From: Luteolibacter rhizosphaerae
GTDB lineage: Bacteria > Verrucomicrobiota > Verrucomicrobiia > Verrucomicrobiales > Akkermansiaceae
DNA length: 64,000 bases
NCBI RefSeq assembly: GCF_025950095.1
Contig: NZ_JAPDDR010000018.1
Location: 26,265-90,264, forward strand
Reading direction: 5' to 3'
Positions within the stretch are counted from its first letter, which is position 1. The number at the start of each line of letters is the position of its first letter. The notes under the pieces were generated by a model. It was not told where the DNA came from and ran no database searches. It saw only the letters and a program-made list of their open reading frames with translations. Shown piece after piece: positions 1-64,000 of the stretch. The position numbers and the translations under genes were made by a program.

Positions 1-455
1 GGTCCCTTCGTGAAGGGGAGGCAGCCTATGCACTCTTTCCGCGGATGATCGAGCTCGCCCGCAGCGCGGAGTTGCCGGTGGCGGATATCGAGCATTGGCG
101 CGACTTCTGCCATCTGATCCGTCTTGCCCGCCGCTATTACTTCCTGCCCTTCGATCCGGAACTGGCCGAGAAGATCCGCGCTTCGAAGAAGGCCTACAAG
201 AAGGCTTGGCCGAGCGAGCGCCGCCAGCGCTACCGCATCAAGCTGTCTTTCGAGCCCTTCAAGGTGAAACGGCAGACCCTTGGCTGGCTCTCCTCGCTGT
301 TACTCCGGCGGCAGCGCGGCTACCGGCTGATCGATCACGTCTTCACGCTGAATCTTCTCGGGCTCGCCTTCCGTTTGTTCCGTCCGGGGAAGAGCAAGGC
401 GGTGCCGAAGTTCCTGCGGAAGAGCGCGATGGGGGTCGATGCCTTGTTCAGGTGA
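1..455 (+). CDS. C-terminal part of an unrecognised protein (5' end outside window)
   Basis: The reading frame is open from the window edge through an internal ATG at 45 to a stop at 453-455, so this is probably the tail of a longer gene rather than a 136-residue protein. The visible part is basic and rich in Arg, Lys, Leu and Phe, with several short amphipathic stretches (for example RQRGYRLIDHVFTLNLLGLA) and no motif I recognise. Its last 8 bases overlap the convergent flavoprotein gene. No function is proposed. Confidence 0.6.
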   Translation, partial: SLREGEAAYALFPRMIELARSAELPVADIEHWRDFCHLIRLARRYYFLPFDPELAEKIRASKKAYKKAWPSERRQRYRIKLSFEPFKVKRQTLGWLSSLLLRRQRGYRLIDHVFTLNLLGLAFRLFRPGKSKAVPKFLRKSAMGVDALFR

Positions 456-906
456 GGCGCACTTCGTGATACTCCAGCGCCCACTCCTTCATGAAACGGA
501 CCCGATTCGGTTCGATGCGGTAGATCAGGAGTTCGGGGTTATCCGGGGTGCCGAGGTAGGATCTTAGCAAGGGGTTCTTCTCCCAGATCGCTGCGAGCAA
601 CTCGGGGTCGTCTTCGATCATGGCGATCCCGGTGATTCTGACCTGATGGTGATCCGCATCGAGATAGCAGAGTTCCACCCTCGGGTTGGCAGCGATCTCG
701 CCGGTCTTGTGATAGCTTCGCAAGTTCGCCACCCAGATGGTGAATCGTTCGGTTTTCACCGGTGAAACGGGCCTGATCCTCGGCTGTCCGGCATCGTCGC
801 TCGCGAGCATCGGGAACTTGGCGGCTTTCATGGTGGCAAGTGCCAACTCCGGGAGTTGCGCGGGATCGACGGGCTCGGGTTTGGGTTGTGCCATGGTGCG
901 AGACAA
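448..906 (-). CDS. PNPOx-like FMN-binding protein
   Basis: This 152-residue protein has the split-barrel flavin-reductase fold pattern of the pyridoxamine 5'-phosphate oxidase-like and general-stress families: an N-terminal helix, then FPMLASDDAGQPRIRPVSPV, then TIWVANLRSYHKTGEIAANP and VELCYLDADHHQVRITG. These proteins bind FMN or F420 and reduce small substrates in the cytoplasm, but the substrate cannot be read from sequence. Alternative starts exist at Met1 and Met5. It is convergent with the gene to its left and divergent from the secreted protein at 966. Confidence 0.8.
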   Translation of the reverse strand: MSRTMAQPKPEPVDPAQLPELALATMKAAKFPMLASDDAGQPRIRPVSPVKTERFTIWVANLRSYHKTGEIAANPRVELCYLDADHHQVRITGIAMIEDDPELLAAIWEKNPLLRSYLGTPDNPELLIYRIEPNRVRFMKEWALEYHEVRLT

Positions 907-965
907 TGCGCCGGATACGCAGCGCCTCCAGCGTGAACTTGCCGCAGGCCACGAGATCTGATCGG

Positions 966-1439
966 ATGGCGATGATGAAACGGACCCTCGCCCTTCTCGC
1001 CTGTCTGATCTCCGTTGTTGCCGCAGAGGAGCGACCTGCCCTCTATCCCTTCGATGTGACTCTTGGAGGGACCAAGGCGGAGATGAAGGAAGGCAACGAG
1101 ATCTTTGCCGAAGTGTCGAAGCCGGTTGCTCCGGACGCCGTGCTGGCGCTGGAGAAGGAAGTGCCGATGCTGATCGTGAACGCTTTTCCCTGCAAGGAAG
1201 ACGGGACCGTGGAAGAGACGCAGGCGGCCGCCATCATCTTCGCGCAGAATGTGAAGGAGGTGAAGCTGGATGCCACCATGGACAAGAAGAAGCTCGTACC
1301 GGGCACCTACCTCGCGAACGTGGTGGCGGACGGCAAGACCTCGCGGATCGTGTTCGTGGTAGCGACCCCGGATCAGAAGCCGGTGGTGAACTTCTCGAAG
1401 GTGCTGGGCTTCCTGAAGAAAAAGGCGGGGGTCGAGTGA
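966..1439 (+). CDS. Secreted small protein of unknown function
   Basis: The open frame begins at 840, but the signal-peptide-like MKRTLALLACLISVVAAEE follows ATGs at 966, 972 and 975, so I start it there. The mature part is about 140 residues, with alternating charged and hydrophobic stretches (FDVTLGGTKAEMKEGNEIFA, VPGTYLANVVADGKTSRIVF) suggesting a small beta-sandwich in the periplasm. No family recognised. Its stop codon is separated by nothing from the ATG at 1440, so the two genes are probably co-transcribed. Confidence 0.7.
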   Translation: MAMMKRTLALLACLISVVAAEERPALYPFDVTLGGTKAEMKEGNEIFAEVSKPVAPDAVLALEKEVPMLIVNAFPCKEDGTVEETQAAAIIFAQNVKEVKLDATMDKKKLVPGTYLANVVADGKTSRIVFVVATPDQKPVVNFSKVLGFLKKKAGVE

Positions 1440-1808
1440 ATGACGTACGTCCGCTTCGTATCAGGCACCAACCGTGAGGAGCCCCGGGACCAGCATGGCG
1501 TGGTCACGGAGTTGAGAATGCTCAGGGACTCCGGCACGCTCGCCGCGTATGAGGTCGAGCATATCAACGAACTATTCAAATGGTTCAACGAGGAGCTGAC
1601 CTGTCCGCCCTTCAGGAAGAAGCGATGGTCTGCCGATGCGATCAGTTGGTTCAAGGGCAGTGCCCAGGATCTCATCTCACGTTTCCGGGATATGATCGCG
1701 ATCCTGGAAATCCACGACCGGCCGGTGCGGATGATCACGACCGATGATCCGGGACGCATCCTCTACGAGGATGAGCACCAAGTGGTGGCCGAGTCTCCGG
1801 AATACTGA
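1440..1808 (+). CDS. Small conserved-looking cytoplasmic protein
   Basis: A 122-residue acidic, aromatic-rich protein begins directly after the stop of the upstream secreted protein. Features include YVRFVSGTNREEPRDQHGVV, ELFKWFNEELTCPP and a helical region with SWFKGSAQDLISRFRDM. There is no signal peptide or membrane segment. I do not recognise a family. The composition and the tight spacing support it as real rather than a chance frame. Confidence 0.65.
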   Translation: MTYVRFVSGTNREEPRDQHGVVTELRMLRDSGTLAAYEVEHINELFKWFNEELTCPPFRKKRWSADAISWFKGSAQDLISRFRDMIAILEIHDRPVRMITTDDPGRILYEDEHQVVAESPEY

Positions 1809-1819
1809 GAGGCCTTGGT

Positions 1820-2593
1820 TCAGGCTCCGACTTTCAAGCTCATGCCCATCTCGCGGAAGATCCGGTCGCGAGCCTCCAGGTAGCCGCGTGAGTCGAGGTC
1901 GCGGGGGCGCGGGATCTCGATCTTTTCGCTGAACTGGACGGTGGCGGGGCGACGGCTCATGACGAGCACGGTGTCCGCAAGTTGGACGGCTTCCTCGATG
2001 TCGTGGGTGACGAAGAGGATCGTCTTTTTCTCCTCCTGCCAGATGCGAACGAGGTCCGCGCGCATCTTGAGACGGGTGATGAAATCGAGCGCGCCGAAAG
2101 GCTCGTCCATGTAGATGATGTCCGGCGATGCGGCGAGCGCACGTGCGATCTCCACTCGCTGGCGCATGCCACCGGACAACTCGCGCGGATAAGATTTGTC
2201 GAAGCCGGTGAGGCCGACCATGTCGATGTAGCGTTTGACCACGGTACGGCGTTCTTCCTCCGTGCGTTCCAAGAGGCCGAAGCCGACATTGTCCTCCACG
2301 TTCAGCCAAGGAAACACACCGTTCTCTTGGAAGACGAAGATGCGTTTCGGGTCAGGTCCGGTGACCGGCTTGCCCTCTACAAGGATGCTTCCAGAGCTTT
2401 GCTGAAGGAAACCGCCGATGATATTCAGCAGGGTGGACTTGCCGCAGCCGGACGGACCGACGATGCAAACGAATTCACCCCTCTTCACGGAGAGATTTAC
2501 GTCTTCCAGTACATGGACCTGTTCCCCCTTCTTCTTGCCGGGGAAGGTCATCCAGAGGTCGCGGATTTCGATTGCGTTGGATGAAGCGCTCAT
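1820..2593 (-). CDS. ABC importer ATPase, nitrate/sulfonate/taurine type
   Basis: This is the 257-residue ATP-hydrolysing subunit of an importer. Walker A is GPSGCGKSTLL (about residues 46-56), the Q-loop is FQENGVFPWL, the signature is ELSGGMRQRVEIARAL, Walker B is IIYMDEPFGALD and the switch His is in FVTHDIEEAV. The order and the SsuB/TauB/NrtD-like sequence place it in the family that imports small anions or organosulfur compounds. It overlaps the permease gene upstream by 4 bases, so the three genes form one minus-strand operon. Confidence 0.92.
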   Translation of the reverse strand: MSASSNAIEIRDLWMTFPGKKKGEQVHVLEDVNLSVKRGEFVCIVGPSGCGKSTLLNIIGGFLQQSSGSILVEGKPVTGPDPKRIFVFQENGVFPWLNVEDNVGFGLLERTEEERRTVVKRYIDMVGLTGFDKSYPRELSGGMRQRVEIARALAASPDIIYMDEPFGALDFITRLKMRADLVRIWQEEKKTILFVTHDIEEAVQLADTVLVMSRRPATVQFSEKIEIPRPRDLDSRGYLEARDRIFREMGMSLKVGA

Positions 2594-3342
2594 TTGTTGG
2601 CGTAGCCCCAGCGGACCTCGTCGAATTTTTCCAAACGTCGGACTGCAATGTCCAAGCCTAGGCCAATGAGGCCGATCATCACCATGCCGGCGACCACGAG
2701 GTCGTAGCGCTTGCCAGCATTGCGGGCGTCAATGATCAGGTAGCCCAATCCCGAGTTCACGGCGATCATCTCGGCCGCCACTACAACGAGCCAGGCAATG
2801 CCGAGGGCGATGCGAAGGCCGGTGAGGATCTGCGGCAGGCATGCGGGGAAGATCACCTTGCGGAAAAGCTGGGCATTGGAGAGGCCGAAGTTGCGGGCGG
2901 CCCGCACATAGACCGGCTGCATGTTCTGAACCGCGGCCATGGAAGAGACCGTGATCGGGAACACGCTCGCCAAGAAGATTAGGAACACGGGTGCCAGATC
3001 CGTAACCCCGAACCAGAGGATTGCCACCGGGATCCACGCAATCGGAGAGATCGGCCGGAAGACCTGGATCATGGGGTTGAGCGCGAGCGCCGCCGGTCTG
3101 AACCACCCGAGCAAGAGTCCAAGCGGTACGCCCACCATGATGGCTAGGAAGAAGCCCCAAGTCACCCGGAACAAGGAGGCGACGATATATTTCAGGAGAA
3201 CTCCCTTCTGGACCAACTCAACGATCCCGAGAGCAACCTGCCAAGGGGTGGGGAAAAGATCGCTGCCGGAGATTTTCACGGCCATGTGCCAGGCGACCAA
3301 AAAGAGAACCGCGACGATGAGCGGCAGATGGATGTTCTTCAT
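2590..3342 (-). CDS. ABC importer permease
   Basis: A 250-residue inner-membrane protein of the BinPDT_transp_1 class with about six transmembrane segments. The EAA-loop region that contacts the ATPase is at roughly ARNFGLSNAQLFRKVIFPA, followed by LPQILTGLRIALGIAWLVVV, the typical SsuC/TauC/NrtB pattern. It overlaps both neighbours by 4 bases (binding protein upstream, ATPase downstream), which implies translational coupling. The substrate is not determined. Confidence 0.92.
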   Translation of the reverse strand: MKNIHLPLIVAVLFLVAWHMAVKISGSDLFPTPWQVALGIVELVQKGVLLKYIVASLFRVTWGFFLAIMVGVPLGLLLGWFRPAALALNPMIQVFRPISPIAWIPVAILWFGVTDLAPVFLIFLASVFPITVSSMAAVQNMQPVYVRAARNFGLSNAQLFRKVIFPACLPQILTGLRIALGIAWLVVVAAEMIAVNSGLGYLIIDARNAGKRYDLVVAGMVMIGLIGLGLDIAVRRLEKFDEVRWGYANK

Positions 3343-4400
3343 GGTTCGTCCAAATCCTTCAATGCCTGTTCCGCGGTATATTCGTAGGCCTTCTTCCTCG
3401 TTTCCGCCGCATCGCTGAAGCGGGTGTCCACGTAGTCTTCAAACTTCACGGTGCCTTGCAGGATGCCGGACTGCTTTCCAAGGGCCGCGATTTCTTCGAA
3501 GTTTTCTTTCTGCACTCCAAGGTTGCCGTATCTCACCCGATCCGGCGGCTTGCTCAGCACGAACTCCAGCAGGCGGGGGTGTTGGTTGTAGTAACGCTTC
3601 GATACGAACTGCGCGGCCGCCATGCGCTTGTCCATGCCGTCCTCCAGCCACATGCCGCTGTTCGCGATTCCATCCACCAGCTTCTGGACCCGGTCCGGAT
3701 GGTCGCGGATCTCGTCCTCATGAACGGCAAGAACGCAGGAGATGAAGTTCGGCCAGATGTCTTTGGTCAGGTAAAGGACACGGCCGTAGCCGTCCAACTC
3801 GCACTGGCCCATGAAAGGCTCCCCGCTCGTCACCGCATCTACCGACTTGGTGGCCAGCGCGGTGGGCATGTCGGGCGGGGGCATTTCCAGCAGTTTGATG
3901 TCGTCGATGGTCATTCCCGCATTGTTGAGAGCGCGGAAGATGAGGAGACGCTGGTTGGAGTAGCGGTTTGGCACTGCGACCACCTTGCCACGCAGGTCGG
4001 CGATGCTGCGGATGTTCGAGTCCTTCTGCACCATCAGAGCGGTGCCGTCGCGGTGTCCCAAGTAGACGATCTTGATCGGCACTCCCTGCTCGCGCAGCGC
4101 GATCGCCATCGGTGCCAAAATGAAGGTGGCCTTGGTATGGCCGGAAAGGAAGGACTCCTTGAGTTCCGGCCAACCGCTGAATTTCAGCGGCTCGAAAATG
4201 CCGTCGCCCTCGATTTCCTTGTTAATGAAATTGGTAACCGGGCAGGTCAGGTGACAGGTGACCGGGAGAAATCCAATCCTGAGCTTGTCTTCCTTTTCCT
4301 CACCCCAAGTGAACTTCTCCATGTTCATTTGGTAGTGCATCGCGGAAATCGCACCGATCCAGACGGAGGCGGTTAGAAGCAGCGTGCCGCGTAGGGTCAT
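3339..4400 (-). CDS. ABC importer substrate-binding protein (NMT1/NrtA-like)
   Basis: A 353-residue exported binding protein. A hydrophobic N-terminal segment (about residues 7-22) serves as signal or anchor. The mature part starts with LRIGFLPVTCHLTCPVTNFI and continues with the NMT1/periplasmic-binding-protein-II pattern, including FLSGHTKATFILAPMAIALR and SIADLRGKVVAVPNRYSNQR. The family binds nitrate, bicarbonate, sulfonates or pyrimidine precursors. The CHLTC pair near the N-terminus is unusual and might form a disulfide or bind a metal. First gene of the operon with the permease and ATPase. Confidence 0.88.
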   Translation of the reverse strand: MTLRGTLLLTASVWIGAISAMHYQMNMEKFTWGEEKEDKLRIGFLPVTCHLTCPVTNFINKEIEGDGIFEPLKFSGWPELKESFLSGHTKATFILAPMAIALREQGVPIKIVYLGHRDGTALMVQKDSNIRSIADLRGKVVAVPNRYSNQRLLIFRALNNAGMTIDDIKLLEMPPPDMPTALATKSVDAVTSGEPFMGQCELDGYGRVLYLTKDIWPNFISCVLAVHEDEIRDHPDRVQKLVDGIANSGMWLEDGMDKRMAAAQFVSKRYYNQHPRLLEFVLSKPPDRVRYGNLGVQKENFEEIAALGKQSGILQGTVKFEDYVDTRFSDAAETRKKAYEYTAEQALKDLDEP

Positions 4401-4572
4401 GAGAGAAGGGAAGGGGTGGAGCGAGCGCGCTGGTAGCCTGCGGCTCAGGGCGATCTGATCCTAGCCGGGCGGCCCCTTCAATTCCTTTGTAGCGCCAAAC
4501 GTGGCGATAGATTGCACTTTAGTAATGACGGAGGCCCGGGTAGGATCGAGCCATTCGAACCATTCATCGGTG

Positions 4573-5118
4573 ATGCCCCGTCTCTCGAAAGATCAGCATA
4601 ATCATTTGACCGTTACCTTGGACCGCTGGTTGAAGACCAACTTCCGGGATTCCCTCGATCTCCAGGCCTTGGCGAAGGAGATCGGGATCACGCGGTTCCT
4701 GCTATGCCGTCTCTACCGGGAGCGCTCGGGCAAGACCATCCGTCTCAAGCAACGGGAGATCCGAGTCAACCATGCAGCCAAGCTCCTGTCGAAGGGTGAA
4801 CGGAAGATCAGCGATGTCGCCCGGGAGGTGGGCTATGCGAGCCTGAGCCACTTCACCAAAGCCTTTCAGGAGGAAAAGGGACGGCTGCCAAGCGCTTGGA
4901 GAAGCCATCCCCGGATCATCGCAATCCCCGACACCGCGGGCGGCTTGCCCGCACCGGGGCTGACCTTCGTGAGAGAGATCAGCGAAGTGCCTGCCGAGTT
5001 GACGGGTGGGTCCGGGCAGTGGGAGCAGGGTGAGAACGATACCGCACCGCCTCGCAGCTCCGGAACATCCCGCCGCAGCCGCGGGCGATGGAAAGCGGGA
5101 AATGCATTTGTCGATTGA
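4573..5118 (+). CDS. Stand-alone AraC-type transcription regulator
   Basis: The protein is essentially one AraC/XylS double helix-turn-helix domain (LDLQALAKEIGITRFLLCRL and ISDVAREVGYASLSHFTKAF) without an N-terminal ligand domain. It is followed by a 70-residue low-complexity tail. The frame is open from 4501, but I prefer the ATG at 4573 because the first 24 residues look unlike protein. It is transcribed away from the ABC operon across about 170 bases, so it may regulate that operon and itself. That is an inference from position. Confidence 0.75.
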   Translation: MPRLSKDQHNHLTVTLDRWLKTNFRDSLDLQALAKEIGITRFLLCRLYRERSGKTIRLKQREIRVNHAAKLLSKGERKISDVAREVGYASLSHFTKAFQEEKGRLPSAWRSHPRIIAIPDTAGGLPAPGLTFVREISEVPAELTGGSGQWEQGENDTAPPRSSGTSRRSRGRWKAGNAFVD

Positions 5119-5127
5119 GCTTTCTGC

Positions 5128-6858
5128 CTATTTGGCTGCGAGTTCCTTCTGGTCCTCGATGGCGGTCAGCTCCCATTTGCCGTCCTTGCCGATCTTGAGC
5201 AGCCAATCGTGGTGCTTCAGGAGAGTGGACCGGTGACCCACGCTCACGTAGGTGTAGCGATGCTTCCGGAGATACTGATAGAGCCGGTCTTCGTTCGGTT
5301 CATCCAGCGCGCTGGTCGATTCGTCGAGGAAGGCAATCGCGGGGCGTTTGAATAAAAGCCGGGCGAAGGAAAGGCGCTGTTGTTCGCCAAGCGAGAGCAT
5401 GTTGGCCCAGTCCGCTTCACGGTCGAAGTCTCCCTCCACCCGGTCCGAAAGTTCCGGCAGGTTCACCGTCTCCAGTACTTCCTGCATGGTTTCGTTGTCG
5501 GTATCTCTCCGCGCCTCCGGATAGTCGAGCTGGGCGCGCAGGCTGCCGGGCACCATGTAGGGCCGCTGCGGCAGGAACATCATGTTGCGGTAGGGCGGTC
5601 GGCCGATCTTGCCCTCGCCCGTGCTCCATAGTCCGGCGATGGTCCTGAGGAGGGAACTTTTGCCCGAGCCGCTCTCGCCCATGATCAGCAGGCTCTTCCC
5701 GGGTTGGAGGCGGAAGTTCAGATCGTGCATCAGCTCTCGCCCGCTATCCGGGGTCTTCACCGTCAGATTTTCCAGAGCGATGGTTTTCTCGTCCTCGCTG
5801 ATCTCGATCTGCTCTGCGTGTTCCGCCTCCAGGTCGTCCTCTGCATCGCGCTCGTCGAGGAAGTCCCACAGGGAACCGAGCCGCGTCACCCCTGCGGCGA
5901 AAGCGCTCAAGCGCTCGAACTGGGTGATGAACAGGGAGACAGCTGCGAGAAAGGTCGCGAAAGCTGCCGTGGCTTGCGCGATCTTCCCGAACTCCACCTT
6001 CCCCTGCATGAAGAGGGGGGCCACGATCACGAGTGGCAGGATCAGGGCGAGCGAATTGTAGCCCGTGGTGAAGAAGGCAAGATTCCGGTTCCAACGGATC
6101 AGAACGAGCATGTTTCCCACCACGCCGCCCAAGCGGGCCCGCAGGTCGCGCAACTCACGGCGCTCGCCGCGGTAAAAGGCGATCGATTCCGCGTTGTCCC
6201 GCACCCGCACCAACCCATAGCGCAGGTTCGCCTCGCGCTCATATTGGAGGTAGTTCAAGCCGATCAGCCGTTTCCCGATCAGGAATGCGACGAGGGATCC
6301 CACGAGAGCGTAGCTTACCAGCACGGCGACCAAGGTTCCGGAGATCGACCACAGGACGCTCGCGTAGCCGATGATCTGGATCACCGAGTTGATCACGAGC
6401 AGGGAGAAGGAGAGCGAGGTAGTGGTGAAATTCCGGGCGTCTTCCGAGATGCGCTGATCGGGGTTGTCGATTTCCTCATGCCCCTGCAAGCGGTAGTAGG
6501 CGCGGTTGTAAAAGTAGCGGAGCGTGAAGGTGCGGGTGAGGAAGTCCCGCCAGTTCAGAGCGAGGCGCTCTTCCACATATCGGTAGAAAGCGGCCAGAGG
6601 GATGGTGACGGCGATGGTCCCCAGATAAAGCCAGAGCTCCTTCTGGAAGGCGGCGGAGTTCCGCTTCTCCAGCGCCGTCATCACGTCGCTCATCACGAAG
6701 CCCGCCGCGATTCCTACGCCCGTGACCGCGATGGTCAGGACCATCAGGGAGCCGAGCTGCAGCCATGCCCGCCCCCAAGTGCGACCGAAAAAGTAGGGTC
6801 GGACCAAACGCCATAGCTGAACCCAGACGTGGCGGGTAAACTTCGGAGCCTGATCCAT
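5128..6858 (-). CDS. YddA/SbmA-like ABC transporter, fused membrane and ATPase domains
   Basis: A 576-residue half-transporter. The N-terminal about 320 residues have roughly six membrane segments and the family hallmark EEIDNPDQRISEDARNFT, seen in YddA/ABCD-type proteins. The C-terminal domain has Walker A GESGSGKSSLLR, signature LSLGEQQRLSFARLL, Walker B AIAFLDESTSALD and a switch His in YVSVGHRSTLL. It probably works as a homodimer in the inner membrane. Characterised relatives move peptides, vitamins or acyl compounds, and the substrate here is unknown. Confidence 0.88.
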   Translation of the reverse strand: MDQAPKFTRHVWVQLWRLVRPYFFGRTWGRAWLQLGSLMVLTIAVTGVGIAAGFVMSDVMTALEKRNSAAFQKELWLYLGTIAVTIPLAAFYRYVEERLALNWRDFLTRTFTLRYFYNRAYYRLQGHEEIDNPDQRISEDARNFTTTSLSFSLLVINSVIQIIGYASVLWSISGTLVAVLVSYALVGSLVAFLIGKRLIGLNYLQYEREANLRYGLVRVRDNAESIAFYRGERRELRDLRARLGGVVGNMLVLIRWNRNLAFFTTGYNSLALILPLVIVAPLFMQGKVEFGKIAQATAAFATFLAAVSLFITQFERLSAFAAGVTRLGSLWDFLDERDAEDDLEAEHAEQIEISEDEKTIALENLTVKTPDSGRELMHDLNFRLQPGKSLLIMGESGSGKSSLLRTIAGLWSTGEGKIGRPPYRNMMFLPQRPYMVPGSLRAQLDYPEARRDTDNETMQEVLETVNLPELSDRVEGDFDREADWANMLSLGEQQRLSFARLLFKRPAIAFLDESTSALDEPNEDRLYQYLRKHRYTYVSVGHRSTLLKHHDWLLKIGKDGKWELTAIEDQKELAAK

Positions 6859-6925
6859 GAGTTCGCCACTTTTCGGCTCGGAACTTCATGATTGCCAGTC
6901 ATTTTCTCGCATGCGCAAAAGTGCT

Positions 6926-8668
6926 TCAAGCGCGCGGCAAGCTCAGGACAAAGCAGGCCCCGGCTTCGTTTGCCGCCAACTCAAGATCGCCGCCGCCGGC
7001 CCGGGCCAAGCGCCGCGACAAAGCGAGTCCCAATCCGACCCCGGGCCTGCTCTCCGCCGCCGCCGCCGCCGATTTGTGAAAGGGGCGGAAGATCTGCTTG
7101 CGCTCACCGGCCGGGATGCCTTTGCCCTGATCTCTCACCCGGATCTTCAGGGTGCAGGCGCTTGCGGTGGCATCGAGCGTCACAGGCCCGGCGCCATACT
7201 TCGCCGCGTTGTCGATCAAGTTGAAAAGCACGTGCTCCACCGCCGCCGGATCGGCCTTTACCTCGCTCTGCCAAACTTCGCCGGAGGTATCCGCGATGAA
7301 GTCCACTCCTGCTTCCTTCAAGCGCCCGCGGAAGCGTTCCAGCATACTTTCCACCATCGGGCCTGCCTGCCGCCGGGTCGCGTTTGAGTGCTCGCAGCGG
7401 CGCTCGATGCGGGAGAAGGCCAGCACGTTTTCCACCAGATGCGAGAGTCGTTCGGCCTCGCGCCGGAGGGTGTTGAAGTAGTCGCCGCGCTTCTCTTCCT
7501 TCACCGCACCGCTGGCCAGCATGTCCGAGTAGAGTTGGAAGGTGGTGAGGGGCGTCCGCAGTTCGTGGGTTACGGCAGAGACGAAGGAAGCCCGGCGTTC
7601 GCTCAGGCGTAGCAAGCCGATCACGAGGAGCCATGCGGCCAAGATGGCCAGCGCCGCGGCCGCCCAGCCAGCCATCAGAGGAAAGGTCACGCTGCGGGGC
7701 AGGGATGAGGGGAGCTGGGTGTGATCCGCCACCGCCAGCTTCCATGGGAAGGATGCCAGCGTGGTGCCTTCCTCGAGATCACCCCTGTCGCTCGCAATCA
7801 GTTGCGATCCGGGGAAGAGATCCGCCACTTCGTCTAACAGCAGCGACTTGAGCGCCGCCTCGTCGAGCCAGACTCCTTGGATCGAGCGCAGGATCTTCTC
7901 ACCCGGCTGCTTCCACTGCAGATGGCGGAGCAGGAGGAGCTCTCCCCCGATCCTGGCAGGCCGCGGCAGACTGCTGCGCAGCAGACTCCAGCTTCCCACC
8001 GAAGGGGTGGACATATTGTTGAAGTCGAACTGAGCCTTGCTGGTTTCCACCGCGCCTTTGATCACCTTGGAGCGGTTCGCCATTTCCTTGGCATTGGCCA
8101 GAGTCTGGTAAGTTTGGCTGGCCCGTGGATAGGCGCGCTGATCGAGCGGTGGCGCGCTTTCTTCCTGAGCTACCGGCTCAGCCTTATCGGGTGACTTTTT
8201 TGGAGCCTCCTTCTCGGCGGGAACCGGTGCGGGTTCTGGAGGAGAGATGGCCCATGATGACGGGATCTCCGGCATCTGTTCACACATGCTATCGAAGGCC
8301 GCGCGCGGTGCGGATAGTCCGAGTGCGCGGGATAGCATCGGTATTTTGTCCGGATCGTCCGCGAGCAGGATACCATCCTCCCGCGCATCGAAGCGCAGCT
8401 TGACCTCCGGTCCGGCGGGTTCCTGATTGCTGCCGTCCGGCACGGGGCGCTGGGCTTCCTCCGCGATCCACGAGGCCGCCGCCGCATCCATGCGCCACAA
8501 TGCGAGCCGGATCTGCTCCTGCTCGTCCGCCCGGGCTTCCATCTCGGAGCGATGACGCTCGCCTTTGATGACTCCCTTCGTGAGCGCGGCCATGGCACCC
8601 AGAATCAGCACGGCGCACAGGGCGATCAGCCCGTGCACCATCCACACTGTTCTGCCGCGCGCGCTCAT
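6926..8668 (-). CDS. Sensor histidine kinase with large periplasmic region
   Basis: The start chosen is the ATG at 8668, which overlaps the stop of the upstream response regulator as ATGA and gives 580 residues. The open frame extends further but inside the regulator. A transmembrane helix near residues 8-30 and another near 330-355 bracket a long extracytoplasmic sensor rich in Pro, Glu and Lys. Then come the phospho-acceptor motif FVSAVTHELRTPLT, the N-box NLIDNAAKYGA and G boxes RDQGKGIPAG and GLGLALSRRLA. The stimulus is unknown. Confidence 0.88.
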   Translation of the reverse strand: MSARGRTVWMVHGLIALCAVLILGAMAALTKGVIKGERHRSEMEARADEQEQIRLALWRMDAAAASWIAEEAQRPVPDGSNQEPAGPEVKLRFDAREDGILLADDPDKIPMLSRALGLSAPRAAFDSMCEQMPEIPSSWAISPPEPAPVPAEKEAPKKSPDKAEPVAQEESAPPLDQRAYPRASQTYQTLANAKEMANRSKVIKGAVETSKAQFDFNNMSTPSVGSWSLLRSSLPRPARIGGELLLLRHLQWKQPGEKILRSIQGVWLDEAALKSLLLDEVADLFPGSQLIASDRGDLEEGTTLASFPWKLAVADHTQLPSSLPRSVTFPLMAGWAAAALAILAAWLLVIGLLRLSERRASFVSAVTHELRTPLTTFQLYSDMLASGAVKEEKRGDYFNTLRREAERLSHLVENVLAFSRIERRCEHSNATRRQAGPMVESMLERFRGRLKEAGVDFIADTSGEVWQSEVKADPAAVEHVLFNLIDNAAKYGAGPVTLDATASACTLKIRVRDQGKGIPAGERKQIFRPFHKSAAAAAESRPGVGLGLALSRRLARAGGGDLELAANEAGACFVLSLPRA

Positions 8669-9357
8669 GGCTCGGCGTGGAACCTCCATCCTTTTCCGCG
8701 CACCGTCACCAGCATTTCCTGGCTGCGGTCGCGCAGTTTCGTCCGCAGGTGCATGATGTGCATGTCTAGCGTGCGGGTTTCCGTGCGATCCGGATCCAGC
8801 CCCCACACGTGGCGCAGGATCTCCTCGCGCGAAACGGTGCGGCCGGATGCGTCCAGCAGGTATCTCAGCAGGCCGGTCTCGCGTTCGGAGAGAGTGCTAT
8901 CCGAGCCATCCTCGAAGATGATCCGGCCGCTGGTCAGATCGACTCGACCTCCCGGGAGAGGGCGCTCCTCGGCGGGTGCCGGGCGCTCGCAGGTACGGCG
9001 CAACACGGCTTCCACGCGTGCCAGCAGCTCCCGCACGCTGAAGGGTTTCATCACGTAGTCGTCCGCGCCGAGACTCAGGCCTCGAACGCGGTCGTTCTCC
9101 TCGCCACGGGCGGAGAGGATGATCACCGCCTGTCCGGGCCGGTGCTTCTTGAGTTCGGAGAGGATCGAAAAGCCGTCTCTACCGGGTAGCACCAGATCGA
9201 GCAAGAGAAGCCGGTAGTTCGCACGCAGGGCCAGATCCAGGCCGGTCATGCCCTCGCCCGCTTCCAAAGTACGGTATCCGCCGTACTCCAATGCATCGAC
9301 GACCCCGCGTCGGATGGCGGGGTCGTCTTCGATGACAAGAATGGTCGTCTCCGGCAT
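8665..9357 (-). CDS. OmpR-family response regulator
   Basis: A 230-residue regulator. The receiver domain has the acidic pair in VIEDDPAIRRG, the phospho-acceptor Asp in LLLDLVLPGRDGF and the conserved Lys in DYVMKPFSVREL. The C-terminal winged helix includes LSERETGLLRYLLDASGRTV and RTLDMHIMHLRTKL. It precedes its kinase in the operon and overlaps it by 4 bases. Targets are unknown, and the divergent or adjacent secreted-protein genes at 9400-11135 are candidates. Confidence 0.92.
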   Translation of the reverse strand: MPETTILVIEDDPAIRRGVVDALEYGGYRTLEAGEGMTGLDLALRANYRLLLLDLVLPGRDGFSILSELKKHRPGQAVIILSARGEENDRVRGLSLGADDYVMKPFSVRELLARVEAVLRRTCERPAPAEERPLPGGRVDLTSGRIIFEDGSDSTLSERETGLLRYLLDASGRTVSREEILRHVWGLDPDRTETRTLDMHIMHLRTKLRDRSQEMLVTVRGKGWRFHAEP

Positions 9358-9399
9358 TACAGGATTCTATATCGGAATCGCGAACGGGGATCAAGGCGG

Positions 9400-9915
9400 C
9401 TACTTGACCGACTTCCCGGCGAAGGGGATCTTCGTCGTCTTCACGTCCAGCAAGGGTCCTAGCTCGTAGACGTTCGTGTAGCCGTAGGCGTGGAGGTTGA
9501 TGAAGGTCGGGATGTTCAGCGCCACCGGGGCGCGTTTGTCCGCGAAGTTCGCCCGCTCCCCGGTGAAGTTGTTATTGCAGTAGATCAGGACCTTCGTGTC
9601 CTTCGCCGGGATGATCTTGGCAAGGGCTTCCTCCGTGAAGTCGGTGAAGGCCAGATGCACGGCACCCTTTATGTGGATCTGCTCATACTTGTCGCGGCTT
9701 CGGGCATCCAGGACGACCACGCCAGGCTTTTCGGCGGCGCGGAGGAATTCGTCCTCGGAAAGCCGGCGTTCCTGGCGGACCCGGTCGAGTCGCTTGGCCA
9801 AAGTCCTGAAGCCCGAATAGTCGATCTTCGGGTTCGGCGGTTCCTCGCCCAGGGAGACACCGGCGGCCATCAGCGCCAGACCGGCTGCGGCGAGCACGAG
9901 ACAGGTCGTTTTCAT
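9400..9915 (-). CDS. Secreted rhodanese-domain protein
   Basis: This 171-residue protein carries an N-terminal signal peptide (MKTTCLVLAAAGLALMAAGV) and a single rhodanese domain. GVVVLDARSRDKYEQIHIKG is the CH2A region, and the active-site loop begins at the Cys in VLIYCNNNFTGERA. That loop is longer than in typical sulfurtransferases (usually six residues CxxxxR), so the Cys is present but the reaction is uncertain. The protein should act in the periplasm or cell envelope. It lies between a regulator pair and the von Willebrand protein on the same strand. Confidence 0.82.
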   Translation of the reverse strand: MKTTCLVLAAAGLALMAAGVSLGEEPPNPKIDYSGFRTLAKRLDRVRQERRLSEDEFLRAAEKPGVVVLDARSRDKYEQIHIKGAVHLAFTDFTEEALAKIIPAKDTKVLIYCNNNFTGERANFADKRAPVALNIPTFINLHAYGYTNVYELGPLLDVKTTKIPFAGKSVK

Positions 9916-9977
9916 TTCGGGAATATGGGTCTGGATCGGCTCCGCTGTCCGTCAATCGAGTGTAAATTCGCCGGGGC

Positions 9978-11135
9978 TCATTGGCCGAAGCTGTAGCCCA
10001 CCGCCGTGGCTTGGCCTTTTACGGTCGCCACGATCGCTTGATCCAGCGTCTGTTCACCCGTCGTCTCCGCCTGCTTCTTCAGCGCCTCGGCCACGAAGGC
10101 CTCGCGCTCGCGGTTCAGCGTCATGATCTTCTGCTGTAGGCTGGCGCGGGTTTCCGTCATCTGTTTCACGTGCGCCTCGCGCTGCTCCGGGGTCATCGTC
10201 TTCATGGCTTCCGGAAGTTGGGCGGCGGGGATGTCGGCCAGCTTCACCGTGCCTTCCCGGCAGGCATCCACCAGGTCCCACGAGGTGTTGCAGTAGTTGA
10301 AGCTGGCCTTCGAAACGGCGCGTTGCTGGGCCGCGCCCGCTCCGGCATTGGCCGCCGCATTGTTGTCCTCGGACATCTGTTTGGCGGCACCTTCCTTGGC
10401 ATGCACGCCGTAGCCCAGATAGGTCTTGTTCAGATCGATGCCTAGCGCGGCGATCTGCTTGTCCTGCGGGGCATCGATGTGGACCACCGCCTTGTCCTGG
10501 TTGATCGAGAGGAACTTTCCTTCGGCCAGTGCGGCGCCGTCATGCCAGGCTCCGGAGATGCCTTCCTCCCGGCTGCCGCAGTGAATGGTGTTCACCACGA
10601 TCCCCTTCGCCATTGCATCGCGGCAGGCTTGGCGGGCATCGACGGGGCCTTGGGTGAAAGGCTCGTTGCCGGCGATGAAGACCGCCTTGTAGGTGCGGGG
10701 CGAGGGATCCCAGGAGAGGTCGGCCAATGCGCGTTGGATCACCGCGCCGCAGTACTCGTCGCCGCCGTTGGTGCGGAAGGCGAAGAGCTCGCGGCTGATC
10801 TCGTCCAGGTCGCGGGTCAAGGGCTCCACCTGGCGGATCCAGTTGTTGCCGATGTGCAGGCCGTTGTTGCCGTATTCGTAGAGCGCCACTTCCACGAAGG
10901 GGGCGCGGCCGCCGCGCTTGGCGTCGTTGAAGGAGTTCACGACTTTCCAGAGCTGCGTCTTCGCCTGTTCGATCAGGCCGTCCATGCTGTTGGAGGTATC
11001 GAGCAAAAGCGCGATCTGCACCTTGTCCTGCGGGTCGCTCGGAAGATGGGTGGGGAAGGGGCCGGCAGCATAGGAGCCGCAGGCGAAGGCGACCGAGGAG
11101 AGGAGTGGAATCGAGAATAGGATCTTCGTTTTCAT
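9978..11135 (-). CDS. Secreted von Willebrand A-domain protein
   Basis: A 385-residue protein with a signal peptide (about residues 1-23) followed by a vWA domain. The metal-ion-dependent adhesion site is intact: DTSNS in VQIALLLDTSNSMDGL. Later acidic loops include RTNGGDEYCGAVIQRAL. Residues from about 290 onward are helical and rich in Ala, Gln, Glu and Lys (REAHVKQMTETRASLQQKIM), suggesting a coiled-coil tail. Such proteins bind other proteins or act in envelope complexes. The partner is unknown. Confidence 0.85.
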   Translation of the reverse strand: MKTKILFSIPLLSSVAFACGSYAAGPFPTHLPSDPQDKVQIALLLDTSNSMDGLIEQAKTQLWKVVNSFNDAKRGGRAPFVEVALYEYGNNGLHIGNNWIRQVEPLTRDLDEISRELFAFRTNGGDEYCGAVIQRALADLSWDPSPRTYKAVFIAGNEPFTQGPVDARQACRDAMAKGIVVNTIHCGSREEGISGAWHDGAALAEGKFLSINQDKAVVHIDAPQDKQIAALGIDLNKTYLGYGVHAKEGAAKQMSEDNNAAANAGAGAAQQRAVSKASFNYCNTSWDLVDACREGTVKLADIPAAQLPEAMKTMTPEQREAHVKQMTETRASLQQKIMTLNREREAFVAEALKKQAETTGEQTLDQAIVATVKGQATAVGYSFGQ

Positions 11136-11312
11136 AACGACCCATCCCTAGCCCGGTCGCCGCAGGCTGTCCGTCAAGGCCCGGTAAATTCGCCGGGAGA
11201 GCGGGCCGCGGTTTTGCCGAAATTTTGCACAAGCCTCATCGCGCTTTGGCGCAGCCTTCCGCAAGATACGCTTTCATGAACCCCGGAGCAAGGAACCCGC
11301 TCCATCACCACC

Positions 11313-12791
11313 ATGAGATCCCATCTGTTAGTCCTGCTGGCACTTGTCCCGGGCCTCCATGCTCAGGAAGCTGCTCCCCAAACACCGAATCCCTTCGTGA
11401 AAAAGGGTGAAGCTGCCAAGACCGAGAAGCCGCCCGGGCAATCCTACACGTCCGTGGTCGAGCACATCCTCGTTCCGCCGGATGACATCGCCGCATGGAT
11501 GCGCGGGAACAGTGTCGGAGAGGATGCGGAGAAGCTCAGGAGCTTGGTTCAGGGATGGATCGATGAAGGCAAGGCGACGCTCGAACACACCGTGGTCGCA
11601 ACCGGTGTGGCGGATCGGAAGGCGCATTTCTCCTCCATCGTCGAACTGATTTATCCCACCACCTACGAACCCGCCGGGACGGGAGTCTGGCCTCTCTCCA
11701 CCGCGTTCGAGACCAGGAACACCGGACTGACCACTGATATCGTCGCCGTCAATTTCAAGGAGGGACCGCGGCTTGCCGTGTGGGGCGATCATGTCGCTTA
11801 TGCTGGTAGCAGGGCATGGGACATTCTATCGAACCGGACCAAGCATCCTGACGACATTTTCATGCCGGACTTTCGCTCGGCCCGGGCCACATGGGGCGTC
11901 TGGCAGGAAGATCCACCGAACCGGCACGGCAAGCCCACGCAGGATGTTACGGACTATCTGCCTGTCCCGCAGGCTCTTGCTCCGGACAAGATTCAGCTCC
12001 TGGCGCGGATCGAGCCTCCACCGGAAGCGTGTGGAACAGGGATACCGACGCGACTCGTTTTCCTGAGGGGCGGCTTTTTGGAGCCCGCGGAAACCGGGGG
12101 CGTCGCCGAATCGCCGAAGCATCTGGCGTACGAGATGGTGGAGGTTCCCCAAGCGAAGTTCTCCGCATGGCATCGTTCGCGGCCCTTGGCCGGGATTGCT
12201 TCCGGCGCTTGGGATTTCGTCGAGGGTGTTAGAAAAAACGGTGAGGCGACTACGATCACCGGTGGCGACGGCATGGCCAATGGTTCGGCGGAGTGGCGCT
12301 TGGAATCGATCTACGAGCAGATCTACCCGACCGAGTACATGCCGAGCAACAAGAAGACCGTGATGAACCGGTGGGAGGAACCAAGCCGCCAATCCCAGAA
12401 TGGCAAGTCGGTGGTGGGAACCGGAGTTTTCGAGCGATACCAGATTCAGTCGCTTCCCGGCTTGGATGGGAAGAGCCTGGCCACCAGTTTCGAAACCAGG
12501 AATGCAGGTTTCTCATTGGAACTGACCCCTTCCCGCGACGAATCCGGACTTCTGATGAAACTGAGCGCGAGCAACGTGGTGCGTCTCGGAGACACCGTTT
12601 CGCGGAGGATCGAAGTGGACGGTGAGTGGGTTCCCGACTGCACCATGCCGCTGTTCACCTCGAACTCCTTCGAGACGACCTGCCGCATTCCTTCCGGAAA
12701 ATGGACTTTGGTCGGATCTGGAAGCCGTTTCACGGGCTTGGGGAAAACGGACTCGTCCCGCTGCATGCTCTTCTTCGTGAAACTGGAGTGA
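11313..12791 (+). CDS. Secreted protein with an internal duplication
   Basis: A 492-residue protein with signal peptide MRSHLLVLLALVPGLHAQ. Two halves resemble each other. Residues about 55-165 contain ELIYPTTYEP and STAFETRNTGLTTDIV. Residues about 325-440 contain EQIYPTEYMP and ATSFETRNAGFSLELT. Each half therefore carries a YPTxYxP block followed by a (T/S)xFETRN(T/A)G block. I do not recognise the family. The repeat pattern suggests two copies of one envelope domain. It is divergent from the vWA gene. Confidence 0.8.
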   Translation: MRSHLLVLLALVPGLHAQEAAPQTPNPFVKKGEAAKTEKPPGQSYTSVVEHILVPPDDIAAWMRGNSVGEDAEKLRSLVQGWIDEGKATLEHTVVATGVADRKAHFSSIVELIYPTTYEPAGTGVWPLSTAFETRNTGLTTDIVAVNFKEGPRLAVWGDHVAYAGSRAWDILSNRTKHPDDIFMPDFRSARATWGVWQEDPPNRHGKPTQDVTDYLPVPQALAPDKIQLLARIEPPPEACGTGIPTRLVFLRGGFLEPAETGGVAESPKHLAYEMVEVPQAKFSAWHRSRPLAGIASGAWDFVEGVRKNGEATTITGGDGMANGSAEWRLESIYEQIYPTEYMPSNKKTVMNRWEEPSRQSQNGKSVVGTGVFERYQIQSLPGLDGKSLATSFETRNAGFSLELTPSRDESGLLMKLSASNVVRLGDTVSRRIEVDGEWVPDCTMPLFTSNSFETTCRIPSGKWTLVGSGSRFTGLGKTDSSRCMLFFVKLE

Positions 12792-12818
12792 CAGCGGCTT
12801 CTTTCCCCGGTTGAGTCG

Positions 12819-14387
12819 ATGGATTCCATCATGAGAAAAGCGTCCGCTTCCGAATCAACAACCACGCTGCGCAGGCCGTGGTTGTTGACCGGGGCGATGT
12901 CCCTCCTGGTCTCAATCGCGGTGGTAGCCGGAGCTTTCATGCTGGGCAGGCAGGAGACGCGGATTTCGCAGAAGCCGGAGGGCAACCGCGTCGAGGACTT
13001 CTTCCGCGAGTCGAATCGGCGGGTGGCGGAGATGGAGCGTCTCTGGGAGCAAGCCTTGGATGAAGAGGCGACCCGTCTCCTCGACAAGGGGCTCGGAGAT
13101 CCACCGGATGGTTCCGTGATTGCAGGCGTGGTCCAGCGCTCCCTGCTCACGGTTACACTCAATGATCCCGCTCGATCTCATCTCGCCGCGGGCGGCGGGT
13201 CGCCACGCTGGATGCCGGTGCTTGACCGCTACGAGAAGAAGGAGAAAGGAGAATGGGTTCTGCCAGAGGGCAGGGTGCTCAACGGCAGCGGCTGGATCGA
13301 GATGGCCGATCGACCTCCGACATGGTGGCACGGAAACGGCCGCTCGGTTGCATTGCTGATGGTGGCTCCGGAAACGGCTGCGCAAGTGGTTGCCGATGAT
13401 CTCAAGCCGAGGGCCGAGGAGGCAGGCATTGCTGGTGAAGCGGGAGCCTTGGCATTCATCGGGCCGCATGGGTCACCCTGGATGAGCAGCGGGAAGATTG
13501 ACCAAGGCATCAAGCCGGACGAGATCCTCCGCCATGTGTCCCGTTTCGGCGATTGGAGCCTGCATCGCTATTATCCTGTGAGGGTAGAGATGGTTTACCG
13601 CCTGCCGGTTTTCGTGGGCTCATTCGCCCTTGCTCTTCTCGTTCTATCGGGGGGTCTCTGGGTGGCTGCGGCGCAGAAAAAGGCCTTCCGTCTTGCGGAG
13701 CAGCGCGTGAGCTTCGTGAACCAGGTCTCCCATGAACTTCGGACTCCGCTCACCAATCTCCTGCTCAATACCGATCTGGCGCTCGACGCCCTGCCGGTGG
13801 AAGACGGGAAGATCCGCCGCCGTCTCGGACTCATCCGCGAGGAGACATCGCGCCTCTCGCGCATCGTGGATAACGTGCTCGCGTTCGCCCGCATCGAGCG
13901 CGGGAAGGCGCTACTATCGCCGGTCCGCTGTGATCTCCGGGAGATGTTAGAGGAACTGAGGGAGAACTTCGCACCGCTCTTCGAGCGCAAGTCGATCGTC
14001 TGCGATTACAACAACGAAGTCTCCGCGGGCATCCTGGCCGACCGCGATTCGCTGGCACAGATTCTCTCCAATCTCCTCTCGAATATCGAGAAGTATGCGG
14101 GTGAGGGGGCCAAGGCCCGCGTCGCGCTGCGTGCCAGGGATGGCCAACTTCTCGTCGATGTGATAGACAATGGTCCGGGAATCCCGCGCGAGGCACGGCA
14201 GCGCATCTTCCTACCCTTTGAACGCGCGGGCTCCCGTGTGGATGAGGGAACCAGCGGCACTGGCCTTGGACTCGCCATCAGCCGTGATCTCGCTGAGCGC
14301 ATGGGCGGTCGACTGGAGCTCCTCGCTTCGGAGCGCGGCGCCAGCTTCCGCCTCGTTCTCCCCTTGCACGAATCTCCCGTCGCATGA
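12819..14387 (+). CDS. Sensor histidine kinase
   Basis: A 522-residue kinase with transmembrane helices near residues 25-45 and 265-290, bracketing a periplasmic sensor of about 220 residues. Cytoplasmic part: phospho-acceptor motif FVNQVSHELRTPLTNLLL, N-box ILSNLLSNIEKYAGEG, and G boxes VIDNGPGIPREAR and GTGLGLAISRDLAERMGG. Its last 4 bases overlap the response-regulator gene (ATGA), so the two are one operon. The ligand is unknown. Confidence 0.92.
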   Translation: MDSIMRKASASESTTTLRRPWLLTGAMSLLVSIAVVAGAFMLGRQETRISQKPEGNRVEDFFRESNRRVAEMERLWEQALDEEATRLLDKGLGDPPDGSVIAGVVQRSLLTVTLNDPARSHLAAGGGSPRWMPVLDRYEKKEKGEWVLPEGRVLNGSGWIEMADRPPTWWHGNGRSVALLMVAPETAAQVVADDLKPRAEEAGIAGEAGALAFIGPHGSPWMSSGKIDQGIKPDEILRHVSRFGDWSLHRYYPVRVEMVYRLPVFVGSFALALLVLSGGLWVAAAQKKAFRLAEQRVSFVNQVSHELRTPLTNLLLNTDLALDALPVEDGKIRRRLGLIREETSRLSRIVDNVLAFARIERGKALLSPVRCDLREMLEELRENFAPLFERKSIVCDYNNEVSAGILADRDSLAQILSNLLSNIEKYAGEGAKARVALRARDGQLLVDVIDNGPGIPREARQRIFLPFERAGSRVDEGTSGTGLGLAISRDLAERMGGRLELLASERGASFRLVLPLHESPVA

Positions 14388-15061
14388 CCATCCTCCTTGC
14401 TGAAGATGACGCGGTCACCCGCGAGGCTCTTGCCGAATTGCTCGTTGGCGAGGGGCATCAAGTCGTCGCGGCGAAGGATGGCCGAGAAGCGCTCGCCCAT
14501 TGGTCCGCTCACCGGCCCGGGCTGGTCCTGCTCGATATCATGATGCCGCACGCGAGCGGCTACGAGGTCTGTCGTGCCATCCGGAGCGAGGACCGGCACA
14601 CCCCCGTACTGTTCCTTTCCGCCAAGTCGGAAGAGGTGGATGTTGTCCTCGGCCTCGAACTCGGAGCCGACGACTTCCTGCGCAAGCCCTTCGGCAAGCA
14701 TGAGCTGCTCGCCCGGGTCCGGGCGCTTTTGAGACGACAGGAGATGCCCGTCCGTTCCGAGATCTTCCATCTCGGTTTGTGGGAAGTGCATCCCAAACGG
14801 CTTCTCGCACGGAGGGACGATGCCGAGGTCGAGTTGACCGTCCGTGAGGTCAAGATGCTCACGCTCCTGGCCCGCCGCCGTGGCGAGGTGCTCACCCGGG
14901 ATGAATTGCTGAACGAGTGTTGGGGGATGGAATATTATCCCGAGTCCCGCACCCTCGACCAGCACGTGCTGAACCTGCGGAAGAAGATCGAGGCTGATCC
15001 CTCCCGACCCGCCTTGATCGAGACGGTCCGAGGAGCCGGCTACCGCTATCCCGCGCCATAA
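14384..15061 (+). CDS. OmpR-family response regulator
   Basis: A 225-residue regulator partnered with the preceding kinase. The receiver has acidic residues in LLAEDDAVTREAL, a phospho-acceptor Asp in LVLLDIMMPHASGYE and the Lys in DDFLRKPFGKHEL. The C-terminal winged helix contains LTVREVKMLTLLARRRGEVL and RTLDQHVLNLRKKIEADPSR. The gene order is kinase then regulator, the reverse of the pair at 6926-9357, so the two systems are not a simple tandem duplication. Confidence 0.93.
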   Translation: MTILLAEDDAVTREALAELLVGEGHQVVAAKDGREALAHWSAHRPGLVLLDIMMPHASGYEVCRAIRSEDRHTPVLFLSAKSEEVDVVLGLELGADDFLRKPFGKHELLARVRALLRRQEMPVRSEIFHLGLWEVHPKRLLARRDDAEVELTVREVKMLTLLARRRGEVLTRDELLNECWGMEYYPESRTLDQHVLNLRKKIEADPSRPALIETVRGAGYRYPAP

Positions 15062-15120
15062 GGCAGCTGATCCTTGATTTCCCCTTTGCAGGCGGCGGCC
15101 TTATGCACCACAGCTAGGCA

Positions 15121-16425
15121 GTGTCCTCCGTCCTGGATTGCAGCGGCCCCTTTGCCCATCGGAATCCGCGGCTCTACGTTTATTTCACCACCCTCTACAA
15201 TGCCCGGGCCTATTACCCGGTGCTGGCCATCTTCTTCACGGACCTCGGACTGACGCTTGAGCGCTTCGTTTTCCTGAATCTGATGTGGGCGCTGGCGATC
15301 TTCGCACTGGAGGTGCCTTCCGGTGCGATGGCGGACACCATCGGACGCAAGAAGCTCTTGGTCTTCGCCTCCTGCATCATGGTGGTGGAGATGCTGATCC
15401 TGCTCATCGCCCCGAAGAACGGCGGGGCCCTGCTCTTCGCCTTGTGTATTCTGAATCGGGTTCTGTCCGGGGCTTCCGAGGCGGCGGCCAGCGGTGCCGA
15501 TGAAGCGATCGCATACGATGCCTTGCCGGAAGAGGGGAGGGAGGATGCGTGGGACGGGGTCATGTCCGCCGCCATGCGCTGGCGCTCCGTCGGCTTCTTC
15601 ATCACGATGATCCTCGGTGGACTGCTCTACGACACCGCGTGGCTGGCGCCGGTAGGTCTGCACATTCCTCCGGAGGTATCGCACCGCCTCCCGATTGCCG
15701 TGGTCTTCGTGCAGGCGATCGCCTGTGTTTTCATCACTCTCCGTCTGGACGAGACGCCATATTCCCACGCCGATCTCGGCCAACGTTGCCGCTCCGCTTT
15801 CCGTCTGACCTTGAAGACGGCCAAGATGGCCTTCACCACCCGAAACATCGCGGTGATCATCGTGGGCGGGCTGCTCATCGACTCCGTCGCGCGGAATTTC
15901 GCCACCATTACCAGCGAGTATTACCGCCTGATTCAGATCCCGGAATGGTCTTTCGGTCTTTTAGGCGCTCTCTCAGGGGCCATCGGCTTCTTCGTGCCCA
16001 GCTTGGCGCGCTATCTGAATGTCCGCTTCTCGCCCCTAGGCGTGCTCGGGATCGCGGCCGGGGTGACGATCCTCTCGCTTTCCCTGCTTGCCCCCGCGTG
16101 GCCGTGGTTCGGCCTGCTGCCGGCGATGTCGCTCATGACGATGCTGGGCTTGGTCGGTTTCACGGTCAGCCGCCACCTTCATGCATCGGCGGATTCTTCG
16201 CAGCGCGCCACACTCCTCAGTGTCCGCGGTCTGGCCTTCAATCTCGGGTATGGCAGCTTTTCGCTCGCCTTCTCGATGCTTCTGGCCGCGATGCGAAAGA
16301 CCGCAGGTGACGATGCCTTCCGGGCCGCCCTGCTCTGGCAGCTTCCCTTTGTCGCCGTGATGATCGCCACCTTCTTCATCTGGGCCCGTCTCACAAAGCC
16401 GCGGGAGATCGCCAGTGCGGATTGA
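15121..16425 (+). CDS. MFS transporter
   Basis: A 434-residue membrane protein with about twelve hydrophobic segments. The loop 2-3 signature of the major facilitator superfamily is seen in GAMADTIGRKKLLVFAS. The apparent start is GTG at 15121, with no convincing ribosome-binding site, so a slightly later start is possible. The stop overlaps the beginning of the next open frame, but the likely start of the sugar-dehydrogenase gene lies 60 bases further on. Substrate unknown. Confidence 0.88.
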   Translation: MSSVLDCSGPFAHRNPRLYVYFTTLYNARAYYPVLAIFFTDLGLTLERFVFLNLMWALAIFALEVPSGAMADTIGRKKLLVFASCIMVVEMLILLIAPKNGGALLFALCILNRVLSGASEAAASGADEAIAYDALPEEGREDAWDGVMSAAMRWRSVGFFITMILGGLLYDTAWLAPVGLHIPPEVSHRLPIAVVFVQAIACVFITLRLDETPYSHADLGQRCRSAFRLTLKTAKMAFTTRNIAVIIVGGLLIDSVARNFATITSEYYRLIQIPEWSFGLLGALSGAIGFFVPSLARYLNVRFSPLGVLGIAAGVTILSLSLLAPAWPWFGLLPAMSLMTMLGLVGFTVSRHLHASADSSQRATLLSVRGLAFNLGYGSFSLAFSMLLAAMRKTAGDDAFRAALLWQLPFVAVMIATFFIWARLTKPREIASAD

Positions 16426-16484
16426 GCCGAAGAAAAGATCGCAATCCCGGGAAAGCAGCACCATGTTGCGATCCTGAGAAAGCC

Positions 16485-18860
16485 ATGAAAACGGTCCTCC
16501 TCGCGGCATCGCTGCTGACCGCCACCACTTCGTTCGCAGCGTTCCCGACCCTGCAGCTCAAGCCGGTCGCGGTGGGGCAGTTCAACTCTCCCACTACGGT
16601 CACTCACGCCGGAGACGGTTCGGGGCGTCTTTTCATCACCGACCAGCGCGGGAAGATTCACATCCTTGAGGACGGTGCGGTGCTTCCCGCTCCGTTTCTT
16701 GATCTCTCCGCGAAGCTGGTGACCGAGCAGGCTGGCTTTGACGAACGCGGCTTGCTTGGTCTCGCCTTTCATCCCGGCTACAGCGGTGAGGGCCCGGGGG
16801 CGGGACGCTTCTATGTCTTTTACAGTGCGCCGTCGCCGGATTCTCCCGGTCCCGCCAATAATCCGGTCAACTGCCGTAGCGTGATTGCCGAGTATCGGGT
16901 CTCGGCCTCGAATCCCAATCTCGCCGATCCTCTCACCGAGCGGGTCCTACTGAGCTTCAACAAACCGCAGTTCAACCACAACGGCGGCGAACTCGCCTTC
17001 GGGCCTGACGATGGGTTTCTTTACATCTCCACTGGAGACGGCGGCAGCTCGAACGACGACGACGTCGGTCACACCGGTGGTTCCTCATCGCGTCCTCCCG
17101 GTGCATTGGGCAATGCGCAGGATGTCACCAGGCTTCTTGGAAAACTGCTCCGCATCGATCCGCTCGGCACGGATGGCCCGGGCGGGCAATACGGGATCCC
17201 GGCCAGCAACCCGTTCGTGCTCGCGGATATTCCCGCAGTCGATGAGCGCAAGGAGATCTACGCTTATGGCCTCCGCAATCCCTGGCGCTTCTCCTTCGAT
17301 TCGGGAGGCGCTCACCGGATGTTCCTGCCGGATGTGGGGCAGGGGAAGTTCGAGGAAGTCAACCTGCTCGTCGCCGGTGGCAACTACGGCTGGTCGCGCT
17401 TCGAAGGCCCCTTCGACTTCGATGTAACCACGCCCTCGACGGGGCCCTACGTCACTCCCATCGCCGCCTATGCGCATCCGGGGCAGGCTGGTTCCACCGG
17501 TCTCTTGCCGATCGGTCTCAGCATCACCGGTGGTCACGTCTATCGCGGCAGCGAGATGCCTTCGCTGGATGGCAAATACATCTTCGGCGATTGGTCCACG
17601 AGCTTCGGCTCTCCGGCCGGGACGTTGCTCGGATTGGAGGAGACCACTCCCGGAAACTTCACGCTTTCGAAGCTCGATATCGTGGGAGGGAATCCGATCG
17701 GACGCTACATTCCCGCCTTCGGCATCGATGAAGCGGGCGAAGTTTACGTCGCAACCCGCACGATGCTCGCCCCCTCCGCCACTCTGTCGGATGGCACTCC
17801 GTCCGGCCAGCTCTTCAAACTCGTGGAGGCGGAGGTGGAGAATCTCCAGCTTCCCGCGGACCGCGACAACTCGATCTATTCGGAGCGCACCGAGAATTCG
17901 AACGGTCAGGGCGATCTCTTTGCCGGGCTCATCGCGAATTTCTCGGGCATGCGCCGTGCCTTGATCCGCTTCGATCTCTCCGGCCTACCTCCGGGTTCGT
18001 CTGTCGCCACCGCTGCCGTCACCATTGAGGTGAACAAGGTCGGCACTCCCACCGGAGGGAATTTCGATTTCACGCTTCACCGCCTTACCCGCGATTGGGG
18101 TGAGGGCAACTCGTCCGGCACCGGGACCGGTGCACCCGCCGCGGCAGGGGAAGCGACTTGGCTTCAGTCTGCTTTCGGAAGCCAGTCGTGGACTACCGCC
18201 GGGGGTGACTTTGTTGCCGCCGCCTCAGCCACTGCTTCGGTGGGCGCTCCGGACTTCTACACTTGGTCTTCACCCGGACTCGTGACCGACGTTCAGGGCT
18301 GGCTAAGCCAACCCGCCACCCGCTTCGGCTGGATTCTCCGTGGCAATGAAGTCACTCCGTCGGCGAAGGTCTTCACCTCCCGTCATTCTGCAAATGGTCC
18401 GGTTTTGACCGTGAGCTACTACACCCCGCCAGCGCTCACGCGGCGCGAAGCATGGGAGCGTCAGTTCTTCAAGCCGGGCCAGTTCATCGATCCGGATGGC
18501 GACGCCGATGCCGATCGCATCGCGGCCTTGCTGGAGTATGGGTGGGATCTGGATCCCACGCTTCGTCAGGACCTCTCCGCGTTCCTGCAGATCACTCTCT
18601 CGCCATCCAGCGCAGCCGTTGCCTTCCGTCGCGATCCCCGTGCGGTGGATCTGGAGTATCGTCTGGAGACTTCGCCGGATCTGGCCGTGTGGACCCCGGT
18701 GGTCACCTCCACCGCAGGTGCCCTTCCCACCGGACCGGCTTATGTATCCGAAGGCGCCGACCCTTTGAATGCCGCCACCCGGCGCGTCGTCGCTTCCATC
18801 CCGCTCACCCCGGCATCCCAGAAGGCCCTCTTCGTCCGTCTCAGCATGAGGCGTCTCTAA
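16485..18860 (+). CDS. Secreted PQQ-type sugar dehydrogenase with DNRLRE domain
   Basis: I start at the ATG at 16485 because the signal peptide MKTVLLAASLLTATTSFAAF begins there (791 residues). Residues about 20-440 form a glucose/sorbosone dehydrogenase beta-propeller (DERGLLGLAFHPGY, FNHNGGELAFGPDDGFLYIS, YAYGLRNPWRFSFD). Residues about 455-650 resemble the DNRLRE domain (RRALIRFDLSGLPPGSSVAT), often found in secreted surface proteins. The end has DPDGDADADR followed by ALLEYGWDLDP and LETSPDLAVWTPV, a C-terminal module also seen in modified form in the protein at 23872. It likely oxidises sugars outside the cell. Confidence 0.85.
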   Translation: MKTVLLAASLLTATTSFAAFPTLQLKPVAVGQFNSPTTVTHAGDGSGRLFITDQRGKIHILEDGAVLPAPFLDLSAKLVTEQAGFDERGLLGLAFHPGYSGEGPGAGRFYVFYSAPSPDSPGPANNPVNCRSVIAEYRVSASNPNLADPLTERVLLSFNKPQFNHNGGELAFGPDDGFLYISTGDGGSSNDDDVGHTGGSSSRPPGALGNAQDVTRLLGKLLRIDPLGTDGPGGQYGIPASNPFVLADIPAVDERKEIYAYGLRNPWRFSFDSGGAHRMFLPDVGQGKFEEVNLLVAGGNYGWSRFEGPFDFDVTTPSTGPYVTPIAAYAHPGQAGSTGLLPIGLSITGGHVYRGSEMPSLDGKYIFGDWSTSFGSPAGTLLGLEETTPGNFTLSKLDIVGGNPIGRYIPAFGIDEAGEVYVATRTMLAPSATLSDGTPSGQLFKLVEAEVENLQLPADRDNSIYSERTENSNGQGDLFAGLIANFSGMRRALIRFDLSGLPPGSSVATAAVTIEVNKVGTPTGGNFDFTLHRLTRDWGEGNSSGTGTGAPAAAGEATWLQSAFGSQSWTTAGGDFVAAASATASVGAPDFYTWSSPGLVTDVQGWLSQPATRFGWILRGNEVTPSAKVFTSRHSANGPVLTVSYYTPPALTRREAWERQFFKPGQFIDPDGDADADRIAALLEYGWDLDPTLRQDLSAFLQITLSPSSAAVAFRRDPRAVDLEYRLETSPDLAVWTPVVTSTAGALPTGPAYVSEGADPLNAATRRVVASIPLTPASQKALFVRLSMRRL

Positions 18861-19591
18861 CGCTTTCCTCCGGTCAAGGCTCGCACCACCAAGCCGGCGA
18901 CAATCCCGGCTACCAGCACCAGCCAGAAGCCCGGTGCCTTGATCACTTCCGCGGGTGGACTCATCCCGAAAACGGCGACCAGCGTCGCGAGCGGGAAGAA
19001 GGTGGCAACCAGCCGGTTCAGCTTCCGGGCTTCCACCGCCGCATCATGGGCGAAGCGTGATTGCTCCTCGGTATTCTCCGCCATCGAGAATTCCATGCCG
19101 GCTTTCACATCCGCGGCTACCAGGTCGATCGCTCGTTCCAGTTCCACCGCCCGGTCACGGAAATTGATCAAGCGACGGTCTTCCTGTCGTGCCTCGCGGG
19201 CCTTTTGCATCACCGCCAGCATGTTCCGTGTGGCCCGCAGCAGGGGTGTCACGTGCTTCATCACCTCGAAGTACTGACGCGGTGTTTGCGCCGCTTCCAC
19301 TTGGGTGTCCAGCGCATGGATGTTGTCCCGGTAGCGGGTCATGTGCGCGTCCAGCGCTGCCAGACCGCCGCCATCCGGTGTGCTTTTCCAGTCGCCGGTC
19401 GGTTGCTGCCAGAGCAGCACCGGCTTGCGGATTTCATCATCCTCCGGCTCGGGCGGATGGTGCAGGATGAGAAGGAGATGGCCATCCTCGTCCATCAGAC
19501 GCTGGCGGCCGGCATCGTCTCCGAGGCGCTTGCGGATGGCCTCTGGCAGGTCCCACGACTTCGGGAGGAAGTTCGGTCGTTTTGTTTCCAC
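18857..19591 (-). CDS. CorA-like two-helix membrane protein without the GMN motif
   Basis: The frame is open to 19714, but the GTG at 19591 leaves a 72-base gap to the divergent esterase and fits the fold, giving 244 residues. A long helical region (about residues 90-190, with ERAIDLVAADVKAGMEFSMA) is followed by two membrane helices, LNRLVATFFPLATLVAVFGM and a final hydrophobic segment. This is the CorA/ZntB architecture, but the GMN selectivity motif after the first helix reads GMS. Magnesium transport is therefore not assured. It shares stop-codon bases with the convergent dehydrogenase gene. Confidence 0.7.
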   Translation of the reverse strand: METKRPNFLPKSWDLPEAIRKRLGDDAGRQRLMDEDGHLLLILHHPPEPEDDEIRKPVLLWQQPTGDWKSTPDGGGLAALDAHMTRYRDNIHALDTQVEAAQTPRQYFEVMKHVTPLLRATRNMLAVMQKAREARQEDRRLINFRDRAVELERAIDLVAADVKAGMEFSMAENTEEQSRFAHDAAVEARKLNRLVATFFPLATLVAVFGMSPPAEVIKAPGFWLVLVAGIVAGLVVRALTGGKR

Positions 19592-19662
19592 GCATCCTGA
19601 TCTAACGATTCCATTTGCGCCCGGCAAGTTCGCGACGATTGGGAGTTCCAGGTGTTTTTCCC

Positions 19663-20496
19663 ATGGTGAGAGCGCTCTTCTTCCTGCTAATCCTAGCTTC
19701 CCTCGCGTCGGCACGGACCCTTCGCGATCTCCCCTACGCGGGTAAGAAGAGTCATCCTTATCAGAAGCTCGATCTCTACCTTCCCGATCAGCCGTCGAAG
19801 AAGGCCCGCCCGGTGTTCATTCTCATTCACGGCGGCGGCTGGTCGATGGGCGACAAGTCGAACAAGCATTTCGTCGAGCCCAAAACTTCATGGCTCGTGG
19901 ATGGCGGCTACATTGTGGCCTCGGTCAACTACCGCCTGGCACCGACCGCCAAGCATCCCAAGCAGGTGGAAGACGTCCTCCGGTCGATCACTTGGATCCA
20001 GAAGCACATCGCCCGTCATGGCGGCGATCCGCAGCGCATCTACTTGCTCGGTCATTCTGCCGGTGCGCATCTCGCGGCGCTGGCTGCTGTCGATTCCGCG
20101 CGTCAGAAGACCGCGGGCATTGATCCGGCCGCGATCCGTGGCGTTGTCCTGCTAGATGGTGCGGGCTACGACATCACGCGCCAGTATCCGGCGCTCCGTG
20201 AAGGAGGGGCCATGCAGAAGATGTATCGCCACGCTTTCACGGATGACCCTACCACTCAGCGCGATGCCTCGCCGGTCCACCGTGTCACTGCGAAGGCGCC
20301 GCCATTCCTGATTCTCCATGTCGCGCGTCGGGCCGACTCGCGTCTGCAGTCGAATTTGCTCGCCACCGCTCTCCGAGAAGAGGGTGGCAAGGCCAAGGTG
20401 CTCGCCGTGGACAAGACCCACGCCACCATCAATGCCGACTGCGGCAAGAAGGGCGATCCGGTTACCAATGCAATCAGTGCCTTCCTTGCGCGCTGA
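19663..20496 (+). CDS. Secreted alpha/beta-hydrolase (esterase/lipase-like)
   Basis: The start is the ATG at 19663, in front of signal peptide MVRALFFLLILASLASA (277 residues). The oxyanion region is LIHGGGWSMGD, the nucleophile elbow is LLGHSAGAHLAALAA, and a His in VDKTHATIN near the end completes the triad. This pattern fits the BD-FAE/esterase group that removes acyl groups from polysaccharides or small esters. The protein would act in the periplasm or outside. Confidence 0.85.
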   Translation: MVRALFFLLILASLASARTLRDLPYAGKKSHPYQKLDLYLPDQPSKKARPVFILIHGGGWSMGDKSNKHFVEPKTSWLVDGGYIVASVNYRLAPTAKHPKQVEDVLRSITWIQKHIARHGGDPQRIYLLGHSAGAHLAALAAVDSARQKTAGIDPAAIRGVVLLDGAGYDITRQYPALREGGAMQKMYRHAFTDDPTTQRDASPVHRVTAKAPPFLILHVARRADSRLQSNLLATALREEGGKAKVLAVDKTHATINADCGKKGDPVTNAISAFLAR

Positions 20497-20502
20497 TCCG
20501 CG

Positions 20503-20856
20503 TCACTCGAAGAAGGTGTCTTCGTGACGGTAGGGTGGCGCGCAGCAGCAGAGCATGCGCACTCCGTGATCCGTGCGGATCTGGTGCCATGCCCCTGCCG
20601 GGATGAGGATGCCATCGCCCGGTCCTACCTCGCGCTCCTCTCCTTCGATCTCCATCGTGCCGCGGCCCTCCAGCAGGAAATAGAACTCCTCGCTGTCCTT
20701 GTGCCAGTGGCGCTGCGTCGAGCCGCCTGCGGGAATCGTCGCCTCTGCCAAGCTCTGCATCCGTACCGGCGCATTCGAGAGATCCAGGATGCTGCGGATG
20801 GTCGATCCGTCCTTGGTCGTGAAGGGTAGCTGTGAATCGAGAGAGCGGACTTCCAT
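20503..20856 (-). CDS. Cupin-domain protein
   Basis: A 117-residue single cupin. Motif 1 is visible as HWHKDSEEFYFLLEGRG with metal-binding His, His and Glu, and motif 2 as PGDGILIPAGAWHQI with the last His. A CCC run follows near residue 102. Such proteins bind a metal and act as small isomerases, oxygenases or sensors in the cytoplasm. The precise reaction is not readable. It converges with the esterase gene. Confidence 0.85.
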   Translation of the reverse strand: MEVRSLDSQLPFTTKDGSTIRSILDLSNAPVRMQSLAEATIPAGGSTQRHWHKDSEEFYFLLEGRGTMEIEGEEREVGPGDGILIPAGAWHQIRTDHGVRMLCCCAPPYRHEDTFFE

Positions 20857-20903
20857 GGCCCGCTCATCTCACATCGCGGCAGGATCGGCAATCGCGGCCG
20901 AAC

Positions 20904-21590
20904 CTACTCGCCCAGGAATACCAGTTCTTCCGCAAGCTTGTTGAGCGAGAGCCGGGCCACTGGAAGCGTATCCGCCAGTTTGCCGAAAAGCTTTCTCGGC
21001 GCATCCTGCGGTGCACTGCGATTGTCCGCCGCATCCCGGTAGGCCCGTCGGGCGAAATCCTCGTAGAACTCCACCCCCGGAGCGCCGCGCCTCTGGCAGC
21101 GCCGCAGGAGAAAGCCGGGAAACAGCCCGGTCAGTATGAGGAACTGGTTTCCCGCCTCCAACTGCAGATGGAAACGCATCCGTCCGTGAGCGGATTCCAA
21201 GATCGCCACGAAATCCGCGGCATGGGTCAGGCCGGCGGGCAGGCTCCGCAGTGGGTCGCCCGTATCGCTCGCCAGCCGCTGCACCATCACGCCCGCCACA
21301 TAGTCGGCCATTCCCGGATCCGTGATGCCTGCATCCAGAAAGGAGTGACGCACCAGCACGTAGAAATAGAAGGCGGGTGACACGCCCAGTGCTGCGGGCG
21401 AGTCCAGCAACCCGCGCAGCACTTCCTTGAGGTCCAGCATCTCGCGCAGGGCCCCGGGATCCTCCCATAGGGTCCAGAGGTGACGCCGTTCACCCCCCGG
21501 CGACAGAACGCGGCTGAGAAACGAAAAGTCGGCCGGGGTGAAACGGTCGCGACTCGACGGAATCCAAGTGCTCATCCTGTCCCTCTCCAT
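20904..21590 (-). CDS. Conserved-looking cytoplasmic protein of unknown function
   Basis: A 228-residue soluble protein, with a possible second start at Met6. It is helical, with SPAFYFYVLVRHSFLDAG, MADYVAGVMVQRLASD and HLQLEAGNQFLILTGLFPG as the most distinctive stretches, and acidic and aromatic residues spaced as in a globular domain. No family recognised. It diverges from the rlpA-like gene across about 195 bases. Confidence 0.7.
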   Translation of the reverse strand: MERDRMSTWIPSSRDRFTPADFSFLSRVLSPGGERRHLWTLWEDPGALREMLDLKEVLRGLLDSPAALGVSPAFYFYVLVRHSFLDAGITDPGMADYVAGVMVQRLASDTGDPLRSLPAGLTHAADFVAILESAHGRMRFHLQLEAGNQFLILTGLFPGFLLRRCQRRGAPGVEFYEDFARRAYRDAADNRSAPQDAPRKLFGKLADTLPVARLSLNKLAEELVFLGE

Positions 21591-21785
21591 AGCAAAAGTG
21601 GGGCCGAAAGTGCGATAGAAATTTCGGTTTCGTTAAATACATCGGCGGGAATCCCCGAAAATACGGGGAATTATAGACGGATTTCTATTGACAGAAAGAT
21701 GCGGATTGGGCTTGCCGCATGCTTTTCCTATCCGTACACCCCGCGGCCCCACGCCGTGCGTGGGGAGAACAACCGACAAGCAACC

Positions 21786-22211
21786 ATGACCCGGACCCAA
21801 AGATCCGTGGCCCTGGCCATCGCCGGAGCCCTAATGCTACCATCCTGCGCCACGCAGGCCACCGCTTCTAGCCGTAACAACGGCCAGACCGAGTGGGAAG
21901 TATCCACCGTCCAACACGGGAAAGCTTCCTGGTATGGCATCCGCTGCAACGGCGGAACCCGCACCGCGAGCGGTGAGCGTCTCAGCAATGGTGCTGCGAC
22001 CGCCGCTCACAAGACCCTACCCATGGGGACGAAGGTCCGCGTGACCAACATGACCAACGGCAAGTCCGAGGTCGTCCGTATCAACGATCGTGGTCCCTAC
22101 ACCAAGGGACGGGTGATCGATGTTACGGAGGGCGTCGCTCACCGCCTTGGTTTTTACTCGCGCGGTATTGCCTCCGTGAAGGTCGAGGTGCTCAAGAAGG
22201 CTGAAGACTGA
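21786..22211 (+). CDS. RlpA-like lipoprotein (double-psi beta-barrel)
   Basis: The ATG at 21786 starts a 141-residue protein with a lipobox, LMLPSCATQ, so it should be anchored in the outer membrane. The mature part is an RlpA domain: GKASWYGIRCNGGTRTASGE, LPMGTKVRVTNMTNGKS and RINDRGPYTKGRVIDVT contain the conserved Asp and His/Gly pattern of these septal peptidoglycan glycosidases. It lacks a SPOR domain. A strong terminator follows 37 bases downstream. Confidence 0.88.
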   Translation: MTRTQRSVALAIAGALMLPSCATQATASSRNNGQTEWEVSTVQHGKASWYGIRCNGGTRTASGERLSNGAATAAHKTLPMGTKVRVTNMTNGKSEVVRINDRGPYTKGRVIDVTEGVAHRLGFYSRGIASVKVEVLKKAED

Positions 22212-22247
22212 GTCTCCAGCATCCTACACCCTTCCAGGAATACCAAC

Positions 22248-22288
22248 ACACCCTCTTCCGCATCCCGGGAGAGGGTGTTTCTGTTTTT
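22248..22288 (+). terminator. Rho-independent terminator after rlpA-like gene
   Basis: A perfect 9-bp stem (22248-22256 ACACCCTCT with 22270-22278 AGAGGGTGT) and a 13-base loop are followed by a T-rich tail TTTCTGTTTTT. It lies downstream of the lipoprotein stop on the same strand. Confidence 0.85.
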
Positions 22289-22344
22289 AGGTCACGCCTG
22301 TGGACGAGGTATTGACGAACTCACCCGGAAAGAGCGGTTGGGTT

Positions 22345-22606
22345 CCAATACAACTCCCGCCGGGGGGACCTCCGTGGAGATCACACGCCCGGCGGGTGGT
22401 TGTATTGGATAGCGGGGTTTCTCAGGCCCCTATTGGTGTTCTCCCCCCAGAGAACAGCATTCTAATGGCATCCGCCGTGCCAAACGGCGAAGAGCCGGTG
22501 TAACTTACCTAGATCCAATTGATTTAATATTTTGTTGCATTATGCAACTAGCGGAAGTTTATAGTAAAGCCTGCAAAAGTTTCAGCGATTCCTGAAATTC
22601 ATTCAG
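22345..22606 (+). ncRNA. Candidate structured RNA, copy 1
   Basis: This non-coding stretch folds into a string of hairpins. A long one has outer stem CCAATACAAC (22345-22354) with GTTGTATTGG (22399-22408) and inner stem CCCGCCGGG (22356-22364) with CCCGGCGGG (22388-22396). The others are a GGGG/CCCC hairpin (22414-22430), GTTCTC/GAGAAC with a CCCCCA loop (22438-22455), TGGCA/TGCCA with a CCGCC-containing loop (22466-22482), and TTTCAG/CTGAAA (22580-22597). A second copy at 23305 keeps the same order and spacing with compensatory changes. The strand is inferred from the C-rich loops only. Confidence 0.65.
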
Positions 22607-22665
22607 CGCATTGGTGCAAGAGGGTTTCGATCCATGGTCTCCACCGCCAGTGCTGGCGGAGGGGC

Positions 22666-23307
22666 CTACAGGATCGCCGTGACGACACTGTGAGCCAGCA
22701 GGTGAAAGCCCAGCAGTAGAAGGCAAACAAGAAGCAGCTTCTTCATTTGCAGTCGCGTATGGGACGGGCTGCTGGACTTTGCGCTGCCATACATCAGAGC
22801 CAGCACTAGGATCTGAATTCCGCTGTAACCCGCCAGTACCGGTAGAACCTCTTGACTGCCAGTGTGGCGGCTGAGGATCCGGCCGGCGAGGAATCCCGTT
22901 GCGAGCATTACCCCCGAAGAAATAGTGATCTCAGGTAGATAGATCCGAAACATGTCGATCACCGAATTCACCGACCAAGGATGCCGATGCGTGGCATACA
23001 GCTCAGGCTGCAGGGGCACGAAGCGAGGTAGGGGCTTGCGGCTGGGAGAGGATTCCGGGCGATGATCGAAGTCCTCCGCTGAATCGCCCCAATCACAAGC
23101 AAGCGGAACGGCATCCTGGCCGGCTTGCAGCGGCATCGGGCTTAGATCCCGGGTGCCTTGGCGGGCTCTGCGGACCGGGGCTTGTTCCACCGGGAGCAGG
23201 CGTGACGAATCGGCCACGGCTTGGATCGGCAGCGGGAAGGAGGGCAGAACAGGGAGGCTTCGCATCGGGCAGGGAGGTGGCTTGGCCCTGCGGGAAGAAA
23301 CTCTCAT
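22666..23307 (-). CDS. Small membrane protein between the two RNA-like repeats
   Basis: The frame codes for up to 213 residues. The first about 110 are Pro/Arg-rich and may be partly untranslated. The C-terminal half has three clear hydrophobic segments (ITISSGVMLATGFLAGRIL, VLPVLAGYSGIQILVLALMY and KLLLVCLLLLGFHLLAHSVV), supporting a real membrane protein. No family recognised. Its start lies against repeat copy 2 and its stop is 60 bases from the end of copy 1, so the gene is framed by direct repeats. Confidence 0.5.
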   Translation of the reverse strand: MRVSSRRAKPPPCPMRSLPVLPSFPLPIQAVADSSRLLPVEQAPVRRARQGTRDLSPMPLQAGQDAVPLACDWGDSAEDFDHRPESSPSRKPLPRFVPLQPELYATHRHPWSVNSVIDMFRIYLPEITISSGVMLATGFLAGRILSRHTGSQEVLPVLAGYSGIQILVLALMYGSAKSSSPSHTRLQMKKLLLVCLLLLGFHLLAHSVVTAIL

Positions 23308-23571
23308 CCAACCACGCCACTCCGCCGGGGGCGATCTCCCTCACGGGGAATTCACCTGCCCGGCGGATTGGTTGAAAGTGGATGGCGGAGCGTTGTGGCT
23401 CCTGTTCTCCCCCCAGAGAACGGAAGTCACTCGGCATCCGCCATGCCAACTATACCGACACTACGCCAATTACTTATGTTCAAGGAAATGTTGCCAGGCT
23501 GCCGGCTTGTCGGACAGGTCGGGGCGCTTTTGACCATGCAAAATATTCAGGAAATGCTGAATATCATTCAG
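23305..23571 (+). ncRNA. Candidate structured RNA, copy 2
   Basis: This is the partner of the element at 22345. Stems: CATCC (23305-23309) with GGATG (23380-23384), AACCA (23310-23314) with TGGTT (23369-23373), TCCGCCGGG (23321-23329) with CCCGGCGGA (23359-23367), GGAGC/GCTCC (23387-23402), GTTCTC/GAGAAC with the identical CCCCCA loop (23404-23421), GGCAT/ATGCC with a CCGCC loop (23433-23447) and ATTCAG/CTGAAT (23545-23562). From the fourth hairpin to the shared TGCAAAA box is 90 bases, the same as in copy 1. A C-G pair of copy 1 is U-A here, and the outer stems differ entirely but still pair. Confidence 0.65.
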
Positions 23572-23871
23572 GCTTCACTTTTCCTTGGGGTGGAGGTGGT
23601 CCAATTCTTCACGCAGTCTTCATCACCGGCTCACTGCATCCCCTGAAACCCACCCCGGCCGCCGGGCGGATCTACCTATGATTCCCCGGCCGCCCCGCAC
23701 TCTCCCGCTGCAAAGCGCGGAGGCCGCCATTTTTCGTGCCCGTATCATCTCATCCAACTTGGCATCATGACGAATCGAGAACTCCTTCAAGCGTCCCTCC
23801 TGTCCCGAAGTCTTTCACCCACCGTGAAAGATGCTGACTCGCCGGCCTTGCATCCGGCCTCATCCCATGTC

Positions 23872-26574
23872 ATGGCCCGCCGCATGAAACGGGCAGCAAA
23901 AGCGATTTTTCTCGCGGCGGTGGCAATCTTGCATGCCGGAGCTCCGGTGGCGGAGGCTGCGATCCAACACGTTCAACTTCCGAACGCCAGCGGCAACTCG
24001 AACAACTGGTTCTTCTTTCCCGATCAGAACGGACAGCCGCGGGTGGTGACGAAGGGTAACCAGAACAACTCGCTGGTTCCCCTGCAGGTGCTGGAAGCCA
24101 CTCCTCCCACCTGGACCCTGAGTTCTTCGGAAACGGTGGCTGCCAGCAGTCTCGGGACTTTCGTCCCCACCGGCACCGGTACGGGCAAACTGGTGGCAGC
24201 TCATATCGATGGCACGCGTAGCATCAACGTGGTCGATTTCGTGGCAGGGGAACCGGTTGGACTCGAAACAGCCGTCAGCAACATTTCGACAAATCTTCAT
24301 TTCGGGAACCTGAGCGCCGCGGTCGACAGCGCCGGCTTCTTGCACATTGTCTACACCTTGGGAGCCGGTCCCGGCGCTACCTCTTGCACGTTGGTCTATG
24401 TGCGGCGGAACGTTTCGACCGGGGACTGGGCGAAGCATGAGGTGAATATTCCCGCCCGCGTGCTCGGCACTTCCGTCTTGGCGCCCACCACTTCCAGCGC
24501 GGTCCTCTATTTCTCCACCTCGGCGCTTCATCGCTGCACGCTGGATTCCTTCGGAAACGGCCAGCCTTTGATGACCAATTTCTCCATCCTCCATGTGCCC
24601 GCCCAAGGGATCGTGTCCGGAGCGATCAAGGCCACGCGTGTTTCGGGAGAAGATCGCATCCTTTACTTCTACTCCACCGGATCCACGACCTGGCAGTTCG
24701 CGCGGATGGAGTTTACAAGCTCCTCAAACTTCGCGCCGGTCGACATCCAGGATGTGGCCGCGGTGAGCGGCAGTGTCGCGCTCCCGATCAGCATCCACGT
24801 CTCCAACGGTGCAAACGGGAAAGAGCATATCGCGTGGTATGACCTGCGCTCCCGGCGCATCCACTACCTCGCCCCGGGCAGCGGCTCGGATGGCATTCCC
24901 TACTCCGCTTCGCAGCCTGTGACCTTGCAGAACCAGCCGGCGGGTGTTCCTGATTCGGACCTCCAGGGGCTTCACATCCGGACCTCGGACGGCGTTCCCT
25001 TCTTCCTCTATCGCCGCACGACCACCGCCGGCTATGTGGCTTTCGAAGGAGAGAACATCCCGGCTCCGGAGATTGCCTTGGTCAGCCCCTCGAATACGAA
25101 CATCAACGACAATGGCTCCCATGGCTTCGGGAGCATCGTCACCGGCCAGGAAACAAGCCTGACATTCACGATCAAGAATATCGGAGAGACGACCCTCAGC
25201 GGCTTGGTGCCGACGATCGTTGCGAGCGGTTCTTCCGGTGACTTCAGCATCACGGACATGCCGGACACCTCGATCGCGCCGGGCGGCTCCTCCACCTTCA
25301 CGGTGCGATTCGCTCCCAGCGCGAACGGCAAGCGCACGGTGAAGATCCAGATCCCGAACAACGATCTCGACGAGAATCCTTTCGACCTGAATCTCACTGG
25401 CACCGGCGTCCCGCCGCAGATTCCCGAGATCAGCCTTTCGCAAGGCAAGCTGGTCCTGACCGACGGGGTTTCGGAGGCGGATTTCGGAAGCGTGCTGCGC
25501 GGGTCCAACAAGACGGTGGTCTTCACCATCAGCAATGTTGGCCTGGCCAGCCTGACCGGCGTGACCGCTACCATCGACGGTGCAAATCCGGGCGACTTCA
25601 CGATCACGAAGGTCCCGCTTACCACTGTCGCCGGCCGGAAGAAGACGACCGTGAGTGTCGCCTTCACCCCTGCCGCTTTGGGCAATCGTACCGCTTTCCT
25701 CCGCATCGCCAGCAACGACGCCGATGAGAATCCCTTCGATCTCGTCATCAAGGGGGTGGGCACCGGCCCGGAGGTGGGCGTCGAGCAGCCTGCCGGGACC
25801 GACCTGACGGACAATGCTTCCCAGCGTGATTTCGGATCGGCGGATATCAACGCTACCGTTCCGCTCACCTTCACCGTCCGCAACACGGGCAACATCGATC
25901 TGAAGTCCATCGGCGTGAAGTTCATCGGCGGCTTCCCGAAGGACTTCCTTCTCACCGCCAAGCCGCCGAAGGTTCTGGCTCCCGGTGCCTCGGCTACCTT
26001 CACCGTCACCTTCAAGCCGAAGGCGGCAGGTCTCCGGACCACCACCCTGCGCCTGACGAGCACGGATGCGGATGAGAAGTTCTTCGAGGTCGCGCTACAA
26101 GGCACCGGGAATGCCGCGGCCGCGGCATTGGCTCTTTCCCGCACCTTGCCGGAAGGCAGCGATCATCCCATTCTCGCCGCGATCACCGCAGCCGGCCTGA
26201 AGGGTGATGCTGCTGCAGTTGATGCCATCGCCCACCAGGACGGCGTGGAGAATCTCCTCAAGTACGCGTTCAACCTCGACCTTTCGGGTCCCGATTGCCG
26301 CACCTTGATTGCAGGCACCGGCACTGCGGGCTTGCCGGTCGTGACCGCCACCGCCGCGGATGGCAGCACCGTGCTCCGCTTCGAGTACATCCGCCGCACG
26401 GGTGCAGGCTTGGTCTATCAACCCAAGTTCAGCGCCGACCTCAGCACTTGGTCGGCTCCCGGGACTTCGCCGACCGTCGTCGCAATTGATGCGGGTTGGG
26501 AGCGCGTGACCTACGATCTCCCCGCCTCCGGTCCCCGCTTCGCGGTTGTCGAAGTGGGCTTCGCCACCGAGTGA
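23872..26574 (+). CDS. Large secreted protein with ASH (choice-of-anchor D) repeats
   Basis: The start is the ATG at 23872 (or 23884) in front of signal peptide AIFLAAVAILHAGAPVAEAA, giving about 900 residues. The first 380 residues look like a beta-propeller-like region. Three ASH/Hydin-type repeats follow, each with an xDFGSV-like start and a TFTxxNxG core (LTFTIKNIGETTLSG, VVFTISNVGLASLTG, LTFTVRNTGNIDLKS) and an (A/S)DADExxF(D/E) end. The last 120 residues contain HQDGVENLLKYAFNLDLS and FSADLSTWSAP, a C-terminal module also present at 16485. Probably a surface or extracellular protein. Confidence 0.8.
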   Translation: MARRMKRAAKAIFLAAVAILHAGAPVAEAAIQHVQLPNASGNSNNWFFFPDQNGQPRVVTKGNQNNSLVPLQVLEATPPTWTLSSSETVAASSLGTFVPTGTGTGKLVAAHIDGTRSINVVDFVAGEPVGLETAVSNISTNLHFGNLSAAVDSAGFLHIVYTLGAGPGATSCTLVYVRRNVSTGDWAKHEVNIPARVLGTSVLAPTTSSAVLYFSTSALHRCTLDSFGNGQPLMTNFSILHVPAQGIVSGAIKATRVSGEDRILYFYSTGSTTWQFARMEFTSSSNFAPVDIQDVAAVSGSVALPISIHVSNGANGKEHIAWYDLRSRRIHYLAPGSGSDGIPYSASQPVTLQNQPAGVPDSDLQGLHIRTSDGVPFFLYRRTTTAGYVAFEGENIPAPEIALVSPSNTNINDNGSHGFGSIVTGQETSLTFTIKNIGETTLSGLVPTIVASGSSGDFSITDMPDTSIAPGGSSTFTVRFAPSANGKRTVKIQIPNNDLDENPFDLNLTGTGVPPQIPEISLSQGKLVLTDGVSEADFGSVLRGSNKTVVFTISNVGLASLTGVTATIDGANPGDFTITKVPLTTVAGRKKTTVSVAFTPAALGNRTAFLRIASNDADENPFDLVIKGVGTGPEVGVEQPAGTDLTDNASQRDFGSADINATVPLTFTVRNTGNIDLKSIGVKFIGGFPKDFLLTAKPPKVLAPGASATFTVTFKPKAAGLRTTTLRLTSTDADEKFFEVALQGTGNAAAAALALSRTLPEGSDHPILAAITAAGLKGDAAAVDAIAHQDGVENLLKYAFNLDLSGPDCRTLIAGTGTAGLPVVTATAADGSTVLRFEYIRRTGAGLVYQPKFSADLSTWSAPGTSPTVVAIDAGWERVTYDLPASGPRFAVVEVGFATE

Positions 26575-26595
26575 AGCGCGGCTGTAGATCTCCGG

Positions 26596-26635
26596 TGCCC
26601 GGTGTCGTCGGCTTCCAACGACACCGGGCATTTTT
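26596..26635 (+). terminator. Strong rho-independent terminator
   Basis: A perfect 13-bp stem (26596-26608 with 26618-26630, containing GCCCGGTGTCGT) and a 9-base loop are followed by TTTTT at 26631-26635. It ends transcription of the ASH-repeat protein gene. Confidence 0.9.
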
Positions 26636-26771
26636 GCGTTCATGTCCGATAATTCCCCGCGCGGGGCTGGTGCCACGAGTGACCTCGCTGACGAATGATC
26701 GTGACTCTGCATGCAAAACGTAATGTCCTCCGGCCACCTCCCAGGGCAAAAGGACACGTTCCTTAGGCGCG

Positions 26772-29700
26772 ATGAATCTTACAATGTCGGGGGATCACAA
26801 GGAGCAGAAACAGGGAAGGTGGGTAGAGGCTTTCTGGGCGGGGCAGGCGGAGGCGCTCGAACTCATTCTCAGTGGTCTTCCCCTTTCCCGGGTGCTCGAG
26901 CGGATCGCCTGCCGCATTGAGGAAGCATCCGAAGATGGTGCCCTCTGCTCGGTCTTCCTCGCGAACCCGGAAGGAACCTTGCTGCGGCTCGCCGCTGCGC
27001 CTTCCCTGCCTGGCGACTTCCATGATGCCGCTGCTGAAATCCCGGTGGCAGAAGGCGTGGGCTCCTGTGGAACCGCGGCCGCTCTCAAGCGCTTGGTGGC
27101 CATCGACGACATCGTCAGCCATCCCGCCTGGGCCTCGGCGCGTGACTTCGTTCTCCTCCATGGTCTGAGGGCCTGTTGGTCGGTGCCGGTATTCGGCAGG
27201 GATGGCACGCTGCTCGGCACCATGGGGATCTACTACCGCGAGCATCGCAAGCCGGACGCGGACGAGCGGGTGCGGGTGGAGTCCGCTGCCAAGCTGGTAG
27301 CCTTGGCCATCGAGCGTGGCAGGGTGGCCGAGAAGGCGCGCGCTGACGAAACACTCCTCCGTATCGCCGGTCAGAATGCCCGCTTGGGAGGCTGGACAGT
27401 CGATCTCCCGCAGGGGCCGATCAATTGGTCCGCCGAGGTTTGCGCCATCCATGAGGTTCCCGCCGGTTATCGGCCGGGCTGGCGGGAGGCCTTCGACTAC
27501 TACGCGCCGGATTCCCGGCCCGTGGTCTACGAGGCCTTCATGCGCTGTGCCGAGCAGGGCACCCCTTTCGATCTGGAGCTTCCCTTGATTACTGCCCGGG
27601 AGCGGCGGGTGTGGGTCCGTGCGATCGGGGAGGCAGTGCGGGACGGGGACGACCGGATCATCCGTATTCAAGGAGCTTTCCAAGACCTTACCGACAAGCG
27701 TGAAGCGGAAGAGAAGAGCCGCCGTCTCATGGAGCGTCTCACGGCCACCTTGGAAGCGGTGACGGAGGGTTTCTGCCTTCTGACCCGCGACTGGCGCTAC
27801 AGCTACCTCAATCGCGAGGCCGAACACCTGCTACAACGCTCGCGCGATCAGCTGCTTGGCCGCGTGCTGTGGGAGGAGTTTCCGGAAGCCGTCGGAAGCA
27901 CCGTCGAGCGTGAACTGGTGCGAGCGGTCAAACAGGGCGTGGTGGTAGAGTTTGAGAATTACTACCCTCCCTTGGGCGCGTGGTTCGAGATCCGCGGGCT
28001 GCCTACCGAAGACGGTCTGGCCATCTACTTCCGGGATGTCACCGCCCTGCGCAAGTCGCGCCAGCAGGTGAAGCTCCTCGCCGAGTGTGTCTCGCGCATC
28101 ACCGATATCGTCATCATCACGGAGGCGGATCCCTTGGATGAGCCGGGCCCGCGCATCGTCTTCGTGAATGATGCCTTCACCGCGAGCACGGGCTACACCG
28201 TCCGCGAAGCGGTGGGCCGCTCGCCGCGCTTCCTTCAGGGGCCGAAGACCCAGCGGTCCGAACTCGATCGCATTCGCATCGCCATCGCCAAGGGAGAACC
28301 CGTGCGGGCCGAGCTGATCAATTATCGCAAGGACGGCAGCGAGATCTGGCTCGAGATCGACATCGTTCCCGTGAAGGAGGCCGGTGGTCGGGTCTCTTAC
28401 CTGGTAGCCGTGCAGCGCGACGTCACCGAGCGCAAGCGCGCCGAGGAAGAGAGTCGCATGAGCGAGGAGCGCTACGTGCGCCAGCGGAACTCGCTCATCA
28501 CCCTCACCGGCATCCAGCCATTGGAGATGGCGGATCCGCAGGCCGCCTTCCGCCGGATTACCGAGGCGCATGCCCGCGCCCTCGGGGTCGCGCGGGTGGG
28601 CATCTGGCTCTACGGCAGCGACCGCAGTTCCATCCGCTGCGCCGACTTGTATGAACTTGGGGAGCATCGGCACAGCTCCGGGCAGGAACTCTCGCAAAGC
28701 GGCTGCCGAGCTTACTTCGCGGCAATCGACGAGATGGACGTGATTGCTGCGGACGAGGCACGTTCCGATTCGCGGACCCGTGATTTCGCGGAGAGCTATC
28801 TGATTCCTCTCGGGATCACTTCCATGCTCGATGCCCCGATCGCCATCGGTGGCAGCATCGTGGGAGTGCTGTGTAGCGAGCACACCGGGCCGCCGCGGCG
28901 CTGGACGGGCGATGAAAAGACCTTTGCCGCCTCCGTGGCGAACTTGGTTTCGCTTGCACTCGAGGGTGGGGAACGCCGTCGTGCGGAGGACGCGGTGCAA
29001 GAGATCCGCCGCCGCTTCGAGATCGTGGCGGCTGCGACCAACGATGCCGTCTGGGACTGGGATCTGGTCAGCGATGAGATCTGGTGGAGCGATGGCTTCG
29101 AGAAGCTGTTCGGCTACCGTGGCGACGAGATCGAACCCAGTTCGGATTTCTGGGTGCGCCGGATCCATGATGACGACCGCGAGCGCGTGATGCGGGACGT
29201 CCGGGCGACCATTGCCGGGCCCGAGGATCACTGGAACAAGGAATACCGTTTCCGTCGTGCCGATGGTTCTTATGCATATGTGTTAGATCGCGGCTTCGTC
29301 ATTCGGGACGAGCGCGGCCGGGGAGTCCGGATGGTTGGCGGGATGAGCGATCTCAGCGCTCACAAGCAGGCGGAACTCGATCTCGCCCGTCTCAATCGTG
29401 CGCTCAAGATGCTCAGCGCCTGCAATGAGGCGGTAACCCGGGCGGCAAACGAGGGGGATCTGCTCACGGAGATCTGCCGCATGGCGGTGGAAACCGGCGG
29501 CTACCGCATGGCGTGGGTGGGATACGCCCGTCATGACGCCGCCCGCAGCATCGAGCCTGTGGCATGGGCAGGCGAGGAGGGGGGGTATCTCAACGAGATT
29601 CACCTGACTTGGGATGAAAATTGTCCCACGGGCCGCGGTCCAGCGGGACAGACGGTGCGCACGGGAGAAGCCGTGGTCTGCCGTGACGTGGAGGCGGAGG

Positions 29701-31895
29701 ATTCCGGCATCGCGTGGCTGGCGCAGATGAAGATGCGCGGATATCGCGGTGTCATCTGCTTGCCGTTGCGCGATGGCGAGCGCGTCTTCGGCATGATCGG
29801 GCTCTATTCGGACGAGGTGATCGACGTGGGTCAGGATGAGGTGAAGCTGTTCCAGGAACTGGCGGATGACCTTGCCTTCGGGATCGGCACCTTGCGCGGA
29901 CGGGAGGAGCGGCGGCGCGCGGAAGACGTCGTTTTGAAAGTTGCGCAGGCCGTTTCCACGGGCACCGGGTCGGAGTTCTTCGACCTGCTCACCCTGAACA
30001 TGGTTGAGGCCTTGGGCGGGCATGGCGGCTTGATCGGCCGCCTCGATCCGGACGATCTTTCCATCACCACGCTCTCCTGGGTGCTCGGCGGCAGTGTCCA
30101 AGAAGGTGTGAGCTACAGCTTGCGGGGTACTCCCTGTGAGAATGTCAGCGAGGGGAAGGTGTGCGTCTTTGATCGTGGCGTGCAGGAGCTCTTTGCGGAT
30201 GATCACCTGCTGGTGGAGTTGGGAGTCGAGGCGTATGCCGGCATTCCGCTCCTGAACCGGGACGGGACCGTGGCCGGAATCATGGTAGTCCTTTTCTCGA
30301 AGCCGCTTGAGGAGACCTCGCTGGTCCAGTCCACCCTCCAGATCTTCGCGGCGCGAGCCGCGGCGGAGCTTGACCGGCAGAAGGCGGACGAGCAGATCCG
30401 CGCGCAGGCCTCGCTCTTGGATCGCGCGCGCGATGCCATCTTCGTCCGCGGTCTCGACCAGCGGATCCAGTACTGGAACAAGAGTGCGGAACGCCTTTAC
30501 GGCTGGACGGCGGCGGAGGCGATCGGCCGTTCCGCGGAGGAATTGCTCTACCGCGAAACCGGAGCCTACCGGGAAGCTTCCGCCACCGTCTTGAACACCG
30601 GCGAATGGACCGGAGAACTCGAGCAAGTGAGCCGTGATGGCTCCCGCGTGGTGATCGAGGGCCGCTGGACCCTGATCCGCGATTCCGCGGACAAGCCCAC
30701 GAGCATCCTCACGATCAATACCGATATCACCGAGCACAAGAAGCTCGAGCAACAGTTCCTGCGTGCGCAGCGTTTGGAGAGCATCGGTACCCTTGCGGGT
30801 GGAATCGCGCACGATCTGAACAATGTCCTCGCACCGATCAGCATGTCCATCGAGCTCCTGAAAAGCGATGTACAGGGTGAGCGCGGCAGGGAGCTTCTCG
30901 CCACCTTGGAGGCCAGTGCCAAACGCGGCGCGGAGATGGTCAATCAAGTGCTCTCCTTCGCCCGGGGCATGGAAGGGCGTCGCGTTGAATTGCATGTCAG
31001 GCGCTTGGTGGAGGATGTGGAGAAGATCGTTCGCGATACATTTCCGAAGAACATATCTTTCCGCCGTCATGTTCCGCGGGATCTTCGCATCATCCAGGGC
31101 GACCCTACCCAACTCCATCAGGTGCTCCTCAATCTGTGCGTGAATGCCCGCGACGCGATGCCGGAGGGTGGTGAGATCGCGATCACCGCGGAGAACGTGT
31201 ATCTGGATGAACGCTTTGCCGCCACCGAGACCTCCGTGAAGGCGGGGCCGCACGTGCTCCTTCGCGTGGAAGATACGGGGCACGGCATTCCTGCCGCGGT
31301 GCTCGACAAGATCTTCGAGCCCTTCTTCACCACCAAGGCGGCAGGTAAAGGCACCGGTCTCGGCCTTTCCACCTCCTTGGCCATCGTGCGCAGCCACGGC
31401 GGATTCATCCGTGCCGCCAGCAACCCGGGGCAGGGGACCTGTTTTCTCATCGTCCTGCCGTCCTCCGGGTTCGCGGTGGAAGATGCCGCGGAAGCGGATG
31501 AAGCGGAGCTTCCCCGCGGTCGCGGTGAAAGGATCCTGGTGGTGGACGACGAGCCGTCCATCCGCCGCATCACCCGCCATACCTTGGAGTCCTTCGGCTA
31601 TCAGGTCACCGATGCCTGTGATGGTGCCGAAGCGCTCGAGATCTACCGGGCGCAGGGGGGCGATATCTCCGCAGTGATCATGGATATGATGATGCCGGGG
31701 ATGGACGGGACCTCGACGATCCGCGAGCTGATGAAGATGGATCCATCCGTGAAGATATTAGCTGCAAGTGGAATCAGTGAGAAAGGAAGACTGGCAAAGG
31801 AAGCCGGTGAATGCGTAAGATGTTTCGTTACCAAACCTTGTACTGCAGAAACCCTGCTCAAGGCTCTAAAGACCACTATCCACGGCCATGCTTGA
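26772..31895 (+). CDS. Multi-sensor hybrid histidine kinase (1707 residues)
   Basis: A cytoplasmic kinase with no clear membrane segment. In order: GAF (about 25-175), PAS (about 195-310), PAS (about 320-430), a LOV-like PAS (about 440-560, with GRSPRFLQGPKTQ), GAF (about 575-735), PAS (about 750-870), two GAF-like domains (about 880-1040 and 1055-1200), PAS (about 1215-1320), HisKA with GGIAHDLNNVLAPI, ATPase domain with NARDAMPEGG and GTGLGLSTSLAIV, and a C-terminal receiver with VVDDEPSIRR and VIMDMMMPGMDG. The LOV-like domain lacks the flavin-binding Cys. The sigma-54 activator follows 84 bases later and is its likely partner. Confidence 0.88.
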   Translation: MNLTMSGDHKEQKQGRWVEAFWAGQAEALELILSGLPLSRVLERIACRIEEASEDGALCSVFLANPEGTLLRLAAAPSLPGDFHDAAAEIPVAEGVGSCGTAAALKRLVAIDDIVSHPAWASARDFVLLHGLRACWSVPVFGRDGTLLGTMGIYYREHRKPDADERVRVESAAKLVALAIERGRVAEKARADETLLRIAGQNARLGGWTVDLPQGPINWSAEVCAIHEVPAGYRPGWREAFDYYAPDSRPVVYEAFMRCAEQGTPFDLELPLITARERRVWVRAIGEAVRDGDDRIIRIQGAFQDLTDKREAEEKSRRLMERLTATLEAVTEGFCLLTRDWRYSYLNREAEHLLQRSRDQLLGRVLWEEFPEAVGSTVERELVRAVKQGVVVEFENYYPPLGAWFEIRGLPTEDGLAIYFRDVTALRKSRQQVKLLAECVSRITDIVIITEADPLDEPGPRIVFVNDAFTASTGYTVREAVGRSPRFLQGPKTQRSELDRIRIAIAKGEPVRAELINYRKDGSEIWLEIDIVPVKEAGGRVSYLVAVQRDVTERKRAEEESRMSEERYVRQRNSLITLTGIQPLEMADPQAAFRRITEAHARALGVARVGIWLYGSDRSSIRCADLYELGEHRHSSGQELSQSGCRAYFAAIDEMDVIAADEARSDSRTRDFAESYLIPLGITSMLDAPIAIGGSIVGVLCSEHTGPPRRWTGDEKTFAASVANLVSLALEGGERRRAEDAVQEIRRRFEIVAAATNDAVWDWDLVSDEIWWSDGFEKLFGYRGDEIEPSSDFWVRRIHDDDRERVMRDVRATIAGPEDHWNKEYRFRRADGSYAYVLDRGFVIRDERGRGVRMVGGMSDLSAHKQAELDLARLNRALKMLSACNEAVTRAANEGDLLTEICRMAVETGGYRMAWVGYARHDAARSIEPVAWAGEEGGYLNEIHLTWDENCPTGRGPAGQTVRTGEAVVCRDVEAEDSGIAWLAQMKMRGYRGVICLPLRDGERVFGMIGLYSDEVIDVGQDEVKLFQELADDLAFGIGTLRGREERRRAEDVVLKVAQAVSTGTGSEFFDLLTLNMVEALGGHGGLIGRLDPDDLSITTLSWVLGGSVQEGVSYSLRGTPCENVSEGKVCVFDRGVQELFADDHLLVELGVEAYAGIPLLNRDGTVAGIMVVLFSKPLEETSLVQSTLQIFAARAAAELDRQKADEQIRAQASLLDRARDAIFVRGLDQRIQYWNKSAERLYGWTAAEAIGRSAEELLYRETGAYREASATVLNTGEWTGELEQVSRDGSRVVIEGRWTLIRDSADKPTSILTINTDITEHKKLEQQFLRAQRLESIGTLAGGIAHDLNNVLAPISMSIELLKSDVQGERGRELLATLEASAKRGAEMVNQVLSFARGMEGRRVELHVRRLVEDVEKIVRDTFPKNISFRRHVPRDLRIIQGDPTQLHQVLLNLCVNARDAMPEGGEIAITAENVYLDERFAATETSVKAGPHVLLRVEDTGHGIPAAVLDKIFEPFFTTKAAGKGTGLGLSTSLAIVRSHGGFIRAASNPGQGTCFLIVLPSSGFAVEDAAEADEAELPRGRGERILVVDDEPSIRRITRHTLESFGYQVTDACDGAEALEIYRAQGGDISAVIMDMMMPGMDGTSTIRELMKMDPSVKILAASGISEKGRLAKEAGECVRCFVTKPCTAETLLKALKTTIHGHA

Positions 31896-31979
31896 AACGG
31901 AATCCGTGTGCATTCCTACGCGATCAAGTGAATGTTCACGCTGGACACCCCTGTCATACTGCCGACCTTCCACTCCCTA

Positions 31980-33335
31980 ATGCCTCGCTACCCGGATGAT
32001 ACCCCGAATCTTCTCATCGTGGATGACGATGAGACGATTCAGCGACTGCTCGTCATCGCCGCCAAGGACAATGGCTGGCGGCCGCTCGCCGCGAGTTCGG
32101 GGAAAGAGGCTCTCGGGGCGGCGAGCGATGCCACCGAGGCGGTAGTGCTCGACCATGGTCTTCCAGACATGGACGGGCTCGCGACATTGATTCAGCTGCG
32201 CGAGCGTCACCCCGATCTCCCGGTGATCATGTTGACCGGGCTGAACGACGCGGAAACCGCGGTGAAGGCCCTTCGTGCGGGGGCCGCCGATTATCTTACC
32301 AAGCCTTTCGAACTGAAGCGCCTCTTCGACCTGCTGCGGGAGCTGAGGCGGGAGAAGAAGGAGGTGGCCGAGGTCCCTGCACCTGCGCCTTCTTCCAAGG
32401 TTCCGCGTGGTCCCATGCGCAGCTCCAGCCCGAAGGTTCGTGAGTTGCTCCGCCGCATGGAGAAGGCCGCGGCACTGGACAGCACGATCCTGCTGACAGG
32501 GGAAAGCGGCACCGGGAAGACCTACTTCGCCCGGGAGATCCATCGCATGAGCCGCCGCAGCGGGGAGGAATTCATCACGGTGAGTTGCCCGGCCCTGCCG
32601 CGCGAACTTCTGGAGTCGGAACTCTTCGGACACGAACGCGGCGCATTCACCGGAGCCACGGCTTCGCGGGCAGGTCGCTTCGAGGTGGCTTCAAAAGGCA
32701 CCCTCTTCCTGGACGAGATCGGGGATCTGCCGCCGGAGCTCCAGCCGAAGCTTCTCAATGTCCTTCAGGACCGGGAGTTCTTCCGCGTGGGTGGGAACAA
32801 GCTGCTCAAGACCGATACGCGGGTCATCGCGGCCACGAATGTCGATCTGCGTTCCCGCGTCCAGCTTGGCACCTTCCGGGAGGACCTTTACTACCGCCTG
32901 AACATCATCGAGCTGAACATTCCTCCGCTGCGCGAACGCAAGGAGGACATCCCCGGTCTCGCTGCCGGGATACTCGCGCGCATTGCCGCGCGTCGGAGCT
33001 CCCCGGGCTGGAAGTTGTCAAGCGAGGCCCAGAAATCCCTCATCGCCTTCGATTGGCCGGGCAATGTCCGCCAGCTTGAGAATGTTCTGGAGCGGGCCAC
33101 CGCGTTCACCGATGAGCCCACCCTTCACGAGCGGGACCTCGCGCCTCTCTTGGAGTCGCATCGCGAAGCGCCGGCCCCGGGCATGGGACGGCCGATGACG
33201 CTTCAGGAACTCGAGCGCGACGCCTTCATCCAGACCTACCACCTCAGCGGTGGTAACAAGGCGAAAACAGCGCGAGCGCTCGGGATCTCCGAGCGCTCGG
33301 TTTACAATCTTCTGGAACGTCACGGCCTCAAGTGA
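31980..33335 (+). CDS. Sigma-54-dependent response regulator (NtrC type)
   Basis: The frame is open from 31932, but the ATG at 31980 starts just before the receiver domain (LLIVDDDETIQ, phospho-acceptor in VVLDHGLPDMDG, Lys in YLTKPFELK), giving about 451 residues. The AAA+ domain has Walker A GESGTGKT, the sigma-54 contact loop GAFTGA, Walker B TLFLDEIGDLPP and an Arg-finger region. A Fis-type helix-turn-helix ends the protein (NKAKTARALGISERSVYNLL). Phosphorylation by the kinase upstream would switch on sigma-54 promoters. Confidence 0.93.
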   Translation: MPRYPDDTPNLLIVDDDETIQRLLVIAAKDNGWRPLAASSGKEALGAASDATEAVVLDHGLPDMDGLATLIQLRERHPDLPVIMLTGLNDAETAVKALRAGAADYLTKPFELKRLFDLLRELRREKKEVAEVPAPAPSSKVPRGPMRSSSPKVRELLRRMEKAAALDSTILLTGESGTGKTYFAREIHRMSRRSGEEFITVSCPALPRELLESELFGHERGAFTGATASRAGRFEVASKGTLFLDEIGDLPPELQPKLLNVLQDREFFRVGGNKLLKTDTRVIAATNVDLRSRVQLGTFREDLYYRLNIIELNIPPLRERKEDIPGLAAGILARIAARRSSPGWKLSSEAQKSLIAFDWPGNVRQLENVLERATAFTDEPTLHERDLAPLLESHREAPAPGMGRPMTLQELERDAFIQTYHLSGGNKAKTARALGISERSVYNLLERHGLK

Positions 33336-33347
33336 GGCCGGAGCGGC

Positions 33348-34445
33348 TTAGCGGTCGACACGCGCCGACCCGCCGCCGACGAGCTTCTTGACCTCGTCCG
33401 CCGTGGCCATGGTGGTATCGCCGGGAGTGGTCATGGCCAGTGCGCCGTGAGCCGCACCATACTCGACCGCCAGCTTGGCGTCGTTGAATTCCATGAAGCC
33501 GTAAGCGAGGCCGCTGGCGAAGGAATCGCCGCCGCCGACGCGGTCGTAGATTTCCAGCTTCGGGCGGTGGGTTGCTTCGTGGAATTCGCCGGCATGCCAG
33601 CAGATGGCACCCCAATCGTTGATCGTCGCGCTGTGCACGTCGCGCAGGGTGGTGGCCACCACTTGGAAGTTCGGGAAGGTCTTCACGGCCTGCTCAATCA
33701 TGGACTTGAAGCTGTCCACCTCCAAGCCGGTGATGTGCTCGCTCACGCCGGCAACCTCGAAGCCGAGGCTGGCGGTGAAGTCTTCCTCGTTGCCTATCAT
33801 CACATCGACATACTTGGCGATCTCGCGGTTCACTTCCTGCGCCTTCGCTTGGCCGCCAATCGACTTCCACAGGCTCGGACGGTAGTTGAGGTCGTAGGCC
33901 ACGATGGTGCCGTATTCCTTCGCTTTCTTGCAGGCTTCGATCGTGAGGGCCGCGGTGGTCTCGGAGAGGGCGGCGAAGATCCCGCCGGTGTGGAACCAGC
34001 GTGCGCCATACTTGCCGAAGACCTCGTCCCAGTCCACGTCGCCCGGCTTCATCTGGCTGGCGGCGGTGAGGCCGCGGTCGGGCGTGCCCTTTGCCCCGCG
34101 GATGCCGAAGCCCCGCTCGGTGAAATTCAAGCCGTTGCGGATCTGGCGGCCGATCCCGTCGAAGGGCTTCCACTGGATGAAGCGGGTGTCCACCCCGCCT
34201 TGCAGGATGAAGTCCTCGATCAGGCGACCGACGTCGTTTTCCGCGAAGGCGGTGACCACGGCGGCGCGCTTGCCGAAGCAGCGGCGCAGGCCTCGGGCCA
34301 CGTTGTACTCGCCACCGCCTTCCCACGCCTGGAACTGGCGGGTGGTACGGACCCGGCCATCCCCGGGATCGAGGCGGAGCATGATTTCACCCAGTGAAAT
34401 GATATCAAATTCGCAAGAAGCGGCGGTTCGGAGAGTTAAGGCCAT
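33348..34445 (-). CDS. PfkB-family sugar kinase, 2-keto-3-deoxygluconate kinase-like
   Basis: A 365-residue ribokinase/PfkB protein. N-terminal substrate side: IISLGEIMLRLDPGDGRVRT and WEGGGEYNVARGLRRCFGKR. The catalytic Asp and anion hole are in DRVGGGDSFASGLAYGFMEF. The resemblance is to bacterial 2-dehydro-3-deoxygluconokinases, which phosphorylate KDG in sugar-acid breakdown, but other sugar substrates are possible. It lies 30 bases behind the 2-hydroxyacid dehydrogenase gene on the same strand, so the pair is probably an operon. Confidence 0.85.
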   Translation of the reverse strand: MALTLRTAASCEFDIISLGEIMLRLDPGDGRVRTTRQFQAWEGGGEYNVARGLRRCFGKRAAVVTAFAENDVGRLIEDFILQGGVDTRFIQWKPFDGIGRQIRNGLNFTERGFGIRGAKGTPDRGLTAASQMKPGDVDWDEVFGKYGARWFHTGGIFAALSETTAALTIEACKKAKEYGTIVAYDLNYRPSLWKSIGGQAKAQEVNREIAKYVDVMIGNEEDFTASLGFEVAGVSEHITGLEVDSFKSMIEQAVKTFPNFQVVATTLRDVHSATINDWGAICWHAGEFHEATHRPKLEIYDRVGGGDSFASGLAYGFMEFNDAKLAVEYGAAHGALAMTTPGDTTMATADEVKKLVGGGSARVDR

Positions 34446-34475
34446 GGGATGATCGGGAAAGTGAGGAAGAATGCT

Positions 34476-35462
34476 TTATTCGTCGGAGGGGATCACTCCG
34501 TTCGCGCAGGCAATCGGACCGCTTCCGGACAAGAAATTCAACAGGTTATCGAGAGACTTCTTTGCCTGGCGCGGGACGCTTTCAAAGGTGCGCGAGCCGA
34601 TGTGCGCGGTCACGATCACCTTCGGGTGAGACAGCAGGGGGTGATCCGGCGGCGGCGGTTCTTCCTCCATCACGTCGGTGCCGTAGCCTTCGAGTTGGCC
34701 TGACTCCAGCGCTTCAAGAATCGCGGCGGAATCGGCGAGTTCGCCGCGGCCGGTGTTTACCACGTAGGAGCCTTTCGGCATGAGGGCCAAGCGCTCCCGG
34801 TTGATCAGATGGTGGGTATCCTTGGTCAGCTTGGTGTGGGGGCTGATGATATCCACGGCGGCGAAGAGCGACTCGACCGAATCATGCCGGATGACGCCAT
34901 ACCGGGCCGCGACATCTTCCGGCCAGAAGTTGCCGAAGCCGTGAATCTCCATGTCGAATCCATGGGCGCGGCGCGCCATTTCCTGACCGATCCGGCCCAT
35001 TCCCACCAAGCCGATCCGCTTGCGCCAGAGTTCGTGACCGGTGATGCGCAACCACTTGCCCTGGCGGGTCGCGTTGACGGTTTCGACGAGGTTCTTCTGC
35101 ATCGCCAAGAGCAGGCAGAAGGTGTGTTCCGCCACCGTGGTGTGATTCACGCCCGGGGTGAAAAGCACCGGAATACCGAATTCTTCGGTGGCGGGGATAT
35201 CGATCTTATCCAGCCCGATCCCGTATTTCGAGATCACGCGCAGGCGGGGCAGGCTCTTCTCGATCACGGCCCGAGTAATGGCGTCGTCGCCGCAGAGAAA
35301 GGCATCGAACTCGCCCGCCAGTTCAAGCATGCGGGTCTCCGAAAGCGGGCCTCGCTCGCGGACAATTTCGAACCCTTGGCTTTCAAGTTGAGAGTGATGC
35401 GGGCCGGGTGTGTCTTGGAAACTACAGGTCGTGAGAAGAACGCGGGTGGTCATGAGTGACAA
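34476..35462 (-). CDS. D-2-hydroxyacid dehydrogenase (phosphoglycerate dehydrogenase-like)
   Basis: A 328-residue NAD-dependent enzyme. The nucleotide-binding motif is GLVGMGRIGQEMARR; the catalytic Arg, Glu and His positions are covered by VVNTGRGELADS, the acidic stretch TDVMEEEPPPPDHP and VTAHIGSRTFESV. It is shorter than SerA proteins with an ACT domain, so serine feedback control is absent. Possible substrates are 3-phosphoglycerate or a sugar-acid intermediate shared with the kinase downstream. The 258 bases upstream, divergent from the next cluster, probably hold both promoters. Confidence 0.85.
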   Translation of the reverse strand: MSLMTTRVLLTTCSFQDTPGPHHSQLESQGFEIVRERGPLSETRMLELAGEFDAFLCGDDAITRAVIEKSLPRLRVISKYGIGLDKIDIPATEEFGIPVLFTPGVNHTTVAEHTFCLLLAMQKNLVETVNATRQGKWLRITGHELWRKRIGLVGMGRIGQEMARRAHGFDMEIHGFGNFWPEDVAARYGVIRHDSVESLFAAVDIISPHTKLTKDTHHLINRERLALMPKGSYVVNTGRGELADSAAILEALESGQLEGYGTDVMEEEPPPPDHPLLSHPKVIVTAHIGSRTFESVPRQAKKSLDNLLNFLSGSGPIACANGVIPSDE

Positions 35463-35720
35463 GAGGGGTTCTGAGAGGTCTTAATCTGTCATACAAGTCG
35501 GAAATTTGCTATTCCGTTTGAAGGGCTTCGGGACTTGATGGCGGGATGCGCCGATGGGGGCGGAAAGATGCTTGATGCACGGTTCATCTCAGCGGGACGG
35601 TTGGGAGTAAATGCGGTGAAGATGAAAAATTTGTGAAGGGTCAATCGGGGGTGGCAATCACTTATCCCCTGTGAAAGAAATGCCCTTGTAAGACGTTCCC
35701 AACCCTGTTGAAATCAAATC

Positions 35721-36689
35721 ATGAAGGCGATAACTCCTCTCCGCCTAGTGAGCTTGCCTGTGCTAGCACTGGCGGCCCTGCCGAGCTGTAAACGAAACAC
35801 CGATGCGCGGATGGATCCGCAGTGGTGGAAGCTCGAGGCTGACCGCGTGGAGCTGGTCCAGGAAATCAAGCTCCAGAAGTTGCGTCTCGGCGAGGAAGAC
35901 AAGGTGCGCGAGTACGCCGCGCTGAAGTCGCGGGTCGCCAAGAACGACGCCGCCTTGGCAGAATTGCGTGGGAGCGCGGCGACCCTCCGCTCGGAGGTTG
36001 CGAATCTCGCTGCCGCTGCCTCCGCCGAGCGTGACAACTGGATTGCCAGCGTCCGCGCTTCCGCGGTGGGCAAGAACTTTGAAACTTTCTCCGGTTCCGG
36101 TGGCCGCACCTATGAGGATGTGACCATTACCCGGGTGACCGATGTCGGGATCGAGTTCCGGCACTCGCAAGGGTCGGCCCGCCTGTGGGCGACCGATCTG
36201 AGCCCGGAACTGCATGATGATTTCGGCCTCGATAGCTCCGCTGCCCTTGCCGCCCTCGAACAGGAAAAGGCCGCGGCCCGGGCCTACGAATCCTTCATCG
36301 AGGAGCGCATGGTGGTGGTGAATGCCGACCGTGAGAAGAAGCAGCTCGCCGCCGCGGAGCTTGAAACCGAGCGGATCACCGCTACGGCCAAGGCCCGCTC
36401 GGAGGCCTACTCCGCCCGACTCGCCGCCAAGGAGTCTTCCAATCCGCTCAGGGCGAGCGCTCGTGCGGTGGGTAGCCGCGGCTCCACGTGGTATTCCGGA
36501 TACTCTCACCGTTACTCGCGTTATCCGCGGACTTACTACTACTACAACGGTGGTAGCAGCTGCTCGCCGTATCTGGGCAATCACGCCCGCGCCTTCGCTG
36601 TTTCGGTTTCGGGAGGCGGCTGCGGCTACAGCCCGCGCGTCACCCCGGTCTATAGCCCTACCGCCAATCGTACAAACTTTTTCCGTTAA
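35721..36689 (+). CDS. Coiled-coil lipoprotein with GRT-Y beta module
   Basis: A 322-residue lipoprotein: signal with lipobox near LAALPSCKRN, then a coiled coil (about residues 35-115). Next is a compact module, GGRTYEDVTITRVTDVGIEF followed by RHSQGSARLWATDL, then another helix. The end is low-complexity, rich in Tyr, Ser, Arg and Gly. The module recurs in the proteins at 37055 and 38263. The last base of the stop codon is the first base of the next gene's ATG, so they are coupled. Function unknown; an envelope structural or cargo role is possible. Confidence 0.75.
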   Translation: MKAITPLRLVSLPVLALAALPSCKRNTDARMDPQWWKLEADRVELVQEIKLQKLRLGEEDKVREYAALKSRVAKNDAALAELRGSAATLRSEVANLAAAASAERDNWIASVRASAVGKNFETFSGSGGRTYEDVTITRVTDVGIEFRHSQGSARLWATDLSPELHDDFGLDSSAALAALEQEKAAARAYESFIEERMVVVNADREKKQLAAAELETERITATAKARSEAYSARLAAKESSNPLRASARAVGSRGSTWYSGYSHRYSRYPRTYYYYNGGSSCSPYLGNHARAFAVSVSGGGCGYSPRVTPVYSPTANRTNFFR

Positions 36690-37027
36690 TGAAGCTCCCT
36701 GCCCACACCCAAGTGCTGCGCGCCTCGGCGTTGCTGCTCACCTGCCTTGCCATCAGCTCCTGCGGCGATGATCCGGAACTCGTCCGCAAGCGCGAGGAAC
36801 AGAAGGCCGAAATTCGCCTGCTTGATGGCGAGCTGAAGATCCTCCAGGAAAAGATCGCCCAGCTTCCGCCGGACCGCACCACCGAGATTGCAAAGATGAA
36901 GCAGGATTCGGAGCTGCAGCAGGAGGAAATTTCCAAGCTTGAGCAGGAAGTGGTGTCTCTCCAGAAAGAGAAGGCTCAGATCGAGAAGGATCACGAGGCC
37001 TATCGCCGCAAGTACGTGGTCCGCTGA
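36689..37027 (+). CDS. Small coiled-coil lipoprotein
   Basis: A 112-residue protein with a signal peptide and lipobox (LLTCLAISSCGDD). After it nearly the whole mature part is a predicted coiled coil with heptad-spaced Leu/Ile (EIRLLDGELKILQEKIAQL, SKLEQEVVSLQKEKAQIEK). It overlaps the preceding gene by one base and is followed 27 bases later by a membrane-anchored coiled-coil paralogue. It may pair with those proteins through its helix. Confidence 0.75.
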   Translation: MKLPAHTQVLRASALLLTCLAISSCGDDPELVRKREEQKAEIRLLDGELKILQEKIAQLPPDRTTEIAKMKQDSELQQEEISKLEQEVVSLQKEKAQIEKDHEAYRRKYVVR

Positions 37028-37054
37028 TCCTGCGCTCCAACCTCCCCGCTATCC

Positions 37055-38119
37055 ATGGGCTTTTCCGATCTTCTCACTAGCAGCCGCGGTCCCGGTGTCA
37101 TCGGCACCTTGCTGGCTTTGCTTGTCCTCGTAGGCTTTGGCACTCTCTACATGTTCGTCTTCGACGAGGGCATGCAGGGCGGTGGCAAAAAGATCGAGGC
37201 GGTGATCCGCGATCAAGGCATGCTAATTGAGAGCAACAAGCAGCAGCTTGCCTCGTTCAAGAGCCAGATCGAGGAAGGCAAGCGCCTGAAGGAGCTTGAG
37301 CAGCAACTGACCCAACTTCAGGTCCGGACTGAACTCGGGGCCAAGCGCGTCACGGAAGCTACCGCCGAGCGCGATGCCGCTCAGGCTGCTGCCGACGAAG
37401 CCACTGCGAAGTGGGAAGAATACAAGGATGCCTACCGCCAGTCGGAGTGGGCGTCCGCGGAAGGTCAGGAAATCGGAGAGCTCAAGACTCTCTCGGGCCG
37501 GACCTTCGCCGGAGTGATCATCACCAAGGTTAGCCACATCGGGATCGAGATCACCGACCAGACCGGCAAGCGCCGGATCGACAGCGCCGACCTCCCCCTT
37601 GCGCTTCAAGACCGCTTCCAGTTTGACGAAAACAAGAAGAGCGACGCGGCCCAGCATGAGGATCGCACCTTCCAGAACCTCTCGGATAACGTAGAGATTG
37701 CGAATCTGGCCAAGAAGGGTCAGGACAAACTTGAGAAGGTCCGCGAGCTGACCGAGCTGAGCCAGAAGGCCCACGCCGGCATCCAGGACGCGAAGTCCGC
37801 CGAACCTTCGTTGCTCGGGCGCGTGGACCGCATCCGCGCGGAGTTGGCCGAAGAGCAAGCCAAGGCGGCGGATCGCGCCGGCCGCCGCTCGCAAGGCATC
37901 AATAAGACCCCTCAAATCAAAGAGGCACTGCGTTCCGCTGAGAGCAAAGTCTCCGCGAACCGCAACAATATCCGCACTTTCGAGCGGCAGATCACGACGA
38001 ATAAGCGCGACATCACCATCCTCGAGCGCGAGGTGGAGACGATCAAAGCGGAAATCGTGAAGCTCAAGAAGGAGCTGGCGGAGAAGCAGCAGCAGCAAGC
38101 GGCCCCTGCCCAACCCTGA
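37055..38119 (+). CDS. Membrane-anchored coiled-coil protein with GRT-F module
   Basis: A 354-residue protein: an N-terminal transmembrane helix (GVIGTLLALLVLVGFGTLYM), a long coiled coil (about residues 45-135), and then the shared module SGRTFAGVIITKVSHIGIEI with TDQTGKRRIDSADLPLAL. A second helical region with Asn/Lys-rich heptads (IRTFERQITTNKRDITILER) runs to a Gln/Ala-rich tail. Second of three paralogues in the cluster. Confidence 0.75.
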   Translation: MGFSDLLTSSRGPGVIGTLLALLVLVGFGTLYMFVFDEGMQGGGKKIEAVIRDQGMLIESNKQQLASFKSQIEEGKRLKELEQQLTQLQVRTELGAKRVTEATAERDAAQAAADEATAKWEEYKDAYRQSEWASAEGQEIGELKTLSGRTFAGVIITKVSHIGIEITDQTGKRRIDSADLPLALQDRFQFDENKKSDAAQHEDRTFQNLSDNVEIANLAKKGQDKLEKVRELTELSQKAHAGIQDAKSAEPSLLGRVDRIRAELAEEQAKAADRAGRRSQGINKTPQIKEALRSAESKVSANRNNIRTFERQITTNKRDITILEREVETIKAEIVKLKKELAEKQQQQAAPAQP

Positions 38120-38262
38120 TCGGGTTCCGGACCTCCAAGCCCGGAGCTTTGCCGAATGGCGGATCCGGGACGGGTAGATCCTATTTTATCTTATCGAAGC
38201 GGTCCCTTATCCGGGCGCCTTTCATTCATTGCGCCCTCTCTTCACACTGACTCCTCACTCCC

Positions 38263-39255
38263 ATGGACCAGTTTACCAATAACGATAACTCGGGGATGGT
38301 TGGTTTCCTCGTAGGAATCATCATCCTCGTATTCGCCGGGATCTTCTTTTCCCTGCTTGCGGACAAGCGCTTCAGCTTTTCCAGCAACCGTATTTCCCTT
38401 GAGTCGACCATTCGCGACGAAAAGGTGGAACTCGACTCCCTCAAGTCGCGCTTGGAAACCGCTCGTGAACATTGGCGGAAGCATTGCGAGCCGCTGTCAT
38501 CCCAAGGGGATTCCGTCAGCGAGGTGGCTGCGTCGCTCAGGGCCGATCAAGCCCGTGTTAAAGGCCTGCGCGAAGAAGTGACGGCGGCCAAGGCCGAGTT
38601 GGCGACGGTTGCGGAGGACTACGAGGAGTATCGCAGCCGTTACCGGCAGCAAGTGCGTGGCGCTGCCTCGGAAGAGCAGCTTGGTGAGTTGAAGTCCCGC
38701 ACCGGCCGCACCTACACGAATGTGACGATTCGCAAGGTATCGGCCGCGGGTATCGAGATCCGGCACGATCAGGGGATCTCCCGCCTGTTGCCGGAGGAAT
38801 TGGATCCGGCTTGGCATGAGCGCTTCCAGTGGACGCGGGATGAGGTCACGAAGACTCTTGAAGAGGAGAAGGCCCGGCAGGACCGCCATAACCGTTTCGT
38901 GGATCAGAAAAACGCCGCTTCTGCAGGGCCGGAAGAGAAGCCGCGCAAATCCAATTCGAAGCCGAAGAGGGCGAAGAAGGAGACGAAGGCGGACCCACGG
39001 CTTGCCGGCTTGCGGGAAGAAGTTCGCGAAACCCGTAGCCGCTACATGAGCGCTCAATCCGAAGCCTCGCGGGCCCGGAGCGAAGCATCCATGAATCGCG
39101 GCAAGTCGGTTCCCGGTAGCCTCGAAACTTGGTCGGAACGGGCCATCCGTATGGAGTCGGCCGCGGGAAGACTGCGCTCCCAATACATGGCCGCCCGCGG
39201 CAAGCTGGCGGCCATGGCTCCGACCGATTCGCTTCTCAGCGATGAGGACCGCTGA
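38263..39255 (+). CDS. Membrane-anchored coiled-coil protein with GRT-Y module
   Basis: A 330-residue paralogue of the two proteins upstream. Residues about 11-33 form a membrane helix (MVGFLVGIIILVFAGIFFSL). A coiled coil follows, and then the module TGRTYTNVTIRKVSAAGIEI with RHDQGISRLLPEELDPAW. The C-terminal third is very basic (SNSKPKRAKKETKADPRL), possibly for contact with acidic partners. A 143-base gap upstream may contain its own promoter. Confidence 0.75.
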   Translation: MDQFTNNDNSGMVGFLVGIIILVFAGIFFSLLADKRFSFSSNRISLESTIRDEKVELDSLKSRLETAREHWRKHCEPLSSQGDSVSEVAASLRADQARVKGLREEVTAAKAELATVAEDYEEYRSRYRQQVRGAASEEQLGELKSRTGRTYTNVTIRKVSAAGIEIRHDQGISRLLPEELDPAWHERFQWTRDEVTKTLEEEKARQDRHNRFVDQKNAASAGPEEKPRKSNSKPKRAKKETKADPRLAGLREEVRETRSRYMSAQSEASRARSEASMNRGKSVPGSLETWSERAIRMESAAGRLRSQYMAARGKLAAMAPTDSLLSDEDR

Positions 39256-39257
39256 GG

Positions 39258-39758
39258 TCAGGCGAGCTTGAGGCGCTCGTCCGAGGCGAGCTTGGCAGTC
39301 AGCGTATCCCAGCCGGCGGGGGCTTGGAGGTTGAAGACATGCAGATAGAGCGACACGAGCTTCGGATCGTAGCTCGCCACCAAGGTGTCGACAGCGGCGT
39401 CGAGTTGGGCGGCATCGATCGTCTCCGGAAGATCGCCGGTCACGGAGCCCTTGCCGTCATGTTCGATGCCCATGGCATCGCAGAACTTCGCCAGCATCTC
39501 CTGATTTCCTGCCATGAACCATGCCTGCAGGAGGTGCTCCCCTATGGTGTCGGCTTGCTTGCCGCGAAGGGTCTTCAGCACCCAGGCGTATTGCTCGGGG
39601 AGCGGCTTCTTCTGGATGAATTCCAGGCGCAGCTTCTTGGTCTGGGCGAGCGTGGAAACGGCCGAGCGATAGACGTTCCGGTCGTGGTCGCGGAACCAGT
39701 TCAGCATCTGGGTGACCAAGGCGGGATCGACGGCGTTGTAGAGTTCGTGGGCTTTCAC
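39258..39758 (-). CDS. Helical cytoplasmic protein of unknown function
   Basis: The open frame reaches 39884, but the preceding 42 residues look non-coding, so I start at the GTG at 39758 (166 residues). The protein appears all-helical, with LNWFRDHDRNVYRSAVSTLA, LPEQYAWVLKTLRGKQADTI and a long acidic second half ending DTLTAKLASDERLKLA. No family recognised. It converges tail to tail with the GRT cluster. Confidence 0.65.
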   Translation of the reverse strand: MKAHELYNAVDPALVTQMLNWFRDHDRNVYRSAVSTLAQTKKLRLEFIQKKPLPEQYAWVLKTLRGKQADTIGEHLLQAWFMAGNQEMLAKFCDAMGIEHDGKGSVTGDLPETIDAAQLDAAVDTLVASYDPKLVSLYLHVFNLQAPAGWDTLTAKLASDERLKLA

Positions 39759-39919
39759 GGGCGGAAATCGGTTGGGCGCGACTCCAAGCGATGGAGCCGG
39801 AAATGCCAAACGCCAATTTCGCCCGCCCCGATAAATCCCTGCGGATGTGCCGGTAGCCATGGGAAAGCGCGGTCCTGTCTCCACTTGTCCCCCGTCGCGG
39901 TCCCCTTATCCTACACGAG

Positions 39920-40582
39920 ATGAATTCCCAAACCGAGATGTGGAAGACCGTCCGCTGGGCCAGTGTCATCCTTGCCTTGCTGGCCTTGGCATGGTTGGGC
40001 TTGCGGGTCTTCGAGCGGGGCATGGGGAACACCGTGAACGGACTGGAGAAGGTGCTTGGGGCGATAACCAGCTCGAACACCCGCATCGTCGAGGGCAGGG
40101 CTGAGATCTCGCAGACGAGCCAGATCTCGGAATTGGCGCTGGTCGAGATGAAGATGTCGGCCACCCGGAGCTTCGAGAACGAATCCTATGTCCTGAAGTA
40201 CCTTCCTGCCGGGACCAAGAAGCTGATCATCCGCGGCGAGTATCGGGTCACGGCTGGATACAAATTGGAGCCGGGTGTTTCGCTCCGGATGGAGAACGGG
40301 ATGCCGGTGGCGCGTTTCCCGGATCCCGAGATTCTCAGCGTGGAGCTCCTCGACTTCCAGCAGCTCAGCGAAAAGGACGGGTGGATGAACCAGATCACCT
40401 CGCAGGATCGCGAGCAGTTGATCAAGGAACTCAATATTCAAATGCGGCAGGAAGCGCGACGGAGCGGCGTGCTTGAGATCGTGGAGTCCAGCCTCCACAC
40501 CCGGCTACGGGACTTGCTGGGCGCGGGCGAGGTGAAGGTCGAGCGGGCTCCCAAGGAGAAGGGGAACCCGCCCTCGCATTGA
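39920..40582 (+). CDS. DUF4230-like membrane-anchored protein
   Basis: A 220-residue protein with one N-terminal membrane helix (ASVILALLALAWLGLRVFE). The extracytoplasmic domain follows the DUF4230 pattern: a beta stretch around LVEMKMSATRSFENESYV, KKLIIRGEYRVTAGYKLEPG, then ILSVELLDFQQLSEKDGWMN and a C-terminal amphipathic helix. The role of the family is unknown. It faces away from the helical protein at 39258. Confidence 0.75.
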   Translation: MNSQTEMWKTVRWASVILALLALAWLGLRVFERGMGNTVNGLEKVLGAITSSNTRIVEGRAEISQTSQISELALVEMKMSATRSFENESYVLKYLPAGTKKLIIRGEYRVTAGYKLEPGVSLRMENGMPVARFPDPEILSVELLDFQQLSEKDGWMNQITSQDREQLIKELNIQMRQEARRSGVLEIVESSLHTRLRDLLGAGEVKVERAPKEKGNPPSH

Positions 40583-40603
40583 GTGCCGGCGTGAAACCTT
40601 GCT

Positions 40604-41494
40604 TCACCTAGGAAGCCACTTGTCGAGAGTGGCGAGGTCTTGCTTCATCGCCTCCAAGGTATTGGCAACGCGGTCCTCGCCGCTGCCTCCCACGTACTCG
40701 ATGTGGAGGGAGAACGGCGTATCCGCCGGGAGAACCTCTTTCACCACGGCAGCGGATGTGGGGCCGACACAGCCTTCCCCGAGGGGACAGGGGTTCCAAC
40801 TCCGGCCTTCAAGTTTGTAGTCTTTGAAGTAGATGGCGACGACATGTGACGCAGCCCGGCGCAGGTTCAGCTCCCAAGCGTTCGCGCCTTCGACCGTGGC
40901 GTGGGCGAAGTCGAAGGCGATGCCGAGCTGGGCAGGGTCGATATCTTCAAGCGCGGAGATGAGATCCCAGAGCGGCGAGCCCACGCGGTTGTTGCCGCGG
41001 TGGTTCTGGAACTGCCCTTGGACGCCGAGCTCCTTGTTCATCGCGGCGAGGTCCTTGAGCTTGGCGCGGACTTCCGCCAACTGCGGGGCGATGGGCTTCT
41101 TGAAATTGTATTCGTAGGGACCAAGACGGTAGTGCTTGATGCCTTGGGCGAGCGCGGTGCGGAGAAGGGTCTCGCTCTCTTTGTCCACCCGCACGATGTC
41201 GGTGGTGAGAATGCCGACCTTCAGCTTCTCCTTTGCGAGCGCGGCGACAAACTCGGGGAGCTTGTCGGCAGCCTGTGCCGGTTCGATGTGGCCGCCTTTG
41301 CGGATCGGAGCTTCCAAGCCATCGGCACCCAAGGTGGCGATTTTGGCAGCGAGTTGGTCGAAGGGGACTTGCTCTAGGAACTTGGTGAAAACGAGGCGCG
41401 GGCGCGTGGTCGTCGCGGGAGAATCTTGCGCGGTGGAGATCGCGGCGGAAGCGGCCGCGAGGGTAGAGAGTTCGAGGAAGTGACGGCGCTGCAT
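40604..41494 (-). CDS. Sugar-phosphate isomerase/epimerase-like TIM-barrel protein, exported
   Basis: Starting at the ATG at 41494 gives 296 residues, with a twin-arginine-like signal (MQRRHFLELSTLAAASAAIS). The rest is an AP-endonuclease-2/xylose isomerase-like barrel: DQLAAKIATLGADGLEAPIR, HRGNNRVGSPLWDLIS, IDPAQLGIAFDFAHATVEG and FSLHIEYVGGSGEDRV contain the metal-binding Glu, His and Asp positions. Such exported enzymes are common in polysaccharide-degrading bacteria, but the substrate is not known. Confidence 0.82.
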   Translation of the reverse strand: MQRRHFLELSTLAAASAAISTAQDSPATTTRPRLVFTKFLEQVPFDQLAAKIATLGADGLEAPIRKGGHIEPAQAADKLPEFVAALAKEKLKVGILTTDIVRVDKESETLLRTALAQGIKHYRLGPYEYNFKKPIAPQLAEVRAKLKDLAAMNKELGVQGQFQNHRGNNRVGSPLWDLISALEDIDPAQLGIAFDFAHATVEGANAWELNLRRAASHVVAIYFKDYKLEGRSWNPCPLGEGCVGPTSAAVVKEVLPADTPFSLHIEYVGGSGEDRVANTLEAMKQDLATLDKWLPR

Positions 41495-41628
41495 GATGGG
41501 ACAGGTTGAAGGGCGGACCTGCCGTGGCAATGCGGAAGTGGGGATTGGGAAAGCCGGACGATTCTTCTACTGGCGGGACGATCCGGAATGGTGAAGATGA
41601 AATCTTGGACTCCCCCGTGATTGCTCCC

Positions 41629-42339
41629 ATGAAGCCGCCGGTGCTCGGCGTGAGAGAGGGTCTGCGCTCGATTCCCGAGGCGCTCCGGATCTTGTTACGC
41701 CGCCCAGCGATCCTGCTATGGCTGGTCCCGCCCCTTCTGATCGCCCTGCTGCTGGACCTATTGGCGTTCTACTTCGCCTTCGGATGGATGCGTGCGGGGA
41801 TCCGCTCGCTGGTATCGGAGCAGGGATACAGCGCGTGGCTGGTGAAGGTGCTGGATGTCTCCGGTGCGATCGCGGTGGTCCTGCTGCTGGGGTGGAGTTT
41901 CGCTTGGCTCTTTCTAGCCCTTTCGAATCCCTTCCAAGACTTCATCTCCGCGGCGGTGGAGCGGGAGCGGAAGGGCGGCCAGGTTCAGGACTCGGCCGGG
42001 TTCCGGGGCCTTGTCTCGGGTCTTCTCAAGGGCGGGGTGCAGGCGGTGGTGTTGACGTTGCTGACGGTGCCGGTGTTGCTCCTCGGCTTCATTCCGCTGA
42101 TGGGGCCGGTGATTGTGTTCAGCTGGAGCTCTTTCGTGATGGGGTTCTCGTTTGTCACGATCCCGATGCGCCGCTTGCGCGAGCGGGTGGCACTGGCCCG
42201 GCGCGAGCGTGCTGCGGTGATGGGACTGGGAATGGTGATCTCCGTCGGAGCGCTGGTGCCGCTTCTGAATGTGCTATGCCTACCGGTGTTTGTCGTGGCG
42301 GGGACCGTTCTCTTCCTGAAGGCAGAGGAACGCCGCTAG
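41629..42339 (+). CDS. EI24-family membrane protein (CysZ-like)
   Basis: The ATG at 41629 gives 236 residues with about four to six hydrophobic segments (ILLWLVPPLLIALLLDLLAF, AIAVVLLLGWSFAWLFLALS, VVLTLLTVPVLLLGFIPLMG, and a C-terminal pair). The motif ALSNPFQDFISAAVERERKG is typical of the EI24/CysZ fold, in which CysZ conducts sulfate. There are no cysteine-biosynthesis genes nearby, so the substrate is open. Confidence 0.8.
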   Translation: MKPPVLGVREGLRSIPEALRILLRRPAILLWLVPPLLIALLLDLLAFYFAFGWMRAGIRSLVSEQGYSAWLVKVLDVSGAIAVVLLLGWSFAWLFLALSNPFQDFISAAVERERKGGQVQDSAGFRGLVSGLLKGGVQAVVLTLLTVPVLLLGFIPLMGPVIVFSWSSFVMGFSFVTIPMRRLRERVALARRERAAVMGLGMVISVGALVPLLNVLCLPVFVVAGTVLFLKAEERR

Positions 42340-42373
42340 GCCGTCTAACAGACGGTCCGCGGCGAGGCATGTC

Positions 42374-44014
42374 TTATTCCGTCACGGATAGGAGATAAGC
42401 CCGGCGCTGTTCGGCGAAGCTGCGGAGCGGCATGGCTCCGTGGCCGCGGCCGGTGTCGCCTTCTTCCGCAGCGGGCTGATCGGCTGTTAGCTTCTCGAAC
42501 TCGCCATTGCGCGAGAGCGTGCGGGTGTCGGCGTTGATCTCGTCTGCCGCCCGCTTGCGGTAATGCTCCACCACGGGGCCGAGCTTGGACCAGTCGAGGT
42601 CTTCCTGGGCGATGGTGCGGACCTTCGCAAGATAGCGGCTGCGGAGCGATGGAACGGCGAGAAGCTTCGAGCGCAGGGGCTTTCCAGCATCGTCGAGACC
42701 GGTGAGAGGATCGAGCTTGAGGCCTTCGCCATTCTTCCGATTGCCCTGCTGCGGGGGCTGCCCCTCGCGGGGCGCTTGTTGCGCAGTATCATCTCGCGGT
42801 GCCTGATCACGGCCTCCACGGCGTCCGCCGCCGAATCCCGGAGGGCCACCCCCAGCCGGGCGGAAGGCTTCATTCATGTCACCCGGGATCAGGTGGAACT
42901 TCCCCTCGCGGTCGCGGTAGAGGCTGTAGTCGCTGGCCCGGACCCAATAGCCGTCTCCATTGATCAGCGCGCAATCAAGGGCGAGGAACCAGAGCGTCCT
43001 CTCGATATCGAGCAGGGGTTTGAGCGCGGCTTCGAGTTGGTCGGCGGGCGTCTCGGAGAGCGTCTTGCAGAGCTTTACGAGAGACTTCCAATCCTCGTCG
43101 TCACCGCTCTTCATTTCGTAGCGCTGCTTGTATTCGGCCAGATCTTCTCCGGCATATTCCAGCCCGCCGCGGCCGTTCGGAGAGCCGCGGACTTTCCAGC
43201 GGGCACCCTTGGAGGTGCGGTAGTTCTCCTGCAGGAAGTCCTTGTTGAACTGCTGCTGGTTCACATAGACGCCCCAGTTCTCGCCGTTGATCACGACGCG
43301 GACGAGGTTCACCTTCGGTGCGGGGATGTGCTTGCGCGCGATGTGCGAGTAGAGGACCGCGCTGAGGAAGCTGCCGTCGCCGTGGGAGTTGAGCAGATTG
43401 AGAGTCTTGTAACCGTTGATCCGCTGCTTCGGGTCGGTGAAGTCCAAGGCGAGATTCAGGGAGCGCTTCCTCCCTGCGGATACCATCATGTAGCTGGACA
43501 TTCCGCGGAAGTGGACACCGACCCCGGAGTAGCTCTTGCCATCGGCGGTGAGGGTGGCGGGAATCTCGACGTCCGTACCGTGAAACGCTTCGAGCTCGGC
43601 CTCCCAGTCCTGGTTCTCGAAATCGAGGAAAAGGGTCCGGATCGAATCCTGGGTGTAGAGATCGGAGGAGTGGGATGCCGGAACTTCGCCAGGGCTAATG
43701 TGCTTGCCGGGTGATACGGGGGTTTCCTCTTCGCGCGAACCGAATCCGCCGGGGCCGCCTCCACGTGGGCCTCCCGGACCGGGCCCCCGGGGGCCACCTC
43801 GTTGCGGGGCGGGATTCGCCTTCAGGAACTCGCGGGCGGCGGCGCGCTCGGCTTTGTCGAGACGCTCGTCGGCATTCTGGTCGAACTGGGCGAGGAGCTT
43901 GCGCTCGGCCTGCACCGGTGGTCCACCGGGAAAGGGGCCGGGCTGGGGTTCTTGGGCGAGAGCAGAAAGCGAGAGAAGAAGAACGGGGAGGGCGGATACG
44001 GGTAGGATGTTCAT
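42374..44014 (-). CDS. Secreted CotH-kinase-family protein with EF-hand
   Basis: The start at 44014 precedes signal peptide NILPVSALPVLLLSLSALAQ (546 residues). An EF-hand-like loop DQNADERLDKAE comes first, then a Gly/Pro-rich linker. The CotH kinase domain follows: VNLVRVVINGENWGVYVNQQ, KGARWKVRGSPNGRGG and the catalytic-type motif LIPGDMNEAF. CotH kinases phosphorylate secreted proteins in other bacteria; here the target is unknown. A second low-complexity region (about residues 390-430) splits the C-terminal part. Confidence 0.82.
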   Translation of the reverse strand: MNILPVSALPVLLLSLSALAQEPQPGPFPGGPPVQAERKLLAQFDQNADERLDKAERAAAREFLKANPAPQRGGPRGPGPGGPRGGGPGGFGSREEETPVSPGKHISPGEVPASHSSDLYTQDSIRTLFLDFENQDWEAELEAFHGTDVEIPATLTADGKSYSGVGVHFRGMSSYMMVSAGRKRSLNLALDFTDPKQRINGYKTLNLLNSHGDGSFLSAVLYSHIARKHIPAPKVNLVRVVINGENWGVYVNQQQFNKDFLQENYRTSKGARWKVRGSPNGRGGLEYAGEDLAEYKQRYEMKSGDDEDWKSLVKLCKTLSETPADQLEAALKPLLDIERTLWFLALDCALINGDGYWVRASDYSLYRDREGKFHLIPGDMNEAFRPAGGGPPGFGGGRRGGRDQAPRDDTAQQAPREGQPPQQGNRKNGEGLKLDPLTGLDDAGKPLRSKLLAVPSLRSRYLAKVRTIAQEDLDWSKLGPVVEHYRKRAADEINADTRTLSRNGEFEKLTADQPAAEEGDTGRGHGAMPLRSFAEQRRAYLLSVTE

Positions 44015-44111
44015 GGAGACAACGGAGGTTGCCTCGGAGGACGGAAGCTGGAGGTAGAACGCGGGAATACGGGAAAAGTTTCGGGGAAAGAAAGATACCG
44101 ATCTCAAAAGA

Positions 44112-44143
44112 AGAAGCCCGGAACCTTGCGGTTCCGGGCTTCT
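44112..44143 (-). terminator. Rho-independent terminator after aminotransferase gene
   Basis: A perfect 14-bp inverted repeat (44112-44125 with 44130-44143) has a 4-base loop. Read on the minus strand it is followed by a T-rich run (TTCTTTTGAG). It lies 26 bases beyond the stop of the aminotransferase. Confidence 0.85.
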
Positions 44144-44168
44144 GGAGAAACAGGATCTTGGGATAGCT

Positions 44169-45335
44169 TCAGTGCTCGCGGCAGAATTGCTCGAAGCGGG
44201 TAAGGCCTTCGTTCAGCACGTCCAGCGTGGTGCAGTAGCTGAGGCGGATACCCTCGTCGTAGCCGAAGGCGATGCCGGGAACGGCGGCCACCTTGTAGCG
44301 GCTGAGAAGCTTGTCGGTGAGGTTCATCGACTTCAGGCCGAGCTGGCCGGTGTAGACGAAGAAGTAGAAGGCGCCCTTCGGCTCGACGACGCGGATGTTG
44401 TTGATGCCGCGGAGACGGGCGAAGACGAATTGGCGCTTCACATCGTACTCGTCGCGCAGGTCGCTGATGAAGGTCTGGTCACCCTGCAGCGCGGCGAGGG
44501 CGCCGTACTGGGCGAAGGTGGTGGCGTTCGAAACCGTGTGGTTCTGGATCTTGTCGATCGCTTCGGCCAAGGCCTTCGGCGCCGCGGTGTAGCCGAGACG
44601 CCAGCCGGTCATGGAGTAGGCCTTCGAGAAGCCGTTCACCGTGATCGTCAGGTCGTAGAGCTCCTGGCTCAGCGAGGCGATGGAGACGTGCTTGTTGTCG
44701 CCGTAGATGAGCTTCTCGTAGATCTCGTCGGACAGGATCACGATGTCCTCGGAGAGGGCAACCTCACCGATATCGCGGAGTTCCTGCTCGGTGTAGACGG
44801 CACCGGTGGGGTTCGAGGGCGAGTTGAGGATGACCATCTTGGTCGCCGGGGTCATGGCGGCCTCGAACTGTTCGGCGGTCATCTTCCAGCCGTTGGACTC
44901 CTTGGTCTCGACTAGCACGGGCTTGCCGCCGGCGAGCTTCACCATCTCCGGGTAGCTGACCCAGTAAGGGGTCGGGATGATCACTTCATCGCCTTCCTCG
45001 ACCACCGCGAGGATCGCGTTGAAGCAGGCCATCTTGGCACCGGAGGTCACGCAGATCTGCTTGGGATCGTAGGCGAGGTTGTTATCGCCGATCAGCTTCG
45101 CGGCGAGGGCTTCGCGGAGTTCCGGGATACCGCCGGAAGGCGTGTACTTGGTCTTGCCCGACTGCATGGCCGCGATGGCGGCGTCCTTGATGAACTGCGG
45201 GGTATCCACTTCCGGTTCGCCACCGGCCAGTCCGTAGACTTCTTCGCCCTTGGCGAGCATGGCCTTGGCCTGATTGGTGACCGCGAGAGTGAGCGAGGGA
45301 GTGACCTCTTGGATTCGGGATGAAATGCTGTCCAT
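44169..45335 (-). CDS. PLP-dependent aspartate/aromatic-type aminotransferase
   Basis: A 388-residue class I aminotransferase of the bacterial aspartate aminotransferase 1b type. The PLP-binding Lys is in VNGFSKAYSMTGWRLGYTAA; other fold positions are GEPEVDTPQFIKDAAIAAMQ, YTPSGGIPELREALAAK, NSPSNPTGAVYTEQEL and VILSDEIYEKLIYG. It would interconvert aspartate and oxaloacetate or related pairs. The gene ends in a strong terminator and stands alone. Confidence 0.93.
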   Translation of the reverse strand: MDSISSRIQEVTPSLTLAVTNQAKAMLAKGEEVYGLAGGEPEVDTPQFIKDAAIAAMQSGKTKYTPSGGIPELREALAAKLIGDNNLAYDPKQICVTSGAKMACFNAILAVVEEGDEVIIPTPYWVSYPEMVKLAGGKPVLVETKESNGWKMTAEQFEAAMTPATKMVILNSPSNPTGAVYTEQELRDIGEVALSEDIVILSDEIYEKLIYGDNKHVSIASLSQELYDLTITVNGFSKAYSMTGWRLGYTAAPKALAEAIDKIQNHTVSNATTFAQYGALAALQGDQTFISDLRDEYDVKRQFVFARLRGINNIRVVEPKGAFYFFVYTGQLGLKSMNLTDKLLSRYKVAAVPGIAFGYDEGIRLSYCTTLDVLNEGLTRFEQFCREH

Positions 45336-45395
45336 GATGGCGCGCGGGATGGTGGTTCACGTCCCTCCGGGGGCGGAGCAACGGTGATGTCGCGC

Positions 45396-45421
45396 AGCCC
45401 CCGTGGAGCGGGGGGCTTTTC
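45396..45421 (+). terminator. Hairpin with T-tail between prmA and the aminotransferase gene
   Basis: A 7-bp stem AGCCCCC (45396-45402) with GGGGGCT (45411-45417) is followed by TTTTCT. It reads as a terminator on the plus strand, although both neighbours are on the minus strand. It could stop antisense transcription or be a leader structure. Low certainty. Confidence 0.35.
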
Positions 45422-45553
45422 TGACGGGCGGGCGGGCCCGGCGCAAGTGAAATGCTGTGGGTCAATCGTCAGAAGTCATTGGCCATCGGGGAAAGGCATT
45501 TGTTGTAGCTCCTTCCCGATGACTCATGACCAATGACTGGCGACCGCAGCCAA

Positions 45554-46402
45554 TCAGGCGGTCAGGTCGTTCATCCAGGCGCCGCGGGCGGTGATCCACC
45601 TGCCCTTGCGGATGACCTCCGGGAAGCCGAGGCCGTGACTGGCGGCGGCGGTGAAGACATCCCAAGCCTGATCGGCCAGAATGCCGGAGAGGACGATATC
45701 GCCGCCGGGCCTGAGGGTTTTGGTGATCACCGGGAATGCCTGGATGAGGACGGTGGAGAAGATGTTCGCCAGGACGACATCGTATTTCTTCCGCGGCTTC
45801 CAAGTGAGGATGTCGAGCTCTTTGGTCTCGATCCCCGGGGTGCCATTGCGCTCGAAATTCCGCTCCGCCACTTTGACGGCGAAGGGGTCGTGATCGCAGG
45901 CGAAGGTGTCTCCCGCGCCCAGTTTCCTAGCGGCGATGGCGAGCAGGCCGCTACCCGTGCCAAGATCGGCGCAGCTCCAACCCGCGCCGCGGGTCTTCGC
46001 GATATCGACCAGAATGCGCAGGCAGGTTGAGGTGGTGGCGTGGTCCCCGGTGCCGAAGGCCATCTCGGGCGGAATGCTGATCAGCTCGCGACCGGGGAAG
46101 TCCTTCGCCAGTTGCTTGAGGTCCTTGGCCGCGGAGGCTTGGGTTACGATGAAAGCATTCCGCACTTTGAGCGGCGGAGGGATCTCCGGAGAGGCGTTTT
46201 TCCAATCCGACGAGAGCTTGCGGACGGTGCCTCCGAATTGCTTGGCGATCGCATCGCCTTCGGCCTTGGTGGCGCAGAAGACTTCGACACGAAGGGAGCG
46301 GCCGCCCTTCAGGACATGGAGGACGAAATTGGGATTGCCGTGGAAACGGTCCTCCCAGGCATCAAGCCACTTGGAGGCGGAGAGCTTGGACCAGACGAAC
46401 AT
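45554..46402 (-). CDS. prmA: Ribosomal protein L11 methyltransferase
   Basis: A 282-residue SAM-dependent methyltransferase. The N-terminal substrate-recognition domain (residues 1-105) is followed by the family signature PEMAFGTGDHATTSTCLRIL. The SAM-binding motif is CADLGTGSGLLAIAARKLGA and the active-site region is DVVLANIFSTVLI. This matches PrmA, which methylates ribosomal protein L11, although the N-terminal domain is more divergent than the catalytic core. Confidence 0.88.
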   Translation of the reverse strand: MFVWSKLSASKWLDAWEDRFHGNPNFVLHVLKGGRSLRVEVFCATKAEGDAIAKQFGGTVRKLSSDWKNASPEIPPPLKVRNAFIVTQASAAKDLKQLAKDFPGRELISIPPEMAFGTGDHATTSTCLRILVDIAKTRGAGWSCADLGTGSGLLAIAARKLGAGDTFACDHDPFAVKVAERNFERNGTPGIETKELDILTWKPRKKYDVVLANIFSTVLIQAFPVITKTLRPGGDIVLSGILADQAWDVFTAAASHGLGFPEVIRKGRWITARGAWMNDLTA

Positions 46403-46896
46403 CGGGAGTTTTTTAGAAGCCGGGTTTCAAACTCCAAGGTCCAAATTGAGAGCAGGAACGCAAAGAGCCCGCGGCTGATAAAAACCGCGGGCTCGGGTGC
46501 ACAAACCATTCCGTGAAACATCACGAATAGCCGGGAAAATGAGGGTGCCCGCGGCCCTCCCAAACCGCAGGCACCAATGCGTTTCCGCATTTGATTCACT
46601 ATTGCGCACATCTTTGATGCGCGCAAATTCAGGAAGGTAAGGGAATCTACTTAGGTTTTGCGCGATTCGGAAACCGTTTCACTGTGGATCGCTGGAATGC
46701 ATTCCGCATGATCAAGGGCCGATGCGTGTCGGATTCGTGCAGAAATCAATAGCCCCTGCGAGGGGGGCTGTGCCGCGATTTTGCGTAAGCGATTGGGAAT
46801 CGGTGCCTCTTCTCTGGTGGCACAAAAACCGTTAGAGAAGAAGGGCGGGCATACCCGCAACCCGACACCCCCTAGGATCTAACAAAAGCCCTAGGA
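46403..46896. other. About 490 bases without a convincing gene; two strong hairpins
   Basis: No frame here looks coding. Hairpin 1 is GAGCCCGCGG (46465-46474), an A-rich loop of ten, and CCGCGGGCTC (46485-46494). Hairpin 2 is GGTGCCCGCGG (46544-46554) with CCGCAGGCACC (46565-46575). They may be terminators for the flanking genes or part of a small RNA. A CCCTAGGA direct repeat lies near the right end, at about 46870 and 46890, its second copy directly in front of the next ATG. Confidence 0.5.
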
Positions 46897-47109
46897 ATGA
46901 AGTTCAGTTTAGCCGAGATCGCCACCATTCTGGCCGCCCTCCAGTTCTATCGGGAAGCAGGCTACGGGAATCACGACATGTATCGCTGGCTTTCGCAGCG
47001 AATCCTACGGATCGCCAGCCGGTCCCATACCTTGGAGCCTCTCGATGAGGAGAAAATCGATGCGCTGATGGCCAGGCTGGCAGAAGAGGAAGAAAATCCG
47101 TCGGCCTGA
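46897..47109 (+). CDS. Small helical protein next to the prophage attachment site
   Basis: A 70-residue protein with a plausible start context (TAGGA just before ATG). The sequence is helical and acidic toward the end (AEIATILAALQFYREAGYGN, DEEKIDALMARLAEEEENPS). It lies on the chromosomal side of the tRNA fragment. No family recognised. Confidence 0.55.
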   Translation: MKFSLAEIATILAALQFYREAGYGNHDMYRWLSQRILRIASRSHTLEPLDEEKIDALMARLAEEEENPSA

Positions 47110-47119
47110 TCCGGACACG

Positions 47120-47140
47120 AAAAAGCCCACCGAAGTGGGC
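47120..47140 (-). terminator. Terminator of the disrupted tRNA-Gly gene
   Basis: The stem GCCCAC/GTGGGC (47125-47130 with 47135-47140) is followed on the minus strand by TTTTT. It lies 16 bases beyond the CCA end of the tRNA fragment, so it is the original transcription stop of the tRNA gene into which the phage integrated. Confidence 0.75.
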
Positions 47141-47155
47141 CAATCGATTGGAAAA

Positions 47156-47204
47156 TGGAGCGGGCGATGAGATTCGAACTCACGACATCCATCTTGGCAA
47201 GGTG
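47156..47204 (-). other. Prophage attachment site: 3' half of tRNA-Gly(GCC)
   Basis: Read on the minus strand this is the anticodon loop TTGCCAA (47194-47200, anticodon GCC), the anticodon-stem 3' strand, the variable loop, a T-arm with GTTCGAATC, the acceptor 3' strand CGCCCGC, a discriminator T and encoded CCA. The D-arm and 5' acceptor strand are missing. The anticodon stem has one mismatch at 47202 (C against A), so identity with the tRNA probably ends at 47201. This is the fragment left at one end of a prophage integrated at the tRNA 3' end. Confidence 0.85.
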
Positions 47205-47225
47205 GGTTTTAACGCCCTTTTCGTG

Positions 47226-48092
47226 TCATGAAACCCTTGATTCAAGGGGTTTTCTCCGGTTTTGAGTTCCGTTAGGGCGACAATTCGGGCGCAATTCGGG
47301 CACCCCCAGTGGCAATTTTGGCCCGATTATCAACTCGTGGTAGACCTTGTTACGCTTGCGACCCGGCCGATTCTCAATGCCGTTAGCACGACCAACCGAA
47401 CGCATCGGAAGACCGGCAAAAATCTGGCGGCATTCAGGGCTGTCGTCGACGGTGAGCAACCAAGAACCCTGCAGCAGTTCCAAGGCTGCACGAAGCTCGA
47501 GCATCTCTTCGGGAAACCAGGCTGAATAGTTAGTATCGGATGCTCTAATGTATGGAGGATCCACAAAGAAGAAAGTACTGGGTCCGTCGTACTTGGCAAA
47601 AACCTTCCTCCAATCGAGGTTCTCGATATTTACCCGATCAAGTCGTTGGGAAACCGCTGAAACGTTCTCGGAAAGGCTTAGGAGGCTGACATTCCCGCCG
47701 CCGCCGCCTGCGATTTTCGAAATGCCGTAGGAGTCACCTAGGCCGCCAAAGGACCAGCGGTTGATCAGGAGAAATCGAGCCGCGCGCTGAATCTCCGTCA
47801 GGCCGTGGGAAGCCATGAAGCTCCGGAAGAGTTCGCGACTGCTAGGCACGAGGGCAATCTCGTTGCGGAGTTCGGCGGGATGCCACTTGACCTGTCGGTA
47901 TAGGTTCACGAGTTCACCGTTGATGTCGTTATAGACCTCGAGCTTTGACCGCTCCTTGGCGAACAGCATTGCCCCGCCTCCTCCAAAGACCTCCGCATAG
48001 CAAACATGCGACGGGATGAGAGGAAGCAGGTGTTTCAGCAGTCGGCGCTTGCCGCCTGCCCATGAGACGAGTGGTTTTGGATGACGAAGCAT
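47226..48092 (-). CDS. D12-class adenine-specific DNA methyltransferase (Dam-like)
   Basis: A 288-residue N6-adenine methyltransferase. The SAM-binding region is FGGGGAMLFAKERSKLEVYN with SWAGGKRRLLKHLLPLIP at the N-terminus, and the catalytic motif is FFVDPPYIRASDTNY. It may protect phage DNA from host restriction or mark it for regulation. It is the gene nearest the left attachment site. A hairpin (47231-47253) overlaps its last codons and may stop transcription entering from the left. Confidence 0.88.
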   Translation of the reverse strand: MLRHPKPLVSWAGGKRRLLKHLLPLIPSHVCYAEVFGGGGAMLFAKERSKLEVYNDINGELVNLYRQVKWHPAELRNEIALVPSSRELFRSFMASHGLTEIQRAARFLLINRWSFGGLGDSYGISKIAGGGGGNVSLLSLSENVSAVSQRLDRVNIENLDWRKVFAKYDGPSTFFFVDPPYIRASDTNYSAWFPEEMLELRAALELLQGSWLLTVDDSPECRQIFAGLPMRSVGRANGIENRPGRKRNKVYHELIIGPKLPLGVPELRPNCRPNGTQNRRKPLESRVS

Positions 48093-48128
48093 TTCGTCCT
48101 ATGATGTTCACAAGAACAGTTAGCAAGT

Positions 48129-48452
48129 CTAACCCCATCGCGCGGTCTTCTTGGAATGGCACGAATGGCAGAGCGGTTGATGGTTCGTTGGGTCATACAT
48201 CGCGCCTCCCATGCGCACTGGTCGGATGTGATCGGTGTGCCCTGCTGGTGCGACAGTTCCCGCGGGGCCGAAGGACACAACAACCTCGGTGCCGCCCTGC
48301 CATGTTCTCACGTGATCGCAATAGCAGATCGGGTGAGCTACGAGGTAGCGACGGCTGTAGGCATGCCAAGACCTATCGTATGTCCTTGTATCTCTAAGGC
48401 TTCGGAATGTCTTGGCCTTGCTTATCTTACGGGTAAATCGAGCGTTTCGCAT
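48129..48452 (-). CDS. HNH endonuclease
   Basis: A 107-residue HNH nuclease. The metal-binding core is GHTDHIRPVRMGGAMYDPTN followed by HQPLCHSCHSKKTA, with the CxxC pair stabilising the fold and TDH carrying the catalytic His. In many HK97-type phages an HNH protein next to the terminase genes is needed for cutting at the cos site, so this is a plausible packaging partner. It is on the opposite strand from the terminase genes. Confidence 0.85.
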   Translation of the reverse strand: MRNARFTRKISKAKTFRSLRDTRTYDRSWHAYSRRYLVAHPICYCDHVRTWQGGTEVVVSFGPAGTVAPAGHTDHIRPVRMGGAMYDPTNHQPLCHSCHSKKTARWG

Positions 48453-48675
48453 GAAAGCTAGTTAAGATAAGTTAGAAACTAAGGTATCCACGGGGGGAGG
48501 GGATCAAATCTCTGGCACAGGCCATCCGGAAGAGCGCGCCCAAGGTGTTTTTATCGCTCTGTCAATTTTAAGGGGGGTGGGGTCAACGCGACCAAAGTGC
48601 GGTCAACCTGTTTTTTTCTGAAGATTCCACCCGGCAAATTGGGGCCGATGAGGCCGCCGGAGCGGCCCGGATGCC
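48453..48675. other. Intergenic region before terminase; possible cos or promoter region
   Basis: The 223 bases between the divergent HNH and small-terminase genes hold no gene. They contain G-runs (GGGGGGAGGGG near 48495 and GGGGGGTGGGG near 48572) and T-runs. By position this is where cos sites and the late promoter of related phages lie. No specific cut site can be named from sequence. Confidence 0.35.
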
Positions 48676-49116
48676 ATGGGATTGCGCGGAGTAAAGCCAA
48701 AGGAAAACATGCTGGCCCTAACAGGCCTGCTCGCTCCTTTGTGCACCGAGCCTCCCGACCTCAAAGGGGGTATCGACGCCGAGCTGGAATACGAGCGGAT
48801 CGCGAAAGAGCTCGCGAAGCTCGGCCACCTCACGGACCTGAACCGGCAGTGCCTGATCAACTATTGCGAGGCATGGGAGCTTGCGCAGGTCGCGCTGAAG
48901 GAACTGGCGGATGACGGGGTCACGCTGGTCAATGCGGAGAGCGGCAACCGCTACATGCATCCGGCAATGACGGTGTGGTCGATGGCCCGGGCGACGATGG
49001 AGAAGGAAGCGAAGAACCTCGGCATGACCCCGGCATCCCTGCAGTCGATCAAGAACGTGAAGATCCCCTCCAGTGCCAAGAAGCAAGAAGACGGCCCCAG
49101 CGCCTTCCTCACCTAG
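48676..49116 (+). CDS. Terminase small subunit, P27 family
   Basis: A 146-residue protein with the P27/gp1-like layout: short basic N-terminus MGLRGVKPKENMLALTG, helices around ELEYERIAKELAKLGHLTD and LNRQCLINYCEAWELAQVAL, a beta turn with NRYMHPAMTVW and a C-terminal helix with LGMTPASLQSIK. It recognises the phage DNA for packaging. It overlaps the large subunit gene by 44 bases. Confidence 0.85.
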   Translation: MGLRGVKPKENMLALTGLLAPLCTEPPDLKGGIDAELEYERIAKELAKLGHLTDLNRQCLINYCEAWELAQVALKELADDGVTLVNAESGNRYMHPAMTVWSMARATMEKEAKNLGMTPASLQSIKNVKIPSSAKKQEDGPSAFLT

Positions 49117-50845
49117 GCGCAAGCCAAAGGCCAAGGCGGGAAGCAAGGGCACGTCGTCAATCGATCACGTGGCGGTGACCTATGCGCGCGAGGTGGCGAG
49201 CGGGAAGCGGTTGGCGTGCCGGTGGGTGATCTTGGCTTGCGAGCGGTTTCTGCGGGACCTCAAGCGGAAGGACATCCGCTTCGATGTGGTGGAGGCCGAC
49301 CGGGCCATCGCGTTCATCGAGTCTTTCCGGCGCTACAAGGGGCAGTGGGCGGGGCAGCGGATGACGCTGGAGCCGTGGCAGAAGTTCGTGATCGGCAACA
49401 TCTTCGGGTGGAAGTGGGTGGAGAGCGGGCTGCGGCGGTTCAAGTATGCGCATATCGAGGTGCCGCGGAAGAACGGCAAGACGCTGCTGGCGGCGGGGAT
49501 CTCGCTGTATCTGCTCTGCGCGGACCGGGAGGGCGGGGCGGAGGTTTACAACGCGGCGACGAAGAAGGACCAGGCGATGATCCTGCACCGGGATGCGCGG
49601 GTCCTGATCGAGAAGTCGAAGGACCCGGATTTCCGGGCGGCCTTCGATATCCGGAAGAACCCGCCGATCATCGAATACGGGGCGGCGGATTCGTTCATGA
49701 AGCCCCTCGGCCGCGATACCGAGGGCGACACGACGGACGGCCTCAACCCGCACGGGGTGATTGCCGACGAGACGCATGCCTGGACCACACCGGGGTTCTG
49801 GAACGTGCTCAACTCGGCGCTCGGGGCGCGGTCGCAGCCGTTGTTCCTGATGATCACCACCGCGGGCCACAATATGGACTCGGTGGGGCGCTCGCACTCG
49901 CTGATCGTGCAGCGGATCCTGAAGGGCGAGGACGGCGGCGAGGGGGACGATTACTTCGGGATCATCTTCACGATCGAAGAGGGCGACAACATCGACGACC
50001 AGGTGACCTGGGCGAAGGCCAACCCGCTTTACGGGGTCACGGTCGACGAGAAGAAGTTCCGCTCGCAGCTCGCGCTGGCGAAGGCCGATCCGGCGATCAA
50101 CCGGGAGCTCAAGACCAAATGGCTGAACATCTGGATCAACCAGGCATCGCTATGGCTGGACTCCGACAAGTGGGCGGGGGCGGTCGATTTGGAGTTCGAG
50201 CGGGAGCGGCTGCAGGGGATGCGGTGCTATGGCGGGCTAGACTTGGCGATCACGCGGGACCTGTCCTCGCTGGTGTGGGTGTTCCCGCCGCAGGAGGGGC
50301 TGGAGCGCTGGACTCTGCTGGCGAAGTTCTGGTGTCCGGCGGCGGACATCATCACGCGCTCGAAGCGGGACAAGGTGCCCTATCAGACCTGGGCGGAGAA
50401 GGGGTTCATCGTGCCGACGCCGGGGGAGGTGATGGACTTCGGATACATCAAGAAGCAGATCGAGGATGACAGCCGGCTCTTCGACGTGAGGGCGGTGGGC
50501 TACGACAAGACCTATGCTGCCTCGATCGTGAATCCGCTGATCGAGGAAGGGGTGAACATGCTGTCGTTCTCGCAGGGGATACTGACGATCTCGCCGTATG
50601 CCAAGGAGCTGGAGCGGCTGGTGATCGAGGGCTCGAAGCTGAATCACTTCGGGCATCCGGTGCTGGCGTGGAATGCCGGCAACGTGGTGGTGCACATGGA
50701 CGCGAACGGCAACATCAAGCCGGACAAGAAGAAGTCGGAGGAGCGGATCGACGGGATCATTGCGGCGATCATGGGGCTGGGGGTGGCAATCGAGACGGAG
50801 TATGATGGCTCGCTGGCGGGGGAGTGGGATTGCACCATTCTATGA
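49073..50845 (+). CDS. Terminase large subunit (packaging ATPase/nuclease)
   Basis: A 590-residue Terminase_1-type motor protein. Walker A is in IEVPRKNGKTLLAAG, Walker B in HGVIADETHAWTTP, and a coupling region in LFLMITTAGHNMDS. The C-terminal nuclease starts around RCYGGLDLAITRDLSSLVWV, with the first catalytic Asp in GLDLA; a second acidic site is near VRAVGYDKTYAAS. It cuts concatemeric DNA and pumps it into the head. Its start lies inside the small-subunit gene. Confidence 0.93.
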   Translation: MPRSKKTAPAPSSPRRKPKAKAGSKGTSSIDHVAVTYAREVASGKRLACRWVILACERFLRDLKRKDIRFDVVEADRAIAFIESFRRYKGQWAGQRMTLEPWQKFVIGNIFGWKWVESGLRRFKYAHIEVPRKNGKTLLAAGISLYLLCADREGGAEVYNAATKKDQAMILHRDARVLIEKSKDPDFRAAFDIRKNPPIIEYGAADSFMKPLGRDTEGDTTDGLNPHGVIADETHAWTTPGFWNVLNSALGARSQPLFLMITTAGHNMDSVGRSHSLIVQRILKGEDGGEGDDYFGIIFTIEEGDNIDDQVTWAKANPLYGVTVDEKKFRSQLALAKADPAINRELKTKWLNIWINQASLWLDSDKWAGAVDLEFERERLQGMRCYGGLDLAITRDLSSLVWVFPPQEGLERWTLLAKFWCPAADIITRSKRDKVPYQTWAEKGFIVPTPGEVMDFGYIKKQIEDDSRLFDVRAVGYDKTYAASIVNPLIEEGVNMLSFSQGILTISPYAKELERLVIEGSKLNHFGHPVLAWNAGNVVVHMDANGNIKPDKKKSEERIDGIIAAIMGLGVAIETEYDGSLAGEWDCTIL

Positions 50846-50900
50846 TCCTCTGACCCCCTCGTTAATCGTAGCCCAATGCGAGTTATGTATGAGGGATCAC

Positions 50901-51971
50901 TTAGGCGCCTGTACCGCCGGACCGGTCAGGCGGGGGCGGGGGCGGGGTCTCGCCTCGAGGAAGGGATGGCTGTTTTGGACCAAGCCGCCGTGCGGGCTCT
51001 AATGGCGGTACACTAAGCGTTGCACGGATTAAATTAATCTCCTTTAATCCTCCATTGTCATGAAAGTAATGGTTAACGAAAACGCAGTCTGACGGGGGGG
51101 CAGAATTGCCGATAAGGTTGAGCTTGAGCTGATGTAGGCTGCGAGCTTTGCTGAAAATGGACTTAAGCTTGTCTAAGCTCATGGAGTGGTGTTTGATCAA
51201 GTGCTCGATTAGCTGATACGAGTTGAGTTTGTCTTTTAAGTCCTGCTGATCCAATTTTGCCTTGCTTTGCGTTATGATCTTCTCCGCTTCTGTTGGGGAG
51301 ACCTCCCGAATTATGTTTTCGGAGTAATCTTTAAGCGTCTCGGCGACGTTCTTGAGGCTCGAAAGTTGTGCTTGGAGCGTCTGCAGTGTCTTTTCTTTTG
51401 ATCTCTTCGATAAAAAGTCGCCAAAAAGACCTGCCCACTGTGCTTTTAGCCATGAAGTAATGTCTTCAAGGTTTTCGAAATCCTTGGTAAGGTTGTTGCG
51501 CTCTCGTGCGTATATGAAGTCGAGGAGTCTGAAGATGTTGACGCTGTCGACATGGGCGTAACGGATGGTTTTATTGTCTCGATTCTCCTTGTAGGTTAAA
51601 TACTCGGCCGCCACTCCCTTCTCAACGAAAATATACACCGGAATATCTTCATCGAGTGCAGTTTCTAGCTCCTTTTGCGTGATGGAATTATAGTGCTGAT
51701 AATGGCGCTCTAGCTCGTTGTCATTCAATATAATCTTGAGCTCTGAGGTTGCGGAGCCGTACCGACCGCCGATGATCAAAACAAGAATGTGAGAGCTTCC
51801 AATTTCTTTGTAGCATGAGGCATCGAGCGGTAAATCATGCGAGAATGGAATGTCACCACTCTCAAATAAAATACTGTCGTATCCAAGCTCGGAAATGAAC
51901 AGCTCAATGCCCTTTCTAATGTGGCGGAGATCGTAGTATGTTGAGCTGACAAAAATTCGTGGAGTTGCCAT
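50901..51971 (-). CDS. DUF4062-domain protein (accessory gene in late operon)
   Basis: I start at the ATG at 51971 because the DUF4062 domain begins at once (MATPRIFVSSTYYDLRHIRK). It continues with HILVLIIGGRYGS and SITQKELETALDEDIPVYIF, typical of this TIR-like fold, in about 356 residues. After residue 190 come long helices. The last 30 residues are Pro/Gly/Arg-rich and differ in composition, as if the frame runs on into older phage DNA. The gene is visibly AT-richer than its neighbours and opposes the late operon. DUF4062 occurs in sensor and defence proteins. No catalytic function is assigned. Confidence 0.8.
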   Translation of the reverse strand: MATPRIFVSSTYYDLRHIRKGIELFISELGYDSILFESGDIPFSHDLPLDASCYKEIGSSHILVLIIGGRYGSATSELKIILNDNELERHYQHYNSITQKELETALDEDIPVYIFVEKGVAAEYLTYKENRDNKTIRYAHVDSVNIFRLLDFIYARERNNLTKDFENLEDITSWLKAQWAGLFGDFLSKRSKEKTLQTLQAQLSSLKNVAETLKDYSENIIREVSPTEAEKIITQSKAKLDQQDLKDKLNSYQLIEHLIKHHSMSLDKLKSIFSKARSLHQLKLNLIGNSAPPSDCVFVNHYFHDNGGLKEINLIRATLSVPPLEPARRLGPKQPSLPRGETPPPPPPDRSGGTGA

Positions 51972-52054
51972 TGGAAGTGGGGGGAGACTATGAGATGACT
52001 TGAGTTTCGCAAGCTTCGGCAGCTCCTGAACGGGCCGAAAGCCGAGCCGGTCTA

Positions 52055-53419
52055 ATGGTCGGGTCATGGTTTGCCCCGCAAGTTTGTGACGTGATTCGCC
52101 GGATTCTTGCTGCTGCCCATGCTTTCTCGGCTTCTGCCAATACGCCGGCGGTGCCGGTGGAGGGTGGGGGTGGGGTAGTTGGGGGTGGGACTTTGGATGT
52201 CACGGCGCCGATCTCGGATTGGCGGCGGTTGTGGGGGGATGGGGATGGGGGGACTTCGTCGGCGGACCGGTTGGCGGCGGTGTACGGGTGCGTGTCGGTG
52301 ATCGCGTCGTCGATCGCGGCGATGCCGTTGCAGCTCTATCGTTCCAACGGGGACAAGCGGGAGCGGGAGAGGAAGCACCGGTTGGCGGGGTTCCTGGGGG
52401 ATGCGCCGAACGAGGCGATGACCTGGACGCAGCTGCGGGAGGCCTTGCTCTACACGATGATCCTGCGCGGCAATGCTCATGCGCGGTGCTTCTGGTCGGG
52501 CGGGTTCGTGCGGGAGATGTTCCCGCTGCCGCTGGGGACGGTGACTTCGAAGATCACGGACTTGCGGCGGGTGGTCTACGAGGTCGGCACGAATCCGTGG
52601 AAGGTGCCGGCGGGGCATTTCTCCAAGCCGGATGTGGCGCACTTCAAGGCGCTGTCGGCGGACGGGATCGACGGGATCAACCCGATCCGGCATTGCCGCC
52701 TATCCACGGCGGCGGCGGCGGCCTTGGCGACCTACGGCAAGAGCTCGGCTGAGGATGGGCAGCCGATCCGCGGGATCATCACGGCGCAGACTACGTTCAA
52801 AAACCACGACCAGGCGAAGGATGTGCGGAAGCGCTGGAGCGAGGCGTGGCGCGGGGCGCAGAACGGCGACGGGGTGGCAATCTTCGAGGGCGGGGACATG
52901 AAGTTCCACCAGGTGACGATGAGCATGCGCGACGCGCAGTTCATCGAGAGCATGAGCTTCTCGGTGGAGGAGATCTGCCGGATCTTCAACGTGCCGCCGC
53001 ACAAGGTGCAGAAGCTCGACCGGGCGACCTTCAACAACATCGAGCACCTCTCGCGCGAGTTCTACATGGCGACACTGGTACCGTGGATCACGCGGGTCGA
53101 GGCGACGCTCAACCAGTGCTTGCTGACGAAGGGGGATCGGGATGCGGGGTTCTACCTGCGGCACAATGCGGACGGGCTGTTGCGGGGTGATCTGCAGAGC
53201 CGTTCGGAGGCGATGGCGAAGCAGATTTCATCGGGACTGATGACGCCGAACGAAGGGCGGGCGCTAGAGGACCGGGCGCCGCTGGACGGGGGCGACCGGT
53301 TGCTGTTCTCCACGAATCATGTGCCGCTGGAGATGCTGGGGAGGCATGAGAGTAGCGAGGAGCGAGTAGCAGGTAGCGAGGGTGAACAGCCGAAGAAGGA
53401 AACCAAAGAGAAGCTATGA
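52055..53419 (+). CDS. Phage portal protein (HK97 type)
   Basis: A 454-residue portal. Family landmarks are SSADRLAAVYGCVSVIASSI, IAAMPLQLYRSNG, ATYGKSSAEDGQPIRGIITA, RDAQFIESMSFSVEEICRIF and NVPPHKVQKLDRATFNNIEH. It forms the dodecameric gate through which DNA enters. The N-terminal about 60 residues (Gly/Val-rich) are atypical, and a later start is possible. The Glu/Ser-rich C-terminal tail is encoded by a self-similar AGCGAG-type repeat at about 53346. Its stop overlaps the protease start (ATGA). Confidence 0.9.
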   Translation: MVGSWFAPQVCDVIRRILAAAHAFSASANTPAVPVEGGGGVVGGGTLDVTAPISDWRRLWGDGDGGTSSADRLAAVYGCVSVIASSIAAMPLQLYRSNGDKRERERKHRLAGFLGDAPNEAMTWTQLREALLYTMILRGNAHARCFWSGGFVREMFPLPLGTVTSKITDLRRVVYEVGTNPWKVPAGHFSKPDVAHFKALSADGIDGINPIRHCRLSTAAAAALATYGKSSAEDGQPIRGIITAQTTFKNHDQAKDVRKRWSEAWRGAQNGDGVAIFEGGDMKFHQVTMSMRDAQFIESMSFSVEEICRIFNVPPHKVQKLDRATFNNIEHLSREFYMATLVPWITRVEATLNQCLLTKGDRDAGFYLRHNADGLLRGDLQSRSEAMAKQISSGLMTPNEGRALEDRAPLDGGDRLLFSTNHVPLEMLGRHESSEERVAGSEGEQPKKETKEKL

Positions 53420-54279
53420 AACGACCGATTTTGATTGAGAACGAGGAGCTGTTCGCGGTGCTGGATGAGCGGCGGATGACGCCGGCGATGAAGGCACGGC
53501 GGCCGGAGGCGGTGTTGCCGGAGATCACGAACCTGAGCGTTGGCGTGAAGGGGAAGAAGAAGGCGGCGACGATGTTCCTGTATGATGCGGTGTCGTTCTG
53601 GACCGGGAACGATGCGCGGAGCTTCCAGCGGAAGCTGGCGGAGACGGATGCGGAGGAGATTCACCTGCACATCAACTCGCCGGGCGGGTCGGTGTTCGAG
53701 GGGGTGGCGATCTACAACCTGCTGGCCGGGCATGAGGCGGAGGTGATCGTCCACATTGACGGGCTGGCGGCCTCGATCGCGTCGGTGATCGCGCTGGCGG
53801 GCGACACGATCCACATTGCGGAAAACGGGATGGTGATGATCCACAACCCGAGCGTGGTGGCATGGGGAGACTCGACGGTGATGCGGAAGCAGGCGGAGAT
53901 CCTGGACAAGATCCGGGATGCGATCCTGAACACGTACGAAACGCGGACGCGGATGGGTCGGGAGGATCTCTCCGCGGCGATGGAGGCGGAGACCTGGTAT
54001 TCGGCGGACGAGGCGATCACGGCGGGGTTCGCGATGCACAAGACGAGTGCGAGGGAGGAGACGGCGTTGTGGGTGCCGGGGGACTTTGAAGGTCTTCCCG
54101 CGGCGGCGATGATGTTGGGGAGGAGGGAGGGGGACTACCGCGAAGACGCAGAGGTCGCGGAGGAACGCGGAGGGGTAGAAGAGGCGACCGCGGATGGCGC
54201 GGATGAGAGAGGTAATTTGGAGGATGTGGCGGGGGCTGCTGACTTCATTGCACGCATGAAGCTGGCCCATGGACTCTGA
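53416..54279 (+). CDS. ClpP-like prohead protease
   Basis: A 287-residue serine protease of the ClpP/S49-like fold used by phages in place of U35 proteases. Landmarks are IHLHINSPGGSVFEGVAIYN (oxyanion region), HIDGLAASIASVIALAGDTI with the nucleophilic Ser in the ASIAS element, and MVMIHNPSVVAWGDS with the His. Residues after about 225 form an acidic tail. It would cleave the scaffolding part of the capsid during maturation. It is coupled to the portal by a 4-base overlap. Confidence 0.9.
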   Translation: MKRPILIENEELFAVLDERRMTPAMKARRPEAVLPEITNLSVGVKGKKKAATMFLYDAVSFWTGNDARSFQRKLAETDAEEIHLHINSPGGSVFEGVAIYNLLAGHEAEVIVHIDGLAASIASVIALAGDTIHIAENGMVMIHNPSVVAWGDSTVMRKQAEILDKIRDAILNTYETRTRMGREDLSAAMEAETWYSADEAITAGFAMHKTSAREETALWVPGDFEGLPAAAMMLGRREGDYREDAEVAEERGGVEEATADGADERGNLEDVAGAADFIARMKLAHGL

Positions 54280-54397
54280 GGTGATGGAGCTGATGCGAGA
54301 TTTGGTCGATGCCTTGCGAGATCACTCGGATGCGCTGCGGGAGCATGCGGCGGCGCTGCGGAATGAGGCGGGAGTGGAAGGAGAAGAGACGCTGTGA
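54269..54397 (+). CDS. Very small helical protein, 42 residues
   Basis: This short frame starts inside the end of the protease gene, in another frame. The product is a single amphipathic helix (MELMRDLVDALRDHSDALRE followed by HAAALRNEA) with an acidic end. The heptad pattern and the overlap with the protease argue for real coding, but no family is recognised. It could be a small scaffold or regulator. Confidence 0.45.
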   Translation: MDSEVMELMRDLVDALRDHSDALREHAAALRNEAGVEGEETL

Positions 54398-54408
54398 GGT
54401 GACTTCAT

Positions 54409-54465
54409 CCGCCCGGGGACCGGGCGGACTACTTTCAGCCGCCTGGAGACCGGGCGGACTACTTT
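54409..54465 (+). repeat. Two tandem GC-rich hairpin units before the adaptor gene
   Basis: Units at 54409-54435 and 54439-54465 repeat with a 30-base period. Each is a hairpin: CCGCCCGG/CCGGGCGG with a GGA loop, and CCGCCTGG/CCGGGCGG with an AGA loop, and each ends in ACTACTTT. The second runs straight into the ATG of the head-tail adaptor at 54466. Confidence 0.75.
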
Positions 54466-54813
54466 ATGAATCCAGGACTTTTGAGGCATCCGATCCGGAT
54501 CGAGCGGCCGGTGACGACGGTGGACGAGCTCGGGCAGCCGGTGCCGGGTTGGGAGCGCGTGGGCGTGTGCTTCGCGCGGCGGATGAAGGAGCGGGCCGGG
54601 GCGGAGACGGTGATCAGTGATCGACCGGTGGAGCAACGGCGGGCGGTGTTCCGGGTGCGGAGTCAGCCGTTCTTGCGGTGGTATCGCGAGGGGGACCGGC
54701 TGGTGGAGTTGGGGCGGGGAGGGATGCCGGAGGTGGTTTGGGGGATTGAAGGGTGGGCGGAGGTGGAGGGGAGCGGGGGGATGTATTTAGATGTAGAATC
54801 CTCTAACTTTTAG
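54466..54813 (+). CDS. Head-tail adaptor / head-closure protein
   Basis: A 115-residue beta-barrel protein of the phage head-tail joining type. MNPGLLRHPIRIERPVTTVD and ELGQPVPGWERVGVCFARR match the family start, and FLRWYREGDRLVELGRGGMP matches its core. It closes the head after packaging. In related phages it usually follows the capsid gene, but here it precedes it. The last residues (VESSNF) are encoded where the next, opposite-strand gene overlaps by 11 bases, so its C-terminus may have been altered by that insertion. Confidence 0.78.
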   Translation: MNPGLLRHPIRIERPVTTVDELGQPVPGWERVGVCFARRMKERAGAETVISDRPVEQRRAVFRVRSQPFLRWYREGDRLVELGRGGMPEVVWGIEGWAEVEGSGGMYLDVESSNF

Positions 54814-55522
54814 GGGTCTTGAGAGTTTGATGAATCTTCGCGATCTGAGCTTTCGCTTCTTCCATCTTCTTCTTTTGACGCGCTAGTTCGAGCTTTTGGT
54901 CAAGAATGAGTTCGATCCCGGCTCGAATCACTGGGTAATAGGTGGTGCAAGTATCCTCATCAAGCGCATGCACTCCTTTGCTCAGGATTCCGTAGAGACC
55001 GCGTTGCTCTACTAGGAACGGTGGCAGCTCATTGGAGAGCATCCTGATTTTGTCATCCATCCTCGAACTTGAATAGGCTTCTTCATCCCAGTGATCGGCG
55101 GTCGTTGCCCGTTTGTGTGCTTCCTCAACCAACCGTTCGAAAATTCTTCGAAGGTAAATGAATGAGCCTATCCCTACGCCATGAGATGCAAGTCCAATTG
55201 AGCGGCTAAGCTCAGTAAAATCTTCCTTATCAAGGACGGGCCGATATCGACGAATGTGTCCCTCATCGATGTCAGCCATCGATGGTGTTTGGCCGATTTT
55301 CAGGAGTCGAAAGTTCTCAATCCTGAAGATGAAAATGAACTCGTGCCTTTTGTCCCTGGTGCATTGGAACATCTTTACGAAGCTCTGGTTTTTAGAGATG
55401 TGGAAATTATGCCACCCGCCTTCGTAAGTCTGGCTCTTGCCGTTCAAGACAGTTTTCTCAGCGCACCAAGGGCAGAAAACGTCGAGGACCTGGCCCTCCT
55501 GAAGGAAATTGAACAGATCCAT
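54803..55522 (-). CDS. Zinc-ribbon plus helical accessory protein
   Basis: A 239-residue protein with an N-terminal CPWC pair (VLDVFCPWCAEKTVL) and a later Cys in QCTRDKRHEF, a possible zinc-binding head. The C-terminal helical part (IYLRRIFERLVEEAHKRA; YGILSKGVHALDEDT; a final basic helix) resembles HEPN/DUF4145-type helical domains, an inference from a weak pattern. The gene is AT-richer than the capsid genes, faces the other way and sits between adaptor and capsid. A moron or defence gene is likely. Confidence 0.65.
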   Translation of the reverse strand: MDLFNFLQEGQVLDVFCPWCAEKTVLNGKSQTYEGGWHNFHISKNQSFVKMFQCTRDKRHEFIFIFRIENFRLLKIGQTPSMADIDEGHIRRYRPVLDKEDFTELSRSIGLASHGVGIGSFIYLRRIFERLVEEAHKRATTADHWDEEAYSSSRMDDKIRMLSNELPPFLVEQRGLYGILSKGVHALDEDTCTTYYPVIRAGIELILDQKLELARQKKKMEEAKAQIAKIHQTLKTPKS

Positions 55523-55759
55523 TTCATGATTTGAGTCTGATCCCCTAGACAGTTGAAAAGGAGCATACAGGGGCCTCTCTAGGCAGAGCTCGAACGGCGT
55601 AGGAAAGGGGGGTGGAGATGGGGCTTTTTCGTTTCCATGAGAGAACTGCTTCTAATCACAACTTCCAGACTGAGCCATCAGAAAGTTAGCACACTGAACG
55701 AGGCGAATGAACCCTGAGGCCGGTTCCTGCAAAGGCGATCTTCCGGCACTTTTTGGGGC

Positions 55760-57055
55760 ATGGATCGAAACGACATCCTGCGCTCTATTGAGAATCACCG
55801 CACGGGCCTCGCACCGCTTTTGACGGCGTATGAGGATCTGACGAAGGCCACGAAGGGGACGGGGGAGGGCGGGAAGGACCGCGCTTTCACGGCCGAGGAG
55901 TGGGGGAAACATGAGGCGCTGGGCCTCGACATCAACCGGCTGAACTCGGCGATCGCGACGGATCGCGCGGCGTTGCGGGCGCTGAACCTGTCCGAGGCGA
56001 CCGACGATCAGACGGCGGCCGTGATGGGCTTGTCGGATCGCTCGAAGTTGCCGACGGCGACGGACGAATACATGGACTCGTTCCTGGCCTTCGCGCAGGG
56101 CGGTTTCAGTGCGCAAGGTTGCGATCCGGAGAAGTACCGGAACCTGACGACAGTGGCGCCTTCGACGGGCGGAGTGCTGATCCCGACGGAACTTGAGACG
56201 ACGATCCTGATGGAGGCGGCGGTGCTGTGTCCGCTGCTGCGGATCTCGAACGTGGAGATGACTTCCACGCTGCACAGCCAGATCCCGTTCATGGGCGAGA
56301 TCGGGGTGATGGGTCCGCGCAAGGAGGCGGAGGCCTACACGCTGAACGAGCCGGCGCTCTCGGTGAAGAGCCTGGACATCTTCAACTACGGCGGGTTCTT
56401 CCCGGTTTCGCAGGAACTGATGGAGGACGCGCCGCAGCTGCAGAGCGCCTTCCGCGAGGTGTGGGCGCGGGCCTATGCGCAGACGATCGAGGAGTATGGC
56501 TGGAAGGGAACGGGCGGACAGACGGCGTTCTTCAACCAGGCGGGCTCGGGGATCACGATCACGCTGGCGGGCCGGGTGTGCCCGGGGATTCGGACGCTGA
56601 ACAGCACGATCATTCCGGTGGTGCCGTTCGCCTCGGCGACGGCGGTGGGTAGCGACGACCTGATCAAGCTCAAGCAGGCGGTGGTACCGGAGGCGCGCTC
56701 GGGCGGGACCTATGTGTTCTCCGGCGACCTGGAGACGAAGGCGCTACTTCTCAAGGACACGACGGGCCGGCCGCTGTGGCAGCCGAGCATCATCGCGGGC
56801 CAGCCTTCGATGATCAACGGATCACCCTACGAGGTTTCGAGCCGTCTGGATGCGATGGCAGCCTCGGCGAATCCGGCGTTCTTCGGCAACTTCAAGCAGG
56901 GTCACAAGATCGCGATCCGGAAGGGTCTGACGGTGAAGACGAGCGGCCACTATCTGTTCGGCAACGGGATGATCGCGGTGGCCGGAGACACGCGCTGGGG
57001 AGCGGGGGTGAAGTACAACGGCTACATCGCGAGGGGGAACAACGCGGCGAGCTGA
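55760..57055 (+). CDS. Major capsid protein (HK97 fold)
   Basis: A 431-residue capsid precursor. The N-terminal about 100 residues are helical and act as the scaffolding (delta) domain (MDRNDILRSIENHRTGLAPL, AEEWGKHEALGLDINRLNSA). The HK97 core begins near TVAPSTGGVLIPTELETTIL and continues with LNEPALSVKSLDIFNYGGFF, PVSQELMEDAPQLQSAFREV and KIAIRKGLTVKTSGHYLFGN. The protease upstream should remove the delta domain. A hairpin with T-run follows 43 bases after the stop. Confidence 0.93.
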   Translation: MDRNDILRSIENHRTGLAPLLTAYEDLTKATKGTGEGGKDRAFTAEEWGKHEALGLDINRLNSAIATDRAALRALNLSEATDDQTAAVMGLSDRSKLPTATDEYMDSFLAFAQGGFSAQGCDPEKYRNLTTVAPSTGGVLIPTELETTILMEAAVLCPLLRISNVEMTSTLHSQIPFMGEIGVMGPRKEAEAYTLNEPALSVKSLDIFNYGGFFPVSQELMEDAPQLQSAFREVWARAYAQTIEEYGWKGTGGQTAFFNQAGSGITITLAGRVCPGIRTLNSTIIPVVPFASATAVGSDDLIKLKQAVVPEARSGGTYVFSGDLETKALLLKDTTGRPLWQPSIIAGQPSMINGSPYEVSSRLDAMAASANPAFFGNFKQGHKIAIRKGLTVKTSGHYLFGNGMIAVAGDTRWGAGVKYNGYIARGNNAAS

Positions 57056-57097
57056 TCGGCCAAGTTCCAAGTTAGAAGTTCCAAGTGACAAATTAGA

Positions 57098-57134
57098 GAA
57101 GGCCGGTCGTGGATCGGCCGGCCTTCCGACTTTT
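57098..57134 (+). terminator. Attenuator-like hairpin after capsid gene
   Basis: The stem GAAGGCCGG (57098-57106) with CCGGCCTTC (57118-57126), an 11-base loop and a short T-run at 57131-57134. It may reduce read-through from the strongly expressed capsid gene to the connector genes. Confidence 0.55.
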
Positions 57135-57142
57135 GAGAAGCG

Positions 57143-57331
57143 ATGAGTACGAAGAAAGCGAAGAGCAAGGAGCAGGGAGAGAAGAGGCCGGACTTGGGGG
57201 GCGGACTGAAGTCCGCGGTCCCGGGTGAGGATCGTTCGCGGTTGATCACGCCGGCGATGGCGGTGAGCGGGATGACGGGTAATGCGGAGGATGCGCCGGT
57301 GCTGCCGGATGCGGGGGGCCAAGTTGGCTAG
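57143..57331 (+). CDS. Small basic phage protein of unknown function
   Basis: A 62-residue frame starts 17 bases after the attenuator. It is Lys/Gly-rich at the start (KKAKSKEQGEKRPDLGGG) with an Asp/Pro-rich end and no recognised domain. It lies in the usual position of small neck or decoration proteins. Coding is plausible but not secure, since composition resembles a disordered chance frame. Confidence 0.4.
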   Translation: MSTKKAKSKEQGEKRPDLGGGLKSAVPGEDRSRLITPAMAVSGMTGNAEDAPVLPDAGGQVG

Positions 57332-57360
57332 TTTTCAGTGTTCCGTTTTCAGGAGGAATC

Positions 57361-57891
57361 ATGGGAAGACCTGTCATTGACCTGACGCTAGCGAAGGCGC
57401 ATCTGCGGGTGGAGCACGATCTGGACGACGAGTTGATCGGGCTCTTCGTGGAGGCGGCGATCGACCGGACGCTGCAGGAGATCGGGCTGGCGGGGGTGCT
57501 GGAGCGGGAGCACAAGACCGAGACGACGCATGCGGCGTTCGGGTTCCTGTATCCGGTGGAGGAGATCGTGGCGGTGGAGAAGCGCGACGGTTTCGGGGTG
57601 TGGCGCGAGTTGCCGGCGGCAGAGTGGGAGCTCGGCGGTTCGGTGGACGAGCGGCAGGTGCTGAGGCTATCCGAGGCGGCGGGGCATCGGTCGGGGAGCG
57701 AGTATCGGGTGGAGTGGCGGGCGGGCTTCAAGGTGCTGCCGGCATGGTTCCGGGTGGCCTGCTACTTCCTGCTCGGTCACTACTATGAGAACCGGAGTTC
57801 GATCGTGATCGGTGCCGGTCTCGCGGCGGTGGAATTGCCGCAGGGCTTCCACCACCTCTGCGGGCCTCACAAGCGCTGGTTTTTTGCGTAG
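57361..57891 (+). CDS. Head-tail connector protein (gp6-like)
   Basis: A 176-residue connector. The family pattern is an opening MGRPVIDLTLAKAHLRVEHD followed by DDELIGLFVEAAIDRTLQEI, then a beta region (YPVEEIVAVEKRDGFGVWRE, VEWRAGFKVLPAWFRVACYF) and a C-terminal helix with YENRSSIVIGAGLAAVELP. It forms the ring below the portal. The start follows a good AGGAGG site (AGGAGGAATC) just upstream. Confidence 0.85.
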   Translation: MGRPVIDLTLAKAHLRVEHDLDDELIGLFVEAAIDRTLQEIGLAGVLEREHKTETTHAAFGFLYPVEEIVAVEKRDGFGVWRELPAAEWELGGSVDERQVLRLSEAAGHRSGSEYRVEWRAGFKVLPAWFRVACYFLLGHYYENRSSIVIGAGLAAVELPQGFHHLCGPHKRWFFA

Positions 57892-57945
57892 AGACGGAAG
57901 ACTGGAAGACGCAAGACAGAAGACTGGAAGGAACAGCCTTGAGAG

Positions 57946-58410
57946 ATGGCGAATCGGATCGAAATCACGGGGTTCAAGAAGCTTCGGGACAGCGTGGCGA
58001 AGCTGGACCGCAGGCTGCAGCGCCGTGTCTATGGTGCCGCGGTGCGCGCGGGCGGCAAGGTGCTGGTCGATGCGGCGCAGGCGGCGGTGCCGGTACGCAC
58101 GGGTGCGGTGAAGCGATCGGTGGTGCACCGGGCGAGCTCGAAGCCGTCGAAGGGACTCTTCGGGGTCAAGGTGACGGTGAAGGGCGGGGCGCGGTCGAGT
58201 GACCGCATCGCGCACCGGAGAGGCGGCAAGGGAGCCGATTATCATCCGGACTCCGTCGAGCGCTACTACCGGTTTACCGAACTGGGGACGAAGCACCATC
58301 CGGCGCAGCCCTATCTCAAGGCCGCGCTGGAGGGGAAGGCGGGCGAGGTGCTGGCGGTGGTGAAACGGGAGCTGGCGGCGGGACTCGAGAGGGAGGCGAG
58401 GGGCTTGTAG
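57946..58410 (+). CDS. HK97 gp10-like neck/tail-completion protein
   Basis: A 154-residue protein: ANRIEITGFKKLRDSVAKLD at the start, then DAAQAAVPVRTGAVKRSVVH (the PVRTG motif of the family) and a C-terminal block with YYRFTELGTKHHPAQPYLKA. It completes the head-tail joint. A self-similar GAAGAC-type repeat fills the gap upstream. Confidence 0.87.
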   Translation: MANRIEITGFKKLRDSVAKLDRRLQRRVYGAAVRAGGKVLVDAAQAAVPVRTGAVKRSVVHRASSKPSKGLFGVKVTVKGGARSSDRIAHRRGGKGADYHPDSVERYYRFTELGTKHHPAQPYLKAALEGKAGEVLAVVKRELAAGLEREARGL

Positions 58411-58442
58411 GCGAAGATTCAAACTCGAAATTCCAAGATCCA

Positions 58443-58841
58443 ATGAATGAGCTTTTGGTGTGGCTGGTGGCGGCGATCAAGGGGGAGACCTCGTTGGCGG
58501 CGCTGGGGGGACTGGTGTTTCCGGATTGCGCGCCGGAGGGCGCGAAGAATCCCTGCCTAGTCTATCAGCTCTTCGGGGACGAGTCGGAGGCGGTGCTGGA
58601 TGCCGGGGCCTTAAGGTCGGGGACGCTGGCGTATCAGGTCCGGATCTATGGGGACTCGCGGGCGGAGGCGAATGCACTGCGGGAGGCGTTCCGGCAGCGG
58701 TTCCAGGGAATGAGCCCGGTGGAGATCGGCGGCGGGTGGCGGATCGAGGGGAGTGCCTGGGGGAATCTGGCGGATGACTATGACGAGCGGCTCAAGGACT
58801 ATGGGGCGCTCGGGGTGCTGGAGTGCCACTTGGCTAAGTGA
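58443..58841 (+). CDS. Tail terminator / completion protein (DUF3168-like)
   Basis: A 132-residue protein with the layout MNELLVWLVAAIKGETSLAA, PCLVYQLFGDESEAVLDAGA, YQVRIYGDSRAEANALREAF and the end YDERLKDYGALGVLECHLAK, typical of DUF3168. It caps the tail and joins it to the neck. Its 3' end is present a second time at 59537-59587 after an inserted gene. Confidence 0.85.
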   Translation: MNELLVWLVAAIKGETSLAALGGLVFPDCAPEGAKNPCLVYQLFGDESEAVLDAGALRSGTLAYQVRIYGDSRAEANALREAFRQRFQGMSPVEIGGGWRIEGSAWGNLADDYDERLKDYGALGVLECHLAK

Positions 58842-58900
58842 GATGATTCACGCGCTTTGTAATGGTCTAACCCACCAAGGATAGTGAAGATCCTCCAGTC

Positions 58901-59536
58901 GTGAAATCACTGCTCAAACCCCTCCTTTTTCCAAACCAAGATGCCGCCGACATTTGTTTGACCGCATTCGCCGATGATCAGTTTACCAAGCTTCACGAGA
59001 GCTTGAAGCCGTTCAATCGATTCTCGGGATGGATGCTTCTTGTCAGTGGAGCTACGGTGGGTCTTGTGGCGAGCAACTTTGATAAGGTAGGCGAGAAACT
59101 TCCGCTCTCTCCTGCCTTCCTATCTTGCCTCGCCTTCTCCATGGCCTTTGGCTTTATCGCCAAGTTCCAGTTTGTCATTTCAGACTTCATGGTCTTCAGA
59201 ATGACCCCGATGGGGACAGGCAGCTTCAAGTGGATCTCGGAGAAAGAGAGTGAGATTCGAGGGATGATTGAAGCGTTAGGTGACGATGAAGAGCTAATCC
59301 GGAGCAAACTGACCCAGGAGGCGCTTCACCGAGATTTTAATGAGCGACTTCCATGGTACTTCCGGATTGGAGGCCCGAAATCTGTGGCCTTTGGTTCAAC
59401 GCAAAGAACCAAATTCTTCCGAGATCTTACGGGGCGGCTGGTGTGGGCAAACCTATTGGTCTTCGCGCAGCTCGGGACGCTTGCCTACGGGATTTACTCG
59501 CAGGTGGAAGCGGTGAAGGCCGCGCTTAATTCGTAG
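58901..59536 (+). CDS. Multi-pass membrane accessory protein
   Basis: A 211-residue protein with three to four hydrophobic segments: SGWMLLVSGATVGLVAS, then FLSCLAFSMAFGFIAKFQFV, and near the C-terminus LVWANLLVFAQLGTLAYGIY. Between them is a charged cytoplasmic-type loop (KESEIRGMIEALGDDEELIR). No family recognised. AT-rich relative to the tail genes. Its stop directly abuts a remnant of the tail-terminator 3' end, so it entered by recombination. Superinfection exclusion or another envelope effector role is possible but not shown. Confidence 0.7.
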   Translation: MKSLLKPLLFPNQDAADICLTAFADDQFTKLHESLKPFNRFSGWMLLVSGATVGLVASNFDKVGEKLPLSPAFLSCLAFSMAFGFIAKFQFVISDFMVFRMTPMGTGSFKWISEKESEIRGMIEALGDDEELIRSKLTQEALHRDFNERLPWYFRIGGPKSVAFGSTQRTKFFRDLTGRLVWANLLVFAQLGTLAYGIYSQVEAVKAALNS

Positions 59537-59587
59537 GAGAGGATCAAGGACTATGGGGTGCTGGAGCAACATCTGGCCTCGCAGTAG
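59537..59587 (+). pseudogene. Remnant of a second tail-terminator gene 3' end
   Basis: These 51 bases encode ERIKDYGVLEQHLASQ and a stop, closely matching the end of the intact tail terminator (ERLKDYGALGVLECHLAK), which ends 700 bases upstream. The two DNA stretches align with one 6-base gap. The remnant begins at the base after the stop of the membrane protein, so the inserted gene is bracketed by two versions of the same gene end. Confidence 0.8.
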
Positions 59588-60116
59588 CGTGTGCGGTATC
59601 GGCAGGTGCCGGGACGCTTCCGTTGTGGATGAAGACATATTTGTAGCTCTCAGGGTCTATTGGCAAAGCACCATAGCCGAGATCCTGACGCATCAGGCTG
59701 AGAAGCCGTCCAAAAGAAACGGATGAGATGGTTTGGAAGCACTGCGTGAACTCGGTAAGAATCTCGGGACTATCGGAGTAGAGCGCCAGCTTCGCCATGC
59801 AACCGTTGATCTCTGCTTCCGAGGGTTTCGTGCACTGCGAAGTCCTACTAGGTGGGACATCTGGCCCATCCCATTCAGAAGACTCCATGTACCTGCCTAG
59901 TGTGGCAGTTACTTCGAAAAATGCGTCTCGCTTTGAATTAAGGTAATTTTCCCTACGAAGCGTTTCCTCTGCTGTGAGAGGCTTGAGATTCTCCAGTTTG
60001 AGGTCGAAGTCGTGTTTGATCTTTGCCAAGGCGTACTTCTGGATAATCCAGATTGCGGCACCAGTAGTAGTTGCAGAGACGAGAGCTTGCTGAAGCCATT
60101 CAGGGGTTTCTATCAT
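59544..60116 (-). CDS. Single-pass membrane accessory protein
   Basis: A 190-residue protein with an N-terminal hydrophobic helix (ALVSATTTGAAIWIIQKYAL), then a charged helical stretch (AKIKHDFDLKLENLKPLTAE) and an alpha-rich domain with CMAKLALYSDSPEILTEFTQ. Its last residues (ARPDVAPAPHSP) are encoded antisense to the tail-terminator remnant, so the original C-terminus may have been lost or replaced. No family recognised. Opposes the late operon. Confidence 0.65.
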   Translation of the reverse strand: MIETPEWLQQALVSATTTGAAIWIIQKYALAKIKHDFDLKLENLKPLTAEETLRRENYLNSKRDAFFEVTATLGRYMESSEWDGPDVPPSRTSQCTKPSEAEINGCMAKLALYSDSPEILTEFTQCFQTISSVSFGRLLSLMRQDLGYGALPIDPESYKYVFIHNGSVPAPADTAHATARPDVAPAPHSP

Positions 60117-60273
60117 GCCTGTGTTAGTGCTGAGTAGGGCGAAACTACAGTTAATCGAGAATCGCTCAAGCGTTGTAGATTGAGCGAGGTCGGATCAGCG
60201 ACTGCTGAACGGGGCGAACCGGTGGACGGATGCGTAGCTGGCAGTTATTTTGGGTGACTAGTCTGTCGGCAGC

Positions 60274-61140
60274 ATGAAAGGCAATTGCTCGAAGCTTCAG
60301 CGCTACAACGGCACGAATTGGGACACGGTCTCGGAGAAGGTTTCCATGAGCGGCCCCGGGCTCTCGCGGGAAACGGTGGAGGAGGAGGATGTGATCGACT
60401 GCGATGCCAGCGGGGGGAACAAGTTCAAGCAGAAGTCCCCGGGGACGAAGGAAATCGGGGACATCACGGTCGAGATCAAATGGAACCCGACCGTTCCAAC
60501 GGGCACGAAGCAAGTCGAGCGGGCCACGGCCGCGGGCATCGTGAGTGCTGGCGGCAATGCCCTGGTCACGATCACCAAGGCGGGCATGACCGGCTCGCCG
60601 ATCGCCCTCAATATTCCGGTCTCTCCCGGCTCCCCGGGAAGCTGGGCCGGTGAGGTCCGCAACTACCTTGCCACCCATGCCGCCGCCGCAAACATCCGCG
60701 CGGTGGCCGAGGTGATCGATGGGGCTGGCACCTTCATCGACCTCCGCGCTCTGGATGCCGCGGCCGATGATGCGACCTTTAACATTGCCCTCGCCACGGG
60801 CACGGCGACGGGCATTACGGCTGCTCCGAACTCTGCGACGCTGGTTGCGGGTGTGGCGGGCGCGGACAACGACGAGAATCACCATCTGTTCGAAGACGAC
60901 TTCGACAAGGAGACGGCGACCTTCTGGCGGATCGTGCATCCGAATAACGCCGCTACCGGCGTGCTGGTGCATGCGACGGTGAAGGAAGTGGGTGAGCCGA
61001 ACTACGAGCCGAACCAGACGGTGAAGCGCTCGATCGTGATCGAGCCGACGGGCCGCCACTACAAGGCTGGCAACGCGATCGCGGCCGAGGTGCTGCCGGT
61101 GGGTATCACGGCTCCTCAGGATCACTATGGGCACCACTGA
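60274..61140 (+). CDS. Tail tube protein with an inserted phage surface-type domain
   Basis: A 288-residue tail tube protein. The N-terminal part (YNGTNWDTVSEKVSMSGPGL, then KEIGDITVEIKWNPTVPTGT) and the C-terminal part (FWRIVHPNNAATGVLVHATV, then VKRSIVIEPTGR) form the tube fold. Residues about 95-210 are an extra domain (AGGNALVTITKAGMTGSPIA through ATFNIALATGTATGITAAPN), a pattern recurrent in tail or decoration proteins of many phages. It would project from the tail surface. The gene ends in a terminator-like hairpin. Confidence 0.82.
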   Translation: MKGNCSKLQRYNGTNWDTVSEKVSMSGPGLSRETVEEEDVIDCDASGGNKFKQKSPGTKEIGDITVEIKWNPTVPTGTKQVERATAAGIVSAGGNALVTITKAGMTGSPIALNIPVSPGSPGSWAGEVRNYLATHAAAANIRAVAEVIDGAGTFIDLRALDAAADDATFNIALATGTATGITAAPNSATLVAGVAGADNDENHHLFEDDFDKETATFWRIVHPNNAATGVLVHATVKEVGEPNYEPNQTVKRSIVIEPTGRHYKAGNAIAAEVLPVGITAPQDHYGHH

Positions 61141-61241
61141 CGCGCTGTGCGCGAAGTTCCAAGTTAGAAGTTTCAAGTTCCAAGGAACAGCCGATTTGGA
61201 AGACAGGATTTTGCGGCTTCCGGGCTTTGCCGCATGACAGG

Positions 61242-61270
61242 ACGGTCACCCCGCGAGGGGTGGCCGTTTT
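61242..61270 (+). terminator. Terminator after tail tube gene
   Basis: An 11-bp stem (61242-61252 with 61257-61267, one G-T wobble) has a GCGA loop and a TTTT run at 61267-61270. It precedes the opposite-strand gene at 61340, so it may also separate the inserted module from the tail genes. Confidence 0.7.
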
Positions 61271-61288
61271 GGGTGAATGACGAATGTG

Positions 61289-61322
61289 GAATTCCCGAAT
61301 GTCGAATGAAGTGGGAGGGGAA
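61289..61322 (+). repeat. Exact 34-nt direct repeat, copy 1
   Basis: Identical over 34 bases to 62649-62682 (begins GAATTCCCGAATGTCGAATG). The pair encloses the nuclease-like gene and the tail-chaperone gene. Confidence 0.85.
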
Positions 61323-61339
61323 CGATGCAGGATCGGGGG

Positions 61340-61981
61340 TCAAGAGATTCGCAGGCCCGCAGCGTGAACAAGTTGAAGTAGCCTCCCCACATCAGTCGCC
61401 TCGAGTGAGGGAGTGTCCTTGGAATCTATTCGCTTAAAATATTCTGCGATGATTTCTCTCAACGACAGGACCTTGATTATGACGGTGGAACCTTTCTCTC
61501 TGAACCTCTCCTGCAGCACTTCTGACTGCTGAAGAGCCTTTCGGTCACTTTCAGTACCTTTAATCTTAGTCACTGCAATCAGATAGGTAAGATCGCGTTG
61601 GCCCGTCTCGGACTCGATCTTGTTCAGGAAAGCGTCCATCCACTTGTCAGAAACGAGTTCCCTAAAATACTTCCAGCTCTCCCTTGGTTTGAACTCAGCG
61701 CTACGCTCGTTGTATTCAGCCTCCTTCTCGAGTTCCAGTCTCCAATGATTGACGTCGAAGCCGCTTTGCCAGGACTTGCACGTCACCACGTGAACGCGTT
61801 CTGATCCTAGTCCCGACGTCGAAAGGGCAAGTATGTCGATGTCCGAGTGGACCGAGTCTCTTTTCGACATGAAGTCTACATGGGCCTTGCTCGGTCTAAA
61901 CCGCACATTGTGTTTTACGAAGAAACCCGGACGGGCCACATACCAGTCTTCTACCAACTGCTCGAGGATGTCTTCTTTCAT
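61340..61981 (-). CDS. PD-(D/E)XK nuclease-like accessory protein
   Basis: A 213-residue protein. HSDIDILALSTSGLGSERVH followed by VVTCKSWQSGFD has the layout of a PD-(D/E)XK core, where an Asp is followed about 15 residues later by (E/Q)xK. Here the second position is Thr (TCK), so the nuclease centre may be altered or inactive. A helical second half contains YFRELVSDKWMDAFLNKIES. It opposes the late operon between tail tube and tail chaperone. A restriction-like moron is inferred. Confidence 0.6.
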   Translation of the reverse strand: MKEDILEQLVEDWYVARPGFFVKHNVRFRPSKAHVDFMSKRDSVHSDIDILALSTSGLGSERVHVVTCKSWQSGFDVNHWRLELEKEAEYNERSAEFKPRESWKYFRELVSDKWMDAFLNKIESETGQRDLTYLIAVTKIKGTESDRKALQQSEVLQERFREKGSTVIIKVLSLREIIAEYFKRIDSKDTPSLEATDVGRLLQLVHAAGLRIS

Positions 61982-62070
61982 CGTGTAGGCTCAAGGGGAC
62001 GGGTGAACGCTCCGAACGCGGTTAGAGCGATGGTTTTGGGAGCCGGAGTCTCTAGTTCCATCGATGGGTC

Positions 62071-62322
62071 ATGCAACTGAAACTGAGCATCAAGCAGATC
62101 AAGGGTCTTCAGGAGAAACACGGGATTGCAAACCTGCTGCAGCCCTCTGCGGAGGATGCGACCAAGGTGGCCAACGCGGGCTTCCTGGTGGACTTCTATT
62201 TCGAGGGATCGCGAAAGCTCGAGAATGCTCCGTCGATCGAGGAGATCGAGGACATGGATGTCGCCGAGCTGATCGGCGCTTACCAAGGCTACTTCAAGCA
62301 GGCGGTGGGGGGAAACGGCTGA
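62071..62322 (+). CDS. Tail assembly chaperone, short form (gpG-like)
   Basis: An 83-residue acidic protein (MQLKLSIKQIKGLQEKHGIA, VANAGFLVDFYFEGSRKLEN) in the position of the lambda G protein just before the tape measure. It ends 6 bases after a slippery heptamer and its stop overlaps the second reading frame. It would bind the tape measure during tail assembly. Confidence 0.8.
   Translation: MQLKLSIKQIKGLQEKHGIANLLQPSAEDATKVANAGFLVDFYFEGSRKLENAPSIEEIEDMDVAELIGAYQGYFKQAVGGNG
62310..62316 (+). promoter_or_regulatory. Programmed -1 frameshift site GGGAAAC
   Basis: The zero-frame codons are GGG GGA AAC GGC TGA, so the heptamer is G GGA AAC, which fits X XXY YYZ exactly. Slipping back one base reads on into the frame that stays open to 62633. 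Lambda uses GGGAAAG at the same place. Confidence 0.8.
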
Positions 62323-62633
62323 GCGAGCTCTGGGCGCGGCTGCATGTCGCGACGGGGCTGGGGCTGGAGGAGTTCGAGGCGCTGAGCCTGGACGAGGTGG
62401 AGCTGCTGGTGCGCGAGGTGGATGCGCGGGAGCGGCTCGCCTACGTGCCGTGGTGCGACCTGTATGCGCTGCTGTGCAACCTGCTAGGGGGTGGCAAGCG
62501 GACTTGGACGCGGGCGGACTTCCTGCCGGATGAAGAGGGGCAAGAAAAAGCCCCGCCGGCCGAAGTCGAAGCGGGGCTGAGGGAGTATGCGGAAGCGGTG
62601 GCGAAGAGCCGGGAGAGAATGAGGGGGGAATGA
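62316..62633 (+). CDS. Frameshift extension of the tail assembly chaperone (gpT-like)
   Basis: Read in the -1 frame, this segment adds 105 residues to the first 82 of the short form, giving a 187-residue fusion. The added part is RLSELWARLHVATGLGLEEF, then RERLAYVPWCDLYALLCNLL and an acidic Ala/Glu-rich end. It has no convincing start of its own, which supports expression by frameshift only. Analogue of lambda gpGT. Confidence 0.78.
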   Translation, partial: RLSELWARLHVATGLGLEEFEALSLDEVELLVREVDARERLAYVPWCDLYALLCNLLGGGKRTWTRADFLPDEEGQEKAPPAEVEAGLREYAEAVAKSRERMRGE

Positions 62634-62648
62634 CGAATTCCAAATTCC

Positions 62649-62682
62649 GAATTCCCGAATGTCGAATGAAGTGGGAGGGGAA
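62649..62682 (+). repeat. Exact 34-nt direct repeat, copy 2
   Basis: Partner of the copy at 61289. It lies directly after the tail-chaperone stop, in a 118-base intergenic stretch that also contains a GTTCAG-type self-similar run (62733-62760). Confidence 0.85.
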
Positions 62683-62751
62683 GGAAAGTGCCGAGTGATC
62701 AGTGAGCAGTGGAAGAAGTTTGTAAGTAGGCAGTGTTCAGTTTTCAGGTGT

Positions 62752-63324
62752 TCAGTAGAGGATCTTTTGTCTTGGTTCGTCGCTCGCTTTCACTCCCTTG
62801 CCGACAAGATCCTTCTGCAGCGTGGGCCATGAGGACGGCCACTCGTTCCATTTCCAGTAACCTTTGGGAACGATCCGCGGGAGGTTTTGATCCCGGGCTT
62901 CCTTGTTGCGCATCCAAGGGCCTTTGCCGCCGATCTTGACGCCTGCCCAGATGAGAGCCCGATCAAACTTGGAGACGCGGTAATCTTCCATGGCGTTGTA
63001 GAAGATATCGTCCGCTTTTTCTTTCGGATATTGATTCCAGTAGAGCCAATCGTGAATGATGGCTGGGTACTCGTAGGATTTGTTGTTCTTCTCGAAATAA
63101 GGCCGGACCACCCCGGGAATGCTGGCACGGTCACAGACGAAGCCTGCAGGGACGATGATGACCTTATCGGATCCTCTGATTTTGTAGGAAAGGTCCTCGA
63201 TGAGCATGCTGTCGTTGTGATCTTCAAACGCGATGGTCGGCGAGATCCTGGACAAGGGAACGGACTTCGTCGTTGTGCAGCTCGTGAGTAAGGCTACGAG
63301 AAGAAACGAGGGGAGGTATCTCAT
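62752..63324 (-). CDS. DUF1353-family lipoprotein
   Basis: A 190-residue protein with signal and lipobox (LLVALLTSCTTTKS). The DUF1353 core follows: VIIVPAGFVCDRASIPGVVR and YPAIIHDWLYWNQYPKEKAD, with FYNAMEDYRVSKFDRALIWA. DUF1353 proteins occur in many phages with unknown role. As a lipoprotein on the opposite strand, it may be made in the lysogen and change the host surface, which is an inference. Confidence 0.8.
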   Translation of the reverse strand: MRYLPSFLLVALLTSCTTTKSVPLSRISPTIAFEDHNDSMLIEDLSYKIRGSDKVIIVPAGFVCDRASIPGVVRPYFEKNNKSYEYPAIIHDWLYWNQYPKEKADDIFYNAMEDYRVSKFDRALIWAGVKIGGKGPWMRNKEARDQNLPRIVPKGYWKWNEWPSSWPTLQKDLVGKGVKASDEPRQKILY

Positions 63325-63452
63325 GGTGGGAGGCCGACCTGATAGATATCATAGGGGGCCACGGCAAGAGATAAACGGGTGGGGTTCTCGAATCGGGCTC
63401 AGGGAGGGGGGCGACGGAGTCTGCGCGACAGGGACAGGAATGTCCCTGCTCC

Positions 63453-63995
63453 TTATTTGACGCGGACGCCGCAGCGGCGGAAGCGGATGATGCCGTTGCC
63501 GTTGCACTTGAAGCCGACGTTGGGCCAGACGGCGGTGGCACCGCTGCCGGTGACGGTGGCAGGAGTGCGGAGCATGACGATGCCATCGGAAGGGACGATG
63601 TCCGCCCACGGGCTGGGGCCGCTGGTAGACATGTCGTAGGCGATGCCGCTTCCGCCGGAGACTTGCTTGGTGAGCGTGACCTGGAAGGCGCCGCTCATGA
63701 CTTGCACCTCGAGGACTAGCTCCATGTTCTTGCCCACCGGGGAGCCGCCGAGGTTCGCGGTGCCGCCGTTGTTGAAGGACATGTCGCCGGAGAGGCCGGA
63801 GGTGGTGACATTGAGTTCCCACCAATCGTAGGCCCCGGCCTCGACAATCGTCTTGGAATTGAGAGTCGCGCCGGTGGGCATGAAGGGCGCACCCCAGCCG
63901 GTGGGCTGGCCGCTGCTGCCCGCGAAGGCGACGTTCGCATTCTCCCAGGCAACATTGGCCAAGGGGTCGTAGGAGTAGGCGAAGTAGGCCGCCAT
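63453..63995 (-). CDS. Possible phage structural / fibre-type protein
   Basis: A 180-residue Gly/Ser/Thr-rich beta protein (YDWWELNVTTSGLSGDMSFN, MELVLEVQVMSGAFQVTLTK) with Cys pairs near the end (KCNGNGIIRFRRCGVRVK). There is no signal peptide. The composition resembles tail-fibre or decoration proteins. It starts 6 bases from the window edge, so an upstream partner in the same unit may lie outside. Confidence 0.6.
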   Translation of the reverse strand: MAAYFAYSYDPLANVAWENANVAFAGSSGQPTGWGAPFMPTGATLNSKTIVEAGAYDWWELNVTTSGLSGDMSFNNGGTANLGGSPVGKNMELVLEVQVMSGAFQVTLTKQVSGGSGIAYDMSTSGPSPWADIVPSDGIVMLRTPATVTGSGATAVWPNVGFKCNGNGIIRFRRCGVRVK

Positions 63996-64000
63996 GGTCG

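Follow-up and report, generated by a model that had tools for sequence, protein, structure and literature searches.

Two predicted sigma-54-dependent small-RNA genes and their candidate two-component activator in Luteolibacter

Small RNAs (sRNAs) controlled by sigma-54 and an NtrC-type regulator are an already known kind of RNA, and one of them, Qrr, depends on Hfq and feeds back on luxO. For the locus described here, the closest working analogue is Pxr, with CrcZ/CrcY and Qrr next in line, and membership in none of them is claimed. In the Pxr system of Myxococcus xanthus, as presented in PMC5684412, the NtrC-like PxrR and the kinase PxrK adjoin an sRNA with a predicted sigma-54 promoter and an enhancer. 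Set against that account, the present locus likewise has an sRNA by an NtrC-like regulator and a histidine kinase, a predicted sigma-54 promoter, an upstream enhancer region and three stem-loops, but it has one to three copies, a kinase with many PAS/GAF domains and a host of another phylum, the comparison being one of descriptions and not of sequences. CrcZ and CrcY, which answer to CbrA/CbrB in the Pseudomonadaceae, are also two sRNAs with RpoN-dependent promoters under one two-component system; as described in PMC6292655, they antagonise Hfq-Crc, whereas Hfq was detected in none of 19 genomes here. The Qrr-LuxO pair of the Vibrionaceae, in the account of PMC10162802, shares the sigma-54-transcribed sRNA under an NtrC-family regulator, but the RNA is a different one and Hfq was again undetected on our side. 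The PEP-CTERM/PrsR regulon resembles the locus in its sigma-54 site with an upstream regulator motif and in its large intergenic regions, although the sites reported in PMC1569441 precede protein genes of Proteobacteria and not an RNA. It was dropped as an explanation because the promoters predicted here start an RNA, while the known motif precedes PEP-CTERM genes of Proteobacteria.

The DNA analysed was a stretch of 64,000 nucleotides from Luteolibacter rhizosphaerae (the window). It very probably holds two sigma-54-dependent sRNA genes on the minus strand. Both are likely activated together by a two-component system of their own (26772-33335), and the RNAs likely act through base-pairing of a conserved hairpin loop that is rich in G. 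The parts of this reading that were drawn from sequence are the RNA fold and strand bias, a promoter signature at a fixed distance from the first stem-loop (SL1), an enhancer-like palindrome and co-occurrence with the regulator. The features in the window are as follows.

22344..22455, minus: sRNA-A (copy 1), about 112 nt; covariance-model match of 98.7 bits (the R1 model included copy 1 in its training) and structure
22455-22456 (approximate), minus: predicted RNA 5' end of sRNA-A
22438..22455, minus: SL1 of sRNA-A, GUUCUC-UGGGGG-GAGAAC, the most conserved part (TTCTC[CT]GGGG in 26 of 28 copies)
22414..22430, minus: SL2 of sRNA-A, from the fold; 88.1% of the cells of helix 2 paired
22344..22409, minus: SL3 of sRNA-A, the long 3' stem, from inverted repeat, fold and alignment
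22466..22482, minus: predicted sigma-54 promoter of sRNA-A (TGGCACGGCGGATGCCA), previously called 'hairpin 4'; GG-N10-GC, with SL1 from +2
22572..22606, minus: predicted enhancer (upstream activating sequence) of sRNA-A, CTGAATGAATTTCAGN6CTGAAACTTTTGCA, one of two genome matches
23305..23421, minus: sRNA-B (copy 2), about 115 nt; covariance-model match of 79.8 bits over 23308-23421 (R1 training included copy 2) and structure
23404..23421, minus: SL1 of sRNA-B, identical to SL1 of sRNA-A
23432..23448, minus: predicted sigma-54 promoter of sRNA-B (TGGCATGGCGGATGCCG), with SL1 from +2
23537..23571, minus: predicted enhancer of sRNA-B, CTGAATGATATTCAGN6CTGAATATTTTGCA, the other genome match
22666..23307, minus: gene X, the ORF between the sRNAs; hydrophobic C-terminus, no Pfam match
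26772..31895, plus: hybrid histidine kinase (PAS/GAF repeats, HisKA, HATPase, receiver; Pfam), the predicted sensor
31932..33335, plus: NtrC-type response regulator (receiver, sigma-54 activator AAA+, Fis-type HTH; Pfam), the predicted activator of both sRNAs

The RNA element, its strand and its distribution

A preliminary description of this DNA had proposed two copies of a repeated, covarying element of five hairpins, and both copies were confirmed on the sequence where it had placed them. Direct repeats of 47 nt (22437-22483 and 23403-23449) are 83% identical, an outer inverted repeat (22344-22365 and 22388-22409) was found in copy 1, and both regions fold more stably than their dinucleotide shuffles (z = -4.8 and -5.4; none of 200 shuffles equally stable). 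The spacing from 'hairpin 4' to the TGCAAAA box, said to be the same in both copies, is indeed 90 bases in each. Further copies elsewhere were also recovered. When 38 genomes, from the window's own up to genus, family and order, were searched at the DNA level, the element turned up in eight, all of one genus, and six of the eight showed a pair on one strand about 0.4-1.1 kb apart; the second G012 copy was found later. Covariance models were then built from 13, 18 and 15 rows in turn and used in searches R1, R2 and R3. R1 returned 9 of 195 family genomes, R2 10 of 386 order genomes (2 of 50 genera) and R3 15 of 260 family genomes (2 of 16 genera) with 28 copies, one to three per genome; taken across the class, R3 returned 7 of 384 genomes, all of the one family, the stricter filters of such large searches losing weak matches.

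The claim of covariation was borne out against both shuffled and slid controls. In an 18-copy alignment (A3), whose pair counts are inflated because it was fitted to the structure, 91.3% of cells were paired, as against 82.1% in shuffles and 40-55% with slid partners; two-sided changes occurred at 20 of 36 pairs (shuffle mean 11.5; none of 500 shuffles as high), and the covariation score was twice the shuffled value. A structured RNA with covarying stems thus stands, but its strand is the opposite of that in the preliminary description. On the minus strand, intact copies open with the hairpin GUUCUCUGGGGGGAGAAC or a near variant; a second, short hairpin comes next and a long stem third. In that reading the stems of the 18 copies hold 43 G·U cells and 11 A·C cells (19 and 5 pair columns), numbers that would be swapped on the plus strand, and the minus-strand fold is the more stable in 17 of 18 copies, the altered G007 copy being the exception. 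T-runs past the long stem were seen on the minus strand in L083, L027, L135 and L138. At L083 (Verrucomicrobiaceae MAG C4_MAG_00019, the G187 locus, from the second genus) the long stem and TTTTTT close the first two of the three tandem copies; the third G011 copy and both G086 copies have a T-run there, and a run of at least four T at nt 85-135 is present in 11 of 28 copies, plus two shorter G086 copies. Together, the asymmetry of G·U and A·C, the stability of the minus-strand folds and the T-runs of relatives argue for a minus-strand RNA whose 3' side is the long stem.

That the RNA is instead a plus-strand molecule of five hairpins, whose C-rich loops bind Shine-Dalgarno sequences, is accordingly very hard to credit. 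Both copies do fold stably on the plus strand, as long GC-rich stems fold on either strand, and the consensus terminator scan of the window region placed all three of its sites there and none on the minus strand (1.6 expected); yet the G·U/A·C asymmetry, the direction of the predicted promoter and the T-runs of relatives all favour the minus strand, and the palindrome of 'hairpin 4' is lost in relatives that keep GG-N10-GC. The proposed binding of Shine-Dalgarno sequences falls with the plus strand on the same G·U bias, sigma-54 direction and T-runs. The C-rich loop is conserved, as had been noticed, but as the complement of a conserved G-rich loop on the minus strand, and while three of the five hairpins hold as RNA hairpins, 'hairpin 4' and the last one are palindromic DNA sites, predicted to be promoter and enhancer. 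With the minus strand preferred, the element is predicted to be a pair of sRNA genes of about 110 nt each. A transcript end at the long 3' stem, and termination there, is uncertain: SL3 looks terminator-like in several relatives, where a T-run lies behind it, but not in the window genome, where both copies lack a T-run after SL3, and the consensus scan gave one site in L083 against 1.6 expected.

No named RNA family had been recognised in the preliminary description, and Rfam agreed, with no match across the window at the gathering cut-off; relaxed searches of the region and its relatives yielded sub-threshold hits only (eukaryotic miRNAs, a snoRNA and RsaD), and no tRNA or tmRNA was detected. 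The literature search returned no sigma54 report on Luteolibacter, only unrelated small-RNA ones, and none joining Verrucomicrobi*, sigma54 and sRNA. As far as these Rfam and literature searches show, the RNA family is new, as are the pairing with this regulator and the phylum for an sRNA of this known kind.

Gene X, a divergent protein without a Pfam domain, has relatives in G009, G015, G008 and G006, so that the ORF sits between the sRNAs in five genomes; no relative was predicted in G011 or G012. Its expression may come from the sRNA-B promoter, by readthrough. It starts right behind sRNA-B on the same strand in G000, the window genome, with a relative behind copy B in four more genomes, and this arrangement would also suit a cis-regulatory leader of gene X (an attenuator or riboswitch) in copy B, with copy A a duplicated relic. 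We consider this improbable: copy A is intact in G011 and G012, which have no predicted gene X relative between the copies; copy A outscores copy B in the window genome and faces a convergent rlpA-like gene; and L083 has three consecutive copies, two of them with a T-run behind.

The three tandem copies of L083 (5159-5885, plus strand) have a spacing of 309 bp and lie upstream of a kinase-regulator operon. Dispersed copies with their own sigma-54 site were also noted, at L026:5315-5420 (minus), L027:5422-5518 (minus), G006:C5:61078-61185 and G086:C12:801535-801619. Since some copies are dispersed (G009:C1:160314, G011:C9, G006:C5 and G086:C12), a transposon end or relic, or other mobile DNA, was weighed and given almost no credence: the main copies sit in conserved synteny next to one regulator, their layout is that of an enhancer, a promoter and an RNA with covarying base-pairs, and Pfam found no transposase domain among 11 proteins.

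Predicted promoter, enhancer and regulator

Promoters of the sigma-54 type carry a -24/-12 consensus signature. The sequence TGG[CT]A-N8-GC, its GC taken as -12, stands 5' of SL1 in 25 of 28 copies (15 genomes), and SL1 starts at +1 in 3 copies, at +2 in 20 and at +3 in 2; an intact promoter is lacking in three copies, G012_B and the only ones of G007 and of G010. The resemblance of this site to a hairpin comes from the palindrome TGGCA-N7-TGCCA, which many of the sites in the window's genus also form. Both L086 (TGGCATGTCTCCTGCAA) and L083 have lost that palindrome and keep the GG-N10-GC of sigma-54, a GG/GC rule for such sites being given in PMC1569441. 'Hairpin 4' reads as a predicted sigma-54 promoter and not as an RNA stem. 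The sigma-54 site is correctly placed in all five covariance-model matches that were unused in training (G043, G381, two in G086 and the third of G006), three of which adjoin a PAS/GAF kinase or NtrC-type regulator. RpoN was found in 37 of 38 genomes. A scan for sigma-70-like sites gave one weak minus-strand site (22568-22539; 0.6 expected), between the enhancer and the promoter of sRNA-A, and none in L083 against 1.6 expected. The pattern TGGCA-N7-TGCCA-spacer-GTTCTC had 18 matches, 13 of them at sRNA copies, and its reversed control had none. The five away from sRNA copies are at G003:C47:41159, G005:C48:24031, G006:C1:58734, G009:C1:5680345 and G029:C15:30346.

Upstream, the TGCAAAA box and the last 'hairpin' form one larger palindrome, CTGMATGA..TTCAN7YTGAA....TTGCA, centred in both window copies some 107 bp upstream of -24. 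At no more than three mismatches it has exactly two matches in the 6.2-Mb genome, both at the sRNAs, and over ten genomes 16 matches at 12 places, 11 of which are sRNA loci, a rarity that marks dedication at the searched stringency and no independent discovery, because the pattern was derived from these sites. None was found at that stringency in G007, G010 or G002, and the pattern misses the enhancers of some copies, for example G011_A, G011_C and G015_A. The last 'hairpin' would then be an enhancer DNA site, as predicted from its sequence, and not an RNA stem.

The candidate activator is the neighbouring NtrC-type regulator. In six same-genus genomes (G006, G008, G009, G011, G012 and G015) it sits immediately upstream of the sRNAs and shares their strand; the orthologues there have 69-81% identity and are preceded by a large PAS/GAF hybrid kinase, N-terminally shorter in G012. 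Of 38 genomes, the 7 whose element is intact, and no others, have an orthologue (69-100% identity). Regulator and/or kinase adjoins a copy in 12 of the 15 carrier genomes and lies 9 kb off in the window genome. There, the segment 23767-33335, which spans the kinase, the regulator and a gene with an Ig-like domain, is turned round compared with the relatives, leaving about 9 kb between regulator and sRNAs. In the second genus a kinase or regulator is beside a copy in six of six genomes (G187/L083, G396/L086, G385, G086, G043 and G381); the G385 contig stops within the kinase gene, and no PAS/GAF-type kinase was seen within the 18-kb stretch in G043 and G381. The reverse case is offered by G007 and G010 (99% and 72% complete), which have no regulator orthologue (best 42%) and one altered copy each, with the promoter TGG changed to AGG and SL1 also changed, although G012_B is altered in a genome that has the regulator. 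A regulator scan of named genomes gave six loci of at least 60% identity, four of which hold the RNA (two being G015 and G012), while the remaining two, L084 and L087, lie on contigs that break off upstream of the regulator. No sRNA match was found with those of the next-closest regulators (46-53% identity; L062-L064 and L088-L095) that were searched.

An H-NOX-like gene follows these next-closest regulators in L062, L064, L089-L091 and L093, lies further downstream in L063 and was not seen in L094 and L095, in a survey of L062-L064, L089-L091 and L093-L095 (L088 is the same locus as L062). A Pfam HNOB match was confirmed for one protein alone, that of L062. This neighbour may give a clue to the regulator family's ancestral signal.

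Taken as a working scheme, the kinase would phosphorylate the NtrC-type regulator, which would bind the palindromes about 107 bp upstream of -24 and activate RNA polymerase-sigma-54; transcription would start at the first hairpin and stop at the long 3' stem.

Candidate targets and meaning

Pfam searches of 19 genomes (seven carriers, G000 among them, none from the second genus) gave no match to Hfq or CsrA, while positive controls were detected. A sponge of the CrcZ or RsmZ type is therefore unlikely, and both Hfq-dependent action and an RsmY/RsmZ-type CsrA sponge were dropped on these grounds. Base-pairing by the SL1 loop is inferred because SL1 is the one primary-sequence constant of the RNA, and the UGGGGG loop might pair, without Hfq, with C-rich stretches in the mRNAs that it targets. 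An internal contact between the SL1 loop and the SL3 C-run was discarded, the C-run being missing in G006_A and L083.

Among possible targets, the leader of the kinase mRNA holds 14-15 contiguous bases complementary to SL1 (G·U allowed) in G006, G008 and G011, three of seven genomes. The complement begins 27-28 nt upstream of the kinase start and ends 13-15 nt before the start codon, and none of 7, 8 and 8 other start regions, respectively, matches the run of the kinase leader; with all loci taken together, a run of at least 12 occurs in 6 of the 102 other start regions. The predicted local fold puts the leader C-run in a hairpin loop in G008, G011 and G015, but not in G006. The G015 leader is a weaker case, with 1 of 11 other start regions as strong by energy and 2 of 11 by run. 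Elsewhere the kinase leader is unsupported as a target: 8 of 53 other start regions are as strong in G000, 2 of 7 in G012, whose kinase start is uncertain, and in G009 the leader is the best of nine by energy but weak, its run matched by six of eight. These comparisons suggest sRNA feedback on the kinase as a good hypothesis for one lineage, not as a general rule, and in some species the leader might close a negative feedback loop. Start regions of four genes (regulator, rlpA, cupin and gene 20904) were set against the first 30 nt of the RNA, and none gave a signal that held across genomes; single cases that beat all 60 shuffles were the G015 regulator with B and G009 gene 20904 with A.

A bolder proposal, which we put forward only tentatively and think somewhat doubtful, joins these parts into a self-contained phospho-relay/RNA feedback circuit: a dedicated two-component system for which two sRNA genes hold the only enhancer sites to be detected in this genome, and sRNAs that would silence the kinase mRNA, free of Hfq, through kissing loops of G-rich and C-rich sequence. 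This would be the first such trans-acting sRNA family in Verrucomicrobiota.

Few regulatory RNAs are known in this phylum, and a 2022 survey, in the part that concerns the PVC group, gives just eight sRNA families for the entire group (PMC9029176). The locus would give Verrucomicrobiota an sRNA family for which promoter, enhancer, activator and sensor are already proposed. The altered RNA in genomes where the regulator is missing is a natural experiment that links the two, and since the host genera include named strains (Luteolibacter and Haloferula), Hfq-independent sRNA regulation would be directly testable in them.
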